Notes under the pieces: model-generated
Told to the model about the DNA's origin: nothing
The model's input: the letters and a program-made list of their open reading frames with translations, nothing else
The model's database searches: none
Assembly: GCF_003859805.1 (NCBI RefSeq)
Contig: NZ_RQZG01000001.1
Location: 372,001 to 436,000, forward strand
Direction of reading: 5' to 3'
Source of the DNA: Arachnia propionica
GTDB taxonomy: Bacteria; Actinomycetota; Actinomycetes; Propionibacteriales; Propionibacteriaceae
DNA length: 64,000 nt
Shown here: positions 1-64,000 of the stretch, in pieces
Layout: every line of letters begins with the position of its first letter
How positions within the stretch are numbered: the stretch's first letter is position 1
Translations under genes and position numbers: made by a program

Positions 1-1
1 C

Positions 2-544
2 CAAGAGGTCGCCCTGCCGGTGGCCTCCGCCTCCGATGCCGGATGGGGCGAGGAACAGTACAGCAACGGCAACGCGGCCATGGCCGTGGACGGCACCTGG
101 AACGCCGTCAGTTACCTCGGCAACGACGCCGGGTTCGAGGTCGGCATGGTCAACCTGCCGAAAGGACCCAGCGGCAACTCACTCGGACTGGTCCTCGGTT
201 CCGGCTACGGCGTGGCCAAGACCTGCCAGAACAAGGAGGCCGCACTCAAGGTGATGGGGGCGCTGCTGAGCAAGGAGGCCCAGGACCACATCGCCAGTTC
301 CGGCCGTTCCTACCCGGCACGCACCGAGTCCCAGCCGCTGTACTTCACCTCCATCGACGAGCAGTACCGTGAGCGGGTCAAGAGTGCCTACGAGGCCGCC
401 TTCACCCACGTCGAGGGTCAGCACGTCTCCCCCAACTGGTCGAAGGTCAACGCCTACATCCAGCCCGAGCTGGTGAGCGTCTACACCGGCGCCAAGCCGA
501 TGTCCGACGTGCTCCAGAGCGCACAGCAGCAGTTCCAGCAGTGA
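2..544 (+). CDS. Sugar ABC transporter substrate-binding protein, C-terminal part (5' end cut by window)
   Basis: This is the C-terminal 180 residues of a family 1 extracellular solute-binding protein of a carbohydrate importer; the reading frame is open from base 2, so the signal peptide and N-lobe lie outside the window. The segment AMAVDGTWNAVSYL is typical of this family (the binding-lobe motif 'm...G.W'), followed by the usual 'Y.vak..knke.a...' helix region and a C-terminal helix ending in glutamines. The stop overlaps the GTG of the first permease by four bases, so the gene heads or sits within the operon that continues with two permeases, a kinase, an M81 hydrolase and a fucosidase. 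The substrate is not readable from the sequence; the fucosidase suggests a fucosylated oligosaccharide (inference). Confidence 0.88.
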   Translation, partial: QEVALPVASASDAGWGEEQYSNGNAAMAVDGTWNAVSYLGNDAGFEVGMVNLPKGPSGNSLGLVLGSGYGVAKTCQNKEAALKVMGALLSKEAQDHIASSGRSYPARTESQPLYFTSIDEQYRERVKSAYEAAFTHVEGQHVSPNWSKVNAYIQPELVSVYTGAKPMSDVLQSAQQQFQQ

Positions 545-1440
545 CCAGGACGACCGCTGGCGCACTGCGCCGAGCCGAGGAACGCCAGGCCCTGGGCTTC
601 ATCAGCCCGGCCCTGGTGGGCCTCGGTCTGTTCATCCTCTTCCCCGTCGGCCTGTCCATCGTGATGAGTCTGTTCGACTGGCCGACGTTCGGGACGAGAA
701 CCTTCACCGGCCTCAGGAACTACCTGAAGCTGTTCACGGCCAGTCCCGACTTCTGGCCTGCGCTGCGCAACACCTTCGTCTTCGCCATCGCCTACGTCCC
801 CATCAACATCACCCTGTCCCTGGGGTTGGCGGTGGCGCTCAGCTCCCGCATCCGGGGGCGAGGCGCACTGCGGGTGCTGTTCTTCATCCCGGTGGTCACC
901 CCGATGGTGGCCAACATCCTGGTGTGGAAGATGCTGCTGCAGCCCCAGGGTGCCCTCAACGGAGCCAGTCAGGCCTGGTTCGGCCTCGGTCTGCCGAACT
1001 TCCTGGCCGACCCCCACTGGGCGATGACGATGGTGGTGGTGATGTCGGTGTGGCAGGGCATGGGCTACAACATGCTGATCTTCTCCGCCGTGCTGGAGCA
1101 GCTGCCGGAGACCGTGATCGAGGCCGCTCGGATCGACGGGGCCACAGGCGCCCGGCTGTTCTTCCAGGTGACCCTGCCCATGATCTCCCCTGCGCTGTTC
1201 TTCGCGACCGTCATGACGATGATCGGCTCCCTCCAGGTCTTCGCCCAGCCCCAGCTGCTGACCGGGGGTGGTCCCGGCAATGCCACCCAGCCCATCGTCC
1301 AGTTCATCTACAACCAGGGATTCCGTTTCCAGGATCTCGGACTGGCCGCAGCAGCCGCATGGATCCTGTTCGCGATCATCATCGTCCTGACCGCGTTGCA
1401 GTTCCGGGTGCAGAAGAGGTGGGTGCACTATGAACACTGA
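541..1440 (+). CDS. Sugar ABC transporter permease, MalF/UgpA type
   Basis: Integral membrane subunit (299 residues) of a carbohydrate ABC importer. It has an N-terminal hydrophobic segment (about residues 17-40), then five further hydrophobic spans. The coupling EAA loop, read as VIEAARIDGATGARLFFQVT near residues 193-212, is the ATPase contact of the binding-protein-dependent permease family. The GTG start overlaps the stop of the binding-protein gene as GTGA, which is a translational-coupling arrangement. Its stop overlaps the next permease by 11 bases. No ATPase gene is in this operon; as is common for MalFG-type systems in actinobacteria, a shared MsiK-like ATPase encoded elsewhere may energise it (inference). 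Confidence 0.92.
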   Translation: MTRTTAGALRRAEERQALGFISPALVGLGLFILFPVGLSIVMSLFDWPTFGTRTFTGLRNYLKLFTASPDFWPALRNTFVFAIAYVPINITLSLGLAVALSSRIRGRGALRVLFFIPVVTPMVANILVWKMLLQPQGALNGASQAWFGLGLPNFLADPHWAMTMVVVMSVWQGMGYNMLIFSAVLEQLPETVIEAARIDGATGARLFFQVTLPMISPALFFATVMTMIGSLQVFAQPQLLTGGGPGNATQPIVQFIYNQGFRFQDLGLAAAAAWILFAIIIVLTALQFRVQKRWVHYEH

Positions 1441-2290
1441 CGCCCTTGGTCCGAGGACGGGCCGCCCCCACCGGGTCCGCCTGGTCCTGGCCCACCTGAC
1501 GATCTACCTGGCCGCCCTGCTGTTCGCCTCGCCGCTGATCTACGCGGTGTTCTCGGCGATGAAACCGAACAACGAGATCTTCGCCTCCCCGCCCCGCCTG
1601 GTCGGCTCCCAGCTGAAGTGGACGAACTTCCTCGAGGTCTTCACCTACGGTCCGTTCGTCACCTACATCTCGAACTCCCTGTTCGTGTCCGTGACCGGAA
1701 CCCTGCTGGTGCTGTTCGTCTCCTCCACGGCCGCCTTCGCGTTCGCCCGGCTGCGGTGGCGGGGCCGGGACGTGGTCTTCATCCTGTTCCTCGCCACACT
1801 CATGGTGCCCGCCGAGGTGGTCGTGATCCCGCTCTACACCCTCATGGGCTGGTTCGGCTGGGTCAACTCCTACCAGGCGCTCATCATCCCGTTCGCCTTC
1901 AGCGCCTTCGGCACGTTCCTGCTGCGGCAGTTCTACCGAGGCATCCCCTATGAACTCGATGAGGCGGCCCGGGTGGACGGCGCCGGTGCCATCCGCATCT
2001 ACTGGGGCATCATCCTGCCCCTGTCCCGTTCCGCACTCGCGGTACTGGCGGTGTTCACCTTCCTCGGGTTCTGGAACTCCTACCTGTGGCCCCTGATCGT
2101 CACCGTCGACTACTCGACGATGGGGACCCTGCCCATCGGCCTGGCCTCCTTCTCCACCCAGCAGGGCACCCGCTGGGACCTGCAGATGGCCGCTGCCGTG
2201 ATCTCGATGCTGCCGACCACCATCCTGGTCATCGCTCTGCAGAAGCATCTGGTCCGGGGCATCGCGATGGCGGGACTGGGGGGTCGCTGA
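1430..2290 (+). CDS. Sugar ABC transporter permease, MalG type
   Basis: Second membrane subunit (286 residues) of the same importer. It has six predicted hydrophobic spans and the EAA loop YELDEAARVDGAGAIRIYWG at about residues 172-191, followed by the LPLSRSAL stretch typical of MalG-like proteins. The ATG lies inside the end of the upstream permease (11-base overlap), and the stop overlaps the ATG of the ROK kinase by one base (TGATG), so expression is coupled. The C-terminus, KHLVRGIAMAGLGGR, matches the conserved MalG tail. Confidence 0.92.
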   Translation: MNTDALGPRTGRPHRVRLVLAHLTIYLAALLFASPLIYAVFSAMKPNNEIFASPPRLVGSQLKWTNFLEVFTYGPFVTYISNSLFVSVTGTLLVLFVSSTAAFAFARLRWRGRDVVFILFLATLMVPAEVVVIPLYTLMGWFGWVNSYQALIIPFAFSAFGTFLLRQFYRGIPYELDEAARVDGAGAIRIYWGIILPLSRSALAVLAVFTFLGFWNSYLWPLIVTVDYSTMGTLPIGLASFSTQQGTRWDLQMAAAVISMLPTTILVIALQKHLVRGIAMAGLGGR

Positions 2291-3204
2291 TGGTCACCGC
2301 GGGCATCGACATCGGTGGCACCAAGACCACTGCGGTGCTCACCGATGCCGACGGGACCGTGCTGGCGTCACGGACCATCACCTCCGGTCGCGGTGGCCCG
2401 GCCCTCCTCGACGGTGCTGCGAGGCTGTTGGGTGAGTTGGAACTCTCCTCAGGCCTGCACGCCCGGGCCGTCGGGGTCGGTGTCGCCGGGGTGATCGACC
2501 CGGGGAGCGGGAAGGTGCTGGCCGCGTCCGGGACCTTCCCGGACTGGGCAGGACGATACCCCGGCAATGCCCTGTCCGAACGTCTGGGACGCCCGGTACG
2601 GCTGGTCAACGACGTCAACGCCTTCCTCGGTGGCGAGGTGCGGTGGGGGGTGCTGCGTGGTGCTCGTGATGCCCTGGCCATCATGCTGGGCACCGGGGTC
2701 GGTGGGGCGTTCCTCCTCGACGGTCAGCTCAGGGGTGGCCCTCGGGGCAGCGCCGGGGAGATCGGGCACACCCCCGGTTACTCCCAGCTGGTCTGCACCT
2801 GCGGCGGCATCGGTCATCTGGAGACCCTGGCCTCCGGGCGTTCGTTGGGACTGCGTTACGCAGAACTGACCGGCGTCGACGGCCTCGGTGGCCGAGAGGT
2901 CGCGGAGCTGGCCCGCAGCGGTGACGCCGCTGCAGGTGACGTGTTCACCCGGGCCGCGGAGGCCCTGGCCCAGGCGGTCGTCGTCGCCACCACCCTGCTG
3001 GATCTCACCGATGTCGTCGTGGGCGGCGGGGTCAGCGCCGCCTGGGACCTCCTGGAGCCACCGCTGATCGCCAGCCTGACGGCAGCGCCTCCCGTCACGG
3101 TCCCGATCCCCCGGGTGCACCGGGCCTCCTTGTCCAGCACCGCCCTGGGAGCCGCCGCCCTGGCACAATCCACCCGTATCGACACCATCGTGAGGAAGAC
3201 ATGA
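2290..3204 (+). CDS. ROK-family sugar kinase
   Basis: A 304-residue ROK kinase that probably phosphorylates a hexose or N-acetylhexosamine brought in by the adjacent transporter. The ATP-binding motif DIGGTKT is at residues 6-13, the catalytic-loop motif NDVNAF near residue 110, and GTGVGGAF near 137. The ATG at 2290 was chosen over upstream starts because it overlaps the permease stop (TGATG) and begins right before the first ROK strand. In the zinc-binding consensus CxCGxxGCxE, the protein reads CTCGGIGHLE (residues 169-178), so the third cysteine is histidine. Glucokinase, ManNAc kinase and fructokinase are all possible; the substrate cannot be told from the sequence. The sialic acid operon downstream has no kinase of its own, which makes a NanK role worth testing. 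Confidence 0.87.
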   Translation: MVTAGIDIGGTKTTAVLTDADGTVLASRTITSGRGGPALLDGAARLLGELELSSGLHARAVGVGVAGVIDPGSGKVLAASGTFPDWAGRYPGNALSERLGRPVRLVNDVNAFLGGEVRWGVLRGARDALAIMLGTGVGGAFLLDGQLRGGPRGSAGEIGHTPGYSQLVCTCGGIGHLETLASGRSLGLRYAELTGVDGLGGREVAELARSGDAAAGDVFTRAAEALAQAVVVATTLLDLTDVVVGGGVSAAWDLLEPPLIASLTAAPPVTVPIPRVHRASLSSTALGAAALAQSTRIDTIVRKT

Positions 3205-4733
3205 CTGCTGCTGACATCTGGTGCCCACCCCTGCCTCCCGTCACCGGTGGCCTGTCCCGGCCACGCATCGGGATCGCCGGCATCTCCATCGAGGCCAGCA
3301 CCTTCTCCCCCCACCTCAGTGATGACGAGGCCTTCACCGTGCGTGAGGGGGACGATCTGCTCTCCTACTACCCCTTCCTCGATCCCGGCCGTGACCTCCG
3401 GGAGGCTGCCGAATGGGTTCCACTGCATCACGGGCGTGCCCTTCCCGGCGGCCCTGTGGCTCCGGGGACCTACCAACGGATGAAGGCGCGGATCCTGGAG
3501 CTGGCCGACACCCTGGGCCCCTTCGACGGTTTCCTGCTGGACCTGCACGGCGCGATGAGCGTGGTCGGCATGACCGACGCCGAGGCCGACCTCACCACGG
3601 CCCTGCGCGAGGTGATCGGCCCCGAGCCCCTGATCTCCTGCACCCAGGACCTGCACGGCAATGTCTCGGCCGCACTGGTGGAGCAGGTCGATCTCATCAC
3701 CTGCTACCGGATGGCCCCCCACGAGGACTGGTTGAACACCAAGGAACGGGCCGCCCACAACCTGCTGCTGCGGCTTCGCGCGGGGACCGGTCGCCCCTGG
3801 AAGGCCTTCGTGCCGATCCCGCTCCTGCTGCCCGGGGAGAAGACCAGTACCCGGGTCGAACCGGCTGCCGGCATCTACGACCGGGTGGCACGGGTGGCTG
3901 ACCGCGACGGGGTGTGCGATGCCGCCTTGTGGGTGGGCTACGCCTGGGCCGATGAGCCACGTTGCCAGGCCGCGGTCGTCGTCACGGGTGACGACCCCAC
4001 CACTGTGTCCTCGGGGGCCCGGGAACTGGCCGAGGCCTGGTGGGCTGCGCGTGACGAGTTCAGTTTCGTCGGCCCCACCGACACCCTGGCCGGGGCCCTG
4101 GACACCGCCCTGGCGGACGGCTCCCCTCGTCCCCACGTCATCTCGGACTCCGGGGACAATCCCACCGCGGGTGGGGCCGGGGACGTCTCGTGGACCGTTC
4201 GGGAGCTGCTGGCCGATCCGCGCCTGTTGGACCCCGGCCTCACCGTGATCCATGCCTCGACCTTCGACCCGACGGCCGTGGCACGCTGCTTCGATGCCGG
4301 CATCGGGGCCCGGGTGTCACTGAGGATCGGGGGAAACATCGATGCGGTCGCCCCACCCGCCGAGATGACGGGAGTGGTCTTCTCCCTGACCGAGGGGGAC
4401 CCGGTCGCAGGTCGGCAGGCCGTGGTGCGCTCCGGTGGACTCCACGTCGTCATCACCGAGCGGCGCAAACCATTCCACCACCTCGCCGATTTCCAGCAGC
4501 TCGGCCTGGAGCCGGGTGAGGCGGACGTCGTGGTGGTCAAGATCGGCTACCTCGAACCGGAGCTGTTCGCCCTGGCGGCCGGATGGACCCTGGCGCTGAC
4601 CCCGGGTGGGGTCGACCAGGACCTGATCCGGCTGGGGCACCGCAACCTGAAACCGGGGACCTGGCCCTTCGACACCACGAGTCCCGTACCGGATCTCACA
4701 CCCGTGATCAGCAGGAGGGAGCCCACGTGCTGA
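3201..4733 (+). CDS. M81-family metallopeptidase-like hydrolase (MlrC type)
   Basis: A 510-residue protein of the M81 / MlrC family, whose founding member acts on linearised microcystin; most members have unknown substrates. Family hallmarks are visible: GFLLDLHGAMSV (about 110-121), CTQDLHGNVS (about 149-158), YRMAPHEDWLNTKERA (about 170-185) and SDSGDNPTAGGAGDVSW (about 315-331), which together hold the Asp/His metal-site residues. The ATG overlaps the ROK kinase stop (ATGA). Placement between a sugar kinase and a fucosidase suggests a role in opening an amide or peptide-like bond of a glycoconjugate, but that is inference; the family is often found beside ABC transporters. Confidence 0.88.
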   Translation: MTAADIWCPPLPPVTGGLSRPRIGIAGISIEASTFSPHLSDDEAFTVREGDDLLSYYPFLDPGRDLREAAEWVPLHHGRALPGGPVAPGTYQRMKARILELADTLGPFDGFLLDLHGAMSVVGMTDAEADLTTALREVIGPEPLISCTQDLHGNVSAALVEQVDLITCYRMAPHEDWLNTKERAAHNLLLRLRAGTGRPWKAFVPIPLLLPGEKTSTRVEPAAGIYDRVARVADRDGVCDAALWVGYAWADEPRCQAAVVVTGDDPTTVSSGARELAEAWWAARDEFSFVGPTDTLAGALDTALADGSPRPHVISDSGDNPTAGGAGDVSWTVRELLADPRLLDPGLTVIHASTFDPTAVARCFDAGIGARVSLRIGGNIDAVAPPAEMTGVVFSLTEGDPVAGRQAVVRSGGLHVVITERRKPFHHLADFQQLGLEPGEADVVVVKIGYLEPELFALAAGWTLALTPGGVDQDLIRLGHRNLKPGTWPFDTTSPVPDLTPVISRREPTC

Positions 4734-6040
4734 ACTTCGAGGAACGGACCGGCCCGGATCTCGGGGTCTCCTACCCTGATGTCAGCGTGCCCGAGTGGTA
4801 CCGCGACGCAAAGCTCGGCGTGTTCATCCACTGGGGTGTCTTCTCGGTTCCGGCCTGGGCACGGCCCCACGACGGCCACGTTCCCGTGGAGGATGCCTAC
4901 GCCCACCACCAGTACGCGGAGTGGTACGCCAACACCGTGCGGATCCCCGGCTCCCCCACCCGGAGCCACCACGTGAGCCGCTACGGCACCGGAACCACGT
5001 ATGAGGATCTGGCCGACCAGTGGGCGCTGACCGATTTCGATGCCTCCCGCCTGGTGCAGGCCGTGCTGCGCAGCGGGGCACGCTACGTGGTGCCGGTGAC
5101 CAAGCACCACGACGGTTTCTGCCTGTGGGACACGGCCACGACGGGGTTCAACGCCGTCAGGCGGGGACCCGGTCGTGATCTCGTGAGGGAGCTGGCGGAG
5201 GCCACCCGTGCCGCCGGAGCCCGATTCGGGGTGTACTTCTCCGGGGCCCTGGACTGGCACGTCAGTGACCTTCCCCCGATCCGCTCGGACCGTGACCTGT
5301 TCACCCTCCGGCGCAACGACGAGGAGTTCGCCCGTTACGCCGCCGCCCAGCTGGAGGAGCTCATCGATCGGTTCGCCCCGTCGGTGCTGTGGAACGACAT
5401 CGAATGGCCGGATGCCGGGAAGGGCGACGACGACTTCGGGGTCGCCGCACTGTGGCGACGTTACCTGTCGGCGGTGCCCGACGGTGTGGTCAATGACCGC
5501 TGGGGGGTCCCTGCCCATGGCCACCTGACCCGCGAGTACACCGATGTGACGGGGATCCAACCCGTGGTGTGGGAGTCCACCCGAGGTCTCGGGAGGTCGT
5601 TCGGGTACAACTCGGCCGAGGACGAGTCGCATTGCCTCGATGCGGCTGATCTGATCCGGTACCTCGTGGACGTGGTGGCGAACAACGGCAACCTGCTCAT
5701 CAACGTCGGTCCCCGGGCCGATGGCTCGGTACCCGAACTGCAGCAGCTGGCCCTGGATGGTCTGGGTCAGTGGTTGTCGGTCAACGGCGAGGCGGTCTTC
5801 GGTTCCCGGCCGTGGCTGCGTTCCGGGGAGGGCCCGGTACGCCACACCGTGGTCGGTGGTCAGGTCTTCGCCCATGTGCTGGACCCGCAGTCTGGGGTGC
5901 TCCGTCTCCCGGCAGAACTGAGGAGGGCGCCGAGCGTGAGCTGGCTGGGAGGAGGGCAGGTCCCGGTCCACGACGGCGAGGTGGTGATCCCGGAGCCGTT
6001 GCGACGGACCGCGGTGGCGGTGGCACGACTGGATCAATGA
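4727..6040 (+). CDS. Alpha-L-fucosidase, GH29
   Basis: A 437-residue GH29 retaining alpha-L-fucosidase that releases terminal L-fucose. The N-terminus carries YRDAKLGVFIHWGVFSVPAW, the highly conserved GH29 opening with the fucose-binding His-Trp. VVPVTKHHDGFCLWDT (about 120-135) is the substrate pocket, and the nucleophile Asp sits in VLWNDIEWPD (about 221-230). The GTG at 4727 has a strong AGGAGGG site eight bases upstream and overlaps the M81 stop, so it was preferred to an ATG far upstream. No signal peptide is visible, so the enzyme is cytoplasmic and would act on imported oligosaccharide, consistent with the ABC importer in the same operon. No GH29 carbohydrate-binding tail domain is present beyond the usual small beta domain. 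Confidence 0.93.
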   Translation: MLNFEERTGPDLGVSYPDVSVPEWYRDAKLGVFIHWGVFSVPAWARPHDGHVPVEDAYAHHQYAEWYANTVRIPGSPTRSHHVSRYGTGTTYEDLADQWALTDFDASRLVQAVLRSGARYVVPVTKHHDGFCLWDTATTGFNAVRRGPGRDLVRELAEATRAAGARFGVYFSGALDWHVSDLPPIRSDRDLFTLRRNDEEFARYAAAQLEELIDRFAPSVLWNDIEWPDAGKGDDDFGVAALWRRYLSAVPDGVVNDRWGVPAHGHLTREYTDVTGIQPVVWESTRGLGRSFGYNSAEDESHCLDAADLIRYLVDVVANNGNLLINVGPRADGSVPELQQLALDGLGQWLSVNGEAVFGSRPWLRSGEGPVRHTVVGGQVFAHVLDPQSGVLRLPAELRRAPSVSWLGGGQVPVHDGEVVIPEPLRRTAVAVARLDQ

Positions 6041-6070
6041 CGATATCGTTACATTGTGCAACGATATCGT
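6040..6070. promoter_or_regulatory. 31-bp palindromic operator covering the -10 box and start codon of the MarR gene
   Basis: The left arm ACGATATCGTTACA (6040-6053) and right arm TGCAACGATATCGT (6057-6070) are inverted repeats with 13 of 14 positions paired around a 3-base centre. A -10 hexamer TATCGT (6044-6049) lies in the left arm, six bases before the GTG at 6056, which is the arrangement of a leaderless promoter. A MarR dimer on this site would block both promoter and transcript start, so autoregulation is likely (inference). Confidence 0.8.
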
Positions 6071-6637
6071 GATGAACTCTCGGGATCCTCCCTCCTGCTG
6101 GAGGCCTGGTTCCTCAACCAGGTGGTTTCCAGATGGATGACCACTCGGCTGGGTGAATGCCCGCTCAGCCCTGACGAGCTGGGCCTGTGCGCCGCCTTGG
6201 CGCTGCGCGGCGATGCGTCGACCTCGCAGATCTGCGAACTCACCGGGACCGCCGCCTCCACCATCGCCAGCATGGGGAACCGGCTGGCCGGACGGGGGAT
6301 CCTGGAACAGGTCACGAACCCGCACGATCGGCGTTCCCGGCTGTGGCGCCTCACACGGACCGGGCTGCAGGTGCTGGGAGAGGCGATGGAACGATTCCGT
6401 GAGGCCTACCTGGCCCTGCTCCGTACAACCCCCGTCCAACCGGAGCAGATCCGCGACGGGCTCAACGATCTCGAGCACGCCCTGCGTCTCGACCTCGGAC
6501 TGCCCCAGCGCGAACCTCAGGACGCCTGTGCGGCCGAGTCCGAAGAGCTCACCGCGGCCGAACGCGAGGAACTGCGCCGGTTCACACAGTGGCTGATCCA
6601 CCGTCGCGGCCACGCATCCGACGAGGATGTTCGATGA
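6056..6637 (+). CDS. MarR-family transcriptional regulator
   Basis: A 193-residue winged-helix regulator. The DNA-binding core runs from about residue 40 (LSPDELGLCAALAL) through the helix-turn-helix ASTSQICELTGTAASTIASM (about 53-72) to the wing DRRSRLWRLTRTG (about 91-103), with flanking dimerisation helices. The GTG at 6056 is the only start in this frame after a stop at 6038-6040. It has no Shine-Dalgarno but a -10 box six bases upstream, so a leaderless transcript is likely. The C-terminal tail (about 145-193) is acidic and longer than in many MarR proteins. The stop overlaps the next gene as ATGA. It may also control the fucosidase operon that ends 15 bases upstream, but no second operator is visible in the window. 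Confidence 0.88.
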   Translation: MQRYRDELSGSSLLLEAWFLNQVVSRWMTTRLGECPLSPDELGLCAALALRGDASTSQICELTGTAASTIASMGNRLAGRGILEQVTNPHDRRSRLWRLTRTGLQVLGEAMERFREAYLALLRTTPVQPEQIRDGLNDLEHALRLDLGLPQREPQDACAAESEELTAAEREELRRFTQWLIHRRGHASDEDVR

Positions 6638-7179
6638 CCCCGCCGCCCCGCGTCCTGCTCATCATCGTGACCGTGTGCTGCGGTCTCACGGCCGCCCTCG
6701 TCTTCCTCCTGGCCCTCCCGGAGGTCACCGCGGCCTGTGGCGCCCCTCCCCTCGACACCCGCCCCTTCTGGAGCCGGGAGGAGGCCCTGGAACTCGCCCG
6801 CACCTGCGGCCAGGAGGGCAGGGCCGCCTACCGGAGGCTGGCCCTGCTGGACCTCCTCCACCCGGTCCTGGTCGCCGCCACCTTGGTCCTGTGGGTCCGC
6901 TGGAGCCGCAGCCCTCACCGTCGACCCTCCCTCGTCGTGCAGGCGGTCATCCTGCTCGGCGCGGGGGCTGACCTGATGGAGAACTGGGCCGTCTGGACCC
7001 TGCTGGCCGGCGGTCCGGGGCTTGACGGATCCGCACTTCTCCGCGTCGGGGGCGGCATCAGTCTCGCCAAGAACGTCCTGGTCTCGTTCGGCATGCTGGG
7101 GGCAGCGGCCGTGATCCTGGACGCGGTGCGGCACCGCGTCCTGACGAGGAGGCACACCGATGAGCATGACAAGGCCTGA
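6634..7179 (+). CDS. Small membrane protein of unknown function, coupled to MarR
   Basis: A 181-residue protein I do not recognise. It begins with a hydrophobic segment (about residues 7-26), carries a soluble loop with two cysteines (CGAPP and CGQEG, about 34 and 57), then three further hydrophobic spans (about 73-90, 104-118, 139-160) and a basic, polar tail. The start ATG overlaps the MarR stop (ATGA), so the two are translated together; the ATG was preferred to an upstream start lying inside marR. A regulator-plus-membrane-protein pair suggests the membrane protein is the regulated target, or a sensor for it (inference). Confidence 0.75.
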   Translation: MTPPPRVLLIIVTVCCGLTAALVFLLALPEVTAACGAPPLDTRPFWSREEALELARTCGQEGRAAYRRLALLDLLHPVLVAATLVLWVRWSRSPHRRPSLVVQAVILLGAGADLMENWAVWTLLAGGPGLDGSALLRVGGGISLAKNVLVSFGMLGAAAVILDAVRHRVLTRRHTDEHDKA

Positions 7180-7230
7180 GCCCACCAGCAGGACGACGGG
7201 ACCGGGAGGTCCACGACGGACCCGAGCATC

Positions 7231-7236
7231 TAGGCT
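7231..7236 (+). promoter_or_regulatory. -10 box for leaderless start at 7244
   Basis: TAGGCT lies seven bases before the ATG at 7244, with no Shine-Dalgarno between them. This fits the TAnnnT-N6/7-start pattern of actinobacterial leaderless genes and supports the chosen start over an ATG at 7160 in the same frame. Confidence 0.7.
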
Positions 7237-7243
7237 GGAGCGC

Positions 7244-7849
7244 ATGAGCCTCGCCAAGCGTCAGCGCGCCGCCCTCTGTGACCTCATGGCCGAGTTGGGT
7301 CCGACCGCCCCCACCCGGTGCCTGGGGTGGGACGTCGCTGACCTGGCTGCGCACATGTGGGTGCGCGAACACCGACCCTCGGCACTGCCGGGCATCGGTG
7401 TGGCCCGTTTCGCCCGTCGTACCCAGCGCATCCAGGACGAGGCGCTGCGCACCCGCGGCTTCAACTCGCTGGTCACCGACCTCAGGCGCCCCGGCTGGGT
7501 GATGCTCCCCCTCGACCACATCGTCAATGCGGTGGAGTTCTTCATCCACCACGAGGACGTGCTGCGCGCCAATGGCCGGCACCAGGTGATGAGTGCCACC
7601 GAACAGGCCGAGCTGTGGCGCACGGCCCGCGTGCTGGCCCTCAAGGCCCAGCACGCCTGGGGAGGCAGACTTCGGATCTCGCCCATCGGGGGACGGCCGA
7701 TCGGTATCGGACAGGGAGACCGTCCCGTCAATCTCCACGGACACCCCTCGGAACTCCTGCTGTTCCTCAGCGGTCGGAGGGCGAACGTCACCGTCACCGC
7801 AGAGCCGGAGGCCGCGAAGGCCCTGGTGGAGGCCATCGGCAGCCTCTGA
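7244..7849 (+). CDS. TIGR03085-family metal-binding protein (maleylpyruvate isomerase / DinB fold)
   Basis: A 201-residue protein of the mycothiol-dependent maleylpyruvate isomerase-like superfamily, TIGR03085 subgroup, common in actinobacteria and of unknown reaction. The opening SLAKRQRAALCDLMAELGP, the segment DVADLAAHMWVREHRPSA (about 29-46) and FFIHHEDVLRA (about 101-111) match the family. The histidines in AAHMW, VREHR and HHED are the expected metal ligands of the four-helix DinB-like fold. The start at 7244 fits a leaderless promoter (-10 at 7231-7236) and the usual family N-terminus. It stands alone, ending at a strong bidirectional terminator shared with the catalase gene. Confidence 0.85.
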   Translation: MSLAKRQRAALCDLMAELGPTAPTRCLGWDVADLAAHMWVREHRPSALPGIGVARFARRTQRIQDEALRTRGFNSLVTDLRRPGWVMLPLDHIVNAVEFFIHHEDVLRANGRHQVMSATEQAELWRTARVLALKAQHAWGGRLRISPIGGRPIGIGQGDRPVNLHGHPSELLLFLSGRRANVTVTAEPEAAKALVEAIGSL

Positions 7850-7863
7850 CCCGTGGACGTGCC

Positions 7864-7897
7864 ACAGCGGGGGCGACCCTGTGGTCGCCCCCGCTGT
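7864..7897. terminator. Bidirectional terminator hairpin
   Basis: A perfect 15-bp stem (7864-7878 with 7883-7897) encloses a CTGT loop between two convergent genes. It lacks a long T-run on either side, as is usual for actinobacterial terminators. Confidence 0.85.
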
Positions 7898-7911
7898 CGG
7901 GTCTGACGGGA

Positions 7912-9357
7912 TCAGCCCTTGACCTTGGCCTCGATGGCTGCCCCGACCTCGGCGTCGATGTTCTTCCAGTACTGGAAGACCCGGCCGAGAACCGGCTCGT
8001 TCACACCTGCCAACGACCCGACGACGGTGTCCACGAGGCGCTCGCGCTGGGCGTCGTCGTACACCTCACGCACCAGGGTGTGGGCCTGTCCGAAGTCGTC
8101 GTCCTCGGCGTGGAGGGTGTAGGCCGCACGCATCAGGGCACCGTCGGCCTCCCAGCCGTTGTCCGCCGGCCCCTGGGCCTCGGCGTAGGGACGGCCGAAG
8201 GAGTTCGGCGCGTACACCGGGGACGCCCCGGTGTGGACGTACTCCATGTTGCCCTGCGAGGCGTAGTTGTTGACCGGGCACACCGGCTGGTTCACCGGCA
8301 GCTGGTGGAAGTTGGTCCCGATCCGGGCGCGCTGTGCATCCGGGTAGGCGAAGACCCGGGCCAGCAGCATCTTGTCGGGCGAGACACCGGTTCCGGGCAC
8401 CATGTTGGACGGGCTGAAGGCGGCCTGCTCGATCTCGGCGAAGAAGTTGGTCGGGTTCTCGTTGAGCTCCAGGCGGCCGACCTCGATGCGTGGGTAGTCC
8501 TTCAGCGACCAGATCTTGGTGAGATCGAACGGGTTGAAGCGGTACTTCTCCGCCTCGGCGTAGGGCATCACCTGGACGTGGAGGGTCCAGCTCGGGAACT
8601 CCCCCTTCGCGATGGAGTCGAACAGGTCACGACGGTGGAACTCGGCGTCCTCGCCCGCCATCTGCGTCGCCTCCGCCCCCGTCATGTTCTCCACCCCCTG
8701 GTCGCTGAGGAAGTGGTACTTGACCCAGAACTTCTCCCCGGCCTCGTTGACCCACATGTAGGTGTGGGAACCATAGCCGTTCATGTGACGCCAGGTGCGG
8801 GGCAGGCCGCGATCGCCCATGAGGTAGGCCACCTGGTGGGCGCTCTCCGGGGACAGGGTCCAGAAGTCCCACTGCATCTCGGCGTCACGCAGCCCGGAGG
8901 CGGGCATGCGCTTCTGGGAGCGGATGAAGTGCGGGAACTTCATGGGGTCGCGCAGGAAGAACACAGGGGTGTTGTTGCCGACGATGTCGAGGTTGCCCTC
9001 GGTGCTGTAGAACCGCACCGAGAAACCACGGACGTCACGCCAGGTGTCAGGGGAGCCCTGCTCCCCGGCGACGGTGGAGAACCGGAGCAGGGAGCGGCTC
9101 GTGGCACCGGGCTGGAACACGGCTGCCTTGGTGTAGGCGGTCACGTCACCGGTGACGGTGAAGGTGCCGAAGGCCCCGGCGCCCTTGGCGTGGGGGCTGC
9201 GCTCCGGGACCCGCTCACGGTTGAAGTGGGCGAGCTGCTCGACCAGATGGACGTCGTGCAGGACGATGGGGCCGTTGGGGCCGACGGTCAGGGAGTGGGA
9301 GTCACTCTGGACCGGGGATCCGTTGAGATGGGTGGACGGGGTGTCGTTGGTGTTCAT
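7912..9357 (-). CDS. katA: Monofunctional haem catalase
   Basis: A 481-residue small-subunit catalase that dismutates hydrogen peroxide in the cytoplasm. The distal histidine is in [16 protein letters not shown] (about residues 49-64), the distal asparagine in GNNTPVFF (about 125-132), and the proximal haem-ligand tyrosine in [14 protein letters not shown] (about 333-346). The length is normal for the small-subunit clade, with no C-terminal flavodoxin-like domain. The ATG overlaps the stop of the Fur-family regulator gene by four bases, so the two genes form an operon whose promoter lies upstream of the regulator. It ends at the hairpin at 7864-7897. Confidence 0.96.
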
Positions 9358-9791
9358 GCCGTTCCTTCCGCAGTGAGGCAGGCGGGGCAGGTGCCCCAGT
9401 AGATGACCTCAGCCTCATCCACCCTGAATCCCTGGGCATCCGTCGGCTCGAGGCACGGGGCGACGCCCTTGTGGCAGGCGACGTCCCGAAGGTCCCCGCA
9501 GCGGCGGCACTTCAGGTGATGGTGGTTGTCCCCCGTCGCGAGTTCGAACCGGGCGACCGAACCGGCCGGCTCGACGCGACGGATGAGGCCCACCTCGCAG
9601 AGGGCTGCGAGCACGTCGTACGTGGCCTGGACCGACAGGGAACCGATCTTCCTGATGGCCAGTTCACGGGTCAGTTCGATCGTGGCGTGGGGGTGGGTCT
9701 CCAGGGCCTCGAGGACCGCGAGACGCGCGGAGGTGACCCTGAGGCCAGCCGACCGCAACGCGGCGCTGTGATCCGAGGAGGTTGAGGACAT
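9354..9791 (-). CDS. Fur-family peroxide/iron regulator (FurA/PerR-like)
   Basis: A 145-residue Fur-family repressor. The N-terminal winged helix includes [15 protein letters not shown] (about 16-30) and [18 protein letters not shown] (about 53-70). The metal-binding half has [14 protein letters not shown] (about 88-101), and a second cysteine pair CPAC (about 134-137) makes the structural zinc site. Linkage to catalase in one operon argues for a PerR/FurA/CatR role in oxidative stress rather than iron uptake control. The start is supported by a leaderless promoter (-10 TAGGGT six bases away). A Fur-like palindrome in that promoter implies autoregulation of regulator and catalase together. 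Confidence 0.9.
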
Positions 9792-9797
9792 GGTGTC

Positions 9798-9826
9798 ACC
9801 CTAACTCATTTCTGGAAGGATTCCAA
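9798..9826 (-). promoter_or_regulatory. Promoter and operator of the fur-catalase operon
   Basis: On the minus strand, TTGGAA (9821-9826) and TAGGGT (9798-9803) are spaced by 17 bases, and the -10 ends six bases before the ATG at 9791, so the transcript is leaderless. A perfect palindrome TGGAA-GGA-TTCCA (9813-9825, plus strand), flanked by A/T bases, covers the -35 and spacer. It is the best candidate for the Fur-family protein's own operator. Confidence 0.7.
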
Positions 9827-9855
9827 AAAACGATTGACCCAAGGTTCGGGTAGGC

Positions 9856-11343
9856 TCAGCTCAGCCTGCTGAGCAACAGCTCCCGCACGCGGGCAGCATC
9901 CGCCTGACCACGCATCGCCTTCATCACCTGACCGATGAGGGCCCCCACTGCCTGCACCTTCCCGTCACGGACCTTCTGCGCGACATCCGGGTTGGCCGCG
10001 ATGACCTCGTCGACGGCCGCCCCCAGTGAGGCGTCGTCGGAGACCACCGTGAGACCGCGCGCCGCGACCACCTCTGCAGGGCTTCCCTCCCCGGCGATGA
10101 CACCGTCGAAGACCGAGCGCGCCAGCTTGTCGGTGAGCTCCCCGGCGTCGACGAGGGCCTGGGTCACCGCGACGTCCGACGGCGACACCCCGAGCTCCTC
10201 GAGCTCGACCCCGGCCTCGTTGGCCCGTCGGGCCAGCTCGGAGAGCCACCACTTGCGAGCCGCCTGTGGGGAGGCCCCGGCGGCGATCGTGGCCTCGATC
10301 AGGTCGAGGGCGCCCGCGGCGACGATCGCCGCCATGGTCCGCTCGTCGACCTCCCACTGCGCCGCCAGCCTCCTCCGACGCTGGGCCGGCGGCTCGGGAA
10401 GGGTGCTGCGCAACTGCTCGACCCACTCGGCCGCGGGGGCGACCGGCACCAGGTCCGGCTCTGCGAAGTAGCGGTAGTCCTGCGCCTCCTCCTTGGAGCG
10501 ACCCGCGCTGGTGGAACCATCCGCCTCATGGAAGTGCCGGGTCTCCTGGGTGACCACGCCGCCTGCCGCGAGGATCGCTGCCTGGCGTCTCATCTCGAAG
10601 GTCACGGCCCGCTCGATGGAACGCAGTGAGTTGACGTTCTTGGTCTCCGTACGGGTCCCGAGTCCCGTGGCTCCCCTGGGGGCCAGGGAGACGTTGGCGT
10701 CACAGCGCAGACTCCCCTGCTCCATCCGGACATCGGAGACCCCGAGGGCCCGCATCAGGTCACGGAGGTGCGCGACGTAGGCACGCGCCACCCGGGGGGC
10801 CTTCGCCCCGGTCCCGACGATGGGCCTGGTGACGATCTCGATCAGGGGCGTGCCGGCCCGGTTGTAGTCGATCACCGAGTAGTCGGCCCCGTGGATACGG
10901 CCGGTGGCACCGACGTGGGTCAGCTTCCCCGCGTCCTCCTCCATGTGCGCCCGTTCGATCTCGATGACGAAGATCTCGCCGTCGACCTCGAGCTCGACCC
11001 GACCGTCGAAGGCGATCGGCTCGTCGTACTGGGAGGTCTGGAAGTTCTTGGTCATGTCCGGGTAGAAGTAGTTCTTCCGGGCGAACCTCCCCCACGGGGC
11101 GATCCGGCAACCGAGTGCCAGCCCGATCCGGATGGCGGACTCCACAGCCTTCCGGTTGACCACCGGCAGTGCCCCGGGAAGCCCGAGGCACACCGGACAG
11201 GTCTGGGTGTTCGGCTCTGCCCCGAAGGCCGTGGAGCAGCCACAGAACATCTTCGAACGCGTGTTGAGCTCGACGTGGACCTCCAGCCCCAGGGCCGGCT
11301 CGAAGCTCGCCAGCACGTCGTCGTAGTCCATGAGTTCAGTCAT
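9856..11343 (-). CDS. gatB: Asp-tRNA(Asn)/Glu-tRNA(Gln) amidotransferase subunit B
   Basis: A 495-residue GatB, the kinase/transamidase subunit that activates misacylated Glu-tRNA(Gln) or Asp-tRNA(Asn) and transfers ammonia from GatA. The family start [17 protein letters not shown], the zinc site CGCS and [13 protein letters not shown] (about 31-55), and the central [13 protein letters not shown] (about 154-166) are visible. The C-terminal GatB/Yqey tail runs through about residues 340-495 (tRNA binding). The ATG at 11343 overlaps the gatA stop (TGATG) and follows an AAGGCGGTG site; two GTG codons just upstream are less likely. Order gatC-gatA-gatB, all on the minus strand. Confidence 0.96.
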
Positions 11344-12851
11344 CACCACACCGCCTTGGAACCGGGAAGGGGGGCGGCCTGCGCCAGGAGCGGACCACCG
11401 AGCTGTTCGAGGTGTGCCTCGAGGAAACCTCCGACACGGTAGAGGCGGTCATCGGCCAGCGGGGGCGCGATGACCTGCAGTCCGACCGGGAGCCCCGCCT
11501 CACTCAGGCCGACGGGGAAACTGGCCGAGGCGTTGCCCGCCAGGTTGGAGGGGATCGTGCACAGGTCCGCCTTGTACATCGCCATCGGATCGCTCATCCG
11601 CTCCCCCAGCCGGAACGCCACACTCGGCGTGGTCGGGGAGACGAGCACGTCACACCTGACGAAGGCCTCCTCGAAGTCCTGCGCCACCAGGGTGCGGACC
11701 TTCTGTGCGGAGCCGTAGAACTGGTCGTGGTAGCCGCTGGAGAGCGCGTAGGTGCCGATGATGAGACGACGCTTGGCCTCCCGACCGAAACCCTGACCAC
11801 GGGTGACCGAGGTGACGGTCTCCATGTCGTTGTCCCCGTCATCGCCGAGTCTCAGTCCGAATCGAACCGCGTCGAACCGGGCCAGGTTGGAGGACAGCTC
11901 GGCCGGCATGATGAGGTAGTAGGCGGCCAGGGCGTACTCGAAACTCGGACACGAGACCTCGACCACCTCGGCGCCCCCCTCACGCAGCCAGGTCACAGCC
12001 TCGGCGAACCGTGCCTCCACATCAGGGTCGTACCCCTCCCCGCCGAACTCCTTGACCACACCGACCCGAAGACCACTGACATCGTGTCGCCGCGCCGCCT
12101 CGGCCAGCATCGGCAGCGGCTGGGCGATGGAGGTGGAGTCCATCGGGTCGTGCCCACCCATCGCCTCGTGCAGCAGGGCCGCGTCCAGGACGGTGCGGGT
12201 CACCGGTCCCGGTTGGTCGAGCGAGGAGGCCATCGCGACGACCCCGTAGCGTGAGACGCCACCATAGGTCGGCTTGACCCCGACGGTGCCGGTCACCGCC
12301 CCGGGTTGCCGGATGGATCCCCCGGTGTCGGAGCCGAGGGCCAACGGAGCCAGACATCCCGCGACGGCGGCGGCCGAGCCACCCCCCGACCCCCCGGGAA
12401 TGCGCTCGACGTCCCATGGGTTGCGGGTGGGCCCGAAGGCCGAGGTCTCGGTGGAGGAGCCCATCGCGAACTCATCCATGTTGGTCTTGCCGAGGATGAC
12501 CAGGCCGGCCTGCCTCAGGCGGGTCACGACGGTGGCGTCGTAGGGCGGCACCCACCCCTCGAGCATCCGCGACCCGCAGGTCGTCGGCATCCCGACGGTG
12601 CAGAAGTTGTCCTTGACCGCCACAGGAACGCCGTCCAGCGGCGAACGGGGCTGTCCGGCCCGACGACGCCCGTCCGAAGCGGCAGCCGCCTCGAGTGCGC
12701 CGTCGGCGTCGACGTGGAGGAAGACGTTCAGGGTCGGGTTGAGGGCCTCGATCTGTTCGAGGTGGGCGCGGGTCAGCTCCACGGCGGAGATCTCACCGGT
12801 GGCCAGCAGCTCGGCCTGGACGTGCGCGGGGCGGGTCAGTGGCGTGGTCAT
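11343..12851 (-). CDS. gatA: Asp-tRNA(Asn)/Glu-tRNA(Gln) amidotransferase subunit A
   Basis: A 502-residue amidase-signature enzyme that hydrolyses glutamine and supplies ammonia to GatB. The catalytic Lys is in VAVKDNF (about 81-87), and the cis-Ser and nucleophile Ser are in the glycine/serine-rich [13 protein letters not shown] and [16 protein letters not shown] blocks (about 156-190). The ATG at 12851 was chosen because it follows the gatC stop by four bases with a GAGTGAGGA site. The next in-frame GTG upstream lies within gatC. It overlaps gatB by one base. Confidence 0.96.
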
Positions 12852-12855
12852 GGCC

Positions 12856-13149
12856 TCAGTCCTCACTCAGGATCCGAGGGACGCGGAAGCATCCCTCCTC
12901 GACATCCGGGGCCCCGGCGAGCACGGCCGTGGCGGGCAGGCTCGGCCGCACCTCGTCCTCGCGCATCACGTTGACCAGGGGCAACGCATGGGTCATCAGG
13001 GGCACGTCCGATCCTGCCACCCGGCCGACCCGGGAGACCGAGGCCAGGATCACGTCCAACTCGGGGGCCAGCTCGGCGCATTCGGCTTCCGTCAGGTCGA
13101 GTCGCGCCAGCGCGGCGAGCCGTGCGACCTCCTCAGCGGTCAGGGCCAC
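12856..13149 (-). CDS. gatC: Asp-tRNA(Asn)/Glu-tRNA(Gln) amidotransferase subunit C
   Basis: A 97-residue GatC, the small subunit that wraps around GatA and stabilises the amidotransferase. The sequence [18 protein letters not shown] at the N-terminus and the [21 protein letters not shown] block (about 54-74; a typical GatC 'P..h.....n..ReD...' motif) identify it. The GTG at 13149 has GGAGGAA four bases upstream; a longer reading through an upstream start would add about 54 residues unlike GatC. The first gene of gatCAB. Confidence 0.93.
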
Positions 13150-13198
13150 GATTTCCTCCAGGCAGATCACACCGGCCCGCGGGCGCGGACCAGGGCCG

Positions 13199-13204
13199 AT
13201 CTTA
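13199..13204 (-). promoter_or_regulatory. Candidate -10 box for gatCAB
   Basis: TAAGAT on the minus strand lies about 50 bases upstream of the gatC start and overlaps the 3' end of the GntR gene. No convincing -35 is seen, as is common in actinobacteria. Confidence 0.4.
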
Positions 13205-13939
13205 TCCGTGATCGGTCCTCTCGAGCACCCGCCTGAGCGGGGCGTAGTGATCGCGTACGGCACGTCGGTAGGCCTGGGAGTCCCCGGCCTCCGCGGCGCA
13301 CAGCATGTCACCGTGGGCCCTGGCGGTGAGTTCGATGTCGTCGGGCGCGGGGATCGACAGCTGGGGCAGGACCACGCTGTGGACGTCCCAGAACGCCGCG
13401 ACCAGCTGGGCGATGATGTCCAACCCGGTGTGCTTGAGCAGCCGGGTGTGGAACTCGCGGTCCTCCTCGCCGAAGGACTCGCCCCGTTCGGCTGCGGCCA
13501 CCATGATGTCGACGAGGTCGTGCAGGTCGGCGTTCCGGGTGCCCCTCAGACGGGCGCAGACCCGGTCGGCCTCGCTCAGGTCGAGGCTCTCGCGCACCTC
13601 GACCACCTCGCGCAGCGCCTTGAAGTCGTCACCCGGCACCATGACGGCCCGGAACACCAGGGTCTCCACCAGCGGCTGCAGCGAGGCCTGGCCGACGAAG
13701 GTGCCACGACCGTGCTGCACCTCGACGATCTCCAGGGTGTTGAGTGTGCGGATGGCCTCGCGCACCGAACTGCGCGACACACCGAGCCGTTCGCACAGTT
13801 CCGCCTCGCTGGGCAGTGGATCCCCGGGGTGGAGTCTGCTGGCGATGATGAACTGTTTGATCTGACTCGCTGTCTCCCGTGCCAGGGTTCTCCCGCCCCG
13901 CGCGCCGCGCCGCGCACCGTCGAGCCGTTCCATGCCCAT
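13202..13939 (-). CDS. GntR-family (FCD subfamily) regulator, probable sialic acid regulator
   Basis: A 245-residue GntR/FadR-type repressor. The N-terminal wHTH spans about residues 20-85 (SQIKQFIIASRLHPGDPLPS, then ELCERLGVSRSSVREAIRTL). The all-helical FCD ligand domain (about 100-240) has the metal-binding Asp/His set in FHTRLLKHTG and HGDML and RDHYAPL. It is transcribed divergently from the sialic acid transport/lyase operon across a 146-base gap, so it is most likely the NanR of this locus (inference from position and family; NanR proteins are FCD-type GntR regulators). The start at 13939 follows a GGAGGA site; an ATG two codons later is also possible. Confidence 0.85.
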   Translation of the reverse strand: MGMERLDGARRGARGGRTLARETASQIKQFIIASRLHPGDPLPSEAELCERLGVSRSSVREAIRTLNTLEIVEVQHGRGTFVGQASLQPLVETLVFRAVMVPGDDFKALREVVEVRESLDLSEADRVCARLRGTRNADLHDLVDIMVAAAERGESFGEEDREFHTRLLKHTGLDIIAQLVAAFWDVHSVVLPQLSIPAPDDIELTARAHGDMLCAAEAGDSQAYRRAVRDHYAPLRRVLERTDHG

Positions 13940-14007
13940 TGCCCGCCTGTCCTCCGAAAGGGTGATTCAAGTTCTGGTCCCGTGACCGAATCGTGACGAA
14001 CCGGTCG

Positions 14008-14037
14008 TTGATCCGTCGATGATGTTGTGCTTAGTAT
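14008..14037 (+). promoter_or_regulatory. Promoter of the sialic acid operon
   Basis: TTGATC (14008-14013) and TAGTAT (14032-14037) are separated by 18 bases; the predicted transcript start near 14044 leaves a leader of about 40 bases with a GAAGGAG site (14072-14078) before the ATG at 14086. Confidence 0.6.
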
Positions 14038-14045
14038 AGGCGTAT

Positions 14046-14061
14046 CGTCAGTCATCAGACG
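14046..14061. promoter_or_regulatory. Candidate GntR operator, imperfect palindrome
   Basis: CGTCAGTCATCAGACG is an imperfect inverted repeat (outer CGTC/GACG arms plus inner G/C pair) just downstream of the predicted transcript start. It is well placed to act as a roadblock operator for the divergent GntR protein, but the symmetry is modest. Confidence 0.35.
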
Positions 14062-14085
14062 TCAGAACATTGAAGGAGTTCAACG

Positions 14086-15738
14086 ATGCATCTCCCCAAG
14101 GAGAACAGCTTCTCACGCCGCTCGTTCGTCAAGCTGCTTGGCGCCACGTCCGCGGCTGCGGGCATCGCGGCTGGTCTGGCTGCGTGCGGCACCACCCCGA
14201 AGGACGGTGGGGCGAGCGGCAAGCCGGCAACCAACGGCTCGGCCACGGCATCCGGCTCGGCCCCCGCCGTTGCCGCGAACCCGGACGGCACCATCACCGC
14301 CGGTATCTCCTACGAGCTCGGCACCAACGGGTACGACCCGATGACCACCACCGCCGCACTCACCGTCGCCGCGAACTGGCACACCCTGGAGGGCCTCACC
14401 GAACTCCACCCCGACACCCGCGAGGTCTACGCCGCTCTCGGCAAGGAGCTCCCGAAGCAGGTCGACGACACCACCTGGGAGGTCGCCCTGCGCGACGGCG
14501 CCGTGTTCACCAACGGCGAGCCGGTCACCACCGATGACGTCGTGTTCTCCTTCGAGCGGGTGCTCAACCCCGAGAACAAGTCCCTCTACGCCGCCTTCCT
14601 GCCGTTCGTCGAGTCCGTGACCAGGAAGGACGAGACCACCGTCCAGGTCAAGACCAAGTACGCCTTCTCCCTGGTCCCCGAGCGCCTCTCCGTGGTCAAG
14701 ATCGTCCCGAGGGCCGCCGTCGAGGCCGACCCGAAGGCCTTCGACCTCAACCCCGTGGGCACCGGCCCCTGGAAGATGACCGACAACGGCGCCGCGTCCA
14801 AGAAGATCACCTTCGAACGCAACGACGCCTACAACGGCGCCCGTCCCGCACTGGCCAAGACCATGGTCTGGGAGATCCTGCCGGACAACGCCACCCGCGT
14901 GAACGCCATCTCCTCCGACACCGTCCAGGCCATCGACGCCGTGCCCGCCACCGATCTGAGCACCCTCAGCAACTCCAAGAAGGTCGCCGCCGAGCAGGGC
15001 TTCGGTCTGGTGTTCATGATGTTCAACTGTGGCTCCGCCCCGATGAACGAGGTCAAGAACCGCCAGGCGATGCTCTACGCCCTCGACATCGAGAAGATCT
15101 GCAAGACCGGCATGAGTGATCTCGCCACCCCGGCCACCTGCTTCGTCCAGAAGGAGCACCCGGCCTACAAGGAGGCCGCGACGGTCTACACCCAGGACCA
15201 GGACAAGGCCAAGGCCCTGCTCGCCGAGACCGGGCTGACCTCGGTCCGGCTGCTGTGCTCGGACCACGGCTGGTTCTCCGCCGTCCGCCCGATCATCAAG
15301 GAGTCCCTGGAGGCCGTCGGGTTGAGCGTCACCTACGAGGAGAAGAAGTCCTCGGACGTCTACGCCACCATCGACGGTCAGCCGGAGGCCTACGACATCG
15401 TCGTCGCCCCCGGTGACCCGTCGGTCTTCGGTGACGACGCGGACCTGCTGCTGCGCTGGTGGTACGCCGGCGACACCTGGACCGACTCCCGGATGCACTG
15501 GAAGGGCCAGGAGTCCTACGCCAAGGTGCAGGCCCTGCTCGAGGAGGCCGGGGCCGCCACCGGGGACGCCCAGAAGGCCAAGTGGCACGAGATCTTCGAC
15601 GTCGTCGCCGAGAACGTCCCGCTGTACCCGCTGTTCCACCGCAAGACGCCCACCGCCTACGACGAGAAGACCCTCGGGGACTTCAAGCCGATCGCGATCA
15701 CGGGTCTGTCCTTCATCGACGTCTCCAGCTCCAAGTGA
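14086..15738 (+). CDS. ABC transporter substrate-binding lipoprotein, family 5 (probable sialic acid binder)
   Basis: A 550-residue family 5 (DppA/OppA-type) solute-binding protein. The N-terminus has a twin-arginine motif SRRSFVKLLG (residues 10-19) followed by a hydrophobic run and lipobox LAAC (Cys about 35), so it is a Tat-exported lipoprotein. A family 5 signature region appears around NGEPVTTDDVVFSFERVLNP (about 144-163). Linkage to nanA and nanE and to DppBC/DF-type partners matches the SatABCD / SiaEFGI class of sialic acid ABC importers, known from Haemophilus ducreyi and Corynebacterium. A GC hairpin follows the gene, which may raise its expression over the permease genes. Confidence 0.9.
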   Translation: MHLPKENSFSRRSFVKLLGATSAAAGIAAGLAACGTTPKDGGASGKPATNGSATASGSAPAVAANPDGTITAGISYELGTNGYDPMTTTAALTVAANWHTLEGLTELHPDTREVYAALGKELPKQVDDTTWEVALRDGAVFTNGEPVTTDDVVFSFERVLNPENKSLYAAFLPFVESVTRKDETTVQVKTKYAFSLVPERLSVVKIVPRAAVEADPKAFDLNPVGTGPWKMTDNGAASKKITFERNDAYNGARPALAKTMVWEILPDNATRVNAISSDTVQAIDAVPATDLSTLSNSKKVAAEQGFGLVFMMFNCGSAPMNEVKNRQAMLYALDIEKICKTGMSDLATPATCFVQKEHPAYKEAATVYTQDQDKAKALLAETGLTSVRLLCSDHGWFSAVRPIIKESLEAVGLSVTYEEKKSSDVYATIDGQPEAYDIVVAPGDPSVFGDDADLLLRWWYAGDTWTDSRMHWKGQESYAKVQALLEEAGAATGDAQKAKWHEIFDVVAENVPLYPLFHRKTPTAYDEKTLGDFKPIAITGLSFIDVSSSK

Positions 15739-15745
15739 TGTGAAC

Positions 15746-15783
15746 AACGGGGGTCCAGCGCTCGGAACGCTCGGACCCCCGTT
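15746..15783 (+). terminator. Intra-operon hairpin (attenuator) after the binding-protein gene
   Basis: A perfect 11-bp stem (15746-15756 with 15773-15783) is extended by an inner AGCG/CGCT pairing and followed by T residues, in the 71-base gap before the permease gene. It probably terminates part of the transcripts or protects the 3' end of the binding-protein mRNA, giving the excess of binding protein that such importers need (inference). Confidence 0.75.
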
Positions 15784-15809
15784 TCACGTTCGACCCAGGA
15801 AAGCAGTCC

Positions 15810-16808
15810 ATGTCCACCTTCCTTCGTCTGCTCGGCAGACGCCTCCTGGTTCTCCCCCTGATGGTGGTCGGCGTCACGTTGCTCGTGTTCTTCGTGATGT
15901 CGTTGTCCTCCGCGGACCCGGCCCGACTGGCGCTGGGTGAGTCCGCCGACGCCGCCGCCCTCGAGGCCTACCGCGAGGCCCACGGGCTCAACCGCCCGCT
16001 CCTCGTCCGGTTCGGCGACTACCTGTGGCGACTCGTCACCCCGGAGATCCAGCTCGACCCGTTCAACGTCACGATCGACCTCGGCCAGTCCTTCACCGGT
16101 GTCGACATCTACGAGATGGTCGCCCGGGCCTTCCCGATCACTCTCCAACTGACCTTCCTCGGCCTCACCATCGCCGTCGTCGTCGCCGGCATCCTCGGTG
16201 TCGTGGCCGCGTTGTACCGTGACCGGTGGCCCGACCAGGTGATCCGGGTGTTCTCCATCGCCTGCCTGGCCACGCCGTCGTTCTGGCTCGCGCTGCTGCT
16301 GATCCAGTGGCTGGGCAACATCCCCGGTGGCGCCGGGGTCTTCCCCGCACTGGTCGCCGACTGGGTCAGTTTCTTCGACGACCCGGCACGCTACATCGAC
16401 CAGGTGACGCTGCCCGCGATCGCGCTGGGGATTCCCGTCGCCGGGTCGTTGACCCGCGTGGTGCGCACCGCGATGGTCGAGGAGCTCGACCGCGACTACG
16501 TCCGCACCGCCATCGGGGCCGGAATCCCGAAACACGTGGTGGTGGCCCGCAACGTGCTGCGCAACGCGCTCATCACCCCGATCACCGTGCTGGGCCTGCG
16601 CGTCGGCTACCTCATGGGTGGTGCCGTGGTCATCGAGCTGATCTTCAACATCAAGGGCATGGGTGACCTGATCTTCCAGGGCATCACCCGCAACGACGTG
16701 AACATCGTCCAGGGCGTGACCATCACCGTGGCCGTCGCCTTCATCTTCATCAACATCGTGGTTGACCTGCTCTACGTCCTGGTCAACCCGCGGATCAGGA
16801 GCGTGTGA
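15810..16808 (+). CDS. ABC transporter permease, DppB type (sialic acid system)
   Basis: A 332-residue permease with the N-terminal TM helix LLVLPLMVVGVTLLVFFVMS (about 12-31), a periplasmic loop and five more spans. The inner-membrane coupling loop reads RTAMVEELDRDYVRTAIGAG (about 217-236), as in DppB/OppB. The ATG at 15810 follows AGGAAAG. Its stop overlaps the start of the fused permease-ATPase gene by one base. It forms the channel together with the permease half of that fusion. Confidence 0.92.
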   Translation: MSTFLRLLGRRLLVLPLMVVGVTLLVFFVMSLSSADPARLALGESADAAALEAYREAHGLNRPLLVRFGDYLWRLVTPEIQLDPFNVTIDLGQSFTGVDIYEMVARAFPITLQLTFLGLTIAVVVAGILGVVAALYRDRWPDQVIRVFSIACLATPSFWLALLLIQWLGNIPGGAGVFPALVADWVSFFDDPARYIDQVTLPAIALGIPVAGSLTRVVRTAMVEELDRDYVRTAIGAGIPKHVVVARNVLRNALITPITVLGLRVGYLMGGAVVIELIFNIKGMGDLIFQGITRNDVNIVQGVTITVAVAFIFINIVVDLLYVLVNPRIRSV

Positions 16809-18892
16809 TGCTCTCAGCAGAATCCAGGAAGAAGCTCCAGACCCCCGGGCTCAGACTCCCCGCCCTGGGTAGCCTGCCGATCGGCTCCCGGATCGCGCTG
16901 GTCGTGCTCGGCGTGATCGCCCTCATGGCGATCCTGGCCCCGCTGATCGCCCGCTACTCCCCCGATGCCAGCGGCCTGGTCCCCGACGAGAAGGTCCTCC
17001 AGATCGAGACCGAGATCGAGGGTGTCGGCAAACAACTGATCCCTGATCACTCGATCCCGCCGGACTCCCAGTTCTGGTTCGGCACCGACAAGGGAGGTCG
17101 TGACATCGCCTCCCGCATCATCCACGGTGCACGCGTCTCACTGACCGTCGGTCTGGCCGCCACTGGACTGGCCCTGCTGGTGGCCGCCGTGCTCGGCTCC
17201 ATCGCCGCGACGGCCCGCAAGTGGGTCTCCGAGACCCTGATGCGGGTGCTCGACGTCATCATGAGCTTCCCCGGCATCGCGCTGGCGGCCGTGATGGTCA
17301 CGGCCCTGTCCTCCCGGGTCCCGAACATCCTCGTGGTGGTCATCATCTCCATCTCCTTCCTCTACGTGCCCCAACTCACCCGAGTGGTGCGCGCCAACGT
17401 GCTCTCCCAGTTCGGTGAGGACTACGTCGCCGCATCCAAGGTGATGGGGGCCAGGACCTGGTGGATCCTCATCAAACACGTGGCACGCAACTGCCTGGCC
17501 CCGATCATGGTCTTCGCGACCGTGCTGGTGGCCGATGCCATCGTCTTCGAGGCCTCGCTGTCCTTCATCGGCACCGGCATCACCTCGGTGAACACTCCCA
17601 CCTGGGGCAACATGCTCTCCGAGGGCAAGGAACTGCTGCTGTCCGGCCACTGGTGGGTCACCTTCTTCCCCGGCATGTTCATCCTCATCACCACCTTGTG
17701 CCTCAACGTGCTCTCCGAGGGCCTCACCGACGCCCTGGCCAGCCCCCGGATCAGGGTCAAGGCCGACGTCGAGGCCGACGAGCTGGCCTCCCGGGGCGAG
17801 CGTGACGCGGTCATCGCCGCTGCCCATGCCGAGCAGGCCGTCAAGCTGCGCGAGCGGCTGGCCCTGCTGCGCTCCTCGGAGCAGGCCCGCACCGACCGCC
17901 TGGTGCTGGCGGACCCGCAGGCCAAGCCACTGCTGGAGGTCCAGAACCTCTCGATCTCCTTCCCCAGCGCCCACGGTGGCGTCCAGATCGTCGACGACGT
18001 CTCCTTCAGCGTGCGTCCCGGTGAGACGATGGGCCTGGTCGGCGAGTCCGGCTGTGGCAAGTCGATCACCTCGATGGCGGTCATGGGGCTGCTGCCGAAG
18101 ACCGCGCACGTCCAGGGCGAGATCCTGTTCGACGGTGTGAACCTGTTGACGCTGAACGATCATGAACGCAACGCGCTGCGTGGCCACGAGATGGCGATGA
18201 TCTACCAGGACGCCCTGAGCTCGCTCAACCCGTCGATGCTGATCCGCTCCCAGATGAAGCAGCTGACCAGCCGCGGCGGTACCCGCGAGGCGGCGGAACT
18301 GCTCGAGATGGTCGGGCTCGACCCGCTGCGCACCCTGCGGTCCTACCCGCACGAGCTCTCCGGCGGCCAGCGCCAGCGCGTGCTCATCGCGATGGCCCTG
18401 ACCCGCAACCCGCAGCTGGTGATCGCCGACGAGCCGACCACCGCCCTCGACGTCACCGTGCAGGCCCAGGTGGTGGAACTGCTCAACGAACTGCGCCAGG
18501 AACTCGGCTTCGCGATGGTCTTCGTCAGCCACGACCTGGCCCTGGTCGCCGAGGTGGCACACCGCATCACCGTGATGTACGCGGGCCAGGTGGTGGAGCA
18601 GGCGAACACCTCCGAGCTGCTCACCAACCCGGTGCACGAGTACACCCAGGGCCTGCTCGGAGCCGTGCTCTCCATCGAGGAGGGCGCCGGTCGGCTCCAC
18701 CAGGTGCCCGGCACCGTGCCGAGCCCCCGCGAGTTCGTGGCGGGGGACCGCTTCGCCCCACGCAGCTCGCATCCGGGCGTCGGTCTCGAGACCAAGCCCG
18801 AGCTGCTGCTGGTCGGGGGCACGACGGACCATTACTGGGCGAGCACCCCCGAGCTGCGTGAAGTGCTGAACAAGGAGGCCGCACATGACTGA
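16808..18892 (+). CDS. Fused ABC permease (DppC type) and ATPase (DppD type), sialic acid system
   Basis: A 694-residue fusion. Residues 1 to about 320 form a DppC-like permease with N-terminal TM, periplasmic segment and EAA-type loop RANVLSQFGEDYVAASKVMG. A charged linker (about 320-375) leads to a full ABC ATPase with Walker A GESGCGKS (about 415-422), signature LSGGQRQR (about 517-524) and Walker B LVIADEPTTALD. The same fusion occurs in the SatC/SiaG-type sialic acid importers, which strengthens the substrate call. The ATG at 16808 overlaps the previous stop by one base; a GTG just before it is possible. It pairs with the separate DppF-type ATPase downstream. Confidence 0.92.
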   Translation: MLSAESRKKLQTPGLRLPALGSLPIGSRIALVVLGVIALMAILAPLIARYSPDASGLVPDEKVLQIETEIEGVGKQLIPDHSIPPDSQFWFGTDKGGRDIASRIIHGARVSLTVGLAATGLALLVAAVLGSIAATARKWVSETLMRVLDVIMSFPGIALAAVMVTALSSRVPNILVVVIISISFLYVPQLTRVVRANVLSQFGEDYVAASKVMGARTWWILIKHVARNCLAPIMVFATVLVADAIVFEASLSFIGTGITSVNTPTWGNMLSEGKELLLSGHWWVTFFPGMFILITTLCLNVLSEGLTDALASPRIRVKADVEADELASRGERDAVIAAAHAEQAVKLRERLALLRSSEQARTDRLVLADPQAKPLLEVQNLSISFPSAHGGVQIVDDVSFSVRPGETMGLVGESGCGKSITSMAVMGLLPKTAHVQGEILFDGVNLLTLNDHERNALRGHEMAMIYQDALSSLNPSMLIRSQMKQLTSRGGTREAAELLEMVGLDPLRTLRSYPHELSGGQRQRVLIAMALTRNPQLVIADEPTTALDVTVQAQVVELLNELRQELGFAMVFVSHDLALVAEVAHRITVMYAGQVVEQANTSELLTNPVHEYTQGLLGAVLSIEEGAGRLHQVPGTVPSPREFVAGDRFAPRSSHPGVGLETKPELLLVGGTTDHYWASTPELREVLNKEAAHD

Positions 18893-19688
18893 GACCCCCG
18901 TCATCGAGTTGCGCAACGTGCACGTCGTCCACAAGGCGCGCACCGGCAAGCTGTTCCGTCCCGACAAGGTCCACGCCGTCAACGACGTCTCGCTGAGCGT
19001 CTCCCGCGGCGAGACCGTCGGCATCGTCGGCGAGTCCGGCTGCGGGAAGTCCACCACCGCCCGGGTGATGGTGGGGCTCCAGGCGGTCACCGGGGGAGAG
19101 ATCCTGTTCAAGGGGCAGAGGCTCGGAAGATCCGCCAAGGATCGTGCCCAGCTCGGCCGGGCGGTCTCGGTGGTCTTCCAGGACCCCGCGACGGCGCTGA
19201 ACCCTCGGCTCACGGTACGGGAGACACTGCTGGACCCGTTCCGGGTGCACGGCATCGGGGATGCCGCGTCCCGGCTCAACCGGGTCAAGGAACTGCTCTC
19301 CCTGGTGGGTCTTCCCCAGTCAGCCCTCGACGTCCTGCCCCGGCAGATCTCCGGCGGCCAACGGCAACGTGTGGCCATCGCCCGGGCGCTCGCCCTGGAA
19401 CCGGACGTCATCATCGCCGACGAGCCCACCTCCGCCCTCGACGTGTCGGTGCGCGCACAGGTGCTCAACCTGCTCACCGACCTGAAGGACCAGCTCGGTC
19501 TCGGCCTGGTCTTCATCAGCCACGACATCAACACCGTCCGTTTCATCTCGGACCGGATCGGGGTGATGCTCTTCGGCCGCATCGTGGAGATGAGCCCCAC
19601 CTCGGAGATCTTCTCCACACCCAAGGATCCATACACCAGGAAACTGCTCTCCGCAGTTCCGTCCCTGCTTCAGGAGCACACCTCATGA
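18885..19688 (+). CDS. ABC transporter ATP-binding protein, DppF type (sialic acid system)
   Basis: A 267-residue ATPase with Walker A GESGCGKST (about 49-57), Q-loop VVFQDP (about 99-104), signature ISGGQRQR (about 155-162), Walker B VIIADEPTSALD (about 175-186) and H-loop FISHD. The N-terminal extension HKARTGKLFRPDKVHAVNDV is typical of oligopeptide/dipeptide-class ATPases. The start overlaps the fused gene by eight bases and has AAGGAGG upstream. It forms the heterodimeric ATPase with the C-terminal half of the fusion protein. Its stop overlaps nanA as ATGA. Confidence 0.93.
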   Translation: MTETPVIELRNVHVVHKARTGKLFRPDKVHAVNDVSLSVSRGETVGIVGESGCGKSTTARVMVGLQAVTGGEILFKGQRLGRSAKDRAQLGRAVSVVFQDPATALNPRLTVRETLLDPFRVHGIGDAASRLNRVKELLSLVGLPQSALDVLPRQISGGQRQRVAIARALALEPDVIIADEPTSALDVSVRAQVLNLLTDLKDQLGLGLVFISHDINTVRFISDRIGVMLFGRIVEMSPTSEIFSTPKDPYTRKLLSAVPSLLQEHTS

Positions 19689-20605
19689 CAGCCTTCTCCG
19701 GCATCATCCCCCCTGTCGTCACCCCCTTGCTGCCGAGCGGGGAGATCGACCACGCCTCACTCGTCAGGGTGGTCGACCACCTGCTCGACGGTGGGGTGGA
19801 CGGTCTGTTCGTGCTCGGCTCCACGGGTGAGGTGACCTATCTCACCGACGAGGAACGCGTGGCCGTGGTCCACACCATCGCTGGCCGGGTCGCAGGTCGG
19901 GTCCCCCTGATCGTCGGCTGCATGGAGACCACCGCTCCCCGCGTGATCGACCAGGCACGACGCGTGGTCACGGCGGGTGCCGACGCGATCGTCGCCACCG
20001 CTCCGTTCTACGCCCTGAACAACGAGAAGGAGATCGCCAGGCACTTCCGCCTCATCGCGGCCGCCGTCGACGTCCCGGTGTTCGCCTACGACGTGCCGGT
20101 GCGGCTCGGCGGGGTGAAGTTGTCCCCCGAGCTGTTGGTCGAACTGGGCAGCCAGAAAGTGATCGTCGGGGTGAAGGACTCCTCCGGCAACGATGTCGCG
20201 TTCCGTCGCCTCATCGCCCTCAACAAGGCCGCTGGTTCCCCGCTCAAGGTCTTCACCGGCCACGAGCTGGTCAACGACCTGATGCTCCTGGCCGGGGCTG
20301 ATGGTCAGGTTCCCGGTTTCGCCAACGTCGACCCGGTGAGTTACCGGAAACTCGCCGATGCCTGCGCCGCCGGACGATGGGAGGAGGCCTCCCGACTCCA
20401 GGAGCAGATCAACGCCGAGTTCGAGATCGTCTTCAAGCCCACCGGACGTGGCGGTGACGGCACCGGTGTGGGAGCGTTCAAGATCGCCATGCACCTGCTC
20501 GGGGTGATCGACCACCCGACCCAGCCCGCCACCCTCGGCGAGTTCTCCGAGGCTGACATCGAGTCCGTCCGTGAGGTTCTCGTGAGCACGGGACTGCTGA
20601 GGTGA
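19685..20605 (+). CDS. nanA: N-acetylneuraminate lyase (DHDPS/NAL family)
   Basis: A 306-residue class I aldolase TIM barrel, probably cleaving N-acetylneuraminate into pyruvate and ManNAc. The carboxylate-binding motif GSTGE is at about residues 47-51, the catalytic Tyr in FAYDVP (about 136-141), and the Schiff-base Lys in GVKDSSGN (about 161-168). Other family members (dihydrodipicolinate synthase, KDG aldolase) have similar motifs; the NAL call rests mainly on the nanE gene overlapping it and the SatABCD-type transporter before it. It overlaps both neighbours by four bases (ATGA, GTGA), so translation is coupled. Confidence 0.85.
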   Translation: MTAFSGIIPPVVTPLLPSGEIDHASLVRVVDHLLDGGVDGLFVLGSTGEVTYLTDEERVAVVHTIAGRVAGRVPLIVGCMETTAPRVIDQARRVVTAGADAIVATAPFYALNNEKEIARHFRLIAAAVDVPVFAYDVPVRLGGVKLSPELLVELGSQKVIVGVKDSSGNDVAFRRLIALNKAAGSPLKVFTGHELVNDLMLLAGADGQVPGFANVDPVSYRKLADACAAGRWEEASRLQEQINAEFEIVFKPTGRGGDGTGVGAFKIAMHLLGVIDHPTQPATLGEFSEADIESVREVLVSTGLLR

Positions 20606-21282
20606 CCGGCACGCTCGAGGCCCTCAAGGGCCGCCTGGTGGTCTCCTGCCAGGCCTACCCCGGTGAACCGATGCGTCACGCGGAGACGATGGCACGGATC
20701 GCCCAGGCCTGCGTCCTCGGCGGGGCCGCCGCCATCCGGGTCCAGGGCATCGAGGACATCAGGGCCACCACTGCCGTGGTCGACGTCCCGGTGATCGGAC
20801 TCTGGAAGGACGGCGCCGAAGGGGTCTACATCACCCCGACGCTGCGGCACGCGCTGGCCTGTGCCGAGGCCGGGGCCCGGATCGTGGCCATCGACGCCAC
20901 CTCCCGGCCCCGCCCGGACGGCTCGACCTTCGCCGAGATCGTCAGGGGGCTCAAGGAGGCTCACCCGAAGGTGCTGGTGATGGCCGACTGCGGCAGTCTG
21001 GAGGACTGCCTCCGGGCCGAGACGGACGGGGCCGACATCATCGGCACCACCTTGGCCGGGTACTCGGGTGAGCGCCCGAAGACCGACGGCCCTGACCTCG
21101 AGCTGGCCCGGCAGGCCGTTGCGGCCTGCCGGAGACCGGTCATCGTGGAGGGGCGGGTCCACACCCTCGACCAGGCCCGGGCCGTGATGGCGACCGGGGC
21201 CTGGGCGGTGTGCGTCGGCACCGCCATCACCCATCCGAGCAGTATCACGGGATGGTTCGCCGCCGCCGTTCAGGGTTCCTGA
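20602..21282 (+). CDS. nanE: N-acetylmannosamine-6-phosphate 2-epimerase
   Basis: A 226-residue NanE TIM barrel that converts ManNAc-6-phosphate to GlcNAc-6-phosphate. Recognised by LVVSCQAYPGEPM (about 12-24), the loop GLWKDGAEGVYITPTL (about 67-82, with the catalytic Lys), IDATSRPRPDG (about 96-106), MADCGSLED and GTTLAGYSG (about 147-155). The GTG overlaps the nanA stop. It requires a ManNAc kinase, which is not in this operon; nagA and nagB are not in the window either. Confidence 0.95.
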   Translation: MTGTLEALKGRLVVSCQAYPGEPMRHAETMARIAQACVLGGAAAIRVQGIEDIRATTAVVDVPVIGLWKDGAEGVYITPTLRHALACAEAGARIVAIDATSRPRPDGSTFAEIVRGLKEAHPKVLVMADCGSLEDCLRAETDGADIIGTTLAGYSGERPKTDGPDLELARQAVAACRRPVIVEGRVHTLDQARAVMATGAWAVCVGTAITHPSSITGWFAAAVQGS

Positions 21283-21305
21283 ACCCACCCGCCGAGGGTG
21301 ATGGG

Positions 21306-21311
21306 TAGTCT
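21306..21311 (+). promoter_or_regulatory. -10 box for leaderless start at 21319
   Basis: TAGTCT ends seven bases before the ATG at 21319. This makes the ATG at 21319 a leaderless start and separates this gene pair transcriptionally from nanE, which ends 36 bases upstream. Confidence 0.7.
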
Positions 21312-21318
21312 CGGGTGC

Positions 21319-22086
21319 ATGGAGACAGCACTTGCCACCCACGGCTTGGTGAAGCGTTTCGGCGCAACCCTCGCCGTGGACAACCTCGACCTGCGGATCC
21401 CCGGCGGTCATGTGTTCGGTCTCGTCGGCCCCAACGGGGCCGGCAAGACCACCGCCATGTCCATGATCTGCGGTCTGCTCCGGCCTGACCACGGTCGTGT
21501 GACGGTGCTCGGTCACGACGTGTGGCGGGACCCGATCGGGGCCAAGGCCCATTTCGGGGTCCTCCCGGACAGCATGCTGCTGTTCGACCGGCTGAGTGGC
21601 GTGGAGCTGCTGCGCTACAACGGGAGGCTTCGCGGTCTACCGCGCGACCTGGTCGAACAACGGGCCGGTGAACTGCTCCACGTGCTGGGACTCGCCGAGG
21701 ACGCCAACAAGGTCGTCGCCGACTACTCGGCAGGGATGACGAAGAAGATCTCCCTGGCCTGCGCACTCATCCATGCGCCCCGGCTGCTGATCCTCGATGA
21801 GCCCCTCGAGGCCGTCGATCCCGTCTCCGGACAGGTGATCCGTACCCTGCTGCGGGACTACGCCCGAGGTGGCGGTGCCGTGCTGCTGTCCAGCCACGTC
21901 ATGGAGCTGGTGGAGAACCTGTGCGACGGGGTCGGGATCATGGCAGGTGGTCGGCTGCTGCTGACGGGCACCGTCGCCCAGGTGCGCGGTGACTCGACGC
22001 TGCAGGACCGGTTCGTCGAACTCGTCGGTCAGGGCCGCATCCCCGGGGAGGAGACACTGCAGTGGTTGCGACGCTCCTCGCTGTGA
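21319..22086 (+). CDS. ABC-2 type exporter ATP-binding protein
   Basis: A 255-residue CcmA/NatA-type ATPase with Walker A GPNGAGKTT (about 41-49), a divergent signature YSAGMTKK (about 137-144), Walker B LLILDEPLEAVD (about 156-167) and H-loop LLSSHVMELVE. It uses GMTKK where most ATPases have GQ.qR, as often seen in ABC-2 exporters. The start at 21319 fits a leaderless promoter; an ATG at 21301 and a GTG at 21298 in the same frame are alternatives. It overlaps the membrane partner by 25 bases. The exported substrate is not evident. Confidence 0.87.
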   Translation: METALATHGLVKRFGATLAVDNLDLRIPGGHVFGLVGPNGAGKTTAMSMICGLLRPDHGRVTVLGHDVWRDPIGAKAHFGVLPDSMLLFDRLSGVELLRYNGRLRGLPRDLVEQRAGELLHVLGLAEDANKVVADYSAGMTKKISLACALIHAPRLLILDEPLEAVDPVSGQVIRTLLRDYARGGGAVLLSSHVMELVENLCDGVGIMAGGRLLLTGTVAQVRGDSTLQDRFVELVGQGRIPGEETLQWLRRSSL

Positions 22087-23651
22087 GACTCCGGTCCCAA
22101 CTGAGGGCCCTGACCTCCAACGTGGCCTCGGCGGTCGGTGTCGGCATCCTGGCCCTGATGATGCTTCCCGGGATCGTGGCGCTCACCGTCGGTCTGCTGC
22201 TCACCGGTTCGATCCCCGAGTGGCGGCCGGTCGCGATGGTCCTGGCAGGAACAACCGTCGTCACGGTGTGGTTGCTCGGCTCGGTGATCTTCTTCGCCAT
22301 GGATGACTCCCTGGCCCCGTCCCGGCTGAGTCTGCTGCCCCTGCGGCCCGGGCAGCTGTCGCTCCCCCTGGTGCTCACCGATCTGGCCACCCTGCCCGGG
22401 ATCTTCACCCTCATCGTCAGCATCGGCCTGATCGGTGGCTGGGCGACGGGCACCGCAGAACTGCTGGCGGCCGTCGTCATGACTCCCCTCGGCCTGCTCA
22501 CCGGCCTGGTCTCGGGCCGCATCCTGGTCACCGCGTTGGGGAGGATCCTCAACAACCGGCGCTCCCGGGACGTGATGTACGTCGTCATCGTCCTCCTCTT
22601 CGTGGCACTGGCATGGCTGCCCTCCCTGCTCGCCTCCTCCCGGGGGATCACCTTCGAGCTCTCCCCGGCCGGATTCGCCCCGATGGCCGATCTGCTCGCC
22701 TGGACCCCTCTCGGTGCCCCCTGGGCACTCCCCGGTGCCGTCGCGGTGGGAGCCTGGGGAACGGCCGGGGCCCAGCTGCTCGTGACGGTCTCCTTCCTGG
22801 CCGTGCTGTGGGTGGTGTGGACGTGGCAGCTCGGGCGGAGCCTGGTCTCACCGCTTCCCAGTTCGGGGGCGGCCGAGGAACAGGTCTCCTGGCCCTGGCT
22901 CGATCGGCTCCTGCCCGGCTCCCCCGCAGGGACCGTCGCCGCACGGATCCTGCGGCAGTACCGGCGGGATCCCAGACGGTTCCTCTCCCTCATCATGATC
23001 TCGCTGCTGCCACTGTTCGTGATCCTCGTGCAGCAGGGCACGTCGGAGCTTCCCCTGGGCCCGGCACTGCCGTGGCTGGTCGTGACGCTGGTGACCTGGG
23101 TCTCCGGTCTGGGATGTCTGCAGGACACCTCCTACGACGGCTCGGCCCTGTGGACGCACGCCGTCTCGGGGATCCGGGGCCGTGACGACCGACTCGGACG
23201 GTTGATCGGCAACGCGGTACTGCTGTGTCCCAGCCTCTGCCTCACGGCAGTGGTCGCCGTCTGGGCGACCGACCAGTGGGCGGTGCTCCCGGCACTGCTG
23301 GGCCTGGGCTCGATGGTGCTGCTGATCGGGGCGGGGATCGGTCTGTTCGTCTCGGTCTTCCTCACCGGCACCCTGCCCCCGCCGGGCAGCAGCCCCTTCG
23401 CCTCCAGCATGAAGGGTCAGGGCTCCGCCTTCCTGGCGGTGCTGCTGCACTCACTGTGCCTGTCGGTGGTCCTCGCGCTGTGCGTGCTGCTGGTGCTCGG
23501 GCTGAGGGGTGCACCGTGGCTCGGCTGGGTGTACCTCGTCGTGGGACCTCTGGTGGGAGGCGTGGCGGCCCACGGCCTGTGTCGCTGGGCCGGTCGATGC
23601 CTCGATCAGCGCTGGCCGGAACTGGTCCACGCGGTGACCTACGAGAAGTAG
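22062..23651 (+). CDS. ABC-2 type exporter membrane protein
   Basis: A 529-residue, very hydrophobic protein with about 12 predicted membrane segments in two groups separated by a soluble linker near residues 255-310. It has no ATPase motif and is the permease partner of the preceding gene, which it overlaps by 25 bases with a GGGGAGGAG site before the GTG. The family is an actinobacterial ABC-2-like transporter with poorly known substrates; efflux of a lipid, peptide or drug is possible. It ends four bases from the convergent small membrane protein. Confidence 0.8.
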   Translation: MVATLLAVRLRSQLRALTSNVASAVGVGILALMMLPGIVALTVGLLLTGSIPEWRPVAMVLAGTTVVTVWLLGSVIFFAMDDSLAPSRLSLLPLRPGQLSLPLVLTDLATLPGIFTLIVSIGLIGGWATGTAELLAAVVMTPLGLLTGLVSGRILVTALGRILNNRRSRDVMYVVIVLLFVALAWLPSLLASSRGITFELSPAGFAPMADLLAWTPLGAPWALPGAVAVGAWGTAGAQLLVTVSFLAVLWVVWTWQLGRSLVSPLPSSGAAEEQVSWPWLDRLLPGSPAGTVAARILRQYRRDPRRFLSLIMISLLPLFVILVQQGTSELPLGPALPWLVVTLVTWVSGLGCLQDTSYDGSALWTHAVSGIRGRDDRLGRLIGNAVLLCPSLCLTAVVAVWATDQWAVLPALLGLGSMVLLIGAGIGLFVSVFLTGTLPPPGSSPFASSMKGQGSAFLAVLLHSLCLSVVLALCVLLVLGLRGAPWLGWVYLVVGPLVGGVAAHGLCRWAGRCLDQRWPELVHAVTYEK

Positions 23652-23655
23652 CCCG

Positions 23656-23871
23656 TCAGGCCATCATCTGCGTGCCGACCAGCGCCAGGTAGAACATCCG
23701 CGCCAGGAAGAACACCCCGACGGCGATCCCGACGGCGATGAGGGGAACCAGGGCCCGCTGCCACTTCTTCCAGCGGGTGGACGGCACGGCCTGGGGGCCC
23801 CAGACGCCGACTGCGGGCTGCGCACGCAGCGGGGTCCGGGCGTTGAGATTGAGGTCGGACGTCTTTCGCAC
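23656..23871 (-). CDS. Small single-span membrane protein
   Basis: A 71-residue protein with a polar, basic N-terminal half (about 1-40) and one hydrophobic segment WQRALVPLIAVGIAVGVFFL (about 37-56), then a short tail. I do not recognise a family. The GTG at 23871 is favoured because the -10 hexamer TAGACT (23878-23883, minus strand) ends six bases before it, the spacing seen at other leaderless genes here; the GTG one codon earlier would be only three bases from the -10. It lies directly downstream of the MetE-like gene. Confidence 0.6.
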   Translation of the reverse strand: MRKTSDLNLNARTPLRAQPAVGVWGPQAVPSTRWKKWQRALVPLIAVGIAVGVFFLARMFYLALVGTQMMA

Positions 23872-23877
23872 CACGGC

Positions 23878-23883
23878 AGTCTA
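23878..23883 (-). promoter_or_regulatory. -10 box whose first three bases are the stop codon of the upstream gene
   Basis: TAGACT on the minus strand precedes the GTG at 23871 by six bases. Its TAG (23881-23883) is the stop codon of the MetE-like gene, so stop codon and -10 element share the same bases. Confidence 0.55.
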
Positions 23884-24855
23884 GTCCTCGACCAGGTTCT
23901 CGGGTGCGAGTCGGGCGGCCTCGCGGAGTGACTCGAGCTGACGAGGGATGTCAGGGATGCGCCAGCCCGCCATCCCGCAGGCCGTCGTCAACACGACCTG
24001 CCTGACCACCGCCGCCGTCCCCAGCTCCAGGGGACGCAGCACTCGCAGGGTCTCCGCCAGTACCGCATCGATCGGCTGCACCCTCCCTGATGCGGTGTCG
24101 ACCACGCCGAGTGCCAGGTTCCCTCCGCCCTGCGCCCATTCGACGAGGCGGTCGATGCCGGCGCCACGGAACAGGCGGGAGTCAACCGCAGCCGTGCGGA
24201 ACCCGGCCCGCTCGGCCGTGACCAACCAGTCGCCCGGGGCACAGCAGTGGAGCCACGCACCGTCCCTGAACGGGGCGAGGGCCGCCGTCAGATCGTCCCG
24301 GTGCACGGCCCGGTGCCGGCTGAACCCCGAGGAGGTGTCGATGTCGCCCTGCCCGACTGCGACCAGCATCGGTTCGTCGACCTGCAGGATCACCTCGACC
24401 CCGGGAAGTCGACGTGCCAGCTCGGCCCGCAGCCGCGCCCACCCCTCGTGGAGGGCTTGGGCCACCTCGTCGCGGGCCCCGTGATCGGCGAGCAGCCGGT
24501 CCCCGTTCGGCCGTTCCACGGTGGCTGCCAGGGTCCACGGTCCCGCGAGTGCGATCTTGAGGGGACCGGGGAATCCCTGGAGCAGTTCCTCGGCGTCATC
24601 CAGGTCCCGTCGCCACTGTGCCCGGGCCCGTCGGTGATCCGCTCCCGTACCGTGGATCAGTCGCCACCCTGCCGGTTGCAGATCGAAGCCGAGGTCGTCG
24701 ATCACCCCGAGGGCCCGACCGATCATGTCGGACCCGATGCCCCGGTCGGGCAGCTCCGGCCAGGGCAGTGGGTCGGGCAGCAGCTCCGTCATCGCGGTCA
24801 GGGCACCACGGAAGTCGTCACCCGGCAGGGACCCAGCCGCCGTGACCCGGATCAC
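23881..24855 (-). CDS. MetE C-terminal-like (cobalamin-independent methionine synthase / UROD-fold) protein
   Basis: A 324-residue single-domain relative of the catalytic half of MetE. The opening AAGSLPGDD, the acidic LQVDEPML (about 158-165), the zinc-ligand pair in WLHCCAPGD (about 199-207) and the second zinc-site cysteine in TTACGMAG (about 288-295) match the family. It lacks the N-terminal folate-binding half of full MetE, as do archaeal MetE and the homologous gene found near trmU in many actinobacteria; its methyl donor is unknown. The GTG overlaps the mnmA stop by four bases. Order cysteine desulfurase, mnmA, this gene is conserved in mycobacteria and relatives. Confidence 0.85.
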
Positions 24856-25922
24856 CGGGCGCTCCTGATGATCGCGGAACCGACCACACGGGTACCGTCG
24901 AAGAACACCATCGACTGCCCCGGTGCCACCCCCTGGGTGGGGTCGTCCAGGGTGACCCTCACCCCCTCATCGGTGGGTTCGATGAGTCCCGGCAGCGCTG
25001 CCCCGTGGGCCCGGTACTGCACCTGGCCGTGCAGGGGCCCGGTGAGCGGTGCCTGTGTCCAGGTGACCCGGATCCCGTCGAGGAGACGGGCGGCCAGGGC
25101 CTCACGGGGCCCGACGACCACGGTGTTCGAAGCGGGTTCGATCCGGAGCACGTAGCGTGGCCGCCCGTCCGGGGCGGGCACCCCGAGGTCCAGTCCACGC
25201 CGCTGGCCGACGGTGAAACCGTGGTGCCCCCGGTGTGAACCGAGCCGTGTGCCCGCCTCATCGACGACCGGACCGACCTGTTCCCCGAGATGCTCCCTCA
25301 GGAAACCCTGGGTGTCACCATCGGGAATGAAACAGATGTCGTAGGAGTCCGGTTTGGTGGCCACCCTGAGGCCGAGTGCCGCGGCCTCGGCCCGAACCTC
25401 GGGTTTGGGGGTGTCGGCCAGGGGGAACAGGCTGTGACGCAGCTGCTCCTGTTGCAGGACTCCCAGCACGTAGGACTGGTCCTTGCGTGGGTCACCGGCG
25501 CGGTGGAGCTCGACCTCACCCTGGTTGATCTCGAGCCGGGCGTAGTGACCTGTGGCGACCGCGTCGAAGCCCAGGGCCAGACCACGCTCCAGCACGGCTT
25601 CGAACTTGATGCGTTCGTTGCACCTCAGACACGGGTTGGGGGTGCGACCCTCGCGGTACTCGGCGACGAAGTCCGCCACCACGGCGTCCTGGAACTCCTC
25701 GGAGAAGTCCCACACGTAGAAGGGGATGTCGAGGAGGTCGGCGGCGCGTCGGGCATCGTGGGCGTCCTCCAGGGAGCAGCATCCTCTGGAGCCCTCCCGA
25801 TAGGGCTGCGGGTTGCGGTTGAGGGCCAGGTGGACCCCGGTCACCTCGTGCCCGGCCGCGACGAGACGTGCAGCGGCAACGGCGGAGTCCACCCCACCTG
25901 ACATGGCGGCCAGCACCTTCAT
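24852..25922 (-). CDS. mnmA: tRNA 2-thiouridylase MnmA (TrmU)
   Basis: A 356-residue tRNA-specific 2-thiolase that makes s2U34 in Lys, Glu and Gln tRNAs. The N-terminus holds the PP-loop [10 protein letters not shown] (about 9-18). The catalytic cysteines are in [12 protein letters not shown] (first Cys about 95) and CFIPDGD (about 190-196). The start at 25922 follows AAGGAGGGG; starts 18-24 bases upstream would add a tail unlike the family. It lies 36 bases after a cysteine desulfurase gene that likely supplies its sulfur, and overlaps the MetE-like gene. Confidence 0.95.
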
Positions 25923-25958
25923 CCGGCTCCCCTCCTTCATGGGCACAGGCCCTGGATT

Positions 25959-27065
25959 CTACTTGGCCGTCCTGGCCCGGCCGAGGATCCCGGGCAGCAC
26001 CTCACCCAGCCGCGTGATGTCGGCCCCGGTGCTGTCGTGACCCAACGAGAAACGCAGTGCGGCGGCAGCGGCGGCCTCGTCACGGCCCATCGCCAGCAGC
26101 ACCTCGCTCGGAGCCTGCACCCCGGCGCGGCAGGCGGCTCCTGCCGCCGCGTCGATCCCGGCCTCGTCCAGCAGGAACAGCAGATCCTCCGCCCGGGTGC
26201 CGGGGAACGTGACGTTGACGATGTGCGGGGCGGCATCCTGGGCGCCGTTGAGCTGCCCACCCAGGGCGAGGCACAGCCCACGCAGTCGATCCCGCAGCCC
26301 GGTGAGCCGGGCGGCCTCCTGCTCCAGTCCCGCGGTGGCCATCGTCGTGGCCGCCGCGAAGGCCTGGGCCAGGGCGACGGGCTGGGTACCGGAACGCAGC
26401 CGCCCCTCCTGACGCCCTCCCAGCCCGAGCGGGGCGACGGCGGTACCACGACGCACCAGCAACGCGCCGATCCCGACGGGACCACCGATCTTGTGGGCGG
26501 ACAGACTCATCAGGTCGGCACCACTGTCGTGGAAATCGACGAGGACGTGCCCGAGGGCCTGCACGGCATCGGTGTGGAACCAGGCCCCGACCCGGTGCGC
26601 GTGCTCCGCCCACTCCCGGATCGGCTGCCGGGTCCCGGTCTCATTGTTGACGTGCATGACCGACACCAGGGCGACCAGCGGGTCGAGCATCTCGACCTCC
26701 TCGGCAAGGACCCTCCCCTCGTCATCGACCCCCAGCAGCTCCGCACCGTGGGCCCGTGCCTCCGCAACAGCAGGATGCTCCACCGCCGAGATCAGCAGCC
26801 GGGGTCGTTCGGGGCGCGCCCACCGGGAACCCAGCACCGCCAGGGTGTCGGCCTCTGACCCCCCGGAGGTGAAGACCACCTCGGAGGGCTCGGCCCCCAC
26901 CGCCGCAGCGAGTTCCTCCCGGGCCTCCTCCAACCGACGTCGCGCGCGCTGCCCGGTGCGGTGGAGCGAGGACGGATTGCCCCCTGCCAGCAGTGCCTCG
27001 GCCAGCACCTCCCCCACCGCCGGACGCAGGGGCGAGGTGGCCGCATGGTCGAGATAGGTCCTCAC
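25959..27065 (-). CDS. Cysteine desulfurase (NifS/IscS family)
   Basis: A 368-residue PLP enzyme that removes sulfur from cysteine for thiolation and Fe-S assembly. The start VRTYLDHAATSPL, the His ring-stacking motif SAVEHPAV (about 93-100), the PLP-Lys in SLSAHKIGGPVG (about 189-200) and the active-site Cys in GAACRAGVQAPSEVLL (about 307-322) are all present. The GTG at 27065 fits a leaderless promoter; the upstream extension in the same frame has no family similarity. It is the first gene of the desulfurase-mnmA-MetE-like unit, so MnmA is its probable sulfur acceptor. Confidence 0.93.
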   Translation of the reverse strand: MRTYLDHAATSPLRPAVGEVLAEALLAGGNPSSLHRTGQRARRRLEEAREELAAAVGAEPSEVVFTSGGSEADTLAVLGSRWARPERPRLLISAVEHPAVAEARAHGAELLGVDDEGRVLAEEVEMLDPLVALVSVMHVNNETGTRQPIREWAEHAHRVGAWFHTDAVQALGHVLVDFHDSGADLMSLSAHKIGGPVGIGALLVRRGTAVAPLGLGGRQEGRLRSGTQPVALAQAFAAATTMATAGLEQEAARLTGLRDRLRGLCLALGGQLNGAQDAAPHIVNVTFPGTRAEDLLFLLDEAGIDAAAGAACRAGVQAPSEVLLAMGRDEAAAAAALRFSLGHDSTGADITRLGEVLPGILGRARTAK

Positions 27066-27071
27066 CCCGAC

Positions 27072-27077
27072 ACCGTA
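27072..27077 (-). promoter_or_regulatory. -10 box for leaderless cysteine desulfurase start
   Basis: TACGGT on the minus strand ends six bases before the GTG at 27065, with no Shine-Dalgarno in between. Confidence 0.65.
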
Positions 27078-27162
27078 CCTTTTCAGCACGCTTGGGCCCC
27101 AGACGTCTGACGAGTTGTGGCAAAATGGATCGGCCCTGTCGTCGGATGAGGAGTGGAATCGC

Positions 27163-29295
27163 ATGTTTCTCGAAGCCATCGACACAACTCGCCTCGGGGC
27201 ACACGTGGCGACCGGTGGCGTGAACTTCGGGCTCTGGGCACCCCACGCCACCCAGGTGGAGCTGGTCCTGATCGACAACCGCAACGACCAGCACAACATC
27301 GACATGAACCGGGGCGAGCACGGCATCTGGAACGTCTTCGTCCACGGCATCGGCCCCGGCCAGCTCTACGGCTACCGGGTCCACGGGGAGTGGGCCCCTC
27401 ATCGGGGGCTGCGATTCAACCCGGCCCGGCTGCTGCTGGATCCCTACGCCAGGGCCGTCAACGGCGGGGTCGACTACCGAGGCCCCATCCATGACCACAT
27501 CTCGACCGACACCTTCGAGCTGAACTCGACGGATTCCTTCGGAGCGGTCCCGCTCGGTGTCGTCGTCGCGGACACCCCGCCGCCCCCGCCGGTGGTCGGT
27601 GGTCGTCGGCCGATGTCGGAAACCGTCCTCTACGAGATGCACGTGCGTGGCTTCACGAAGATGCATCCCCTGGTCCCGGAACATCTCCGCGGTTCCTTCG
27701 CGGCCCTGGCCTACCCCGACGTCATCGACTACCTGCGCGAGACCGGGGTCACCGCCGTTGAGCTGCTCCCGATCCACCACTTCGCCTCGGAGCCCTTCGT
27801 GGCCCACAAAGGACTGCGCAACTACTGGGGCTACAACACCTTGTCCTATTTCGCGCCCCACGCCTACTACGCCACCCGGGGCACCGTCGGCAACCAGGTC
27901 GACGAGTTCAAGCAGATGGTCACCGCGCTGCACGAGGCCGGGATCGAGGTGCTCCTGGACGTGGTCTACAACCACACCGCCGAGGGCGGGCACGAGGGGC
28001 CGACGTTGTCCATGCGCGGTATCGACCATGCCGGGTACTACCGACTGACCGGGGATCTCCGGGACGACTACGACGTCACGGGCTGCGGCAACTCCCTCAA
28101 CACGGCGACACCGATGGTTCGGCAGCTCATCATGGACTCGTTGCGGTACTGGGTGGAGCACATGGGGGTCGACGGGTTCCGCTTCGACCTGGCGACCGAG
28201 CTGCTCCGCAACGATCAACACCACGTGGATCACCAGCACCCCCTCAAACAGCAGATCGACTCGGATCCGGTGCTCTCCGAGGTGAAACTGATCGCCGAGC
28301 CGTGGGACATCGGGCCGTACGGCTACCAGGTGGGTGGTTTCGGACGCAGGTGGTCCGAGTGGAACGACCGGTTCCGTGACCATGCCCGCGACTACTGGCG
28401 GGGTGCGGTCCACGGGGTGCAGGAACTCGCGACCAGGCTCTCCGGTTCCCCGGACATCTTCAATCACGAGTCCGGGCGCACCCCCCAGGCCTCCATCAAC
28501 TTCGTGACCGCCCACGACGGGTTCACGATGCGCGATCTCGTCAGCTACGACGTCAAGCACAACCTCGCCAACGGTGAGAGCAACCGCGACGGCAGCGACA
28601 ACAATCGTTCCTGGAACCACGGCTTCGAGGGTGAGACCGATGATCCGGCGATCAATGACCTGCGTGCCCGCCAGGTGCTGAACCTCCACGCCACCCAGGT
28701 GCTCGCCGCAGGCACCCCGATGCTGGTCGCCGGCGATGAGTTCGGCCGGACCCAGAAGGGCAACAACAACGCCTACTGCCAGGACTCCCCCCTGAGTTGG
28801 GTCCACTGGGACATCGAGCCCCGGTGGTCACAGGTGCGCCGACGCCTCGTGGCGCTGCTGCGACTGCGTGCCGAGCATCCCGCGCTCCGACCGGACGCCT
28901 ACCTCCACCACACCGAGCTGCTCGACGCACTCGGGCGTCCGCTGGGCCGCGTCGATCTGGCCTGGTTCAACCAGGCCGGGGCGGAGATGACCGAGCAGGA
29001 CTGGTACGACGGGGGACGTCGCCTGCTCGGGATGTACAGCTCCACGACATCCGAGGCGTTCCTGGCCTACTTCCACTCCGGTGCCCTCCCCGTGGAGGTC
29101 ACCCTGCCGGGCACACCCTGGGCCTTCGGCCTCAGGGTCGTGTGGCACTCCGGTGAGGATGGCGAGTTCCCGGCCGAGGACCTGGCCCCGGGGAGCGAAC
29201 TCACCATCCCGGGACGAAGCGTCGTGCTGCTGGGCTGCACGGTACCCACCACCGCCGACGACGTGCACGGCATGTCGGTACCGATGTCGTCGTGA
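27163..29295 (+). CDS. glgX: Glycogen debranching enzyme GlgX
   Basis: A 710-residue GH13 isoamylase-type debranching enzyme that hydrolyses alpha-1,6 branches of phosphorylase-limit glycogen. A CBM48 domain (about 10-110) precedes the (beta/alpha)8 barrel. Catalytic motifs: DVVYNHTAEGG (about 266-276), GFRFDLATELL (nucleophile Asp about 344), LIAEPWDIG (acid/base Glu about 380) and FVTAHDGFT (about 447-455). The ATG at 27163 has GAGGAG nine bases upstream; an earlier in-frame start at 27115 would add 16 residues outside the family. It diverges from the cysteine desulfurase gene and is followed by an EcsC-like gene. Confidence 0.95.
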   Translation: MFLEAIDTTRLGAHVATGGVNFGLWAPHATQVELVLIDNRNDQHNIDMNRGEHGIWNVFVHGIGPGQLYGYRVHGEWAPHRGLRFNPARLLLDPYARAVNGGVDYRGPIHDHISTDTFELNSTDSFGAVPLGVVVADTPPPPPVVGGRRPMSETVLYEMHVRGFTKMHPLVPEHLRGSFAALAYPDVIDYLRETGVTAVELLPIHHFASEPFVAHKGLRNYWGYNTLSYFAPHAYYATRGTVGNQVDEFKQMVTALHEAGIEVLLDVVYNHTAEGGHEGPTLSMRGIDHAGYYRLTGDLRDDYDVTGCGNSLNTATPMVRQLIMDSLRYWVEHMGVDGFRFDLATELLRNDQHHVDHQHPLKQQIDSDPVLSEVKLIAEPWDIGPYGYQVGGFGRRWSEWNDRFRDHARDYWRGAVHGVQELATRLSGSPDIFNHESGRTPQASINFVTAHDGFTMRDLVSYDVKHNLANGESNRDGSDNNRSWNHGFEGETDDPAINDLRARQVLNLHATQVLAAGTPMLVAGDEFGRTQKGNNNAYCQDSPLSWVHWDIEPRWSQVRRRLVALLRLRAEHPALRPDAYLHHTELLDALGRPLGRVDLAWFNQAGAEMTEQDWYDGGRRLLGMYSSTTSEAFLAYFHSGALPVEVTLPGTPWAFGLRVVWHSGEDGEFPAEDLAPGSELTIPGRSVVLLGCTVPTTADDVHGMSVPMSS

Positions 29296-29387
29296 GCCCA
29301 CCGTGGACACGCAGATCGCGCTGGACGAGGGTGGGGCCCGGAACCACTTCATGGATGCCCTGATGTCGGCCGCGCCACCCGCCCGGG

Positions 29388-30056
29388 GTGCGGATCCCCC
29401 GCGAGGACTTCCTGCGCCGCACGTTGAAGGAACACTGCACGTCGGCGGAGATCGACGCGGCCGCGGCCACCACCCCGGCGCAGGCGGGGCTCTCCCCCGC
29501 CCTGATCGAGAAGCTCGCCAAACAGGCGGTGCGCAGCGAGAGCACCCGGGCCTCGGCCTTCTCCGCCGCCACCGGACTTCCCGGCGGGTTCGCCCTGCTC
29601 GGGATGGTTCCCCCGGACGTGGCCCAGAACCTGGCCCACGTGCTGCGGGTCTCGCAGAAACTGGCCTACCTCCACGGCTGGCCCGACTTCTTCGACGGTG
29701 ATGAGTTCGACGAGACCACCAAGGGGATCCTCACGCTGTTCAGCGGCGTGATGTTCGGCGCCTACGGGGCGACCCAGGGGATCTCGAACCTGCTGGCGAA
29801 CCGGGTCGCCTCCGAATGGCCGAAACGAGCACTGTCCCAAGGAGTGCTCTACCCAGTGGTGAACCGGATCGCCACCCAGCTCGGGCTGCGGATGTCCAAG
29901 GAGGCCTTCGCCAGGGGGGTCTCCAAGGTGGTTCCGGTGCTGGGTGGCCTCGTCAGTGGTGGCTTCACCATGGCGACGTTCTGGCCGATGGCGAGTCGGT
30001 TGCGCCGTCACCTGGCGGGGCTGGAGTTGGCCCAGCCCTCACCTGGACAGACCTGA
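29388..30056 (+). CDS. EcsC-like protein of unknown function, apparently frameshifted at the 5' end
   Basis: The open frame codes for 222 residues. It shows a GLPGGFALLGMVPPDVAQNL segment and a glycine-rich LGGLVSGGFTMATF near the C-terminus, both resembling EcsC-type proteins, with several moderately hydrophobic helices. Homologues as I know them begin with a short helix and then a 'PGVRI(D/P)RE.FLR' motif. Here GVRIPREDFLRR is right at the start of this frame, while the expected preceding helix (VDTQIALDEGGARNHFMDAL) is in another frame from a GTG at 29303, just after glgX. Dropping one C near 29375 would join them. The gene may therefore be a frameshifted pseudogene, a sequencing error, or a shortened protein from the GTG at 29388. 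Confidence 0.6.
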   Translation: MRIPREDFLRRTLKEHCTSAEIDAAAATTPAQAGLSPALIEKLAKQAVRSESTRASAFSAATGLPGGFALLGMVPPDVAQNLAHVLRVSQKLAYLHGWPDFFDGDEFDETTKGILTLFSGVMFGAYGATQGISNLLANRVASEWPKRALSQGVLYPVVNRIATQLGLRMSKEAFARGVSKVVPVLGGLVSGGFTMATFWPMASRLRRHLAGLELAQPSPGQT

Positions 30057-30058
30057 CA

Positions 30059-30100
30059 CGGTGGTGTCCCGGTGGCTCGAACCACCGGGACACCACCGTC
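30059..30100. terminator. Bidirectional terminator hairpin
   Basis: A perfect 18-bp stem (30059-30076 with 30083-30100) and a 6-base loop lie between the convergent EcsC-like and glgP genes. It is the strongest hairpin noticed in the window. Confidence 0.9.
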
Positions 30101-30108
30101 GAGTGCAC

Positions 30109-32658
30109 TCAGCGGATGACGGCGGCCAGCCCCATCTCCGCATCGCTGGACAGCAGCGGATGGGAGGGCACCACGCGGGCCAGGCAGCCGATCTGCCCGG
30201 CGTAACGGGTCGGGACCTCGGCCACGAACCGGGTCACCCCGTCCGCCTCGCTCACCGGGGTGGTCGGGTACTTCCGGATGTCGTGCAACTGGTCCTCGTT
30301 GTCCACGTCACCGAAGATCAACTGGACCGAGACGTCCTCGGCACGCAGCTGTCCCAGCCTGACGTCGACGGTGGGACGCAGCACCGTGCCGGTCTCCAGC
30401 TGCCCGGTCACCCCGACGTCGAGACCGACGACCTGCAACGAGTGCCAGTCCCGACGCACCCGCTCCTTCCAGCTCGCCAGGTCACCTGCGGCGGTGTGGT
30501 CGTCGAGCGCGTGCAGTGAGCTGGCCGCCGGGGTGTAGTACTCGGTGACGTAGTCACGCACCATGCGGGAGGCGAGGATCTCGGGGCCGAGCTCGGAGAT
30601 GCAGTCACGCATCATCTGCAGCCACTGAGCCGGGTTGCCGTTCGCGTCGAGCGTGTAGAACCGCGGGATGATCTCGTTCTCGATGATCGAGTAGAGGAAC
30701 TCCGCCTCGGCGGCGTCACGCTCCGCCTGGTCGGTGATGCCCTCGGCGGAGGGGATCTCCCACCCGAACTCGGGCGCGTAGAGCTCATCCCACCAGCCGT
30801 CCCGGATCGACAGGTTGGCTGCCCCGTTGAGCGCCGCCTTCATGCCGGAGGTACCGCAGGCCTCGTAGGGACGCAGCGGGTTGTTGACCCAGACGTCACA
30901 GCCCGGGTAGAGCGGGCGGGCCAACGACATGTCGTAGTCGGGGAGGAAGACGAGTCTGCCCCGCACGTCCTCCTGGTCGGAGAACTGCACCATCTCCTGG
31001 ATGAGCGACTTGCCGATGTTGTCCGCCGGGTGCGCCTTGCCCGCGATGACGATCTGGATCGGGGTCGTCGGGTGGTTCAGCAGTGCCTTGAGTCGTTCCG
31101 GATCCTTCAGCATCAGCGTCAACCGCTTGTAGGAGGCGCCGCGACGGGCGAAACCGAGGGTGAGCACCCGGGGATCGAGGGCGTCCCTGGTCCAGTCAGC
31201 CGGAATGCCGCGGGTCCGACAGGCCTCGGCGAGACGACCACGGGCCATCTGGATCATCGACGAGCGGAGCTGACGCTTCAGGCCCCAGAGGGTGTCGTCG
31301 TCGACCCGCTGGATCGCGGACCAGTCGTAGCCGTCGATGACCGTGCTCGAGTCATCGGTGTGCGCCTTGAGGATCTCGAGCAGCTCGGGATGGATCCAGG
31401 TCCGGTGATGGACACCGTTGGTCACCGAGCCGATCGGCACCTCCGTGGCGTCGAAGTCGGGCCACAACCCGTTGAACATGTCGCGGGAGACCTCGCCGTG
31501 CAGCTTCGAGACACCATTGGCACGCTGGCCCAGCCTGAGCCCCAGCACCGCCATGTTGTACCGACCCGGGTCCCCGCCCGGGTAGGTCTCGGAGCCGAAG
31601 GACATGATGGCATCCAGCGGCAGGCCCGGATCGAAGGAGGCGAACTGCCGTTCGATCAGCCCCTTGTCGAAACGGTCGATGCCCGCGGGGACTGGGGTGT
31701 GGGTGGTGAAGACCGTTCCTGCCCGGGTCAGTTCGATCGCGGTGGGCAGGTCGTGACCCTGCGAACGGTACTCACGGATCCGTTCGAAGTTGAGGAACCC
31801 GGCGTGCCCCTCGTTGCAGTGGTACACGTCCGGGCAGGCGTGCCCGGTGATCTCACAGTACCGACGCAGCGCACGGACACCGCCGATGCCGAGCACGACC
31901 TCCTGGGCCAGACGGTGTTCCGTGCCGCCACCGTAGAGTCGGTCGGTGATGTTGCGCGACTCCGGGTCGTTGTCGTCACGGTCGGTGTCGAGCATCAGCA
32001 GTGGGATCCGGCCGACGGAGGCCACCCAGATGGAGACGTTGACCTGCCGCCCGTAGACCTCGACGCTGATCTCCTGCGGATCACCCGCCTCGTCCACGAG
32101 GCGAGCGACGGGCATCTCGGTGGAGGACAGGATCGGGTAGCGTTCCTGCTGCCAACCGGCCGCGTTGAGGGACTGGCGGAAGTAGCCGTACCGGTAGAGC
32201 AGGCCGACCCCGATGAGGGGCAGGCCGAGATCGGATGCGGCCTTGAGGTGATCCCCGGCGAGGATTCCCAGTCCGCCGGAGTACTGCGGCAGCACCTGGG
32301 TGACACCGAACTCCGCGGAGAAGTAGCCGATGCCCTGCGGGGCGTCACCGTGCTCGGCCGCGTAGCGCTGGAACCACAGGTCGGCCGACAGGTAGTTCGT
32401 CAGGTCGTCGTGGAGGAGTTCCACGTTGCGGGCGAAGACCTTGTCGTTGCTGAGCTGCTGGACGCGCTCGGCGTCGACGGCGGACAGGAGCTTGAGGGGG
32501 TCCTCCCCGGTCTCCTCCCACAGTGACGGATCGATGGCCCGGAACAGGTCCCTGGTCTCCTGGTGCCATGACCAGCGGAGATTCTTGGCCAGTGCCTCGA
32601 GCTTCGAGATGCGCTCGGGCAGAACAGGATGAACGGTGAATCGTCGGAATGCACGCAC
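30109..32658 (-). CDS. glgP: Glycogen/alpha-glucan phosphorylase (GT35, DUF3417 N-terminus)
   Basis: An 849-residue alpha-glucan phosphorylase releasing glucose-1-phosphate. The N-terminal DUF3417 region (about 10-125, NLRWSWHQETRDLFRAID) marks the actinobacterial/archaeal short type. The catalytic core holds YFSAEFG, CNEGHAGF (about 284-291) and the phosphate/PLP region EACGTSGMKAALNGAANLSI (about 598-617, Lys for PLP). The GTG at 32658 was chosen because it lies six bases after a TATTTT -10 box and gives the normal N-terminus; upstream in-frame sequence runs into glgE. Divergent from glgE across 60 bases. Confidence 0.95.
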   Translation of the reverse strand: MRAFRRFTVHPVLPERISKLEALAKNLRWSWHQETRDLFRAIDPSLWEETGEDPLKLLSAVDAERVQQLSNDKVFARNVELLHDDLTNYLSADLWFQRYAAEHGDAPQGIGYFSAEFGVTQVLPQYSGGLGILAGDHLKAASDLGLPLIGVGLLYRYGYFRQSLNAAGWQQERYPILSSTEMPVARLVDEAGDPQEISVEVYGRQVNVSIWVASVGRIPLLMLDTDRDDNDPESRNITDRLYGGGTEHRLAQEVVLGIGGVRALRRYCEITGHACPDVYHCNEGHAGFLNFERIREYRSQGHDLPTAIELTRAGTVFTTHTPVPAGIDRFDKGLIERQFASFDPGLPLDAIMSFGSETYPGGDPGRYNMAVLGLRLGQRANGVSKLHGEVSRDMFNGLWPDFDATEVPIGSVTNGVHHRTWIHPELLEILKAHTDDSSTVIDGYDWSAIQRVDDDTLWGLKRQLRSSMIQMARGRLAEACRTRGIPADWTRDALDPRVLTLGFARRGASYKRLTLMLKDPERLKALLNHPTTPIQIVIAGKAHPADNIGKSLIQEMVQFSDQEDVRGRLVFLPDYDMSLARPLYPGCDVWVNNPLRPYEACGTSGMKAALNGAANLSIRDGWWDELYAPEFGWEIPSAEGITDQAERDAAEAEFLYSIIENEIIPRFYTLDANGNPAQWLQMMRDCISELGPEILASRMVRDYVTEYYTPAASSLHALDDHTAAGDLASWKERVRRDWHSLQVVGLDVGVTGQLETGTVLRPTVDVRLGQLRAEDVSVQLIFGDVDNEDQLHDIRKYPTTPVSEADGVTRFVAEVPTRYAGQIGCLARVVPSHPLLSSDAEMGLAAVIR

Positions 32659-32664
32659 GGGGCA

Positions 32665-32670
32665 AAAATA
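32665..32670 (-). promoter_or_regulatory. -10 box for leaderless glgP start
   Basis: TATTTT on the minus strand ends six bases before the GTG at 32658. Confidence 0.7.
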
Positions 32671-32705
32671 CAGTGCGTCCTCTCCCCACGCGAAACCTGA
32701 CGAAG

Positions 32706-32711
32706 TAGTCT
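32706..32711 (+). promoter_or_regulatory. -10 box for leaderless glgE start
   Basis: TAGTCT ends seven bases before the GTG at 32719. With the glgP -10 at 32665-32670, it makes a compact divergent leaderless promoter pair in the 60-base glgP/glgE gap. Confidence 0.7.
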
Positions 32712-32718
32712 GTGACCC

Positions 32719-34719
32719 GTGAATGACGCCACACCGACCCGAGCCCATCTGCGCCGAACGGAGGGGGGATTCGGTCGAATCCCCGTCACCGGGGTCACCC
32801 CGGTCATCGAATCCGGGGCCTACCCGGTCAAGGCCGTGGCCCACGAGCGACTGCTGATCCGTGCGAACGTGTTCCGGGAGGGCCACGACGCCGTCAACGC
32901 CTCGGTGATCCTCACCTCTCCGCAGGGCACACAGCGACGCATCGACATGACCCAGGTGGAACCGCTCGGGCTCGACATCTGGGAGGCGTACGTCAGGATG
33001 GCCGCAGAGGGCGAGTGGACCTTCCGCATCGAGGGGTGGTCCGATCCGTGGGCGACCTGGTTGCACCACACGGAGACGAAGCTCCCCCTCGGCATGGACG
33101 TCGACCTGCTCTGCATGGAGGGTCGCGAGCTGCTCCACCTCGCTGCCGAGGAGGCCGACCGCAACGGGGTGCTGCCCGCGGCACACCTGTTGCGGGCAGC
33201 CGCGGAGTCGTTGACCCCGAGCACCCCGGTCGAGGAGATCCTCGAGCTGATCGAATCCCGTCCGATCAAACGTGCGATGGCCCGGTTCGGACCACGGGAG
33301 TGCATCAGCCCCACCAAGGAGTACCCGATCCTGGTGGAACGGCGCCGTGCACTCTACTCGTCATGGTACGAGTTCTTCCCCCGTTCCCAGGGTGCGTGGC
33401 AGGACGGCACCGGGAGGTGGCACTCCGGCGGCTTCGACTCCTCCCACGAACGCCTCGAGGCCGCGGCGGCGATGGGCTTCGACGTGGTCTACGTCCCCCC
33501 GATCCATCCCATCGGCCAGGCCTTCAAGAAGGGACGCAACAACTCCCTCGACGCCCGCCCCGAGGACCCCGGTTCCCCATGGGCCATCGGGTCCGACGAA
33601 GGTGGCCATGACGCGATCCACCCCGATCTCGGTGACCTCGACGCCTTCGGGCGTTTCGTGGCCAAGGCCCGTTCCCTGGGGCTGGAGGTGGCCCTCGACC
33701 TGGCCCTGCAGGCCTCCCCGGACCATCCGTGGGTCAAGGAGCATCCCGAGTGGTTCACCACCCGGCTGGACGGCACCATCGCCTATGCCGAGAACCCCCC
33801 GAAGAAGTACCAGGACATCTATCCGCTGAACTTCGACAACGACCCCGAGGGCCTCTACGAGGAGGTGCTGCGGATCGTGCGGTTGTGGATCGAGCGTGGC
33901 GTGACGATCTTCCGGGTGGACAACCCGCACACCAAGCCCGTCGAGTTCTGGGACTGGCTGATCCGTCAGGTCCGACAGACCGATCCTGAGGTGATCTTCC
34001 TCGCGGAGGCCTTCACCAAGCCACAGATGATGGCCGCGCTGGGCAAGGTCGGTTTCCAACAGAGCTACACCTACTTCACATGGCGGGTGACCAAGTGGGA
34101 ACTCACCGAGTACCTCACCGAGTTGAGCCGGGACATGGCTGCCTACTACCGGCCGAACTTCTTCGTCAACACCCCCGACATCAATCCTTTCCACCTGCAG
34201 TCCGGGAATCCCGCGATCTTCGCCATCCGTGCCATTCTCGCGGCAACCCTGTCCCCGTCCTGGGGGGTCTACTCCGGGTTCGAGCTGTTCGAACACGAGG
34301 CGAACGCCCCCGGGCGTGAGGAGTACCTGGACTCCGAGAAGTACGAGTACCGTCCGCGGGACTTCCAGGCCGAGCCGAACCTGGGCCTGCTGCTCGGCCG
34401 CCTCAACTCCATCCGGGACCGACACCCCAGTCTGCAACAGCTGCGCGACATCCACTTCCACCACGCCCCCCACGACCAGGTGATCGTCTACAGCAAGCAC
34501 GACGGCGACGACGTGGTGCTGGTGGTCTGCTCGCTCGACCCCGATCACACCGTCACCTCCGACGTGTACCTCGACATGGCCGCCCTCGGTCTGACCCCCG
34601 GGCAGCAGATCCGGGTCCATGACGAGTTGACCGGCGAGACCTACAGCTGGGGGGAACGCAACTGGATCCAGCTGCGTCCCGACCGTCCCGCACACATCTT
34701 CCACGTCACGGCTGGCTGA
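32719..34719 (+). CDS. glgE: Alpha-1,4-glucan:maltose-1-phosphate maltosyltransferase GlgE
   Basis: A 666-residue GH13_3 enzyme that extends alpha-glucan with maltosyl units from maltose-1-phosphate. N-terminal domains (about 20-200) precede the barrel with YVPPIHPIGQAFKKGRNNSL (about 256-275). The nucleophile Asp is in FRVDNPHTKP (about 396-405), the acid/base Glu in FLAEAFTKP (about 427-435), and a C-terminal beta domain ends the protein. The length is typical for GlgE. The start is leaderless (GTG seven bases after a -10). It overlaps maltokinase by one base. Together with maltokinase and GlgB it forms the GlgE pathway of glycogen synthesis. Confidence 0.96.
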   Translation: MNDATPTRAHLRRTEGGFGRIPVTGVTPVIESGAYPVKAVAHERLLIRANVFREGHDAVNASVILTSPQGTQRRIDMTQVEPLGLDIWEAYVRMAAEGEWTFRIEGWSDPWATWLHHTETKLPLGMDVDLLCMEGRELLHLAAEEADRNGVLPAAHLLRAAAESLTPSTPVEEILELIESRPIKRAMARFGPRECISPTKEYPILVERRRALYSSWYEFFPRSQGAWQDGTGRWHSGGFDSSHERLEAAAAMGFDVVYVPPIHPIGQAFKKGRNNSLDARPEDPGSPWAIGSDEGGHDAIHPDLGDLDAFGRFVAKARSLGLEVALDLALQASPDHPWVKEHPEWFTTRLDGTIAYAENPPKKYQDIYPLNFDNDPEGLYEEVLRIVRLWIERGVTIFRVDNPHTKPVEFWDWLIRQVRQTDPEVIFLAEAFTKPQMMAALGKVGFQQSYTYFTWRVTKWELTEYLTELSRDMAAYYRPNFFVNTPDINPFHLQSGNPAIFAIRAILAATLSPSWGVYSGFELFEHEANAPGREEYLDSEKYEYRPRDFQAEPNLGLLLGRLNSIRDRHPSLQQLRDIHFHHAPHDQVIVYSKHDGDDVVLVVCSLDPDHTVTSDVYLDMAALGLTPGQQIRVHDELTGETYSWGERNWIQLRPDRPAHIFHVTAG

Positions 34720-35909
34720 TGCCCACCCGAGCCGACCTCACCGCCCACCTCACCCGCCTCGCAGGTGAGGCCCGGTGGTTCTCCGGCCGCACCCGCGACT
34801 GGGAGATGACCCGCGTCGAACTGCTGCCCTGGATCGCAGAACCCGCCGGGCAACGCCCCGGGGTCCGCAGTGCGGTGCTTCACATCCGCTACGCCGACGG
34901 CGACACGGAGCGGTACCACGTGCCACTGGCCTTCCACGCGGGAGGCGGCGAGCCCGTCGAGGCCGTCGACGACCCCGAGGCAATGTCGATCCTGGTGGAG
35001 TGTCTCGCCGAGGAGCGGGACGGGTTCCAGCCGAGACAGGACATTCCCCTGGGGCTGCCCCCCAGACGGTACGGCGGGGAGCAGTCGAACACCTCCGTGT
35101 TCTTCGGGGACGTCCTCATCGCCAAGGTGTTCCGCCGCCTCGAGGAGGGGCGCAACCTGGACGTCGAACTGCACGAGGTCCTGGCGGATTCCGGCGCGGT
35201 GGCCAAGCTCTTCGGCACCTGGAGCCATGGCGGAGTCGATCTCGGGGTCTTCCTGGAGGCCCTGCCCGATCCACGCGACGGGTTCGTCGTCGCCTGCGAG
35301 GCGGCCGAGGGAGACCGGCCGTTCACCGACGAGGCCCGCGCCCTGGGTGAACAGCTGGCCCTGGTCCACCGGTTGCTGGCTGAACGGCTGCCCACCGCCG
35401 TCATCGACGGCGATGCCCTGTCCCGGACCTTCGTCGCCCGCTTCGAGGCAGCCCTGCGGGAGGCCCCCCTGCTCGAGCAGTTCCGCTCCTCGGTGCTCAC
35501 CTGCTTCACCGAGGTGCGCGGGATGCGGCTGGTCGCCCAGCGGATCCACGGCGACTGCCACCTGGGGCAGGCCCTGCTGACCGGCGGGCAGTGGCGTTAC
35601 GTGGACTTCGAGGGTGAGCCGTTGAAGTCCCTCGCTGAGCGACGACGACCTGATTCCCCCTGTCGGGACGTGGCCGGGATGCTCCGCTCGTTCGACTACG
35701 CGGCCCACATCGGTGGCGGCGAGGAGTCCTGGAGGTTGGGAGCACGTGCGGCCTTCATCGAGGGCTGTGCCGCGACCGGACGGTTCCCGTCCGAACTGCT
35801 CCTGGCCTACGAGGTGGACAAAGCCGTCTACGAGGTCGTCTATGAATCCAGGAACCGACCCGCATTCCTCCCGGTGCCGGTAGATTGTCTCGCAAGGATC
35901 AACCACTGA
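34719..35909 (+). CDS. mak: Maltokinase (Mak/Pep2)
   Basis: A 396-residue maltokinase of the aminoglycoside-phosphotransferase-like fold, making maltose-1-phosphate for GlgE. The N-terminal cap holds ARWFSGRTRD (about 18-27). The catalytic loop is RIHGDCHLGQALL (about 276-288), the metal-binding DFEGEP follows (about 298-303), and PDSPCRDVAGMLRSFDYAA (about 311-329) is a strong Mak signature. It is a standalone gene, not fused to TreS. Start and glgE stop overlap as TGATG. Confidence 0.94.
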   Translation: MPTRADLTAHLTRLAGEARWFSGRTRDWEMTRVELLPWIAEPAGQRPGVRSAVLHIRYADGDTERYHVPLAFHAGGGEPVEAVDDPEAMSILVECLAEERDGFQPRQDIPLGLPPRRYGGEQSNTSVFFGDVLIAKVFRRLEEGRNLDVELHEVLADSGAVAKLFGTWSHGGVDLGVFLEALPDPRDGFVVACEAAEGDRPFTDEARALGEQLALVHRLLAERLPTAVIDGDALSRTFVARFEAALREAPLLEQFRSSVLTCFTEVRGMRLVAQRIHGDCHLGQALLTGGQWRYVDFEGEPLKSLAERRRPDSPCRDVAGMLRSFDYAAHIGGGEESWRLGARAAFIEGCAATGRFPSELLLAYEVDKAVYEVVYESRNRPAFLPVPVDCLARINH

Positions 35910-35918
35910 GGAGCTGAG

Positions 35919-37814
35919 ATGGCGCATGACCCGTTTGGCGGACTGACAGGCTGGGATCTGGAAGGATTCCACACGGGTGGCGACACGGAGCTCTGGCGCC
36001 GTCTCGGTTCCTTCACGTGCACCGTCGAGGACAGCGAGCGTGGCCCGATCCAGGGGGTGCGTTTCGCGGTGTGGGCCCCGAACGCGCAGGCGGTCCAGGT
36101 GATCGGTGACTTCAACTGGTGGACCGGGGACCCGATGCAGCTCATCCCCGGTTCCGGGGTCTGGGCGACCTTCATCGAGGGAATCGGCGAGGGCACCCTG
36201 TACAAGTTCCGTATCCAGGGCCCCGACGGCACCTGGCACGAGAAGGTCGACCCGATGGCCCGCTTCTCCGAGCAGGCCCCGGCCAACGCCTCCATCGTCT
36301 ACGAGTCGAGGTACATCTGGTCCGACGACGACTGGATGACCAGGCGGGCACGGTCGCAACCCCACAAGGAACCGATCAGCATCTACGAGCTCCATCTGGG
36401 GGGCTGGCGCCGCGGCAAGAGCTACCTGGACCTGGCCGAGGAACTGGTCTCCTACGTCACCTGGCAGGGTTACACCCATGTCGAGTTCATGCCATTGGCC
36501 GAGCACCCGTTCGACCCCAGCTGGGGCTATCAGGTGACCGGGTACTTCTCCCCCACCAGCCGGTTCGGCAAACCTGATGACCTGCGGTACCTCATCGACC
36601 GGCTCCACCAGGCCGGCATCGGTGTGATCATGGACTGGGTTCCCGGTCATTTCCCGAAGGACGACTGGGCGCTCGGGCGCTTCGACGGCACCGCCCTCTA
36701 CGAGCATGCGGATCCCCGCCAGGGGGAGCACATGGACTGGGGGACCTACATCTTCAACTACGGCCGCAACGAGGTGAAGAGTTTCCTCATCTCCAACGCG
36801 TTGTACTGGCTGACGGAGTTCCATGTCGACGGGCTTCGGGTCGACGCGGTGGCCTCCATGCTCTACCTCGACTACTCACGCGAGGAGGGACAGTGGATCC
36901 CCAACGAGCACGGCGGCCGGGAGAACCTCGAGGCCATCGACTTCCTGCGCTACGTCAACCGGCATCTCCACGAGCGTCATCCGGGAGTGATGATGATCGC
37001 GGAGGAGTCGACGAGCTTCCCCGGCGTGACCCGACCGGTGCACGAGGGAGGGCTCGGTTTCGGCTTCAAGTGGAACATGGGATGGATGAACGACTCCCTG
37101 CGTTATCTGGCGCTCGACCCGGTCTACCGCCAGTACGAGCACAACCTGTTGACCTTCGCGATGGTCTACCAGTACTCGGAGAACTTCATCCTGCCGATCA
37201 GCCACGACGAGGTGGTCCACGGCAAGGGGTCCATGATCAACAAGGTGCCCCAGGACGACTGGCGCAAGTTCGCGACGTTGCGCGCCTTCTACTCGTTCAT
37301 GTGGAGTTTCCCCGGCAAGCAGCTGATCTTCATGGGTTCCGAGTTCGGGCAGCGTCCTGAGTTCAACGAGTCCCGCAGCCTGGAGTGGTGGGTCTCGGAA
37401 CTGTGGGGTCACGGCGGCCTGCAACGGCTGTTCCGCGACCTCAACCACCTCTACGTCGCCCTTCCTGCGCTCCACGAACTGGACAGCAGCCCGGACGGTT
37501 TCACCTGGATCAACGCTGATGACAACGGGCACAACCTGTTGAGCTGGGTACGACACGACTCCGGGGGAAACCATGTCGCCTGCTTCACCAACTTCTCCCC
37601 CGAACCGGTGACCGACTACGAGGTGGGACTGCCCGTCGCCGGGGAGTGGGACGAGATCCTCAACACCGATTCCTCGGTCTACGACGGTTCCGGTGAGTTC
37701 GGCAACCTGGGTCAGGTCACGGCCACCACGGCCCCGTGGGGACACTTCCCTGCCAGTGCGCGGGTGACGATCCCCCCGTTGGCGTCCATCTGGCTGCGGC
37801 GTTCTGCGACGTGA
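35919..37814 (+). CDS. glgB: 1,4-alpha-glucan branching enzyme GlgB
   Basis: A 631-residue GH13 branching enzyme introducing alpha-1,6 links. One CBM48 (about 40-125, RFAVWAPNAQAVQVIGDFNW) precedes the barrel. Motifs: DWVPGHFPKD (about 240-249), HVDGLRVDAVASMLYLDYSR (nucleophile Asp about 312), MIAEESTSFPGV (Glu about 366) and LPISHDEVVHGKGS (about 426-439). It is about 100 residues shorter than enzymes with two N-terminal beta domains, so it is the single-CBM48 type. The start follows GAGGAG. Nine bases separate it from mak, so it is in the same operon. Confidence 0.96.
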   Translation: MAHDPFGGLTGWDLEGFHTGGDTELWRRLGSFTCTVEDSERGPIQGVRFAVWAPNAQAVQVIGDFNWWTGDPMQLIPGSGVWATFIEGIGEGTLYKFRIQGPDGTWHEKVDPMARFSEQAPANASIVYESRYIWSDDDWMTRRARSQPHKEPISIYELHLGGWRRGKSYLDLAEELVSYVTWQGYTHVEFMPLAEHPFDPSWGYQVTGYFSPTSRFGKPDDLRYLIDRLHQAGIGVIMDWVPGHFPKDDWALGRFDGTALYEHADPRQGEHMDWGTYIFNYGRNEVKSFLISNALYWLTEFHVDGLRVDAVASMLYLDYSREEGQWIPNEHGGRENLEAIDFLRYVNRHLHERHPGVMMIAEESTSFPGVTRPVHEGGLGFGFKWNMGWMNDSLRYLALDPVYRQYEHNLLTFAMVYQYSENFILPISHDEVVHGKGSMINKVPQDDWRKFATLRAFYSFMWSFPGKQLIFMGSEFGQRPEFNESRSLEWWVSELWGHGGLQRLFRDLNHLYVALPALHELDSSPDGFTWINADDNGHNLLSWVRHDSGGNHVACFTNFSPEPVTDYEVGLPVAGEWDEILNTDSSVYDGSGEFGNLGQVTATTAPWGHFPASARVTIPPLASIWLRRSAT

Positions 37815-38611
37815 GCGAGTTCAAGGTCCAGGTCGACATCGCCCAGGGCATCGGCCACCTGCGCTGGGGTGAGCAGCTCACCGATGCCCAGACCCTGGAG
37901 CGTGCGGTCTCCCTGGCCGCCGACGACGCGATCATCGCGCACAACCTGCGTCGCCTGCAGTGCGACATCCCCGCGACGGATCGGGTGGCGATGCAGGCCC
38001 TGCACCGGTGCGGATTCCGCCGGGAGGGGCGCCTGCGTTCGGCCATCCTGACGCCGGACGGCCAGCTCGTCGACGTGTTGATCTACGCCCGGTTGGCGGT
38101 CGACCCGGTCTACGGTCCACACGGTTTCTCCGGGGTGATGAACTCGGTGCTGCCGACGAAACGGGTCATCGCCCACGTCGTGTTCCGGGACTCCCGTGGC
38201 CGGGTGCTGCTCACCGAACCGACCTACAAGCAGGACTGGGAGCTGCCGGGTGGGGTCGTCGACCCGGGCGAGTCCCCCAGACTGGGTGCCCAGCGTGAGG
38301 TGCTCGAGGAGATCGGGCTCGAATGCGCGCTGGGCCAGCCCGTCCTGGTGGACTGGATGCCCCCGCACCTCGGCTGGGGGGACGCCATCGAGTTCATCTA
38401 CGACGGTGGCGTGCTCCCGGACCACGTGGCCGGGGCCCTGGCCCCACGGGACCTGGAACTGCGTGCAGTCCACTGGGTGCCCCGTGAGGAGCTCCCCACT
38501 CGTGTCAGCGAGCTGTCCCACAGACGGCTCGAGCTGACTCTCTCCGGGGAGTCGGGGGCCACGGAGAACGGCCTGTTCCAAGGACCCGGGAGCAACTGGT
38601 CGACAGGGTGA
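37811..38611 (+). CDS. Fusion of a GNAT-like half domain and a Nudix hydrolase
   Basis: A 266-residue protein. Residues 1 to about 100 resemble the C-terminal half of a GNAT acetyltransferase of RimJ/L type (ALHRCGFRREGRLRSAILTP about 61-80 and DVLIYARL), but no complete acetyl-CoA loop is visible. Residues about 115-250 are a Nudix domain with a perfect box, GVVDPGE then REVLEEIGL (G-x5-E-x7-REVLEE-x-GL; about 149-171). The GTG overlaps the glgB stop as GTGA, putting it at the end of the glgE operon. The Nudix substrate is unknown; nucleotide-sugar or oxidised nucleotide hydrolysis are possibilities. Confidence 0.75.
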   Translation: MSEFKVQVDIAQGIGHLRWGEQLTDAQTLERAVSLAADDAIIAHNLRRLQCDIPATDRVAMQALHRCGFRREGRLRSAILTPDGQLVDVLIYARLAVDPVYGPHGFSGVMNSVLPTKRVIAHVVFRDSRGRVLLTEPTYKQDWELPGGVVDPGESPRLGAQREVLEEIGLECALGQPVLVDWMPPHLGWGDAIEFIYDGGVLPDHVAGALAPRDLELRAVHWVPREELPTRVSELSHRRLELTLSGESGATENGLFQGPGSNWSTG

Positions 38612-38632
38612 TCGGACCGGGAGTTCCGGTTC

Positions 38633-38661
38633 TTGACGTCAGGTACTCGTGGCCCTAGTCT
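38633..38661 (+). promoter_or_regulatory. Sigma70-type promoter of the ROK-MocA fusion operon
   Basis: TTGACG (38633-38638), 17 bases, then TAGTCT (38656-38661): a near-consensus promoter in the 103-base gap after the Nudix gene. A small ACCGG/CCGGT stem (38616-38630) followed by TCTT just before it may be a weak terminator for the glgE operon. Confidence 0.8.
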
Positions 38662-38676
38662 CGACTCATTCATATG

Positions 38677-38694
38677 GATACTTGCGTAAGTATC
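38677..38694. promoter_or_regulatory. Palindromic operator in the leader of the ROK-MocA fusion gene
   Basis: GATACTT-GCGT-AAGTATC, a 7-4-7 perfect inverted repeat, sits just downstream of the predicted transcript start and 20 bases before the ATG. It is the probable binding site of the ROK repressor domain encoded right after it (inference). Confidence 0.7.
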
Positions 38695-38714
38695 TTGCGG
38701 AATCGAGGTCAGAG

Positions 38715-40994
38715 ATGCCCCCTGTGGTGGCCGGTCGAGCTGAACGTCTCGCGAGCGTGTACGACGCGCTTCTGGCGACCCCGAGTGCGACCGTGAGTTC
38801 GCTCATGAAGGTGACCCAGCTCTCCCGCCCCACCGTCACGGGCCTGCTCGAGGTGCTGCGTGACCAGGGGCTGGTGCACAGTCTGGGGGCGGAAGGAGGG
38901 GTGGGGCGTCCGGCCGAGGTGTGGGCCACGGCTCCCTCGGCCGGCGTGGTGATCGGGGTCGACCTGCTGCACAGCAGCCTGTTGGCGGCAACGGCTCAGC
39001 TGGACGGCACGGTCACCGGTGTCGACCTGCGCCAGGACGTGAGCCTCGACGCGAGGCAGCGTCTGGATCTTCTCATCGAGGTCATCAACCAGCAGATCGC
39101 GCGGCATCAGCCGTCCCCGGTCCATGCCATCGTGATCTCCACCACCGGCACCGTCGACCCCGAGGGGTGCATCAAACGGTCCGATGCCGTCCAGGAGTGG
39201 GAGTCCTTCCCACTGGGAGCACGTCTGACGGAACGGCTCGGCCTCCCGGTCCGGGTGGAGAACGACGTGAATGCCGCCGCGTTCGGGGAGTTCGCGATCC
39301 GGTGCAGCGACCACAGCCTCACCTCCTCGGCCGACCTCCTGTTCATCGGTCTGTCACGAGGCATCGTGACCGGACTGGTGCTCGGCGGACAGCTCCACCG
39401 CGGCAGCCATCATGACGCCGGTGAGGTGGGGCTGGTCATCACCGAGGACGAGACCCTGTTCCCGGGACAGTTGAGGCGTGCGGCCGAGACCATCGGGGCC
39501 GTCTCCGCGGTTCTCGACCCGGCCACCATCGTGGTGGCCCTGACCCATGGCGAGATCCCGGGGGCACTGGATGAGATCAGGACGCACCTCGCGACCCTGC
39601 GTTCCTCGAGCGCTGCCGCTCTCAACCTCGAGGTCCCCCGCCTCGGCCAGGCCTCCGCGACGGTCGGGGCGCTGACCCTCGCCCTCCAGGACGCACGTCA
39701 GAAACTGCTCGGCCATCTCACGGCTCGGATCCCCTGTCCGAGCAATCTCACCCTGCTCACCCACGTCACCGCGAAAGGCAGCCACGTCCCGATGCCCTCC
39801 TCAGCAACCACCCAGCACCGGCCCGAACTCAGGATCGGCGTGGTGGGGGTCGGTGCCCGCTCAGACATCGCCAAGCACTTCGAACTGCCCGGTCGCAACT
39901 GCCGGATCACCGCCGTCGCCGATCCCCATCCGAATGCGTCACAACGAATCCTGGACCGGCTCGGCCGCGACGACATCGCCCTGACCCGTTCCGTGACCGA
40001 GCTCATCGGCACCGGCATCGATGCCGCACTGGTGACCTCCCCCGATGACACACACGCCACGGTGACCTGCGAACTCCTGCGTGCCGGGGTCCCGGTCTAC
40101 CTGGAGAAACCCATGGCGATCCACACCGCGGACGCCATCGAGATCCTCACCACCGCCCACGAGACCGGCACCAAACTCTACGTCGGCCACAACATGAGGC
40201 ACATGAACGTGGTCCGCTCGATGCGGGACCTCATCCGCAAGGGGGAGATCGGCGAGGTGAAGGCCATCTGGTGCCGACACTTCGTCGGTCACGGTGGTGA
40301 CTACTACTTCAAGGACTGGCACGCCACCCGTGAGCACGGCACCGGTCTGCTCCTGCAGAAGGCGGCCCATGACCTCGATGTCATGCACTGGCTGGCCGAT
40401 TCCCACACCACCCGGGTCACCGCGATGGGCGGGCTCACCCTCTACGACCGGGTCACTGACAGGAGGGACCACAGCGACCAGCTCATGTGGGAGTGGTTCT
40501 CGATGGACAACTGGCCACCGCTGTCACAACAGGGTCTCAACCCCGTCATCGACGTCGAGGACCTCTCCATGATGCTGATGCAGATGGAGTCCGGGGTCTT
40601 CGCCTCGTACCAGCAGTGCCACTACACCCCCGACTACTGGCGCAACTACACCGTGATCGGGACCGAGGGTCGGATCGAGAACTTCGGGGACTACGAGGGC
40701 GGACACATCAAACTGTGGCGACATCGCTCCGACTACGACCCCGACGGTGACGCCACCTACCCCATCACCGGTGACGCGGGTGGCCACGGGGACGCCGACG
40801 TCCTGACCACCGGTGAGTTCATCGACTTCGTGACCGACGGCACGCCCACGGACACCTCGCCCCTGGGCGCCTACCATGCCGTCGCGGCGGCCATCGCGGC
40901 CACGGACTCCCTGCGTGACGGCTCCACGCCACGAGACGTCCCCACCCTCGACCCCGAAGTCGTGCAGTACTTCGAGAACAACCAGGTCAAGTGA
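38715..40994 (+). CDS. ROK-family repressor fused to a Gfo/Idh/MocA dehydrogenase
   Basis: A single open frame of 759 residues with two unrelated parts. Residues about 8-60 form a winged helix-turn-helix (SLMKVTQLSRPTVTGLLEVL). Residues about 75-350 form a ROK sugar-binding domain with VENDVNAAAFGEFA (about 180-193) and HHDAGEVGLV, but without the CxCGxxGC zinc site and without a kinase-type DxGGT motif. After a linker, residues about 372-759 form a Gfo/Idh/MocA oxidoreductase with Rossmann loop RIGVVGVGAR, the EKP motif YLEKPMAIHT (about 462-471) and HDLDVMHW (about 555-562). The ATG at 38715 follows a GAGG site. An internal ATG at 39792 with a weak AAAGG upstream could start the enzyme alone. 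It heads a sugar ABC operon, so it probably senses and oxidises a related sugar. Confidence 0.88.
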   Translation: MPPVVAGRAERLASVYDALLATPSATVSSLMKVTQLSRPTVTGLLEVLRDQGLVHSLGAEGGVGRPAEVWATAPSAGVVIGVDLLHSSLLAATAQLDGTVTGVDLRQDVSLDARQRLDLLIEVINQQIARHQPSPVHAIVISTTGTVDPEGCIKRSDAVQEWESFPLGARLTERLGLPVRVENDVNAAAFGEFAIRCSDHSLTSSADLLFIGLSRGIVTGLVLGGQLHRGSHHDAGEVGLVITEDETLFPGQLRRAAETIGAVSAVLDPATIVVALTHGEIPGALDEIRTHLATLRSSSAAALNLEVPRLGQASATVGALTLALQDARQKLLGHLTARIPCPSNLTLLTHVTAKGSHVPMPSSATTQHRPELRIGVVGVGARSDIAKHFELPGRNCRITAVADPHPNASQRILDRLGRDDIALTRSVTELIGTGIDAALVTSPDDTHATVTCELLRAGVPVYLEKPMAIHTADAIEILTTAHETGTKLYVGHNMRHMNVVRSMRDLIRKGEIGEVKAIWCRHFVGHGGDYYFKDWHATREHGTGLLLQKAAHDLDVMHWLADSHTTRVTAMGGLTLYDRVTDRRDHSDQLMWEWFSMDNWPPLSQQGLNPVIDVEDLSMMLMQMESGVFASYQQCHYTPDYWRNYTVIGTEGRIENFGDYEGGHIKLWRHRSDYDPDGDATYPITGDAGGHGDADVLTTGEFIDFVTDGTPTDTSPLGAYHAVAAAIAATDSLRDGSTPRDVPTLDPEVVQYFENNQVK

Positions 40995-41017
40995 CCACGA
41001 AGAAGAAGGAGAACCCG

Positions 41018-42280
41018 ATGAAGCGTCGTACCTTCCTGGCGGCAGCCGCAGTGCTCGGTGCCGCCACGGGGCTGAGCGCCTGCGGCAACCAGAACACCAG
41101 CTCCTCCAACGACGGTGACCTCACCAAGGAGACCGAGGCCAGCCTGACCCTGTTCTACTGGGACAAGGCCCAGACCCCCACCGTGGAGGCCAACATCAAG
41201 GCCTTCAACGAGGAGTACCCGAACATCACGGTCACCCCGTCGGTGGCGGTCTACGACGACTACTGGACGAAGCTGCGCGCCCAGGCCGAGGGCGAGCAGC
41301 TGCCTGACGTGTTCTGGATGAACGGGCCGAACTTCCAGCTCTACGCCTCCAACGGGATGCTGGCCGACCTCACCGACCTCGGTGAGGTCGCCTGGGACAG
41401 CTACCCGAAGGCGCTGGTGGACCTGTACAGCCTGGACGGCAAGAAGTACGGCGTCCCGAAGGACTACGACACCATCGCCTGCTTCGTCAACAAGAAGGTG
41501 TTCGAGCAGGCGGGCATCGCCATCCCGACCGACGGCTGGACCTGGGACGAGCACCGGGAGGCCATCAAGGCCGTCAAGGCCTCCGGGGCCACCTGGGGCG
41601 CGGTGATCGAGGTCACCGCCAACCAGACCGGCTACTACAACACGATCCACCAGGCCGGTGGCCACGTCCTCAAGGACGGCAGGTCCGGCTTCGACGATCC
41701 CAAGGCCATCGAGGGCATCCAGTACCTGAAGGATCTCCTGGACGACGGTTCGATCCCCTCCCCCCAGATCGTCGCCGACTCCAAGGCCGATGCCCTGTTC
41801 ATGAACGGTGACGTCGGCCTCCTGTGGGCCGGTTCCTGGATGGTCAAGCCGCTGCGCGAGAAGTTCGGCGACGACGAGCTCATCGTGGTGCCGCTGCCGA
41901 AGAAGGAGAAGGAGGCCACCATCATCCACGGCCTGTCCTACGCGGCTGCCGCCAAGTCGAAGAACCTGGCGGCCGCGAAGGCCCTGGTCAGGTTCATGAC
42001 GGACAAGAAGGCCAACGAGACCGAGGCCAGCAACGGCACTGCCATCCCGGCCTTCACCGGAACCCAGCAGGTCTGGCTGGACCAGGTTCCGGCCTGGAAG
42101 CTCGACGTGTTCACCAAGGCCGCGGAGAACTACGCCGTGCCGTATCCGGTGTCGAAGAACACCACTGCCTGGACCGAGAAGGAGACGGTCCTGAAGTCCG
42201 TGTTCACCGGCGAGGCCGAGATCACCGCCGTGTGCACCCAGCTGGCCGCCGACGTGAACGCGTTGCTCGAGAAGGAGTGA
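41018..42280 (+). CDS. Sugar ABC transporter substrate-binding lipoprotein, family 1
   Basis: A 420-residue family 1 solute-binding protein. The signal peptide MKRRTFLAAAAVLGAATGLS ends in a lipobox LSAC (Cys 21-22), with an RR pair that may allow Tat export. Mature-protein motifs include LTLFYWDKAQTPTVEANIKA and LPDVFWMNGP (about 88-97), both typical. The ATG at 41018 was chosen for its AAGGAG site six bases upstream and the signal peptide; a GTG at 40991 overlapping the fusion-gene stop is an alternative. The substrate is presumably the sugar handled by the ROK-MocA protein. Confidence 0.92.
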   Translation: MKRRTFLAAAAVLGAATGLSACGNQNTSSSNDGDLTKETEASLTLFYWDKAQTPTVEANIKAFNEEYPNITVTPSVAVYDDYWTKLRAQAEGEQLPDVFWMNGPNFQLYASNGMLADLTDLGEVAWDSYPKALVDLYSLDGKKYGVPKDYDTIACFVNKKVFEQAGIAIPTDGWTWDEHREAIKAVKASGATWGAVIEVTANQTGYYNTIHQAGGHVLKDGRSGFDDPKAIEGIQYLKDLLDDGSIPSPQIVADSKADALFMNGDVGLLWAGSWMVKPLREKFGDDELIVVPLPKKEKEATIIHGLSYAAAAKSKNLAAAKALVRFMTDKKANETEASNGTAIPAFTGTQQVWLDQVPAWKLDVFTKAAENYAVPYPVSKNTTAWTEKETVLKSVFTGEAEITAVCTQLAADVNALLEKE

Positions 42281-42284
42281 CCTG

Positions 42285-43220
42285 ATGGCCGTCGACAGGA
42301 GCGGTGGCACCTCGTCGCCCTCCTCGCGACGCCGCAGCAACCCGATGTCAGTGGGGGCCTGGCCCCTGCTGTTCATCGGGCCCCTGCTGCTCGGCGTCCT
42401 GCTGTTCTACTACTACCCGATCCTCGGCAACTTCTGGACCTCACTGAACAAGGCCAACGCCTTCGGTGGGGATCCGAGGTTCGTCGGATTCGACAACTAC
42501 GCGGAGCTGTTCTCGCGTCCCACGCTGCCGTCCGCGACGGTGAACACGCTCATCTACACCGCGGTGGTGCTGCTCGCGGTACCGATCTCGGTGGGCATCG
42601 CCTCACTGATGGAGCTGCCCGGGTTGAAGGGACGCACCTTCTACCGCATCGCCTTCTTCATGCCCTACCTGGCCATGCCGGTCGCGATCGTTCAGGTGTG
42701 GCGGCTGTTCTACAACGGCACCTTCGGCATCCTCAACCAGGTCCTGCGCTTCCTCGGGGTCCAGGACCCGCCGTTCTGGTTGTCGACTCCCGGACTCACG
42801 ATCCTCGCGACGGCGGTCTTCGGGATCTGGGCCTCGATCGGGTTCAACGTCATCATCCTGTCGGCAGGTCTCAAGTCGATCCCGAAGGAACTCTACGAGG
42901 CGGCCTCGATCGATGGCGCCACCGCATGGCACCAGTTCAGGAGCATCACGGTGCCGTTGCTGACGCCGTCGATCTTCTTCCTCATGATCATGCAGGCCAT
43001 CGGCGGCTTCCAGCTGTTCGACTCGCTGTACGCGATGCTCGGACCGAACAACCCTGCTGCGGAGCAGTCGAGGTCCTTGGTCTCGCTGTTCTACCAGGAG
43101 GCCTTCGTCACCCAGAACCGTGGTGTCGGGGCCGCCGTCACGATCGTGATCCTGCTGCTCGTCGGCCTGGTCACCGCGCTCCAGTTCTGGGGCCAGAAGA
43201 AGTGGGTGCACTATGTCTGA
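42285..43220 (+). CDS. Sugar ABC transporter permease, MalF type
   Basis: A 311-residue permease with six hydrophobic spans and the EAA loop KELYEAASIDGATAWHQFRS (about 204-223), followed by the C-terminal QFWGQKKWVHY tail. It starts four bases after the binding-protein gene and overlaps the next permease by eight bases. A polar, serine/arginine-rich N-terminus (about 1-20) precedes the first span. Confidence 0.93.
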   Translation: MAVDRSGGTSSPSSRRRSNPMSVGAWPLLFIGPLLLGVLLFYYYPILGNFWTSLNKANAFGGDPRFVGFDNYAELFSRPTLPSATVNTLIYTAVVLLAVPISVGIASLMELPGLKGRTFYRIAFFMPYLAMPVAIVQVWRLFYNGTFGILNQVLRFLGVQDPPFWLSTPGLTILATAVFGIWASIGFNVIILSAGLKSIPKELYEAASIDGATAWHQFRSITVPLLTPSIFFLMIMQAIGGFQLFDSLYAMLGPNNPAAEQSRSLVSLFYQEAFVTQNRGVGAAVTIVILLLVGLVTALQFWGQKKWVHYV

Positions 43221-44058
43221 GAAGAGACCGGGGGTCTGGCGGCAGCAACTGCGCTACTGGCCCGCCCATGTGATCCTGTTCCTCGGCGGGTTGACCATGA
43301 TCTTCCCGTTCGCCTGGCAGCTGATGATGTCGATCTCGACGAACGTGGAGATCCAGGCGGTGCCACCGAGCTTCCTGCCCGCCGAACCGCAGTGGGGCAA
43401 CTACGCGAAGGTGTTCGAGACGATTCCCTTCATGTCCCAGTTCTGGGTCTCGGTCCTCATCACGGTGCTCCGCACGGCGGCCCAGCTGGTGCTGTGCTCC
43501 ATGGCAGGTTACGCGTTCGCCCGGATGCAGTTCAAGGGACGCGGGATCCTCTTCGGGCTGCTGCTGGCGATCCTCATGATCCCGAGCCAGGCCTTCCTGA
43601 TCACCCAGTACCAGATCATCAAGGGGTTCAACCTGTTGGAGACGCCGTGGGGCATCGTGCTGCCCGGCATGTTCTCCGCCTTCGGGACCTTCCTGATGAG
43701 GCAGGCCTTCATGACGCTGCCGAAGGAACTCGAGGAGGCGGCTCGCCTCGATGGCTGCAACCCGTGGCAGACCTTCTGGAAGGTCGTGCTGCCCCTGGTC
43801 AAACCCAGCCTGTTCGCCGTGGCCATCACGACGGTGCTGTGGAGCTGGAACGACCTGCTGTGGCCGTTGATCGTCACCAGCCGTGAGGACAACATGCCGC
43901 TGAGCGTCGGCATCGCGACCCTCGCAGGTCAGTACAGCGCGGACTGGAACCTCATGATGGCGGCCTCCGTCATGGCGATGGCCCCGATCTTCGTGCTGTT
44001 CTTCGCCCTGCAGCGTCGGGTCATCGAGGGCCTTGCCACCTCCGGCCTGAAGGGCTGA
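43213..44058 (+). CDS. Sugar ABC transporter permease, MalG type
   Basis: A 281-residue permease with six hydrophobic spans and the EAA loop KELEEAARLDGCNPWQTFWK (about 175-194), ending in the conserved RRVIEGLATSGLKG tail. It overlaps the MalF-type gene by eight bases. Like the other two sugar systems in the window, this operon has no ATPase gene. Confidence 0.93.
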   Translation: MSEKRPGVWRQQLRYWPAHVILFLGGLTMIFPFAWQLMMSISTNVEIQAVPPSFLPAEPQWGNYAKVFETIPFMSQFWVSVLITVLRTAAQLVLCSMAGYAFARMQFKGRGILFGLLLAILMIPSQAFLITQYQIIKGFNLLETPWGIVLPGMFSAFGTFLMRQAFMTLPKELEEAARLDGCNPWQTFWKVVLPLVKPSLFAVAITTVLWSWNDLLWPLIVTSREDNMPLSVGIATLAGQYSADWNLMMAASVMAMAPIFVLFFALQRRVIEGLATSGLKG

Positions 44059-44061
44059 GAT

Positions 44062-45027
44062 GTGAGCCGGGGGCAGCAGGAAGGCGCCGACTCCTGGGGC
44101 ATCGGAGCGGCTGCACTGGTCCTGCTGCTCTCGGCCACCTGGCTCCTGGTCCGGCTCTCGTTGACCGGGGCCCCGATCGGGATCACCTCGGCCGGTCGTG
44201 TCGGCCTCACCACGATCTCCCTGTGGGCCCTGCACCACCTGGTGTCACGGGCACCGCAGGGAGATCGCCCTGTCCTGCCGGTGCCTGCACTGCCCCGACA
44301 CGAGACCATCCTGCTGTCCATCACCGGTGTCAGCGGGTACACCGCACTGTCCACCGGAGCCATCGCCGTGGGCGGTCCGGTGCTGCCGGCCCTCGTCATG
44401 TCCACCAGTCCACTCGTGGTGCTGCTGTTGGTCGCAGTCCTCGAGCGCCGTCGCCCGACGATGGTGGTCCTCCTCGGCACGACCGCTGCTGTGGGCGGCA
44501 CCGTCGGCTACCTGCTCGACGGGAGCAGCATGACCCTCGACGGGATTGCCCTGCTCGGTCCCGGACTTGCCCTGGGAGCCGTGGGCTGCATGTCCTGTTA
44601 CGTCATCCGCTTCGCTCGACTCACCCGCGGGTACCACGGACCCATGACGCCGGTGATCCTCCCCATCCACGCCTGTGGTGCCGTTCCCCTGATCGTCTGG
44701 GGTGGGGTCGAGATGTCCGCCGGGGCGAGGGTCTCCCTCACGGCCCTCATCGCACTGGTCGTGCTGGGCGTTCTGGTCTACGCACCGGTCCACCTCCTGC
44801 AGCACCGTCTGTTGGCGAGGATCGGGGCCTCCCCGGTCTCCCTGCTCGGGCTCGCCGTCAGCCCACTCGTCGCGGTGGAGGCCGGGCTGCTGGGGCTCGC
44901 CGCGTGGCCAACCCTCCTCCAGTGGGCAGCGATCCTCGTCACCATGCTCGGGATGGCCGTGGTGCTCGGCCTCAACCGGTCACCTGCACCCTGCCCTCGA
45001 CGCTCGCCGTCCCCCCGGAGCTGCTGA
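44062..45027 (+). CDS. DMT-superfamily (EamA) transporter
   Basis: A 321-residue protein with about ten hydrophobic helices in two repeats, as in EamA drug/metabolite transporters; segments such as VLPALVMSTSPLVVLLLVAV (about 110-129) and the second-repeat ASPVSLLGLAVSPLVAVEAG carry the family's helix pattern. The GTG lies three bases after the permease stop with a GAAGG site, so it is probably the last gene of the sugar operon. The last 56 bases overlap the 3' end of the convergent glucosaminidase gene; the C-terminal tail there (SPAPCPRRSPSPRSC) is low-complexity. Substrate unknown. Confidence 0.8.
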   Translation: MSRGQQEGADSWGIGAAALVLLLSATWLLVRLSLTGAPIGITSAGRVGLTTISLWALHHLVSRAPQGDRPVLPVPALPRHETILLSITGVSGYTALSTGAIAVGGPVLPALVMSTSPLVVLLLVAVLERRRPTMVVLLGTTAAVGGTVGYLLDGSSMTLDGIALLGPGLALGAVGCMSCYVIRFARLTRGYHGPMTPVILPIHACGAVPLIVWGGVEMSAGARVSLTALIALVVLGVLVYAPVHLLQHRLLARIGASPVSLLGLAVSPLVAVEAGLLGLAAWPTLLQWAAILVTMLGMAVVLGLNRSPAPCPRRSPSPRSC

Positions 45028-45859
45028 CCACGGCGCGGATCCGCAGGCCGTGATCGGCACTGCTGAGGGTGTGCTCATAGCTGCTGCGGTAGGCACCCTT
45101 GAGGGAGGCCCTCCGGACATCTCGCCAGGCGCCCCCGTCCCTGGAGACCTGCCAGGTGATGCTCCCGTCGGGATCACCGTGGACACTCACGACGAACTTC
45201 TGGGTGGAGCCCACCGCTGCCCTCCGGTCCAGCCTACCGAAGACCGAGGGCGCGAGCACACGGGTACCGCGTGGGGTCAGGTCGAACCGGGACAGATCGT
45301 ACTTGTGGATGATCGAGATGATCATGTGGGCGTAGTTCGGATCAGTGGCGTACCCGGCCTTGTGCACCTCGTGGATGAACCGTTCCGGGTTGTCCGAGTG
45401 CTTGAACGCGGCCCGGTACCGCTTCGTGTTGCGCAGGAAGTGACCATGGTCGAGGAAGGAGTCCGCCGGGGTGGCGTAACTGCGGAACCGGGCCATCTCG
45501 AGGTGAGGTTCGCCAGCGGCGTCGTACTCCCTCGTCTCGATCTCATGGCAGCCGTTCTGGTGCGGGCTCTGCTTGCGGTGGCACTTGATTCCGAAGAAGC
45601 TGTTGGCCTCCCGGGTCAGCCGCGACCCACCCCACCCCGATTCGAGGATCGCCTGGGCGATGGCCACCGAGGCCGGGACCTTGAACTCGCGTTCCCCCTG
45701 CTGCGCCATCGGTGCCACCCAGGCGATGAACTCCGCCGGAGGCTTCTTCCCGCTGGCCCATGCCTGCGACGGCGACCCGATGAGACCCACCACAAACATC
45801 ATCACGGTCAGCAGCAGCACCGCTGGTTTGTGCGATCCTGTCATCCTTTTTCCCCTCAT
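44972..45859 (-). CDS. Secreted GH73-type glucosaminidase with C-terminal Ig-like region
   Basis: A 295-residue secreted cell-wall hydrolase. A signal peptide with basic start and core AVLLLTVMMFVVGLIGS ends near AWA. The glucosaminidase domain (about 45-190) has QAILESGWGGSRLTREANSF (about 68-87, catalytic Glu) and FRSYATPADSFLDHGHFL (about 126-143), typical of FlgJ/LytD-type enzymes that cut peptidoglycan between GlcNAc and MurNAc. The C-terminal part (about 215-295) resembles an Ig-like domain (ITWQVSRDGGAW). ATG 45859 gives a basic n-region; ATG 45844 with an AGGGG site is an equal alternative. It overlaps the EamA gene tail to tail. Confidence 0.83.
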   Translation of the reverse strand: MRGKRMTGSHKPAVLLLTVMMFVVGLIGSPSQAWASGKKPPAEFIAWVAPMAQQGEREFKVPASVAIAQAILESGWGGSRLTREANSFFGIKCHRKQSPHQNGCHEIETREYDAAGEPHLEMARFRSYATPADSFLDHGHFLRNTKRYRAAFKHSDNPERFIHEVHKAGYATDPNYAHMIISIIHKYDLSRFDLTPRGTRVLAPSVFGRLDRRAAVGSTQKFVVSVHGDPDGSITWQVSRDGGAWRDVRRASLKGAYRSSYEHTLSSADHGLRIRAVVSSSGGTASVEGRVQVTG

Positions 45860-45977
45860 GACCCCATCACAGCATGTCTCATCGATGACGTCACACCGGG
45901 GTTCAACCTCAACTTGAGGGCTGGGAGGGAGCCGACACGATCCCCGGGAGAGGACTTCCAAAAGCAGGACCGAGGAA

Positions 45978-46005
45978 TTAGGGTGAGGCTTCGCTTACCT
46001 AATCT
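45978..46005 (+). promoter_or_regulatory. Iron-regulated promoter with DtxR/IdeR-type box
   Basis: TTAGGG (45978-45983), 16 bases, TAATCT (46000-46005). The 19-base TGAGGCTTCGCTTACCTAA (45984-46002) matches the DtxR/IdeR consensus (TTAGGTTAGCCTAACCTAA) at 13 positions and fills the space between -35 and -10. Iron-bound DtxR would repress the siderophore importer downstream. Confidence 0.75.
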
Positions 46006-46032
46006 CGAGCAGAAACCAGGAGACCACTCCAT

Positions 46033-47064
46033 ATGCGTCGCATGATCCCTGCCCTGTCCGCCGTCCTCATCGGTGGCCTCGCCCTCACCGCGTGCCAGGC
46101 CCCGAACAGCACTTCCAGCTCGAGCGATTCGCCCAGTTCCTCGGCGGCGATGACCCCTGCCGAGAGCTCCGCGATGGAGAACACCGGCGAGATCACGGTC
46201 ACCGACAGCCGCGGCAACCAGGTCACCGTCCCCGCCGACCATGACTCGGTCATCGTCACCGACAACCGGCTGTTCGAACCGCTGAGCGACTGGGGCGTCA
46301 CGTTGAGCGCCGCGCCCAAGGCCATCATGGCCAAGGACAACCCGTATGTCGCCGATGACTCCATCGTCGACCTCGGCAACCATCGGGAGCCGAACCTTGA
46401 GCTCGCCGTCGCGGCAGACCCTGACATCATCCTCAACGGCCAGCGTTTCGCCGACCAGTACGACCAGTTCAAGCAGCTCACACCGAATGCCGCTCTCATC
46501 GACTCGGACATCGACACCAAGAAGCCGCTGGGCGAGGAGTTGAAGCGACAGATCACCCTGGCGGGCCAGGTCTTCGGCAAGAAGGCGGAGGCCGACAAGC
46601 TCATCGCTGACTACGACAAGGCCGTCGAACGGGTCAAGGCCGCCTACAAGTCGGACCAGAAGGTGATGGCGGTCATCACCTCCGGTGGCAAGGTCAACTA
46701 CGCCGCTCCCGGGTCCGGCCGCACCCTGGGCCCGGTCTTCGCCGAACTCGGCCTGACGCCGTCGCTGGAGACCGAGGGGTCCAGCGATCACCAGGGCGAT
46801 GAGATCTCGGTCGAGGCCATCGCCGCATCGAATCCCGAGTGGATCCTGGTGATGGATCGCGACGCAGCCGTCGGCGGGCCGGACGGTGCCGAGGCGATTC
46901 CTGCCGCCACCGTGCTGGCTGACTCTGCCGCCCTGCAGAACGTGCCCGCGGTCCAGAAGCAGCAGATCATCTACATGCCGAACGACACCTACCTCAACGA
47001 GGGCATCCAGACCTACACGGAGTTCTTCAACGCGCTTGCTGACGCCATGGAGAAGTCTGCGTGA
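46033..47064 (+). CDS. Iron-siderophore ABC transporter substrate-binding lipoprotein
   Basis: A 343-residue class III (FecB/CeuE/FatB-like) binding lipoprotein. The signal peptide MRRMIPALSAVLIGGLALTA runs to lipobox LTAC (Cys 21), followed by a serine-rich linker (about 27-50). The family opening is ITVTDSRGNQVTVPADHDSV (about 54-73), with further motifs PDIILNGQRF (about 133-142) and a long helix bridging the lobes. The ATG follows AGGAG. It lies under a DtxR-type box, so iron starvation should induce it. The resemblance is to catecholate-type systems (CeuE/YclQ), not certain. Confidence 0.9.
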   Translation: MRRMIPALSAVLIGGLALTACQAPNSTSSSSDSPSSSAAMTPAESSAMENTGEITVTDSRGNQVTVPADHDSVIVTDNRLFEPLSDWGVTLSAAPKAIMAKDNPYVADDSIVDLGNHREPNLELAVAADPDIILNGQRFADQYDQFKQLTPNAALIDSDIDTKKPLGEELKRQITLAGQVFGKKAEADKLIADYDKAVERVKAAYKSDQKVMAVITSGGKVNYAAPGSGRTLGPVFAELGLTPSLETEGSSDHQGDEISVEAIAASNPEWILVMDRDAAVGGPDGAEAIPAATVLADSAALQNVPAVQKQQIIYMPNDTYLNEGIQTYTEFFNALADAMEKSA

Positions 47065-48062
47065 GTCTCACCCAGTCCGCCGGGAGCCAGACCGGGGCTC
47101 CCGGCGGAGCCGTGCCCAGGATCCTCACCCGGGGCCTGGGGATCGCCCTGCTCGCGACCCTGGCCCTGGCCGCGTGTTCGCTCTTCGTGGGGGTCTACGA
47201 CGTCCTCGGGGCGGAGGACGGTGCCCAGATGTTCTCCATCGTGCGGATCCCCCGCACCGTCTCCCTCGTCCTGGCCGGTGCCTCCATGGCCATGGCCGGG
47301 CTGGTGATGCAACAGCTCACCCAGAACCGCTTCGTCGAACCCACGACAGCGGGAACGACCGAGTGGGCCGGACTCGGGCTGCTGTTCGTCCTCGCCGTCA
47401 TGCCCTCGGCCCCACTGCTGCTCAAGATGATCATCGCCGTTCTCGCCAGCTTCCTCGGGACCATGATCTTCTTCCTCGTGCTCCGGGGGATCAAACTGCG
47501 TTCCGCGATGATCGTCCCCATCGTCGGCATCATGCTGGGTGCCGTTGTCGGTGCCGTCTCCACCTTCTTCGCACTGTCGACCAATCTCCTGCAGACGTTG
47601 AGCGTCTGGTTCATGGGGTCCTTCTCCGCCAGCATCCAGGGCCAGTACGAACCGGTCTGGGCGGTGGCCCTCGTCATGGTCGGGATCTTCATCGTCGCCG
47701 ATCGGTTCACCATCGCCGGACTCGGTGAGGACGTGGCGACGGGGGTCGGCCTCGACTACCGGAGGGTGGTCCTGCTCGGCACCGGGATGATCGCGGCGAC
47801 GACGGGGATCATCACCGTGGTGATCGGCAATCTGCCGTTCCTCGGGTTGATCGTGCCCAACATCGTCTCGTTGTGGCGAGGCGATCACCTGCGTTCGAAC
47901 CTGCCCTGGGTGGCGCTGCTCGGGGCAGCGACGGTCACCTTCTGCGACATCCTCGGAAGGCTGGTCATCATGCCCTTCGAGATCCCGGTCGGAACCATCC
48001 TGTCCATCCTCGGAGCATTCGTCTTCGTGTTCCTGATCCTGAGGCAGCGACGTCGTGGCTGA
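47061..48062 (+). CDS. Iron-siderophore ABC transporter permease, FecCD family (first)
   Basis: A 333-residue permease with about nine to ten hydrophobic spans. FecCD motifs include RIPRTVSLVLAGASMAMAGLVMQQL (here given as residue span about 62-86; Arg and Gly pattern typical) and LPFLGLIVPNIVSLW (about 259-273, the ATPase-contact loop). The GTG overlaps the binding-protein stop as GTGA, and the 3' end overlaps the second permease by eight bases. Confidence 0.92.
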   Translation: MSLTQSAGSQTGAPGGAVPRILTRGLGIALLATLALAACSLFVGVYDVLGAEDGAQMFSIVRIPRTVSLVLAGASMAMAGLVMQQLTQNRFVEPTTAGTTEWAGLGLLFVLAVMPSAPLLLKMIIAVLASFLGTMIFFLVLRGIKLRSAMIVPIVGIMLGAVVGAVSTFFALSTNLLQTLSVWFMGSFSASIQGQYEPVWAVALVMVGIFIVADRFTIAGLGEDVATGVGLDYRRVVLLGTGMIAATTGIITVVIGNLPFLGLIVPNIVSLWRGDHLRSNLPWVALLGAATVTFCDILGRLVIMPFEIPVGTILSILGAFVFVFLILRQRRRG

Positions 48063-49086
48063 GACATCGACCATCACCCCCGTGTCTGCTCACCACGGAG
48101 CCTTCAGCAGTGCCCGAGCCGCGCGCCGTTACTGGGTCATCCTCACAGGTCTGGTCATCGTCGCGATCGGCATCTGCTTCGGCATCCTCGCCTGGGCCAA
48201 TCCTCTGCCCATCGGCTCCACCGGGTTCTGGCGGATCGCCGAACGGCGTGCCACCTCCATCGTCGTGATCCTCGTCGTCGCATGGTGCCAGGGCATCGCG
48301 ACCGTGGCCTTCCAGACCATCACGGCCAACCGGATCATCACCCCTTCCATCATGGGATTCGAATCCCTCTACCGCCTGGTCCAGACCGCCACCGTGTACT
48401 TCTTCGGTGTGGCGGGCCTCACCGTCTTCCAAGGAGTGTGGCAGTACGCCCTGCAGGTCGCACTGATGGTGACCTTCGCCGCCATCCTGTTCGGCTGGCT
48501 CCTGACCGGGCAGCGAGGCAACGTGCACCAGACCCTGTTGGTCGGGATCATCATCGGAACCGGGCTGGGAGCCCTGTCCACCTACATGGCCCGGCTGCTC
48601 ACGCCCAGTGAGTTCGACCTGCTCACCGCCCGTCTGATCGGCAATCTCTCCAATGCCGACGTCAGTCAGCTCGGACTGGCGGTGCCCCTCGCGCTGGTGG
48701 CCGGTCTCGTGGTGCTGGCCCGGTCACGACACCTCGACGTGGTGGGGCTCGGACGCGACGTCGCGATCGGTCTCGGCGTGGACCACCGACGGGAATCGGT
48801 ACGGATCCTGCTGCTGACCGCGGTGCTCATGGCAGTCTCCACCTCCCTCATCGGACCGATGTCATTCCTCGGCTTCCTCATCGCCATGTGTGCCTATCAG
48901 CTGGCCGACACCCATGAGCACCGGTACGTCCTGCCGATGGCCTGGTGCATCGGTGTCGTCGTGCTCGGGGGTGCCTACTTCGTGCTCCGTCACGTGTTCT
49001 ACGCCCAGGGCACGGTCGGTGTCATCATCGAGGCGGTCGGGGGCACCTTCTTCCTCATCCATCTCCTGCGAAAGGGACGCCTGTGA
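48055..49086 (+). CDS. Iron-siderophore ABC transporter permease, FecCD family (second)
   Basis: A 343-residue FecCD permease with about ten hydrophobic spans; RLIGNLSNADVSQLGLAVPL (about 188-207) and SLIGPMSFLGFLIAM (about 263-277) are family landmarks. In catecholate-type systems the two permeases form a heterodimer, as here. It starts with GTG inside the first permease gene and overlaps the ATPase gene as GTGA. Confidence 0.92.
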   Translation: MAETSTITPVSAHHGAFSSARAARRYWVILTGLVIVAIGICFGILAWANPLPIGSTGFWRIAERRATSIVVILVVAWCQGIATVAFQTITANRIITPSIMGFESLYRLVQTATVYFFGVAGLTVFQGVWQYALQVALMVTFAAILFGWLLTGQRGNVHQTLLVGIIIGTGLGALSTYMARLLTPSEFDLLTARLIGNLSNADVSQLGLAVPLALVAGLVVLARSRHLDVVGLGRDVAIGLGVDHRRESVRILLLTAVLMAVSTSLIGPMSFLGFLIAMCAYQLADTHEHRYVLPMAWCIGVVVLGGAYFVLRHVFYAQGTVGVIIEAVGGTFFLIHLLRKGRL

Positions 49087-49838
49087 TTCAGGTCCACGGA
49101 GCGCTCAAGGCCTACAGCACCGAGACCACGATCGGCCCGGTCGATCTCGAGATCCCCGGTGGCGGGATCACGGCGCTCGTCGGTCCGAACGGCGCCGGCA
49201 AGTCCACCCTGTTGACCATGATCGGGCGACTGCTCGGGATGGATGCCGGGAGCATCGAGGTGGGAGGACTCGACATCGCCCGGACCCGCTCGAAAGAACT
49301 CGCGAAGGTGTTGTCGGTCCTGCGGCAGGAGAACCACTTCGTGATGCGGCTGACCGTCAGACAGCTGGTGGGCTTCGGCCGGTTCCCACATTCCGGAGGA
49401 CGTCTCACCCAGGCGGACGCCGAGATCATCGATCGGTCCATCTCGTTCCTCCACCTGGATCAGATCGCGGATCGATACATCGACGAGCTCTCCGGTGGGC
49501 AACGTCAGCGGGCCTACGTCGCGATGGTCCTGGCCCAGGACACGAGGTACGTGCTGCTGGACGAGCCGCTGAACAACCTTGACATGGCGCACTCGGTCCA
49601 GATGATGCAGCATCTCAGACGGGCCGCCACCGAGTTGGGGCGGACCATCGTCATCGTGGTCCACGACATCAACTTCGCCGCCACCTATGCCGACACCATC
49701 GTCGCGATGAAGGACGGTGCCGTCGCCGCCATGGGGACCCCGGAGGAGATCATCCGCTCCGAGGTGCTCTCCCAGATCTTCGAGACCCCGGTCGAGATCA
49801 TCGAGGGACCCAAAGGGCCGGTGGCCGTCTACTTCTGA
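49083..49838 (+). CDS. Iron-siderophore ABC transporter ATP-binding protein
   Basis: A 251-residue FepC/FecE-type ATPase with Walker A GPNGAGKST (about 35-43), Q-loop RQEN (about 80-83), signature LSGGQRQRAYVAMVLAQDT (about 137-155), Walker B YVLLDEPLNNLD (about 157-168) and H-loop IVVHDINFAA. The GTG at 49083 overlaps the permease stop by four bases; an upstream reading in the same frame lies inside the permease. It is the last gene of the iron operon and runs into a terminator hairpin that includes its stop codon. Confidence 0.94.
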   Translation: MIQVHGALKAYSTETTIGPVDLEIPGGGITALVGPNGAGKSTLLTMIGRLLGMDAGSIEVGGLDIARTRSKELAKVLSVLRQENHFVMRLTVRQLVGFGRFPHSGGRLTQADAEIIDRSISFLHLDQIADRYIDELSGGQRQRAYVAMVLAQDTRYVLLDEPLNNLDMAHSVQMMQHLRRAATELGRTIVIVVHDINFAATYADTIVAMKDGAVAAMGTPEEIIRSEVLSQIFETPVEIIEGPKGPVAVYF

Positions 49839-49850
49839 CGGCCACCGGCC
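49816..49850. terminator. Bidirectional terminator hairpin containing the ATPase stop codon
   Basis: A perfect 14-bp stem (49816-49829 with 49837-49850) and a 7-base loop lie between the convergent iron ATPase and leuA genes. The ATPase stop codon (49836-49838) straddles the loop and the 3' arm. Confidence 0.85.
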
Positions 49851-49855
49851 GCGGC

Positions 49856-51589
<1,734 letters not shown>

Positions 51590-51592
51590 TCA

Positions 51593-51683
51593 CTCCTTGC
51601 TGGACGGTGGCCAGACACGTGACGGCTCCGCAGCGAGGAGGCTGGCCGGTTCAGGACTGGGCCTCGCTGCGGCGCCCAAGGAG
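51593..51683 (-). promoter_or_regulatory. leuA leader control region: stable hairpin and anti-Shine-Dalgarno
   Basis: In the leuA leader, an 11-bp perfect stem pairs 51662-51672 with 51628-51638; the first arm overlaps the end of the leader-peptide frame. No U-run follows. The Leu codons CTC CTT and next G (51677-51683) read CTCCTTG in mRNA sense, the exact complement of the leuA SD CAAGGAG (51593-51599). This suggests that the leader can hide the SD and that a ribosome stalled at Leu codons frees it (inference). Confidence 0.65.
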
Positions 51684-51701
51684 CAGGGACCAACACGACA
51701 T
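51651..51701 (-). CDS. leuL: leuA leader peptide with three consecutive Leu codons
   Basis: A 16-codon frame reading MSCWSLLLGRRSEAQS, with Leu codons CTG CTC CTT at positions 6-8, ends 64 bases before leuA. It begins seven bases after a strong -10 box, so its mRNA should be leaderless and needs no SD. Leader peptides rich in Leu codons control leuA in several actinobacteria; this one fits in position, strand and composition. It is too short for normal gene finding. Confidence 0.75.
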   Translation of the reverse strand: MSCWSLLLGRRSEAQS

Positions 51702-51708
51702 GTCGAGA

Positions 51709-51737
51709 ACAGTAATGGCAAGTCGGGTCGGGTTCAA
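51709..51737 (-). promoter_or_regulatory. Promoter of the leu leader and leuA
   Basis: On the minus strand TTGAAC (51732-51737), 17 bases, TACTGT (51709-51714), then seven bases to the leader-peptide ATG. It is among the best-formed promoters in the window. Confidence 0.8.
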
Positions 51738-51745
51738 CCCCATTC

Positions 51746-52600
51746 CTACTTCCCGGCACCCGCCGTCAGTCCACCGATGAGACGCTTCTCGATGATGCCG
51801 AACAAGATGATCACCGGGACGATGGCGATGAGTGCCACGGCGAACAGGTACTGCCAGTCCTGGACGTAGAGCCCCAGGAAACGGGGCATCGAGACCGTCA
51901 GGGGCTGGAGCGCGTTGTCGTTGACCAGCACCAGCGCCGCCGCGTACTCGTTCCAGGCATTGACGAAGACGAAGATGATGGCGGTCACGATGCCGGGCCA
52001 CACCAGGGGCAACGAGATCCGGGCCATGGTCTGGAAGCGCCCCAGACCATCGAGGAGGGCCGCCTCATCGATCTCCTTCGGCACCGCAGCGAAGAAGGCC
52101 TGCATCATCCAGACCGCGAAGGAGAGGTTGAAGGCTGCATTGATGAGGATCAACGCTCCCCACACCGCGATCCCCTTCCAGCCGGAGAACTCCCGGAACA
52201 GGCCGACGGCGAGCACCGTGGGTTGCAGCATCTGGGTGCACAGCACCAGGAACAGGAAGACCATCCTTCCCGGGAACCGGAAACGGGCCACGTAGTAGGC
52301 GGCAGGCGTGGCGACGAAGAGCACCAGCACGGTCGCCCCGACCGCGATCACCACCGTGGCCAGCAGCGACTGGGCCGGGTTGACCTCGGAGCTCCACACG
52401 TCGACGTAGTTGCCGAACTGCGGGCTGTCGGGGAAGTAGGCCGGCGGGATGTTGGTGACCTCGAGTCTCGTCTTGAGTGAGGTGATGAACATCAAGGCAT
52501 AGGGGAAACCGAAGAACGCGACGATGGCGATGGACCCGATGGCCACGAGCCAAGGGTTGGGGGCACGGTCGATCCCGCCACGGAAGGTGCGATGCGCCAT
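51746..52600 (-). CDS. Sugar ABC transporter permease, MalG type (third system)
   Basis: A 284-residue permease with six hydrophobic spans. The EAA loop reads KEIDEAALLDGLGRFQTMAR (about 175-194), and the C-terminal EKRLIGGLTAGAGK is the typical MalG tail. The ATG at 52600 overlaps the stop of the upstream permease by one base (TGATG); a GTG one codon earlier is possible. It is the last gene of the operon; no ATPase gene follows, and the leuA promoter begins just downstream. Confidence 0.92.
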   Translation of the reverse strand: MAHRTFRGGIDRAPNPWLVAIGSIAIVAFFGFPYALMFITSLKTRLEVTNIPPAYFPDSPQFGNYVDVWSSEVNPAQSLLATVVIAVGATVLVLFVATPAAYYVARFRFPGRMVFLFLVLCTQMLQPTVLAVGLFREFSGWKGIAVWGALILINAAFNLSFAVWMMQAFFAAVPKEIDEAALLDGLGRFQTMARISLPLVWPGIVTAIIFVFVNAWNEYAAALVLVNDNALQPLTVSMPRFLGLYVQDWQYLFAVALIAIVPVIILFGIIEKRLIGGLTAGAGK

Positions 52601-53541
52601 CACTGGACCTCCTTGGTGGGACGCACGACGATGAGATAGATGGCGATGATGGCCAGGCAGAACAGGAAGTTCAGCACCGACAGGGCCGAGGAGACACCGG
52701 GTCCCAGCTTGACCTGGTACTCGTACATGAGGGTGGTCGTGATGTGCCCGGTGTGATAGCCGGGGGTTTCCTGGAGCACCCTGAGGATCGGCAGTGAGTT
52801 GAACACGTTGATGATGTTGATCAGTGCCGCGGTGGCGATGGCCGGGCGGAGCAGCGGCAGCACGATGTGCCAGTAGCGTGCCCAGACCCCGGCACCATCC
52901 ATGCTCGAGGCCTCGAGCACGTCATGCGGCACGGACTGCAGCCCTGCCAGGATGGTGTAGGTGGTGAAGGGAAGCGACACGTAGACCGCGACGAAGACCG
53001 CCACCCAGAACGAGCTCGTCGGGTCCTTGGTCCAGGCCGCCGCGCTCTGCAGGATGCCGGTGTCGACCAGCAACCGGTTGAACAGACCGACCTCCTGGTG
53101 CAGGCCGTACCGGAACACCGTCGCGGTGAGCACCACCGAACACGCCCATGGCAGGATGATGAACAGCCGCAGCAGTTTGCGCCCCCTGAAGGGCAGGTTG
53201 AGGAACTGCGCGATCATCAGCGAGAGCACGACGGTCACGCCCACCACCACGACCACCCACACGATGGTGTTGGTGATGATCTGGGTGATCGGGACACTCG
53301 GGAAGTCCAGCGCTCCCTTGCCCGCCCCGACGTAGTTGTCCAGACCGATGGGTTCATCCCCTCGCTGGATGCCCTTGCTGTTGAACCTGTACATCGAGGT
53401 CTGGATCATCAGGATGGTGGGGTAGATCACCACTGAAGCGATGAGCAGCAGCGTGGGGCTCAGCCACGGCAGGGAGCGGAGGAACTCGCGCCACCGGTCA
53501 TCACGGCGCACAACGGGTCTGTCGGCCACGGCTCTGGACAA
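52600..53541 (-). CDS. Sugar ABC transporter permease, MalF type (third system)
   Basis: A permease of about 313 residues with hydrophobic spans at about 30-50, 98-120, 132-152, 182-205, 226-245 and 280-300, and the EAA loop HDVLEASSMDGAGVWARYWH. The start is uncertain. TTG at 53541 has AAGGA nine bases upstream, and GTG at 53529 has none; longer readings run into the binding-protein gene. It follows the binding-protein gene after a 70-base gap and overlaps the MalG-type gene. Confidence 0.88.
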   Translation of the reverse strand: MSRAVADRPVVRRDDRWREFLRSLPWLSPTLLLIASVVIYPTILMIQTSMYRFNSKGIQRGDEPIGLDNYVGAGKGALDFPSVPITQIITNTIVWVVVVVGVTVVLSLMIAQFLNLPFRGRKLLRLFIILPWACSVVLTATVFRYGLHQEVGLFNRLLVDTGILQSAAAWTKDPTSSFWVAVFVAVYVSLPFTTYTILAGLQSVPHDVLEASSMDGAGVWARYWHIVLPLLRPAIATAALINIINVFNSLPILRVLQETPGYHTGHITTTLMYEYQVKLGPGVSSALSVLNFLFCLAIIAIYLIVVRPTKEVQ

Positions 53542-53611
53542 CGTCGTCAATCCTTCGTTCGGGGGATCGGGGTGGTATCGGGCTCCCGGGACCACCCCGA
53601 TCCGGGACTCA

Positions 53612-54895
53612 TCAGGCGCTTGCGGCGACCAGGGCCTGGATCTCCTGCAGCAGGGCTTCGGGGTCCTGCTCACCGATCTTGTAGGCGCTGGACTGCAACG
53701 CCCCCTGGAGGGCATCCCACTGGGGATTGCTGACGGGTTGGAACTTCACGAAGGACAGGGCCTCAAGGAACTTCTGCTGGTACTCGTCCCCCTCCGACTT
53801 GCCCTTCTCGATCATGGACTTGGTCACCGGCAGCAGGGTGGTGCCCTTGTACCAGCCCTCGTACACGGCATCGGAGTACATCAGGTTGAGGAAGGCGGAG
53901 GTGGCCTGCTTGCGGGCCTCGTCCTTGTTGTCGAAGGCCACGATGAAGTCGGTCACACCCGTCGCGACGGCCTCACCGGACTTCGACGGCACCGGGGCCA
54001 GTGCCACCTTGGCACCCTTCGCGGTGGAGTCCGCGACGACCTGCCCGTGGCCGACCATCATGCCGAGTTTGCCGGCCCCCATCAGATCGGTCATCTCCTG
54101 GCGGTCGGAGTTGAGCTTGTCCTGGGTGTGGCCGGAGCTGTGCATCTTCTTGATCTGGGTGAAGGCCTCGACGGCCTGCGGGGAGTCCGCCTTGAGGTTC
54201 TCCCCGTCGACCCAGCTGCCACCGGCTCCCCACAGCCACAGTGAGGACTCCACCTGTGCCTCCTCGGAGCCCAGCGGGAGGCCGTAGGCCTTGACCCCGT
54301 CACCGAGTGCGGTGAGCTTGGCCGAGGCCTCCTCCAGCTCGGCCCAGGTCTTCGGGGGCTCGGCGATGCCGGCCTTGGCGAACAGATCGGTGTTGTAGAC
54401 CAGCATGCGGGCCGACGCGATGTCGGGCGCCGCCCACTGGGTGCCGTCGGTGCCCTGCCCGTTGGCGAGCAGGGTGGGTTCGATGTTGTCCAGGGTCTCC
54501 TTGGTGAGGATCTCGCTCATCGGGTACAGCAGTCCCTCCTCCGCAGAGGCGGCAAAGGCATTGTCGTTCAGGATGTCGGGCAGGTCACCGGCCTGGATCC
54601 GGGCCTGGACCTTCCCGGAGAAGTCGTCCCAGCCCTCGATCTGCAGCTCGACCTTGACCTTGGGGTAGGTCTTGTTGAACTCCGCGATGATCTTCTCCCA
54701 GTCCGCCTTCGAGGAGTCCGAGTACGAGGGGGCGAGGATCTTGATGGTGGTCTCGAGGCTCGCCGGATCCGCGTCCTGCATCGCCGCCGACGAGGCCGGA
54801 CCGGAGCCGTCCCGGGTGGGAGTGCCGCCACCGCAGGCACTCAGGGCAAGGGCGCTGGCGGCAACGACAGCGCCGAACTTGATGACACGCTTCAC
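53612..54895 (-). CDS. Sugar ABC transporter substrate-binding lipoprotein, family 1 (third system)
   Basis: A 427-residue MalE-like binding lipoprotein. The signal peptide VKRVIKFGAVVAASALALSA ends at lipobox LSAC (Cys 21). Family motifs include IIAEFNKTYPKVKVELQIEG (about 67-86), GDLPDILND (about 101-109) and the ligand-cleft FAKAGIAEPPKTWAELEE. The GTG at 54895 has an AAGGAAA site and a clean signal peptide; upstream starts give no signal sequence. A perfect palindrome 120 bases upstream suggests LacI-type control. Substrate unknown (maltose-like by family). Confidence 0.92.
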   Translation of the reverse strand: MKRVIKFGAVVAASALALSACGGGTPTRDGSGPASSAAMQDADPASLETTIKILAPSYSDSSKADWEKIIAEFNKTYPKVKVELQIEGWDDFSGKVQARIQAGDLPDILNDNAFAASAEEGLLYPMSEILTKETLDNIEPTLLANGQGTDGTQWAAPDIASARMLVYNTDLFAKAGIAEPPKTWAELEEASAKLTALGDGVKAYGLPLGSEEAQVESSLWLWGAGGSWVDGENLKADSPQAVEAFTQIKKMHSSGHTQDKLNSDRQEMTDLMGAGKLGMMVGHGQVVADSTAKGAKVALAPVPSKSGEAVATGVTDFIVAFDNKDEARKQATSAFLNLMYSDAVYEGWYKGTTLLPVTKSMIEKGKSEGDEYQQKFLEALSFVKFQPVSNPQWDALQGALQSSAYKIGEQDPEALLQEIQALVAASA

Positions 54896-55013
54896 GCGCT
54901 TTCCTTTCCGAATCGGTGCAACCGCCATGGTTGCTGTGCGTGATCCTAGAAAGCACCTGGCTCGATGCGGAAGACTGCGGAGCTGCTGTGACCGGATAGT
55001 TATCAATCACGCG

Positions 55014-55027
55014 TGTTTGCGCAAACA
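55014..55027. promoter_or_regulatory. Perfect 14-bp palindrome, probable LacI-family operator
   Basis: TGTTTGCGCAAACA, with the central CG of LacI-type sites, lies 120 bases upstream of the binding-protein gene. On the minus strand it overlaps a possible -35 TTGCGC with AACTAT 17 bases on. A flanking TCACGC/GCGTGA pair (55007-55012 and 55032-55037) may extend it. No LacI-family gene is in the window. Confidence 0.7.
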
Positions 55028-55054
55028 TGATGCGTGAGTGGCACCGGAAGGAGC

Positions 55055-55978
55055 TCAAAAACCCAGGCGGTTGAGGTACTTGGTGTCCCGCTGCCACTCC
55101 TTGAGCACCTTGACGTGAAGGTTGAGGTGCACCGGGGTGCCGAGCAGGCGGTTGATCTGGAGTCGGGCGGCCGAACCGATCTCCCGCAACCGGGAGCCCT
55201 TGTGCCCGATGACGATGCCCTTCTGCGAGTCCCGCTCCACCACGATGGAGGCGAACACGTCCAGCAGTGGCTTGTCCTCGGGGCGATCCGGGCGCGGCAG
55301 GATCTCGTCGATGACCACGGCGATGGAGTGCGGCAGCTCGTCGCGCACCCCCTCCAGGGCGGCCTCCCGGATCAGTTCCGCGATGAGGGTCTCCTCCGGC
55401 TCATCGGTGACCTCCCCGTCCGGGTAGTACATCGGCCCCTCGGGAAGCAGCCGGATCAGCACGTCACGCACCGTGTCCACCTGGTCGTGGGCCAGTGCCG
55501 AACAGGGCACCACCTCGGCCCACTGGACCCCGAGCTCCTCGGCCAGGGCCGAGATGTCCACCAGGTGTGACAGCACCCGCTCCTTGCTCACCAGGTCGGT
55601 CTTGGTCGCCAGGGCGACGAGTTGCGGCCGGTGGGCGAGCTCTGCGATCTGGGTGACGATGTAGCGATCCCCCGGGCCGATGCGCTGATCACACGGCAGG
55701 CACACCCCGACGACGTCCACCTCCGACCAGGTCTCCCTCACCAGTTCGTTCAACCGCTCCCCGAGCAGGGTCCGGGGGCGGTGCAGGCCCGGGGTGTCGA
55801 TGAGGACCAGCTGACCGTCATCCCTCGTGACGATGCCCCGCACCACGTGACGGGTGGTCTGCGGTTTCGACGACGCGATGGCGATCTTCTGGCCCACCAG
55901 GGCATTGGTCAGCGTCGATTTCCCCGCATTCGGCCGCCCGACGAAACAGGCGAAGCCGGAGTGGAAGATCTCAGTCAT
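55055..55978 (-). CDS. era: GTPase Era
   Basis: A 307-residue Era GTPase for 16S rRNA maturation and 30S assembly. G1 GRPNAGKST (about 14-22), G2 in KPQTTRHVVRG (about 38-48), G3 DTPG (about 61-64), G4 TKTD (about 125-128), and a C-terminal KH domain with GIVIGHKGSRLREIGSAAR (about 255-273). The ATG at 55978 overlaps the CorC-like gene by eight bases. It sits at the end of the phoH-ybeY-corC-era cluster, an order conserved in actinobacteria. Confidence 0.96.
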   Translation of the reverse strand: MTEIFHSGFACFVGRPNAGKSTLTNALVGQKIAIASSKPQTTRHVVRGIVTRDDGQLVLIDTPGLHRPRTLLGERLNELVRETWSEVDVVGVCLPCDQRIGPGDRYIVTQIAELAHRPQLVALATKTDLVSKERVLSHLVDISALAEELGVQWAEVVPCSALAHDQVDTVRDVLIRLLPEGPMYYPDGEVTDEPEETLIAELIREAALEGVRDELPHSIAVVIDEILPRPDRPEDKPLLDVFASIVVERDSQKGIVIGHKGSRLREIGSAARLQINRLLGTPVHLNLHVKVLKEWQRDTKYLNRLGF

Positions 55979-57281
55979 CGGTGTCCTCTTTCCTTTCCTC
56001 ATCGCTGTCCTCGTCAGCCAGTCTGACCAGTACGGTTCCCACCTGGTGTCTCCTGCCGACGGCCCGGTCAGCGACCATCTCGATCCCCTGGTGCACCACA
56101 CGTGAGCCCGGGATCGGCACCACGTTGAGCAGCTTGGCCATCAACCCACCGACGGTGCCGACCTCCTCGTCGTCGAGGGGGATGCCGAACAGCTCACCCA
56201 ACTCGTCCAGGGGCAGCCTCGACGACACCCGGTACTGCCCCTCCTCCGGCAGCTCCGCGACCGCGGGGATCTCGTGGTCGTACTCGTCGACGATCTCCCC
56301 GACGATCTCCTCGACGATGTCCTCCATCGTGCAGAGCCCCGCGGTGCCCCCGAACTCGTCGATGACGATCACCAGGTGACTGTGCCGAAGCTGCATGTCA
56401 CGCAGCAGTTCAGTGGCGGGTTTCGAGTCCGGTACGAAACTGGCCGGACGCATCAGGTCCCCGACCGTCTCGGTGCGTTCCGCATCAGGGAAGTCGTAGA
56501 TCCGACGGGTGACGTCCTTGAGGTAGACCACCCCCAGCACGTCGTCGATGCCGCCCTGCCCCACCACGGGGATGCGCGAGAAGCCGGAGCGCAGGGCCAG
56601 GGAGAGCAGCTGCCGCAGTGTCCGGTCCCGTGTCACCCACACCATGTCGGTACGCGGCACCATGACCTCCTTGACGAGGGTGTCGCCGAGTTCGAAGACC
56701 GAGTGGATCATCTTGGACTCCCTGGCCTCGATCACCTCCTGCGCCTCGGCCATGTCCACCAGGTCACGCAGTTCCGCCTCGGAGGCGAAGGGACCATCGG
56801 TGAACCCTCGTCCCGGGGTGATCGCATTGCCCAGCAGGATCATCAACTGGGCGACGGGACCGAGCACCGTCGCCAGGACCGAGACCAGCCGGGCCGAGAA
56901 CCGCATGAGCCCTTCGCCGTGCTGTCTGCCGAGGGTGCGTGGTGCGACTCCCCAGAGGATGAAGAACACCACCAGCAGGATGGCCACCAGCAGCACCAGG
57001 CTGGTCCCGGTGTCCCCGAAGTGGCTGAAGACGACCAGCGAGAGCAGTGACATGGTGACCGCCTCCAGGAACATCCGCGCGAACATCACGGCGTTGATGG
57101 CGGGGGCGGGATCGGCGGCGATCAGGCGGATGCGTTCCGCCCCTTCGGCTCCTGCCTCGACGAGGCTCTCGGCCTGGGCCCGCGAGAAGCGGGTGAGGGC
57201 GGTCTCGACGGCGACGAGGAAGGAGGCGAGCACGCCGCAGCCCAGGGCCACGGCCAGTTCGATCCAGTGCGCTGAGGGCAT
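55971..57281 (-). CDS. CNNM/CorC-like membrane protein (DUF21, CBS pair, CorC_HlyC)
   Basis: A 436-residue protein. Residues 1 to about 160 carry the DUF21 membrane domain with three to four hydrophobic spans. About 195-325 are two CBS domains (VMVPRTDMVWVTRDRTLRQL and the LGVVYLKDV strand), and about 340-425 are the CorC_HlyC domain. Related proteins act in magnesium or cobalt efflux; the substrate here is not proved. Gene order between ybeY and era is conserved in actinobacteria. Confidence 0.92.
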   Translation of the reverse strand: MPSAHWIELAVALGCGVLASFLVAVETALTRFSRAQAESLVEAGAEGAERIRLIAADPAPAINAVMFARMFLEAVTMSLLSLVVFSHFGDTGTSLVLLVAILLVVFFILWGVAPRTLGRQHGEGLMRFSARLVSVLATVLGPVAQLMILLGNAITPGRGFTDGPFASEAELRDLVDMAEAQEVIEARESKMIHSVFELGDTLVKEVMVPRTDMVWVTRDRTLRQLLSLALRSGFSRIPVVGQGGIDDVLGVVYLKDVTRRIYDFPDAERTETVGDLMRPASFVPDSKPATELLRDMQLRHSHLVIVIDEFGGTAGLCTMEDIVEEIVGEIVDEYDHEIPAVAELPEEGQYRVSSRLPLDELGELFGIPLDDEEVGTVGGLMAKLLNVVPIPGSRVVHQGIEMVADRAVGRRHQVGTVLVRLADEDSDEERKEDTDD

Positions 57282-57288
57282 CGTCGGG

Positions 57289-57756
57289 TCAGCCCTGGCG
57301 CTGCGTGGTCCGGGCCAGCTCCCATGCCGCGATGATCCGGTCGTTGAGGCCGAACATCACGGCCTTCTCCTCCGGCTCGGCATGATCGTGTCCCAGCAGG
57401 TGGAGCAGCCCGTGGATGAGCAGGTACTCCGCCTCGGCGCCTGGTTCACGGCCGTTCTCCGCGGCCTGTCGAGCGGTCACCTGGGGGCAGAGCACGATGT
57501 CGCCCAGCAGACCGAGTGGCGGATCCTCGTCATCGGCAGGGGCACGCAGCTCATCCATCGGGAAGCTGAGGACGTCCGTCGGACCCGGAAGATCCATGAA
57601 CCGGATGTGGTAGTCCTCCATCGTGCGCTCGTCCACCAGCAGGATCGACAGATCCGCCTGGGGGTGGATCCTGAGCTTCTCCAGGGCGAACCGTGCCAAC
57701 GCCACCAGACCGAGCTCGTCCGCCTCGACGCCGGACTCGTTGTTGATGTCGATCAT
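57289..57756 (-). CDS. ybeY: Endoribonuclease YbeY
   Basis: A 155-residue YbeY metal-dependent endoribonuclease for rRNA maturation. The conserved GPTDVLSFPMDE (about 57-68) and the zinc motif LIHGLLHLLGHDH (about 112-124, three His) are intact. The start overlaps the phoH stop by four bases, and it is followed after seven bases by the CorC-like gene. Confidence 0.96.
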   Translation of the reverse strand: MIDINNESGVEADELGLVALARFALEKLRIHPQADLSILLVDERTMEDYHIRFMDLPGPTDVLSFPMDELRAPADDEDPPLGLLGDIVLCPQVTARQAAENGREPGAEAEYLLIHGLLHLLGHDHAEPEEKAVMFGLNDRIIAAWELARTTQRQG

Positions 57757-58733
57757 CGCTTCCCCCCGGGTTGCTGGATGCTGTCGAACTGATCGTATGC
57801 GGCGACGATCCGCCCGACCAGCCTGTGCCTCACGACGTCCCGGGCGGTGAGGGTGCAGAAGGCGATGTCCTCGACGCCGTCGAGGATCTGGGTCACCTGA
57901 CGCAGCCCGCTGCGGACCCCGCTGGGCAGGTCCACCTGGGTGATGTCCCCGGTGACCACCACCTTGGATCCGAAGCCCAGGCGGGTGAGGAACATCTTCA
58001 TCTGCTCACTGGAGGTGTTCTGGGCCTCGTCCAGGATGATGAAGGCGTCATTGAGGGTACGTCCTCGCATGTAGGCCAACGGCGCCACCTCGATGGTGCC
58101 CGAGGTCAGCAGCTTCGGGACGGCCTCGGGGTCGACCATGTCGTGGAGGGCGTCGTAGAGGGGCCTGAGGTAGGGATCGATCTTGTCCGTGAGGGTGCCG
58201 GGCAGGAAACCGAGTCTCTCCCCTGCCTCGATCGCCGGGCGGGTGAGGATGATGCGGCTCACCTGTTTCGTCTGGAGCGCCTGGACGGCCTTCGCCATCG
58301 CGAGGTAGGTCTTCCCGGTACCGGCCGGTCCGATGCCGAAGACGACGGTGTGGCTGTCGATGGCGTCCACGTAACGTTTCTGGTTGAGGGTCTTGGGGCG
58401 AACCGCCCGCCCACGGGAGGAGATGATGTCGGCGGTGAGCACCTCCGAGGGTTTGACCTGATCAGCGGTCATCCCGATCACCCGTTCCACGGTCTCCTCC
58501 GTCAGCCCCTGACCGGTCCGGATGATGGTGACCAGTTCCGTGATCACCTCCACGGCGTGCTGCACCCCCTCCGGCGAACCGGTGACGGTGACCTGGTGTC
58601 CGCGCACGTGGAGATCGGCCGACAACTTGTCCTCCAGCACCGCGAGGTAGCTGTCCCGGGGCCCGAGAAGCGTCACCATGTCCAGGGAGGCCGGGATCTG
58701 GACGACACGCTCCGACCTGGCTCGTTCCGACAC
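57753..58733 (-). CDS. phoH: PhoH-family ATPase
   Basis: A 326-residue PhoH-like protein. The N-terminal KH-like part (about 20-75) precedes the P-loop ATPase with Walker [13 protein letters not shown] (about 136-147), Walker [13 protein letters not shown] (about 230-241) and downstream [11 protein letters not shown]. PhoH works next to YbeY in RNA metabolism; their coupling by ATGA-type overlap is seen across bacteria. The GTG at 58733 follows GAGAGGA. First gene of the phoH-ybeY-corC-era operon, divergent from rpmF. Confidence 0.94.
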
Positions 58734-58815
58734 TTCGTGTTCCTCTCCGCCCCGGGCCGTCCAGAGCCATGAGGGACAAGTCTATGTCCACCGCCCGGTT
58801 CCGGAGAACAGCGAA

Positions 58816-58844
58816 TTGGCACTCCCTTCGGGAACGGTTATCAT
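58816..58844 (+). promoter_or_regulatory. Promoter of rpmF
   Basis: TTGGCA (58816-58821), 17 bases, TATCAT (58839-58844): a well-formed sigma70-type promoter about 45 bases before the ATG at 58889. The -10 lies in the partly symmetric GTTATCATTAC, which faintly recalls Zur boxes, but the symmetry is weak. Confidence 0.65.
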
Positions 58845-58888
58845 TACGAGTCGCCCAGATGCGGCCAGAAGAGGAAGGAAGACTGACG

Positions 58889-59068
58889 ATGGCGGTTCCG
58901 AAGCGCAAGATGTCGCGTTCCAACACCCGTTCCCGCCGGGCCCAGTGGAAGGCGACGCTGACCGACCTGGTGCCGATCCGGGTGGGCGGGGAGACCTTCA
59001 ACGTGCCGCGTCGACTGGTGCGCGCCTACGCCTCAGGAGCACTCAGCGTCGACGACCTGCGTCACTGA
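58889..59068 (+). CDS. rpmF: Ribosomal protein L32, zinc-ligand-free (C-minus) form
   Basis: A 59-residue bL32. The start [20 protein letters not shown] is the standard L32 N-terminus, but the C-terminal half ([20 protein letters not shown]) has no cysteines. The CxxC...CxxC zinc ribbon is therefore replaced, as in mycobacterial RpmF. The ATG at 58889 follows GAGGAAGGA; an upstream start would add 40 residues foreign to L32. C-minus paralogues in other bacteria are made in zinc shortage, so Zur control is possible but not shown. Confidence 0.95.
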
Positions 59069-59077
59069 GGTCCGGTT

Positions 59078-59509
59078 TCAGAACCCCTCCAGCTCATCGG
59101 CATCATCCTCGGAGATGACGTGCATGGCGGCCTCCTCCGCGCTGGCCGCTCCCCCGGCGTAGCCGACATCGACCCCCAGGGTGTCCTCACCGCCTGAACC
59201 CTGCACCGCCATCAGGCGTCCCGCACGTTCGCGCCCCACCTCACGCCGCTCCCCCTCCGGGTTCCACGGGCGGTCATCGATGCTGATCTCCGGCTGCTCC
59301 TGCCGCAGTCGCTGCTCCAGGCTCTCTCCCTGGCGCATCTCCGCAGCGGTGTTGCCGAAGCCCTGGGCAGGTGACCACCGCTCCGGAGCGGTGTACCCCT
59401 CGTCCAGGACATCGTCCACGCCGCGATCGATGAGGGAGTCCGCCTCCTGGAGCTGGTCCAGCTGCTCGGCGTGGCTGTCATCCGTTTCGAAGTCGACGAT
59501 GTCTTCCAT
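59078..59509 (-). CDS. DUF5709-like acidic protein
   Basis: A 143-residue acidic soluble protein of unknown function. The segment LQEADSLIDRGVDDVLDEGY (about 20-39) and GNTAAEMRQGESLEQRLRQE (about 51-70) are typical of the DUF5709 family of actinobacteria. The ATG at 59509 has no clear SD; CAGTAT six bases before it could be a weak -10 for a leaderless mRNA. It is convergent with rpmF (ten bases apart) and divergent from yhhQ. Confidence 0.75.
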   Translation of the reverse strand: MEDIVDFETDDSHAEQLDQLQEADSLIDRGVDDVLDEGYTAPERWSPAQGFGNTAAEMRQGESLEQRLRQEQPEISIDDRPWNPEGERREVGRERAGRLMAVQGSGGEDTLGVDVGYAGGAASAEEAAMHVISEDDADELEGF

Positions 59510-59551
59510 GACCCAATACTGCCACCACCACGCCTGTCGGGCGGGATTTCG

Positions 59552-59557
59552 TAGAAT
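59552..59557 (+). promoter_or_regulatory. -10 box for leaderless yhhQ start
   Basis: TAGAAT ends six bases before the GTG at 59564; no Shine-Dalgarno lies between. Confidence 0.7.
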
Positions 59558-59563
59558 CCCCGG

Positions 59564-60235
59564 GTGACCTCGAGAAGCAACTACGACCTGATCGTGACGC
59601 TGTTCGTCGCGCTCCTGCTCATCTCCAACGTGGCAGCCACCAAACTCATCGCGTTCGGGCCGGAGTGGGCCCCCTTCGGCATCCCCGTCCTCCCGGTCGT
59701 CACCGACGGCGGCGCGTTGCTGTTCCCCCTGACCTACATCTGTGGCGACGTACTGGCCGAGGTCTTCGGGATGCGAGGGGCCAGGCGGGCCATCTGGACC
59801 GGTTTCGGGATCTCCCTGCTGGCCTCACTCACCTTCCTGCTGGTGGGGATCGCCCCACCGGCCGCCGACTGGCCGAACCAGGAGGCCTTCGTCGCCGTGC
59901 TCGGATTCGTGCCACGCATCGTCGTGGCCTCCCTGGCCGGTTACCTGGTGGGACAGTTCCTCAACGCCTGGGTGCTGATCCGACTGAAACGTCACCGGGG
60001 TGGCCTGTGGTCGAGGCTGGTCGGCTCCACCGTCATCGGCGAGGCCGCCGACACCACCCTGTTCTGCCTCATCGCCTTCGGTGGGCTGGTCGACGCATCG
60101 ACCATGGCGAACTACATCGTCGTCGGCTACCTGTTCAAGGTGGGGGTCGAGGTGCTGCTGCTCCCGGTGACCACCCGTGTCATCGTGGCGGTGAGGCGGC
60201 GTGAGGCGGATCAGACGATCTCGATGTCCGGGTAG
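59564..60235 (+). CDS. yhhQ: Queuosine precursor transporter, YhhQ (VUT) family
   Basis: A 223-residue membrane protein with about six hydrophobic spans. Family features are LLISNVAATKLIAFG (about 19-33), FPLTYICGDVLAEVFG (about 54-69) and GSTVIGEAADTTLFCLIAF (about 153-171), matching YhhQ/QPTR transporters that import queuine or preQ-type bases. A tgt gene two genes downstream on the other strand supports this. The start is leaderless. The last 25 bases overlap the convergent malic enzyme gene. Confidence 0.9.
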   Translation: MTSRSNYDLIVTLFVALLLISNVAATKLIAFGPEWAPFGIPVLPVVTDGGALLFPLTYICGDVLAEVFGMRGARRAIWTGFGISLLASLTFLLVGIAPPAADWPNQEAFVAVLGFVPRIVVASLAGYLVGQFLNAWVLIRLKRHRGGLWSRLVGSTVIGEAADTTLFCLIAFGGLVDASTMANYIVVGYLFKVGVEVLLLPVTTRVIVAVRRREADQTISMSG

Positions 60236-61920
60236 ACCGGCTCCCACATCGCCTCGAGGACCTGCTGCACCGGGTCCTTCAGCTCGATGCACGCCACCCC
60301 GTCGGTCTCGGCGGCACGCGCGACGGCCAACGCCACCTTCGCCGAGACCGCCCGCAGTGACGACATGGCGGGCAGCACCCCGGCCCCCGGATGGCGCGCC
60401 GTGACCTCGGCCGCCACCGCGTTGGCCGCGGCGACGAGCATGCCCGGGGTGATCCGGGTGGCCCTCGCGACGATCACCCCCAGGCCCAGGCCCGGGAACA
60501 CGAGCGCATTGTTGGCCTGAGCGATCTGGTGACTGACGGAGCCCCGCACCACCGGGGAGAACGGCGAGCCGGTGGCGATCAGCGCCCGCCCGTCGGTCCA
60601 CTCGAGCAGTTCCTCCGGCTGGGCCTCGGCCAGTGACGTCGGGTTGGACAGGGGCATGATGATGGGGGCCGCGACATGGGAGGCCATCTCACGCACCAGG
60701 GCCTCGTCGAAGACCCCGGGTTGGGCGGAGGTGCCGATCATCATGGTGGGGCGCACATTGCGCACCACGTCGCGCAGCGTGCACCTGCCGTCCCGCTCCA
60801 GCTGCCAGTCCTCCAGTTCTGCCATGCGCCGCGCGAAGGGGCGCTGGAAGTCCCGCATCCGGATCCCCTCACGCAGCAGGCCACGGCTCCCGAGGCCCCA
60901 GAACCGGGACCGGGCCTCGGCCAGGTCCATGCCCTCGGCCGTCATGAACTCGCACATCAACTGGGCGATCCCGATCCCGGCCGAACCGGCACCGAAGATC
61001 ACGATCCGCTGTCTGGTCAGCGGGATCCCGCTGCGGCGACTCGCGGCGACGGCAGCCGCGGTGACCACGGCCGCGGTGCCCTCGATGTCGTCGTTGAAGG
61101 TGCAGATCTCGTCGTGATACCTGGCGAGGATGCGGTGGGCGTTGCCGGCCCCGAAGTCCTCCCAGTGGATCATCGCCTTCGGGAACAGGCGGGAGGTGGT
61201 GGCCACGAAGTGGTCGATGAACTCGTCGTAGCGCTGTCCGCGCACCCGGGAGTGGCGGACCCCGAGGTAACCGTCGTAGGCCAGCAGGTCCAGGTTGTCG
61301 GTGCCGACGTCCAGCACCACTGGCAGTACCCGCCTCGGATGGATGCCGGCCGCCGCGGTGTAGACCGCGAGCTTGCCGATGGCGATCTGGATGCCGCCCA
61401 CCCCCTGGTCCCCGATGCCGAGGATCCCCTCGGAGTCGGTGACCACGATCAGATCGACGTCGTCCTGGCCGTGCCCGTAGGCCTGGAGCGCCTGCTCCAT
61501 CGAGTCCGGGTCGTCGATGCTGAGGAAGATGCCACGGGGACGGTGGTAGTAGTTGGAGAAGGCCTTGATCGCCTCGCCGATGGTCGGGGTGTAGACGATG
61601 GGCAGCAGGTCCTCGATGTGGTCGATGAAGACCTTGTGGAACAGCACCTCGTTGCGGTTGTGGAGACCCTGCAGGAACTGGTGCTTGGCCAGGTCGTCCG
61701 GCTCGGCCTCGAGCTGGGCCATGACCCGCCTGGCCTGGGCCTCGAGGGTGGTGTGCCCCGGGGGCAGCAGCCCCTTGAGCCCCAGGGCCTCACGCTGCGC
61801 CTGCGAGAAGGCGGTACCGATGTTGGTCAGCGGATCGTTGAGGACGTCCCTGCCCCTGGCCGCGATGCGCAGGACCTCGCCCCGAGCGGTGTGCAGGAAC
61901 TCGTACCCAGTCGAGGACAT
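60211..61920 (-). CDS. NAD-type malic enzyme
   Basis: A 569-residue malic enzyme of the large bacterial/eukaryotic type, oxidatively decarboxylating malate to pyruvate; malolactic enzyme is a close alternative. Malate site: YTPTIGEA (about 110-117, catalytic Tyr), ILGIGDQGVGGIQIAIGKL (about 165-183, catalytic Lys 182-183) and HWEDFGAGNAHRILARY (metal ligands). The NAD Rossmann loop is IVIFGAGSAGIGIAQ (about 308-322). The ATG at 61920 lies six bases after a TAGAAT box, so the mRNA should be leaderless. Confidence 0.93.
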   Translation of the reverse strand: MSSTGYEFLHTARGEVLRIAARGRDVLNDPLTNIGTAFSQAQREALGLKGLLPPGHTTLEAQARRVMAQLEAEPDDLAKHQFLQGLHNRNEVLFHKVFIDHIEDLLPIVYTPTIGEAIKAFSNYYHRPRGIFLSIDDPDSMEQALQAYGHGQDDVDLIVVTDSEGILGIGDQGVGGIQIAIGKLAVYTAAAGIHPRRVLPVVLDVGTDNLDLLAYDGYLGVRHSRVRGQRYDEFIDHFVATTSRLFPKAMIHWEDFGAGNAHRILARYHDEICTFNDDIEGTAAVVTAAAVAASRRSGIPLTRQRIVIFGAGSAGIGIAQLMCEFMTAEGMDLAEARSRFWGLGSRGLLREGIRMRDFQRPFARRMAELEDWQLERDGRCTLRDVVRNVRPTMMIGTSAQPGVFDEALVREMASHVAAPIIMPLSNPTSLAEAQPEELLEWTDGRALIATGSPFSPVVRGSVSHQIAQANNALVFPGLGLGVIVARATRITPGMLVAAANAVAAEVTARHPGAGVLPAMSSLRAVSAKVALAVARAAETDGVACIELKDPVQQVLEAMWEPVYPDIEIV

Positions 61921-61926
61921 GGGACG

Positions 61927-61932
61927 ATTCTA
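61927..61932 (-). promoter_or_regulatory. -10 box for leaderless malic enzyme start
   Basis: TAGAAT on the minus strand ends six bases before the ATG at 61920, in the nine-base gap after tgt and the end of tgt itself. Confidence 0.65.
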
Positions 61933-63138
61933 TGCGAAACGCCCCATGAAATCGGCCCGGAACTCGTCGAAGGAATCCGCCAGCAGGTGTTCACGGATCC
62001 GGTCCACCAGCCGCACCGTGAACCGTTCGTTGTGGATCGTGGCCAATGTCGAGGCCAGCATCTCCCTGGCCTTGAACAGATGGTGCAGGTAGGCACGGGT
62101 GTAGTGCTGACAGGTGTAGCAGTCACACCCCTCCTCCAGCGGGATGAAGGAGCGACGGTGACGGCTGGTGTTGACGTTGTAGCGGCCGTCAGCGGTGTAG
62201 ATCGCGGCGTTGCGGGCCACCCGCGACGGGTTGACGCAGTCGAAGGTGTCGGCCCCGGCCGCCACGGCCGCGAAGAGATCCTCGGGTTCGGAGATGCCGA
62301 GCAGGTGACGGGGGCGGTCCTCGGGCAGCTCATCGACCATCCACCCGATGATCTCACCCAACCGCTGCTTCTCCAGGGCCCCACCGAGCCCGAACCCGTC
62401 GAAGCGTTGCCCGTCGACCTCCAGCTCTGCGAGCCCCTTGGCCGCACGACGCCTCAGGTCCTCGTACTGGGCCCCCTGGATCACCCCGAACAGGGCCTGG
62501 TAGGGCTTGTCAGCACGCTCCGTGGTCAGCCGGGCATGTTCCCTGAGGCAGCGGATCGCCCAGCGGTGCGTCCGCTCGACGCTGGCCTCCTGGTAGTCAC
62601 GGGTGTTCATCAGGGTGGTCAGTTCGTCGAAGGCGAACATGACATCGGCCCCGAGCTCGTGCTGGATCCGCATCGAGACCTCCGGGGTGAAGCGCAGTCG
62701 GTCACCGTTGAGGTGGGAGAAGAAGGTCACCCCGTCCTCGTCGACATGGGCGCGCCGGGTCTTGCCCTCGGCGATGACGTCGTCGTTCTGCAGTCCGGTG
62801 GTGTCCATCGCGAGCACCTTCTTGAACCCGGCCCCGAGGCTCATCACCTGGAACCCGCCCGAATCGGTGAAGGTGGGCCCCGGCCAGTTCATGAACCGAC
62901 TCAGCCCACCGGCCTCGTCGATCAGGTCCGAGCCCGGCTGGAGGTACAGGTGGTAGGCGTTGCAGAGCAGGGCCTGGGCGCCCAGCTCCGCCATCGTCTC
63001 GGGTAGCACCGCCTTGACGGTCGCCTTCGTGCCCACCGGGATGAACGCCGGGGTCTGGATCTGACCGTGGGGGGTGGAGATCGTTCCCACCCGTGCCCGA
63101 TCCCCTGCTGTCCTGACCACGTCGAAGTCGAATGTCAC
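61930..63138 (-). CDS. tgt: Queuine tRNA-ribosyltransferase (TGT)
   Basis: A 402-residue bacterial-type Tgt that exchanges guanine 34 for preQ1 or queuine in GUN-anticodon tRNAs. Substrate-site Asp in TDSGGFQVMSLG (about 91-102), nucleophile Asp in TFDCVNPSRVARNAA (about 298-312), and zinc site CDCYTCQHYTRAYLHHL (about 340-356) are all visible. The GTG at 63138 lies six bases after a TAGCCT box (leaderless). No preQ0/preQ1 synthesis genes are in the window, and YhhQ is close by, so queuosine or preQ salvage is likely here (inference). Confidence 0.95.
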   Translation of the reverse strand: MTFDFDVVRTAGDRARVGTISTPHGQIQTPAFIPVGTKATVKAVLPETMAELGAQALLCNAYHLYLQPGSDLIDEAGGLSRFMNWPGPTFTDSGGFQVMSLGAGFKKVLAMDTTGLQNDDVIAEGKTRRAHVDEDGVTFFSHLNGDRLRFTPEVSMRIQHELGADVMFAFDELTTLMNTRDYQEASVERTHRWAIRCLREHARLTTERADKPYQALFGVIQGAQYEDLRRRAAKGLAELEVDGQRFDGFGLGGALEKQRLGEIIGWMVDELPEDRPRHLLGISEPEDLFAAVAAGADTFDCVNPSRVARNAAIYTADGRYNVNTSRHRRSFIPLEEGCDCYTCQHYTRAYLHHLFKAREMLASTLATIHNERFTVRLVDRIREHLLADSFDEFRADFMGRFA

Positions 63139-63144
63139 CGGGCA

Positions 63145-63154
63145 AGGCTACCGT
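63145..63154. promoter_or_regulatory. Overlapping divergent -10 boxes for tgt and the lipid-kinase-like gene
   Basis: TAGCCT (63145-63150, minus strand, six bases to the tgt GTG) and TACCGT (63149-63154, plus strand, six bases to the ATG at 63161) share the TA step 63149-63150. The entire intergenic region is 22 bases, so both transcripts must be leaderless and the promoters cannot be used at the same time. Confidence 0.7.
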
Positions 63155-63160
63155 GGTGCC

Positions 63161-64000
63161 ATGACCTTCACCGCGCTGATCCTCAACCCCACCCATGCCG
63201 ACGGCTCCGCGATCGCCGAGGAGTTGGCAGCTCTGCCCGATGTCCGGACGTGGGAGACCAGCGCGGAGTCCCCCGGTCGGGAACAGGCCAGGGAGGCCCT
63301 GGCCGAAGGGGCAGCGGCCGTCCTGGTCGCTGGTGGGGACGGTACCCAGCGGGTGGTGGCCGGAGTGCTGGGTGACACCGGGGTCCCGCTCGGCATCCTC
63401 GCCACCGGCACCGCCTGCGTCTACGCCCGCAACCTGGGGCTTCCCCTCGGTGTGGCTGGCAAGGAGGTCGCCCTCACCGGCACACCGCGACCCATGGATC
63501 TCGGGTGGGCCCGGATCGATGACGGGGAGGCGATGCCCTTCCTGGTGGCGGCGGGAATCGGCCGTGACGCCGAGACCCTGGCCGAGGTGCGTGACGACCT
63601 GAAGGAGAAGCTCGGCTGGGTGGCCTACGCGCAGGCCGGGATGACCACGGCCGGACGGGACGCACTTCCCATGAGGATCAACGACGAGCCCGTGGAGGCC
63701 TGGAGCGTGCTGGCAGGCAACGTCGGGAACATCCCGATGGCCGCCATGTTCCCCGATGCCGCCCCGGACGATGGCGTGCTGCACGTGATGCATCTAGGCG
63801 TCAACGGCTGGCTCGACTGGGTCCCGGTGGCATTGGCCGGACTGACCAGGACCAGGGCCGATCTCGGGAAACTGCGACGCTGGGAGGCCGATCGGGTCGT
63901 CATCACCACCGATGAGCCCATCGCAGTCCAGCTCGACGGCGATGAGTTGCCCCCGGCCAGGAAACTGGAGGTCTGGCTGCAGCCAGGGGCACTGCAGATC
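63161..64000 (+). CDS. DAGK/NAD-kinase-fold lipid kinase-like protein (3' end cut by window)
   Basis: The frame stays open to the window end (280 codons). It has the diacylglycerol kinase catalytic core: LILNPTHADG near the N-terminus, VLVAGGDGTQRVVAGVL (about 57-73, GGDGT motif), and GILATGTACVYARNLGLPLG (about 80-99), where GTGN is replaced by GTAC. VAAGIGRDAETLAEV and SVLAGNVGNIPM follow, as in YegS/DagK-type lipid kinases. The ATG at 63161 follows a -10 box by six bases, so the start is leaderless. Its lipid substrate is unknown. Confidence 0.88.
   Translation, partial: MTFTALILNPTHADGSAIAEELAALPDVRTWETSAESPGREQAREALAEGAAAVLVAGGDGTQRVVAGVLGDTGVPLGILATGTACVYARNLGLPLGVAGKEVALTGTPRPMDLGWARIDDGEAMPFLVAAGIGRDAETLAEVRDDLKEKLGWVAYAQAGMTTAGRDALPMRINDEPVEAWSVLAGNVGNIPMAAMFPDAAPDDGVLHVMHLGVNGWLDWVPVALAGLTRTRADLGKLRRWEADRVVITTDEPIAVQLDGDELPPARKLEVWLQPGALQI

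Follow-up and report, generated by a model that had tools for sequence, protein, structure and literature searches.

A single open frame of Arachnia propionica, running uninterrupted for 759 codons (38715-40994, + strand), joins a winged helix, a ROK domain, a linker, and a Gfo/Idh/MocA dehydrogenase within one predicted protein, and this fusion represents a conserved family which extends beyond the genome in question, with further fusions seen elsewhere. (Here ‘the window’ is the whole stretch of DNA that was analysed, 64,000 nucleotides in length, and L numbers designate loci.) The reading towards which we lean, and which we consider reasonably probable, is that a ROK-type repressor gene and a Gfo/Idh/MocA dehydrogenase gene, as overlapping neighbours within a sugar ABC operon, lost the boundary between them, and that within the resulting fused gene the second gene's start and its ribosome binding site were retained. 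The long protein would bind a palindrome at 38677-38694, repressing its own operon, and free dehydrogenase would be translated from the ATG at 39792 on the same message. What this most likely amounts to is an autoregulated sugar-uptake operon, one in which the repressor carries the pathway's enzyme and extra free enzyme is supplied from the inner start. A protein with both roles, as repressor of its own operon and as oxidant of the sugar taken up, would fit the anatomy, and annotation as a single 759-aa protein would, if this is true, hide a second product. The features involved are as follows.

38633..38661, + strand: putative promoter, TTGACG-17-TAGTCT (read from the sequence; strict scan negative)
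38677..38694, + strand: palindrome GATACTT-GCGT-AAGTATC (GATACTTGCGTAAGTATC), putative operator, just 3' of the promoter-like boxes
38705..38708, + strand: GAGG, ribosome binding site of the full-length start (from the sequence; recurs in L009-L013)
38715..40994, + strand: fused gene, 759 aa (open frame and Pfam domains)
38751..38882, + strand: winged helix-turn-helix, residues about 13-56 (weakly scored by Pfam; covered in alignments to ROK regulator structures)
38946..39734, + strand: ROK domain, shortened and without zinc motif, residues about 78-340 (Pfam, PDB, alignment)
39774..39779, + strand: AAAGGC, internal Shine-Dalgarno-like run, codons 354-355 (codon choice, anti-SD pairing, conservation)
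39792..39794, + strand: ATG, codon 360, predicted inner start of the free Gfo enzyme (conservation; further relatives)
39828..40925, + strand: Gfo/Idh/MocA enzyme, residues 372-737 (Pfam)
40104..40112, + strand: EKP catalytic motif, residues 464-466 (alignment, active-site table)
40368..40370, + strand: His552 of LLLQKAAHDLDVMHW, expected active-site histidine (alignment, active-site table)
41018..42280, + strand: sugar ABC transporter substrate-binding lipoprotein (start by reading, the mechanical frame running from GTG 40991; Pfam)
42285..43220, + strand: ABC permease (Pfam)
43213..44058, + strand: ABC permease (Pfam)

The fused frame and its occurrence

That both families share one 759-codon frame without a stop, and that this frame heads an ABC sugar operon, had been proposed in the first-pass annotation, and on both points it was right: the frame is open, Pfam recognises both families within it, and the fused gene is the first in an order of substrate-binding protein, permease, and permease (likewise by Pfam) that recurs in relatives. 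HTH_5 is found at residues 19-56, at 22.4 bits where 22 is the cut-off, with TrmB (residues 13-55) falling under its own Pfam cut-off, and the ROK domain is found at residues 117-246, at 72.3 bits against a cut-off of 22.9. A winged helix followed by a ROK domain, that is, the arrangement of the repressor branch of ROK proteins, thus is present, with the helix-turn-helix score near its cut-off. The enzyme half possesses the Rossmann domain (GFO_IDH_MocA, residues 372-492, 66.4 bits) as well as C-terminal Gfo domains (inside residues 500-737, 75.6 and 64.0 bits) that together define Gfo/Idh/MocA proteins. The mechanical gene call, beginning at GTG 38649, is not needed, and the true start instead is likely ATG 38715, given GAGG at 38705-38708 and a GAGGTC...ATG layout which recurs in L009-L013.

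An assembly or sequencing error joining two genes, an explanation of negligible probability, is ruled out by the 23 of 198 family genomes which possess at least one full-length fused frame without a stop (residue ≤18 to ≥757 of the query), and by named isolates of five genera, i.e., Arachnia, Tessaracoccus, Cutibacterium, Acidipropionibacterium, and Actinomyces (these being among the best 80 of 177 confirmed stretches). Matches at 1e-60 were obtained in 56 of the 198 family genomes and, mostly to the Gfo half only, in 33 of 394 genomes sampled across the class; at 1e-40, 34 of 60 relatives matched. Rows dropped from the comparisons that follow were identical duplicates, L001 (which is the window), and L003 (a fragment of L002), and L018 was retained among 24 ‘window-type’ fused genes though the N-part of its ROK sits in another frame.

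A published account of a ROK-Gfo fusion was not found among the open-licence PMC papers listed in literature searches. Two of those papers mention the two families as separate genes, adjoining in one of them, on pneumococcus: SP1324-SP1325 of Streptococcus pneumoniae are a ROK family protein and a Gfo/Idh/MocA oxidoreductase, adjacent but separate, by sialic acid genes (PMC3534514).

A probable inner start within the linker

It had been suggested as well that an internal ATG, at 39792, could serve as the start of the enzyme alone, and of the earlier interpretation this is the best supported part, as based on codon choice, pairing, and conservation. In the linker of most window-type genes a purine run, either AAAGG, AGAGG, or AAGGG, is followed by CAC or CAT and that in turn by a start codon. 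Among the 24 window-type fused genes, which are related, some closely, and in which the site was spotted by eye before testing, residue 360 combines a start codon with anti-SD pairing of ≤-8 kcal/mol in 21, a combination seen in 3 of 24 in the best of 27 other columns (each with at least 8 start codons). Since all of the columns come from the same genes, with the same history, kinship does not explain the prominence of column 360, at which ATG is found in 19 genes, TTG in 2, GTG in 1, and other codons in 2 (L020 and L044, in which the fusion is present but the inner site has no start codon).

Codon usage just before this start is unusual also. Gly355 is encoded by GGA in 17 of 24 genes, ranking first of 49 glycine columns (the next reaching 37% of 19 rows), and codon 354 is AAA or AGA in 18 of 21, ranking first of 43 lysine/arginine columns (next, 22%). 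Where codon 354 specifies arginine it is always AGA (4/4), a codon making up 2-5% of arginine codons in those same genes. RNA structure at the inner start is low, with on average 86% of same-gene windows being at least as structured. Of fourteen further loci, nine match genes already used, one (L170) is a split gene, and four (L158, L162, L165, and L169) are additional fused genes, all four of which retain the inner start.

Run and start codon are retained even in loci possessing damaged ROK halves. These are L124, in which the ROK half is deleted; L049, with an in-frame stop in ROK; L059, with a frameshift; L129, which is split and decaying, and in which the Gfo half also ends early (its match stops at 688, with the genome 60% complete); and the already mentioned L018, inner-site pairing of which is only -7.4. 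The Gfo gene of L124 (8000-9400) is open and 88% identical, in a neighbourhood like that of the window, with the ROK half and the ABC genes gone.

Other observations speak against its use. The spacing from GGC or GGA to ATG, at 12 bases, is long for a Shine-Dalgarno sequence, pairing energy places the window's inner site seventh of 44 in-frame start codons, and the inner site is first by pairing energy in only 9 of 24 genes. The inner start is absent in seven paralogue rows and in the Gfo-only rows L061, L126, and L127, which are nested in the fused clade. In addition, Gly355 and His357 are invariant in 24 of 24 genes, i.e., including L020 and L044, which indicates that some of the linker is conserved for the sake of its peptide. 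The frame nonetheless does contain a conserved start codon with a Shine-Dalgarno-like run before it, and as these are conserved at the nucleotide level, with use of rare codons, one gene probably makes both repressor-enzyme and free enzyme.

Upstream elements, operon and origin

The ‘strong promoter’ that had been claimed for the fused gene is not supported, as a strict sigma-70 scan found zero promoters. As read by eye, TTGACG-17-TAGTCT matches at 5/6 and 3/6 positions, and comparable promoter-like boxes, spaced by 17-18, occur at the equivalent place in L009-L013. The palindrome is located just where the first-pass annotation had it, at 38677-38694. Within the 64,000-nt window, GATACTTGCGTAAGTATC is the sole match at ≤3 mismatches, with 0.12 expected and at least one match in 12 of 100 shuffles, and it is the single exact match in the 3.4 Mb genome; genome-wide at ≤2 mismatches, a reversed-pattern control equalled the pattern in number of matches. 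The second-best palindrome of the same genome, GGTACTTCGAGAAGTACC, has 2 mismatches and lies at G000 C46:34712-34729 (L137).

A palindrome is found in the matching position upstream of the L009-L013 fused genes, with inverted-repeat shuffle p values of 0.015 (window), 0.000 (L010), 0.025 (L011), and 0.010 (L013), but above 0.05 for L009 (0.085) and L012 (0.055). Over all 31 fused rows p is below 0.05 in 11, i.e., the window, L010, L011, L013, L015, L044, L048, L053, L054, and the paralogues L121 and L123 (these last two elsewhere positioned), and the test fails in 20, with the upstream stretch of L018 having been cut before an arbitrary frame start. Because palindromes vary by branch, and just 11 of 31 rows pass, an operator as a family-wide motif was rejected, and the putative operator is proposed for the window and near orthologues only.

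Upstream genes of the window, over 30109-38611, are a phosphorylase with DUF3417 (minus strand), a maltokinase-cap protein, a CBM48/alpha-amylase protein (branching-enzyme-like by reading), and a NUDIX gene. In Cutibacterium (L046, L047, L050, and L053) the operon extends, by reading, to L-threonine 3-dehydrogenase-like and glycine C-acetyltransferase-like, that is, tdh-kbl-like, genes. The fused paralogue of the window's own genome (locus L118, G000 C5:62000-81900) adjoins what by reading is a GH36-like alpha-galactosidase gene as well as a second sugar ABC transporter. Matches and neighbours do not point to any one substrate, as PDB matches of the Gfo half and of the binding protein are broad and neighbours differ between loci.

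Unfused counterparts are found in Agromyces, Leifsonia, Leucobacter, Actinokineospora, Nakamurella, and Arthrobacter loci, where a ROK gene precedes a Gfo gene, in most cases with a binding protein and permease downstream (genes of these loci having been called with a home-made caller). Taking the first candidate start, adjacent unfused ROK/Gfo pairs overlap by 4-8 bases in 10 of 12 cases, the exceptions being L067 and L074, with gaps of about 140. Such pairs carry a ribosome-binding run near the end of the ROK gene, an example being AAAGGACTTCGAATGGTGA of Agromyces L066 and L072.

In a Gfo tree of 121 rows, built by a quick method, the 24 window-type fused genes plus 7 paralogues group together on an unstarred branch with support 85, which takes in Gfo-only, split, and ROK-less rows as well. 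The fusions L147 and L148, both with ROK and Gfo domains by Pfam, sit instead among unfused kin, past starred branches. The quick tree thus suggests three fusion events, at least two of them forced by well-supported, i.e., starred, branches, as those branches require one change for the pair L147/L148. An AU test against a single clade of all fused rows gave 2.97e-103, on the quick tree and with the group named after the fusions were known; as that value is extreme, and the grouping post hoc, we rely instead on tree placement and on differing ROK halves.

The two halves, rival readings and known systems

Gfo/Idh/MocA enzymes carry an EKP motif along with an active-site histidine, which in the window protein we take from the family to be His552, and the window protein has both. 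Inositol dehydrogenase has an aspartate four residues before its active-site histidine; in the window, as in aligned unfused kin, that residue is glutamine. Active-site columns are intact in all 9 tabulated window-type genes, and the aligned unfused kin have EKP or DKP plus the histidine. pN/pS is 0.17-0.18 for the Gfo half versus 0.35-0.44 for the ROK half in comparisons of the window with L009 and L010, with other window-type pairs higher, to 0.44 (Gfo) and 0.81 (ROK) in L016-L020. Identity to the window over 23 other window-type rows is 31-69% for the ROK half and 66-86% for the Gfo half.

ROK proteins characteristically possess a zinc motif, CxCGxxGCxE, and a histidine motif, ExGH. Zinc motif and ExGH histidine both are absent in 31 of 31 fused rows, and absent too in 11 of 12 comparison ROKs, which consist of 9 unfused partners, the split L059, the non-adjacent L128, and L094, the last of which does have these features and is not a neighbour of a Gfo gene. 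Since the 9 unfused partners lack them, the loss predates fusion and gives no sign that sensing moved to the Gfo half upon fusion. The window-type ROK half also is about 40 residues shorter, in its second half, than those of unfused partners. Given the missing motifs, we call it a divergent ROK-domain protein rather than a typical ROK repressor.

The window's own genome encodes a second fused paralogue on another contig (772-codon open frame; 39% over the best stretch). In it (L002) and in its sister, L125, EKP has been replaced by SAP and ADP, and some 11 residues in the region of YYFKDWHA have been lost, with the Gfo Rossmann domain recognised by Pfam in L002 and not in L125. Both Gfo halves still are open in frame, with pN/pS between them of 0.59, a weaker constraint that is compatible with a non-catalytic role as well as with slow decay. 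As this paralogue lost its active site and yet stays in frame, an enzyme half may be becoming a sensor. Of the other paralogues, L119, L120, and L123 look to be active, and L121 and L122 have aspartate in place of the histidine.

How else might the fusion be understood? It could be a PutA-like bifunctional repressor-enzyme, a single polypeptide in which KGxHxxM is conserved because the protein requires it and the inner start goes unused. Invariance of Gly355 and His357, even absent a start codon, is consistent with this, as are the seven paralogue rows that are fused without an inner start, but left unexplained are the choice of rare AGA, of AAA, and of GGA, the TTG or GTG in 3 of 5 genes without ATG, and a run kept in L124 despite loss of its ROK half; we consider it to be rather unlikely. 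Unlikely too is that the fusion merely fixes co-production of what are independent proteins, with the ROK half sensing its own ligand and the enzyme without effect on regulation. Adjacent unfused pairs, faster divergence of the ROK half, and odd ROK features common to unfused partners all are in keeping with that view. Against it may be set the multiple origins of the fusion and the shortening of the window-type ROK half, neither of which is proof of coupling.

Improbable, in turn, is that the Gfo half serves mainly as the repressor's ligand sensor, i.e., as a recruited enzyme domain for which catalysis is incidental. While the open but catalytically altered L002 and L125 point in that direction, the 0.59 between them may be slow decay, window-type catalytic columns are intact, purifying selection acts more strongly on the Gfo half than on the ROK half, and it is the Gfo half that L124, on losing ROK, keeps. 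In the favoured reading, i.e., a fusion of overlapping neighbours with the inner start kept, DNA binding may in addition respond to substrate or NAD(H) at the enzyme half, and the two products may join in common oligomers by way of their Gfo halves. A more elaborate version, offered tentatively as a possibility about which we have real doubts, is that one frame gives rise to both repressor-dehydrogenase and free dehydrogenase, that these assemble with one another via the Gfo half, and that repression of the uptake operon is set by long-to-short ratio along with substrate or NAD(H) occupancy, with the dead enzyme half of the paralogue being a pure sensor. If true, there would exist a route from operon neighbours to a metabolite-reading repressor, i.e., overlap, fusion, retention of an inner start, and, in one branch, loss of catalysis. 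As adjacent, fused, split, and dead-enzyme states all are found in living relatives, every step is open to testing.

Of known arrangements the nearest is that of PutA, alike in outline though built from other families. Trifunctional PutA, an autogenous repressor, carries an N-terminal DNA-binding domain on a dehydrogenase (PMC5293562), and the fused protein, judging from its domains, similarly has a DNA-binding domain and an enzyme in one chain. PutA, however, employs a ribbon-helix-helix rather than winged helix plus ROK, is a flavoenzyme that switches to the membrane, and is described in the abstract of that paper without mention of an inner start. With ROK repressors of the Mlc, XylR, and NagC type the fused protein shares, by Pfam, NCBIfam, and PDB matches, a helix-turn-helix and ROK fold, but it is without CxCGxxGCxE and ExGH, has a shorter second half, and carries an enzyme.

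The best PDB match of the Gfo half, a distant one (8.7e-17), is SqgA (8qc2/8qc3), an NAD-dependent sulfoquinovosidase (PMC10755693). Rossmann domain, EKP, and C-terminal domain are held in common with SqgA and with Gfo/Idh/MocA enzymes generally, the difference being fusion here to a regulator. As no NCBIfam model reaches its cut-off on the enzyme half, no substrate is predicted. Lastly, bacterial N-terminal proteoform pairs are two products of one frame that arise via alternative in-frame starts (PMC11005335), as is predicted here. In the present case, however, the inner start falls at the boundary of two once-separate genes, and would part a regulator plus enzyme from the enzyme alone.
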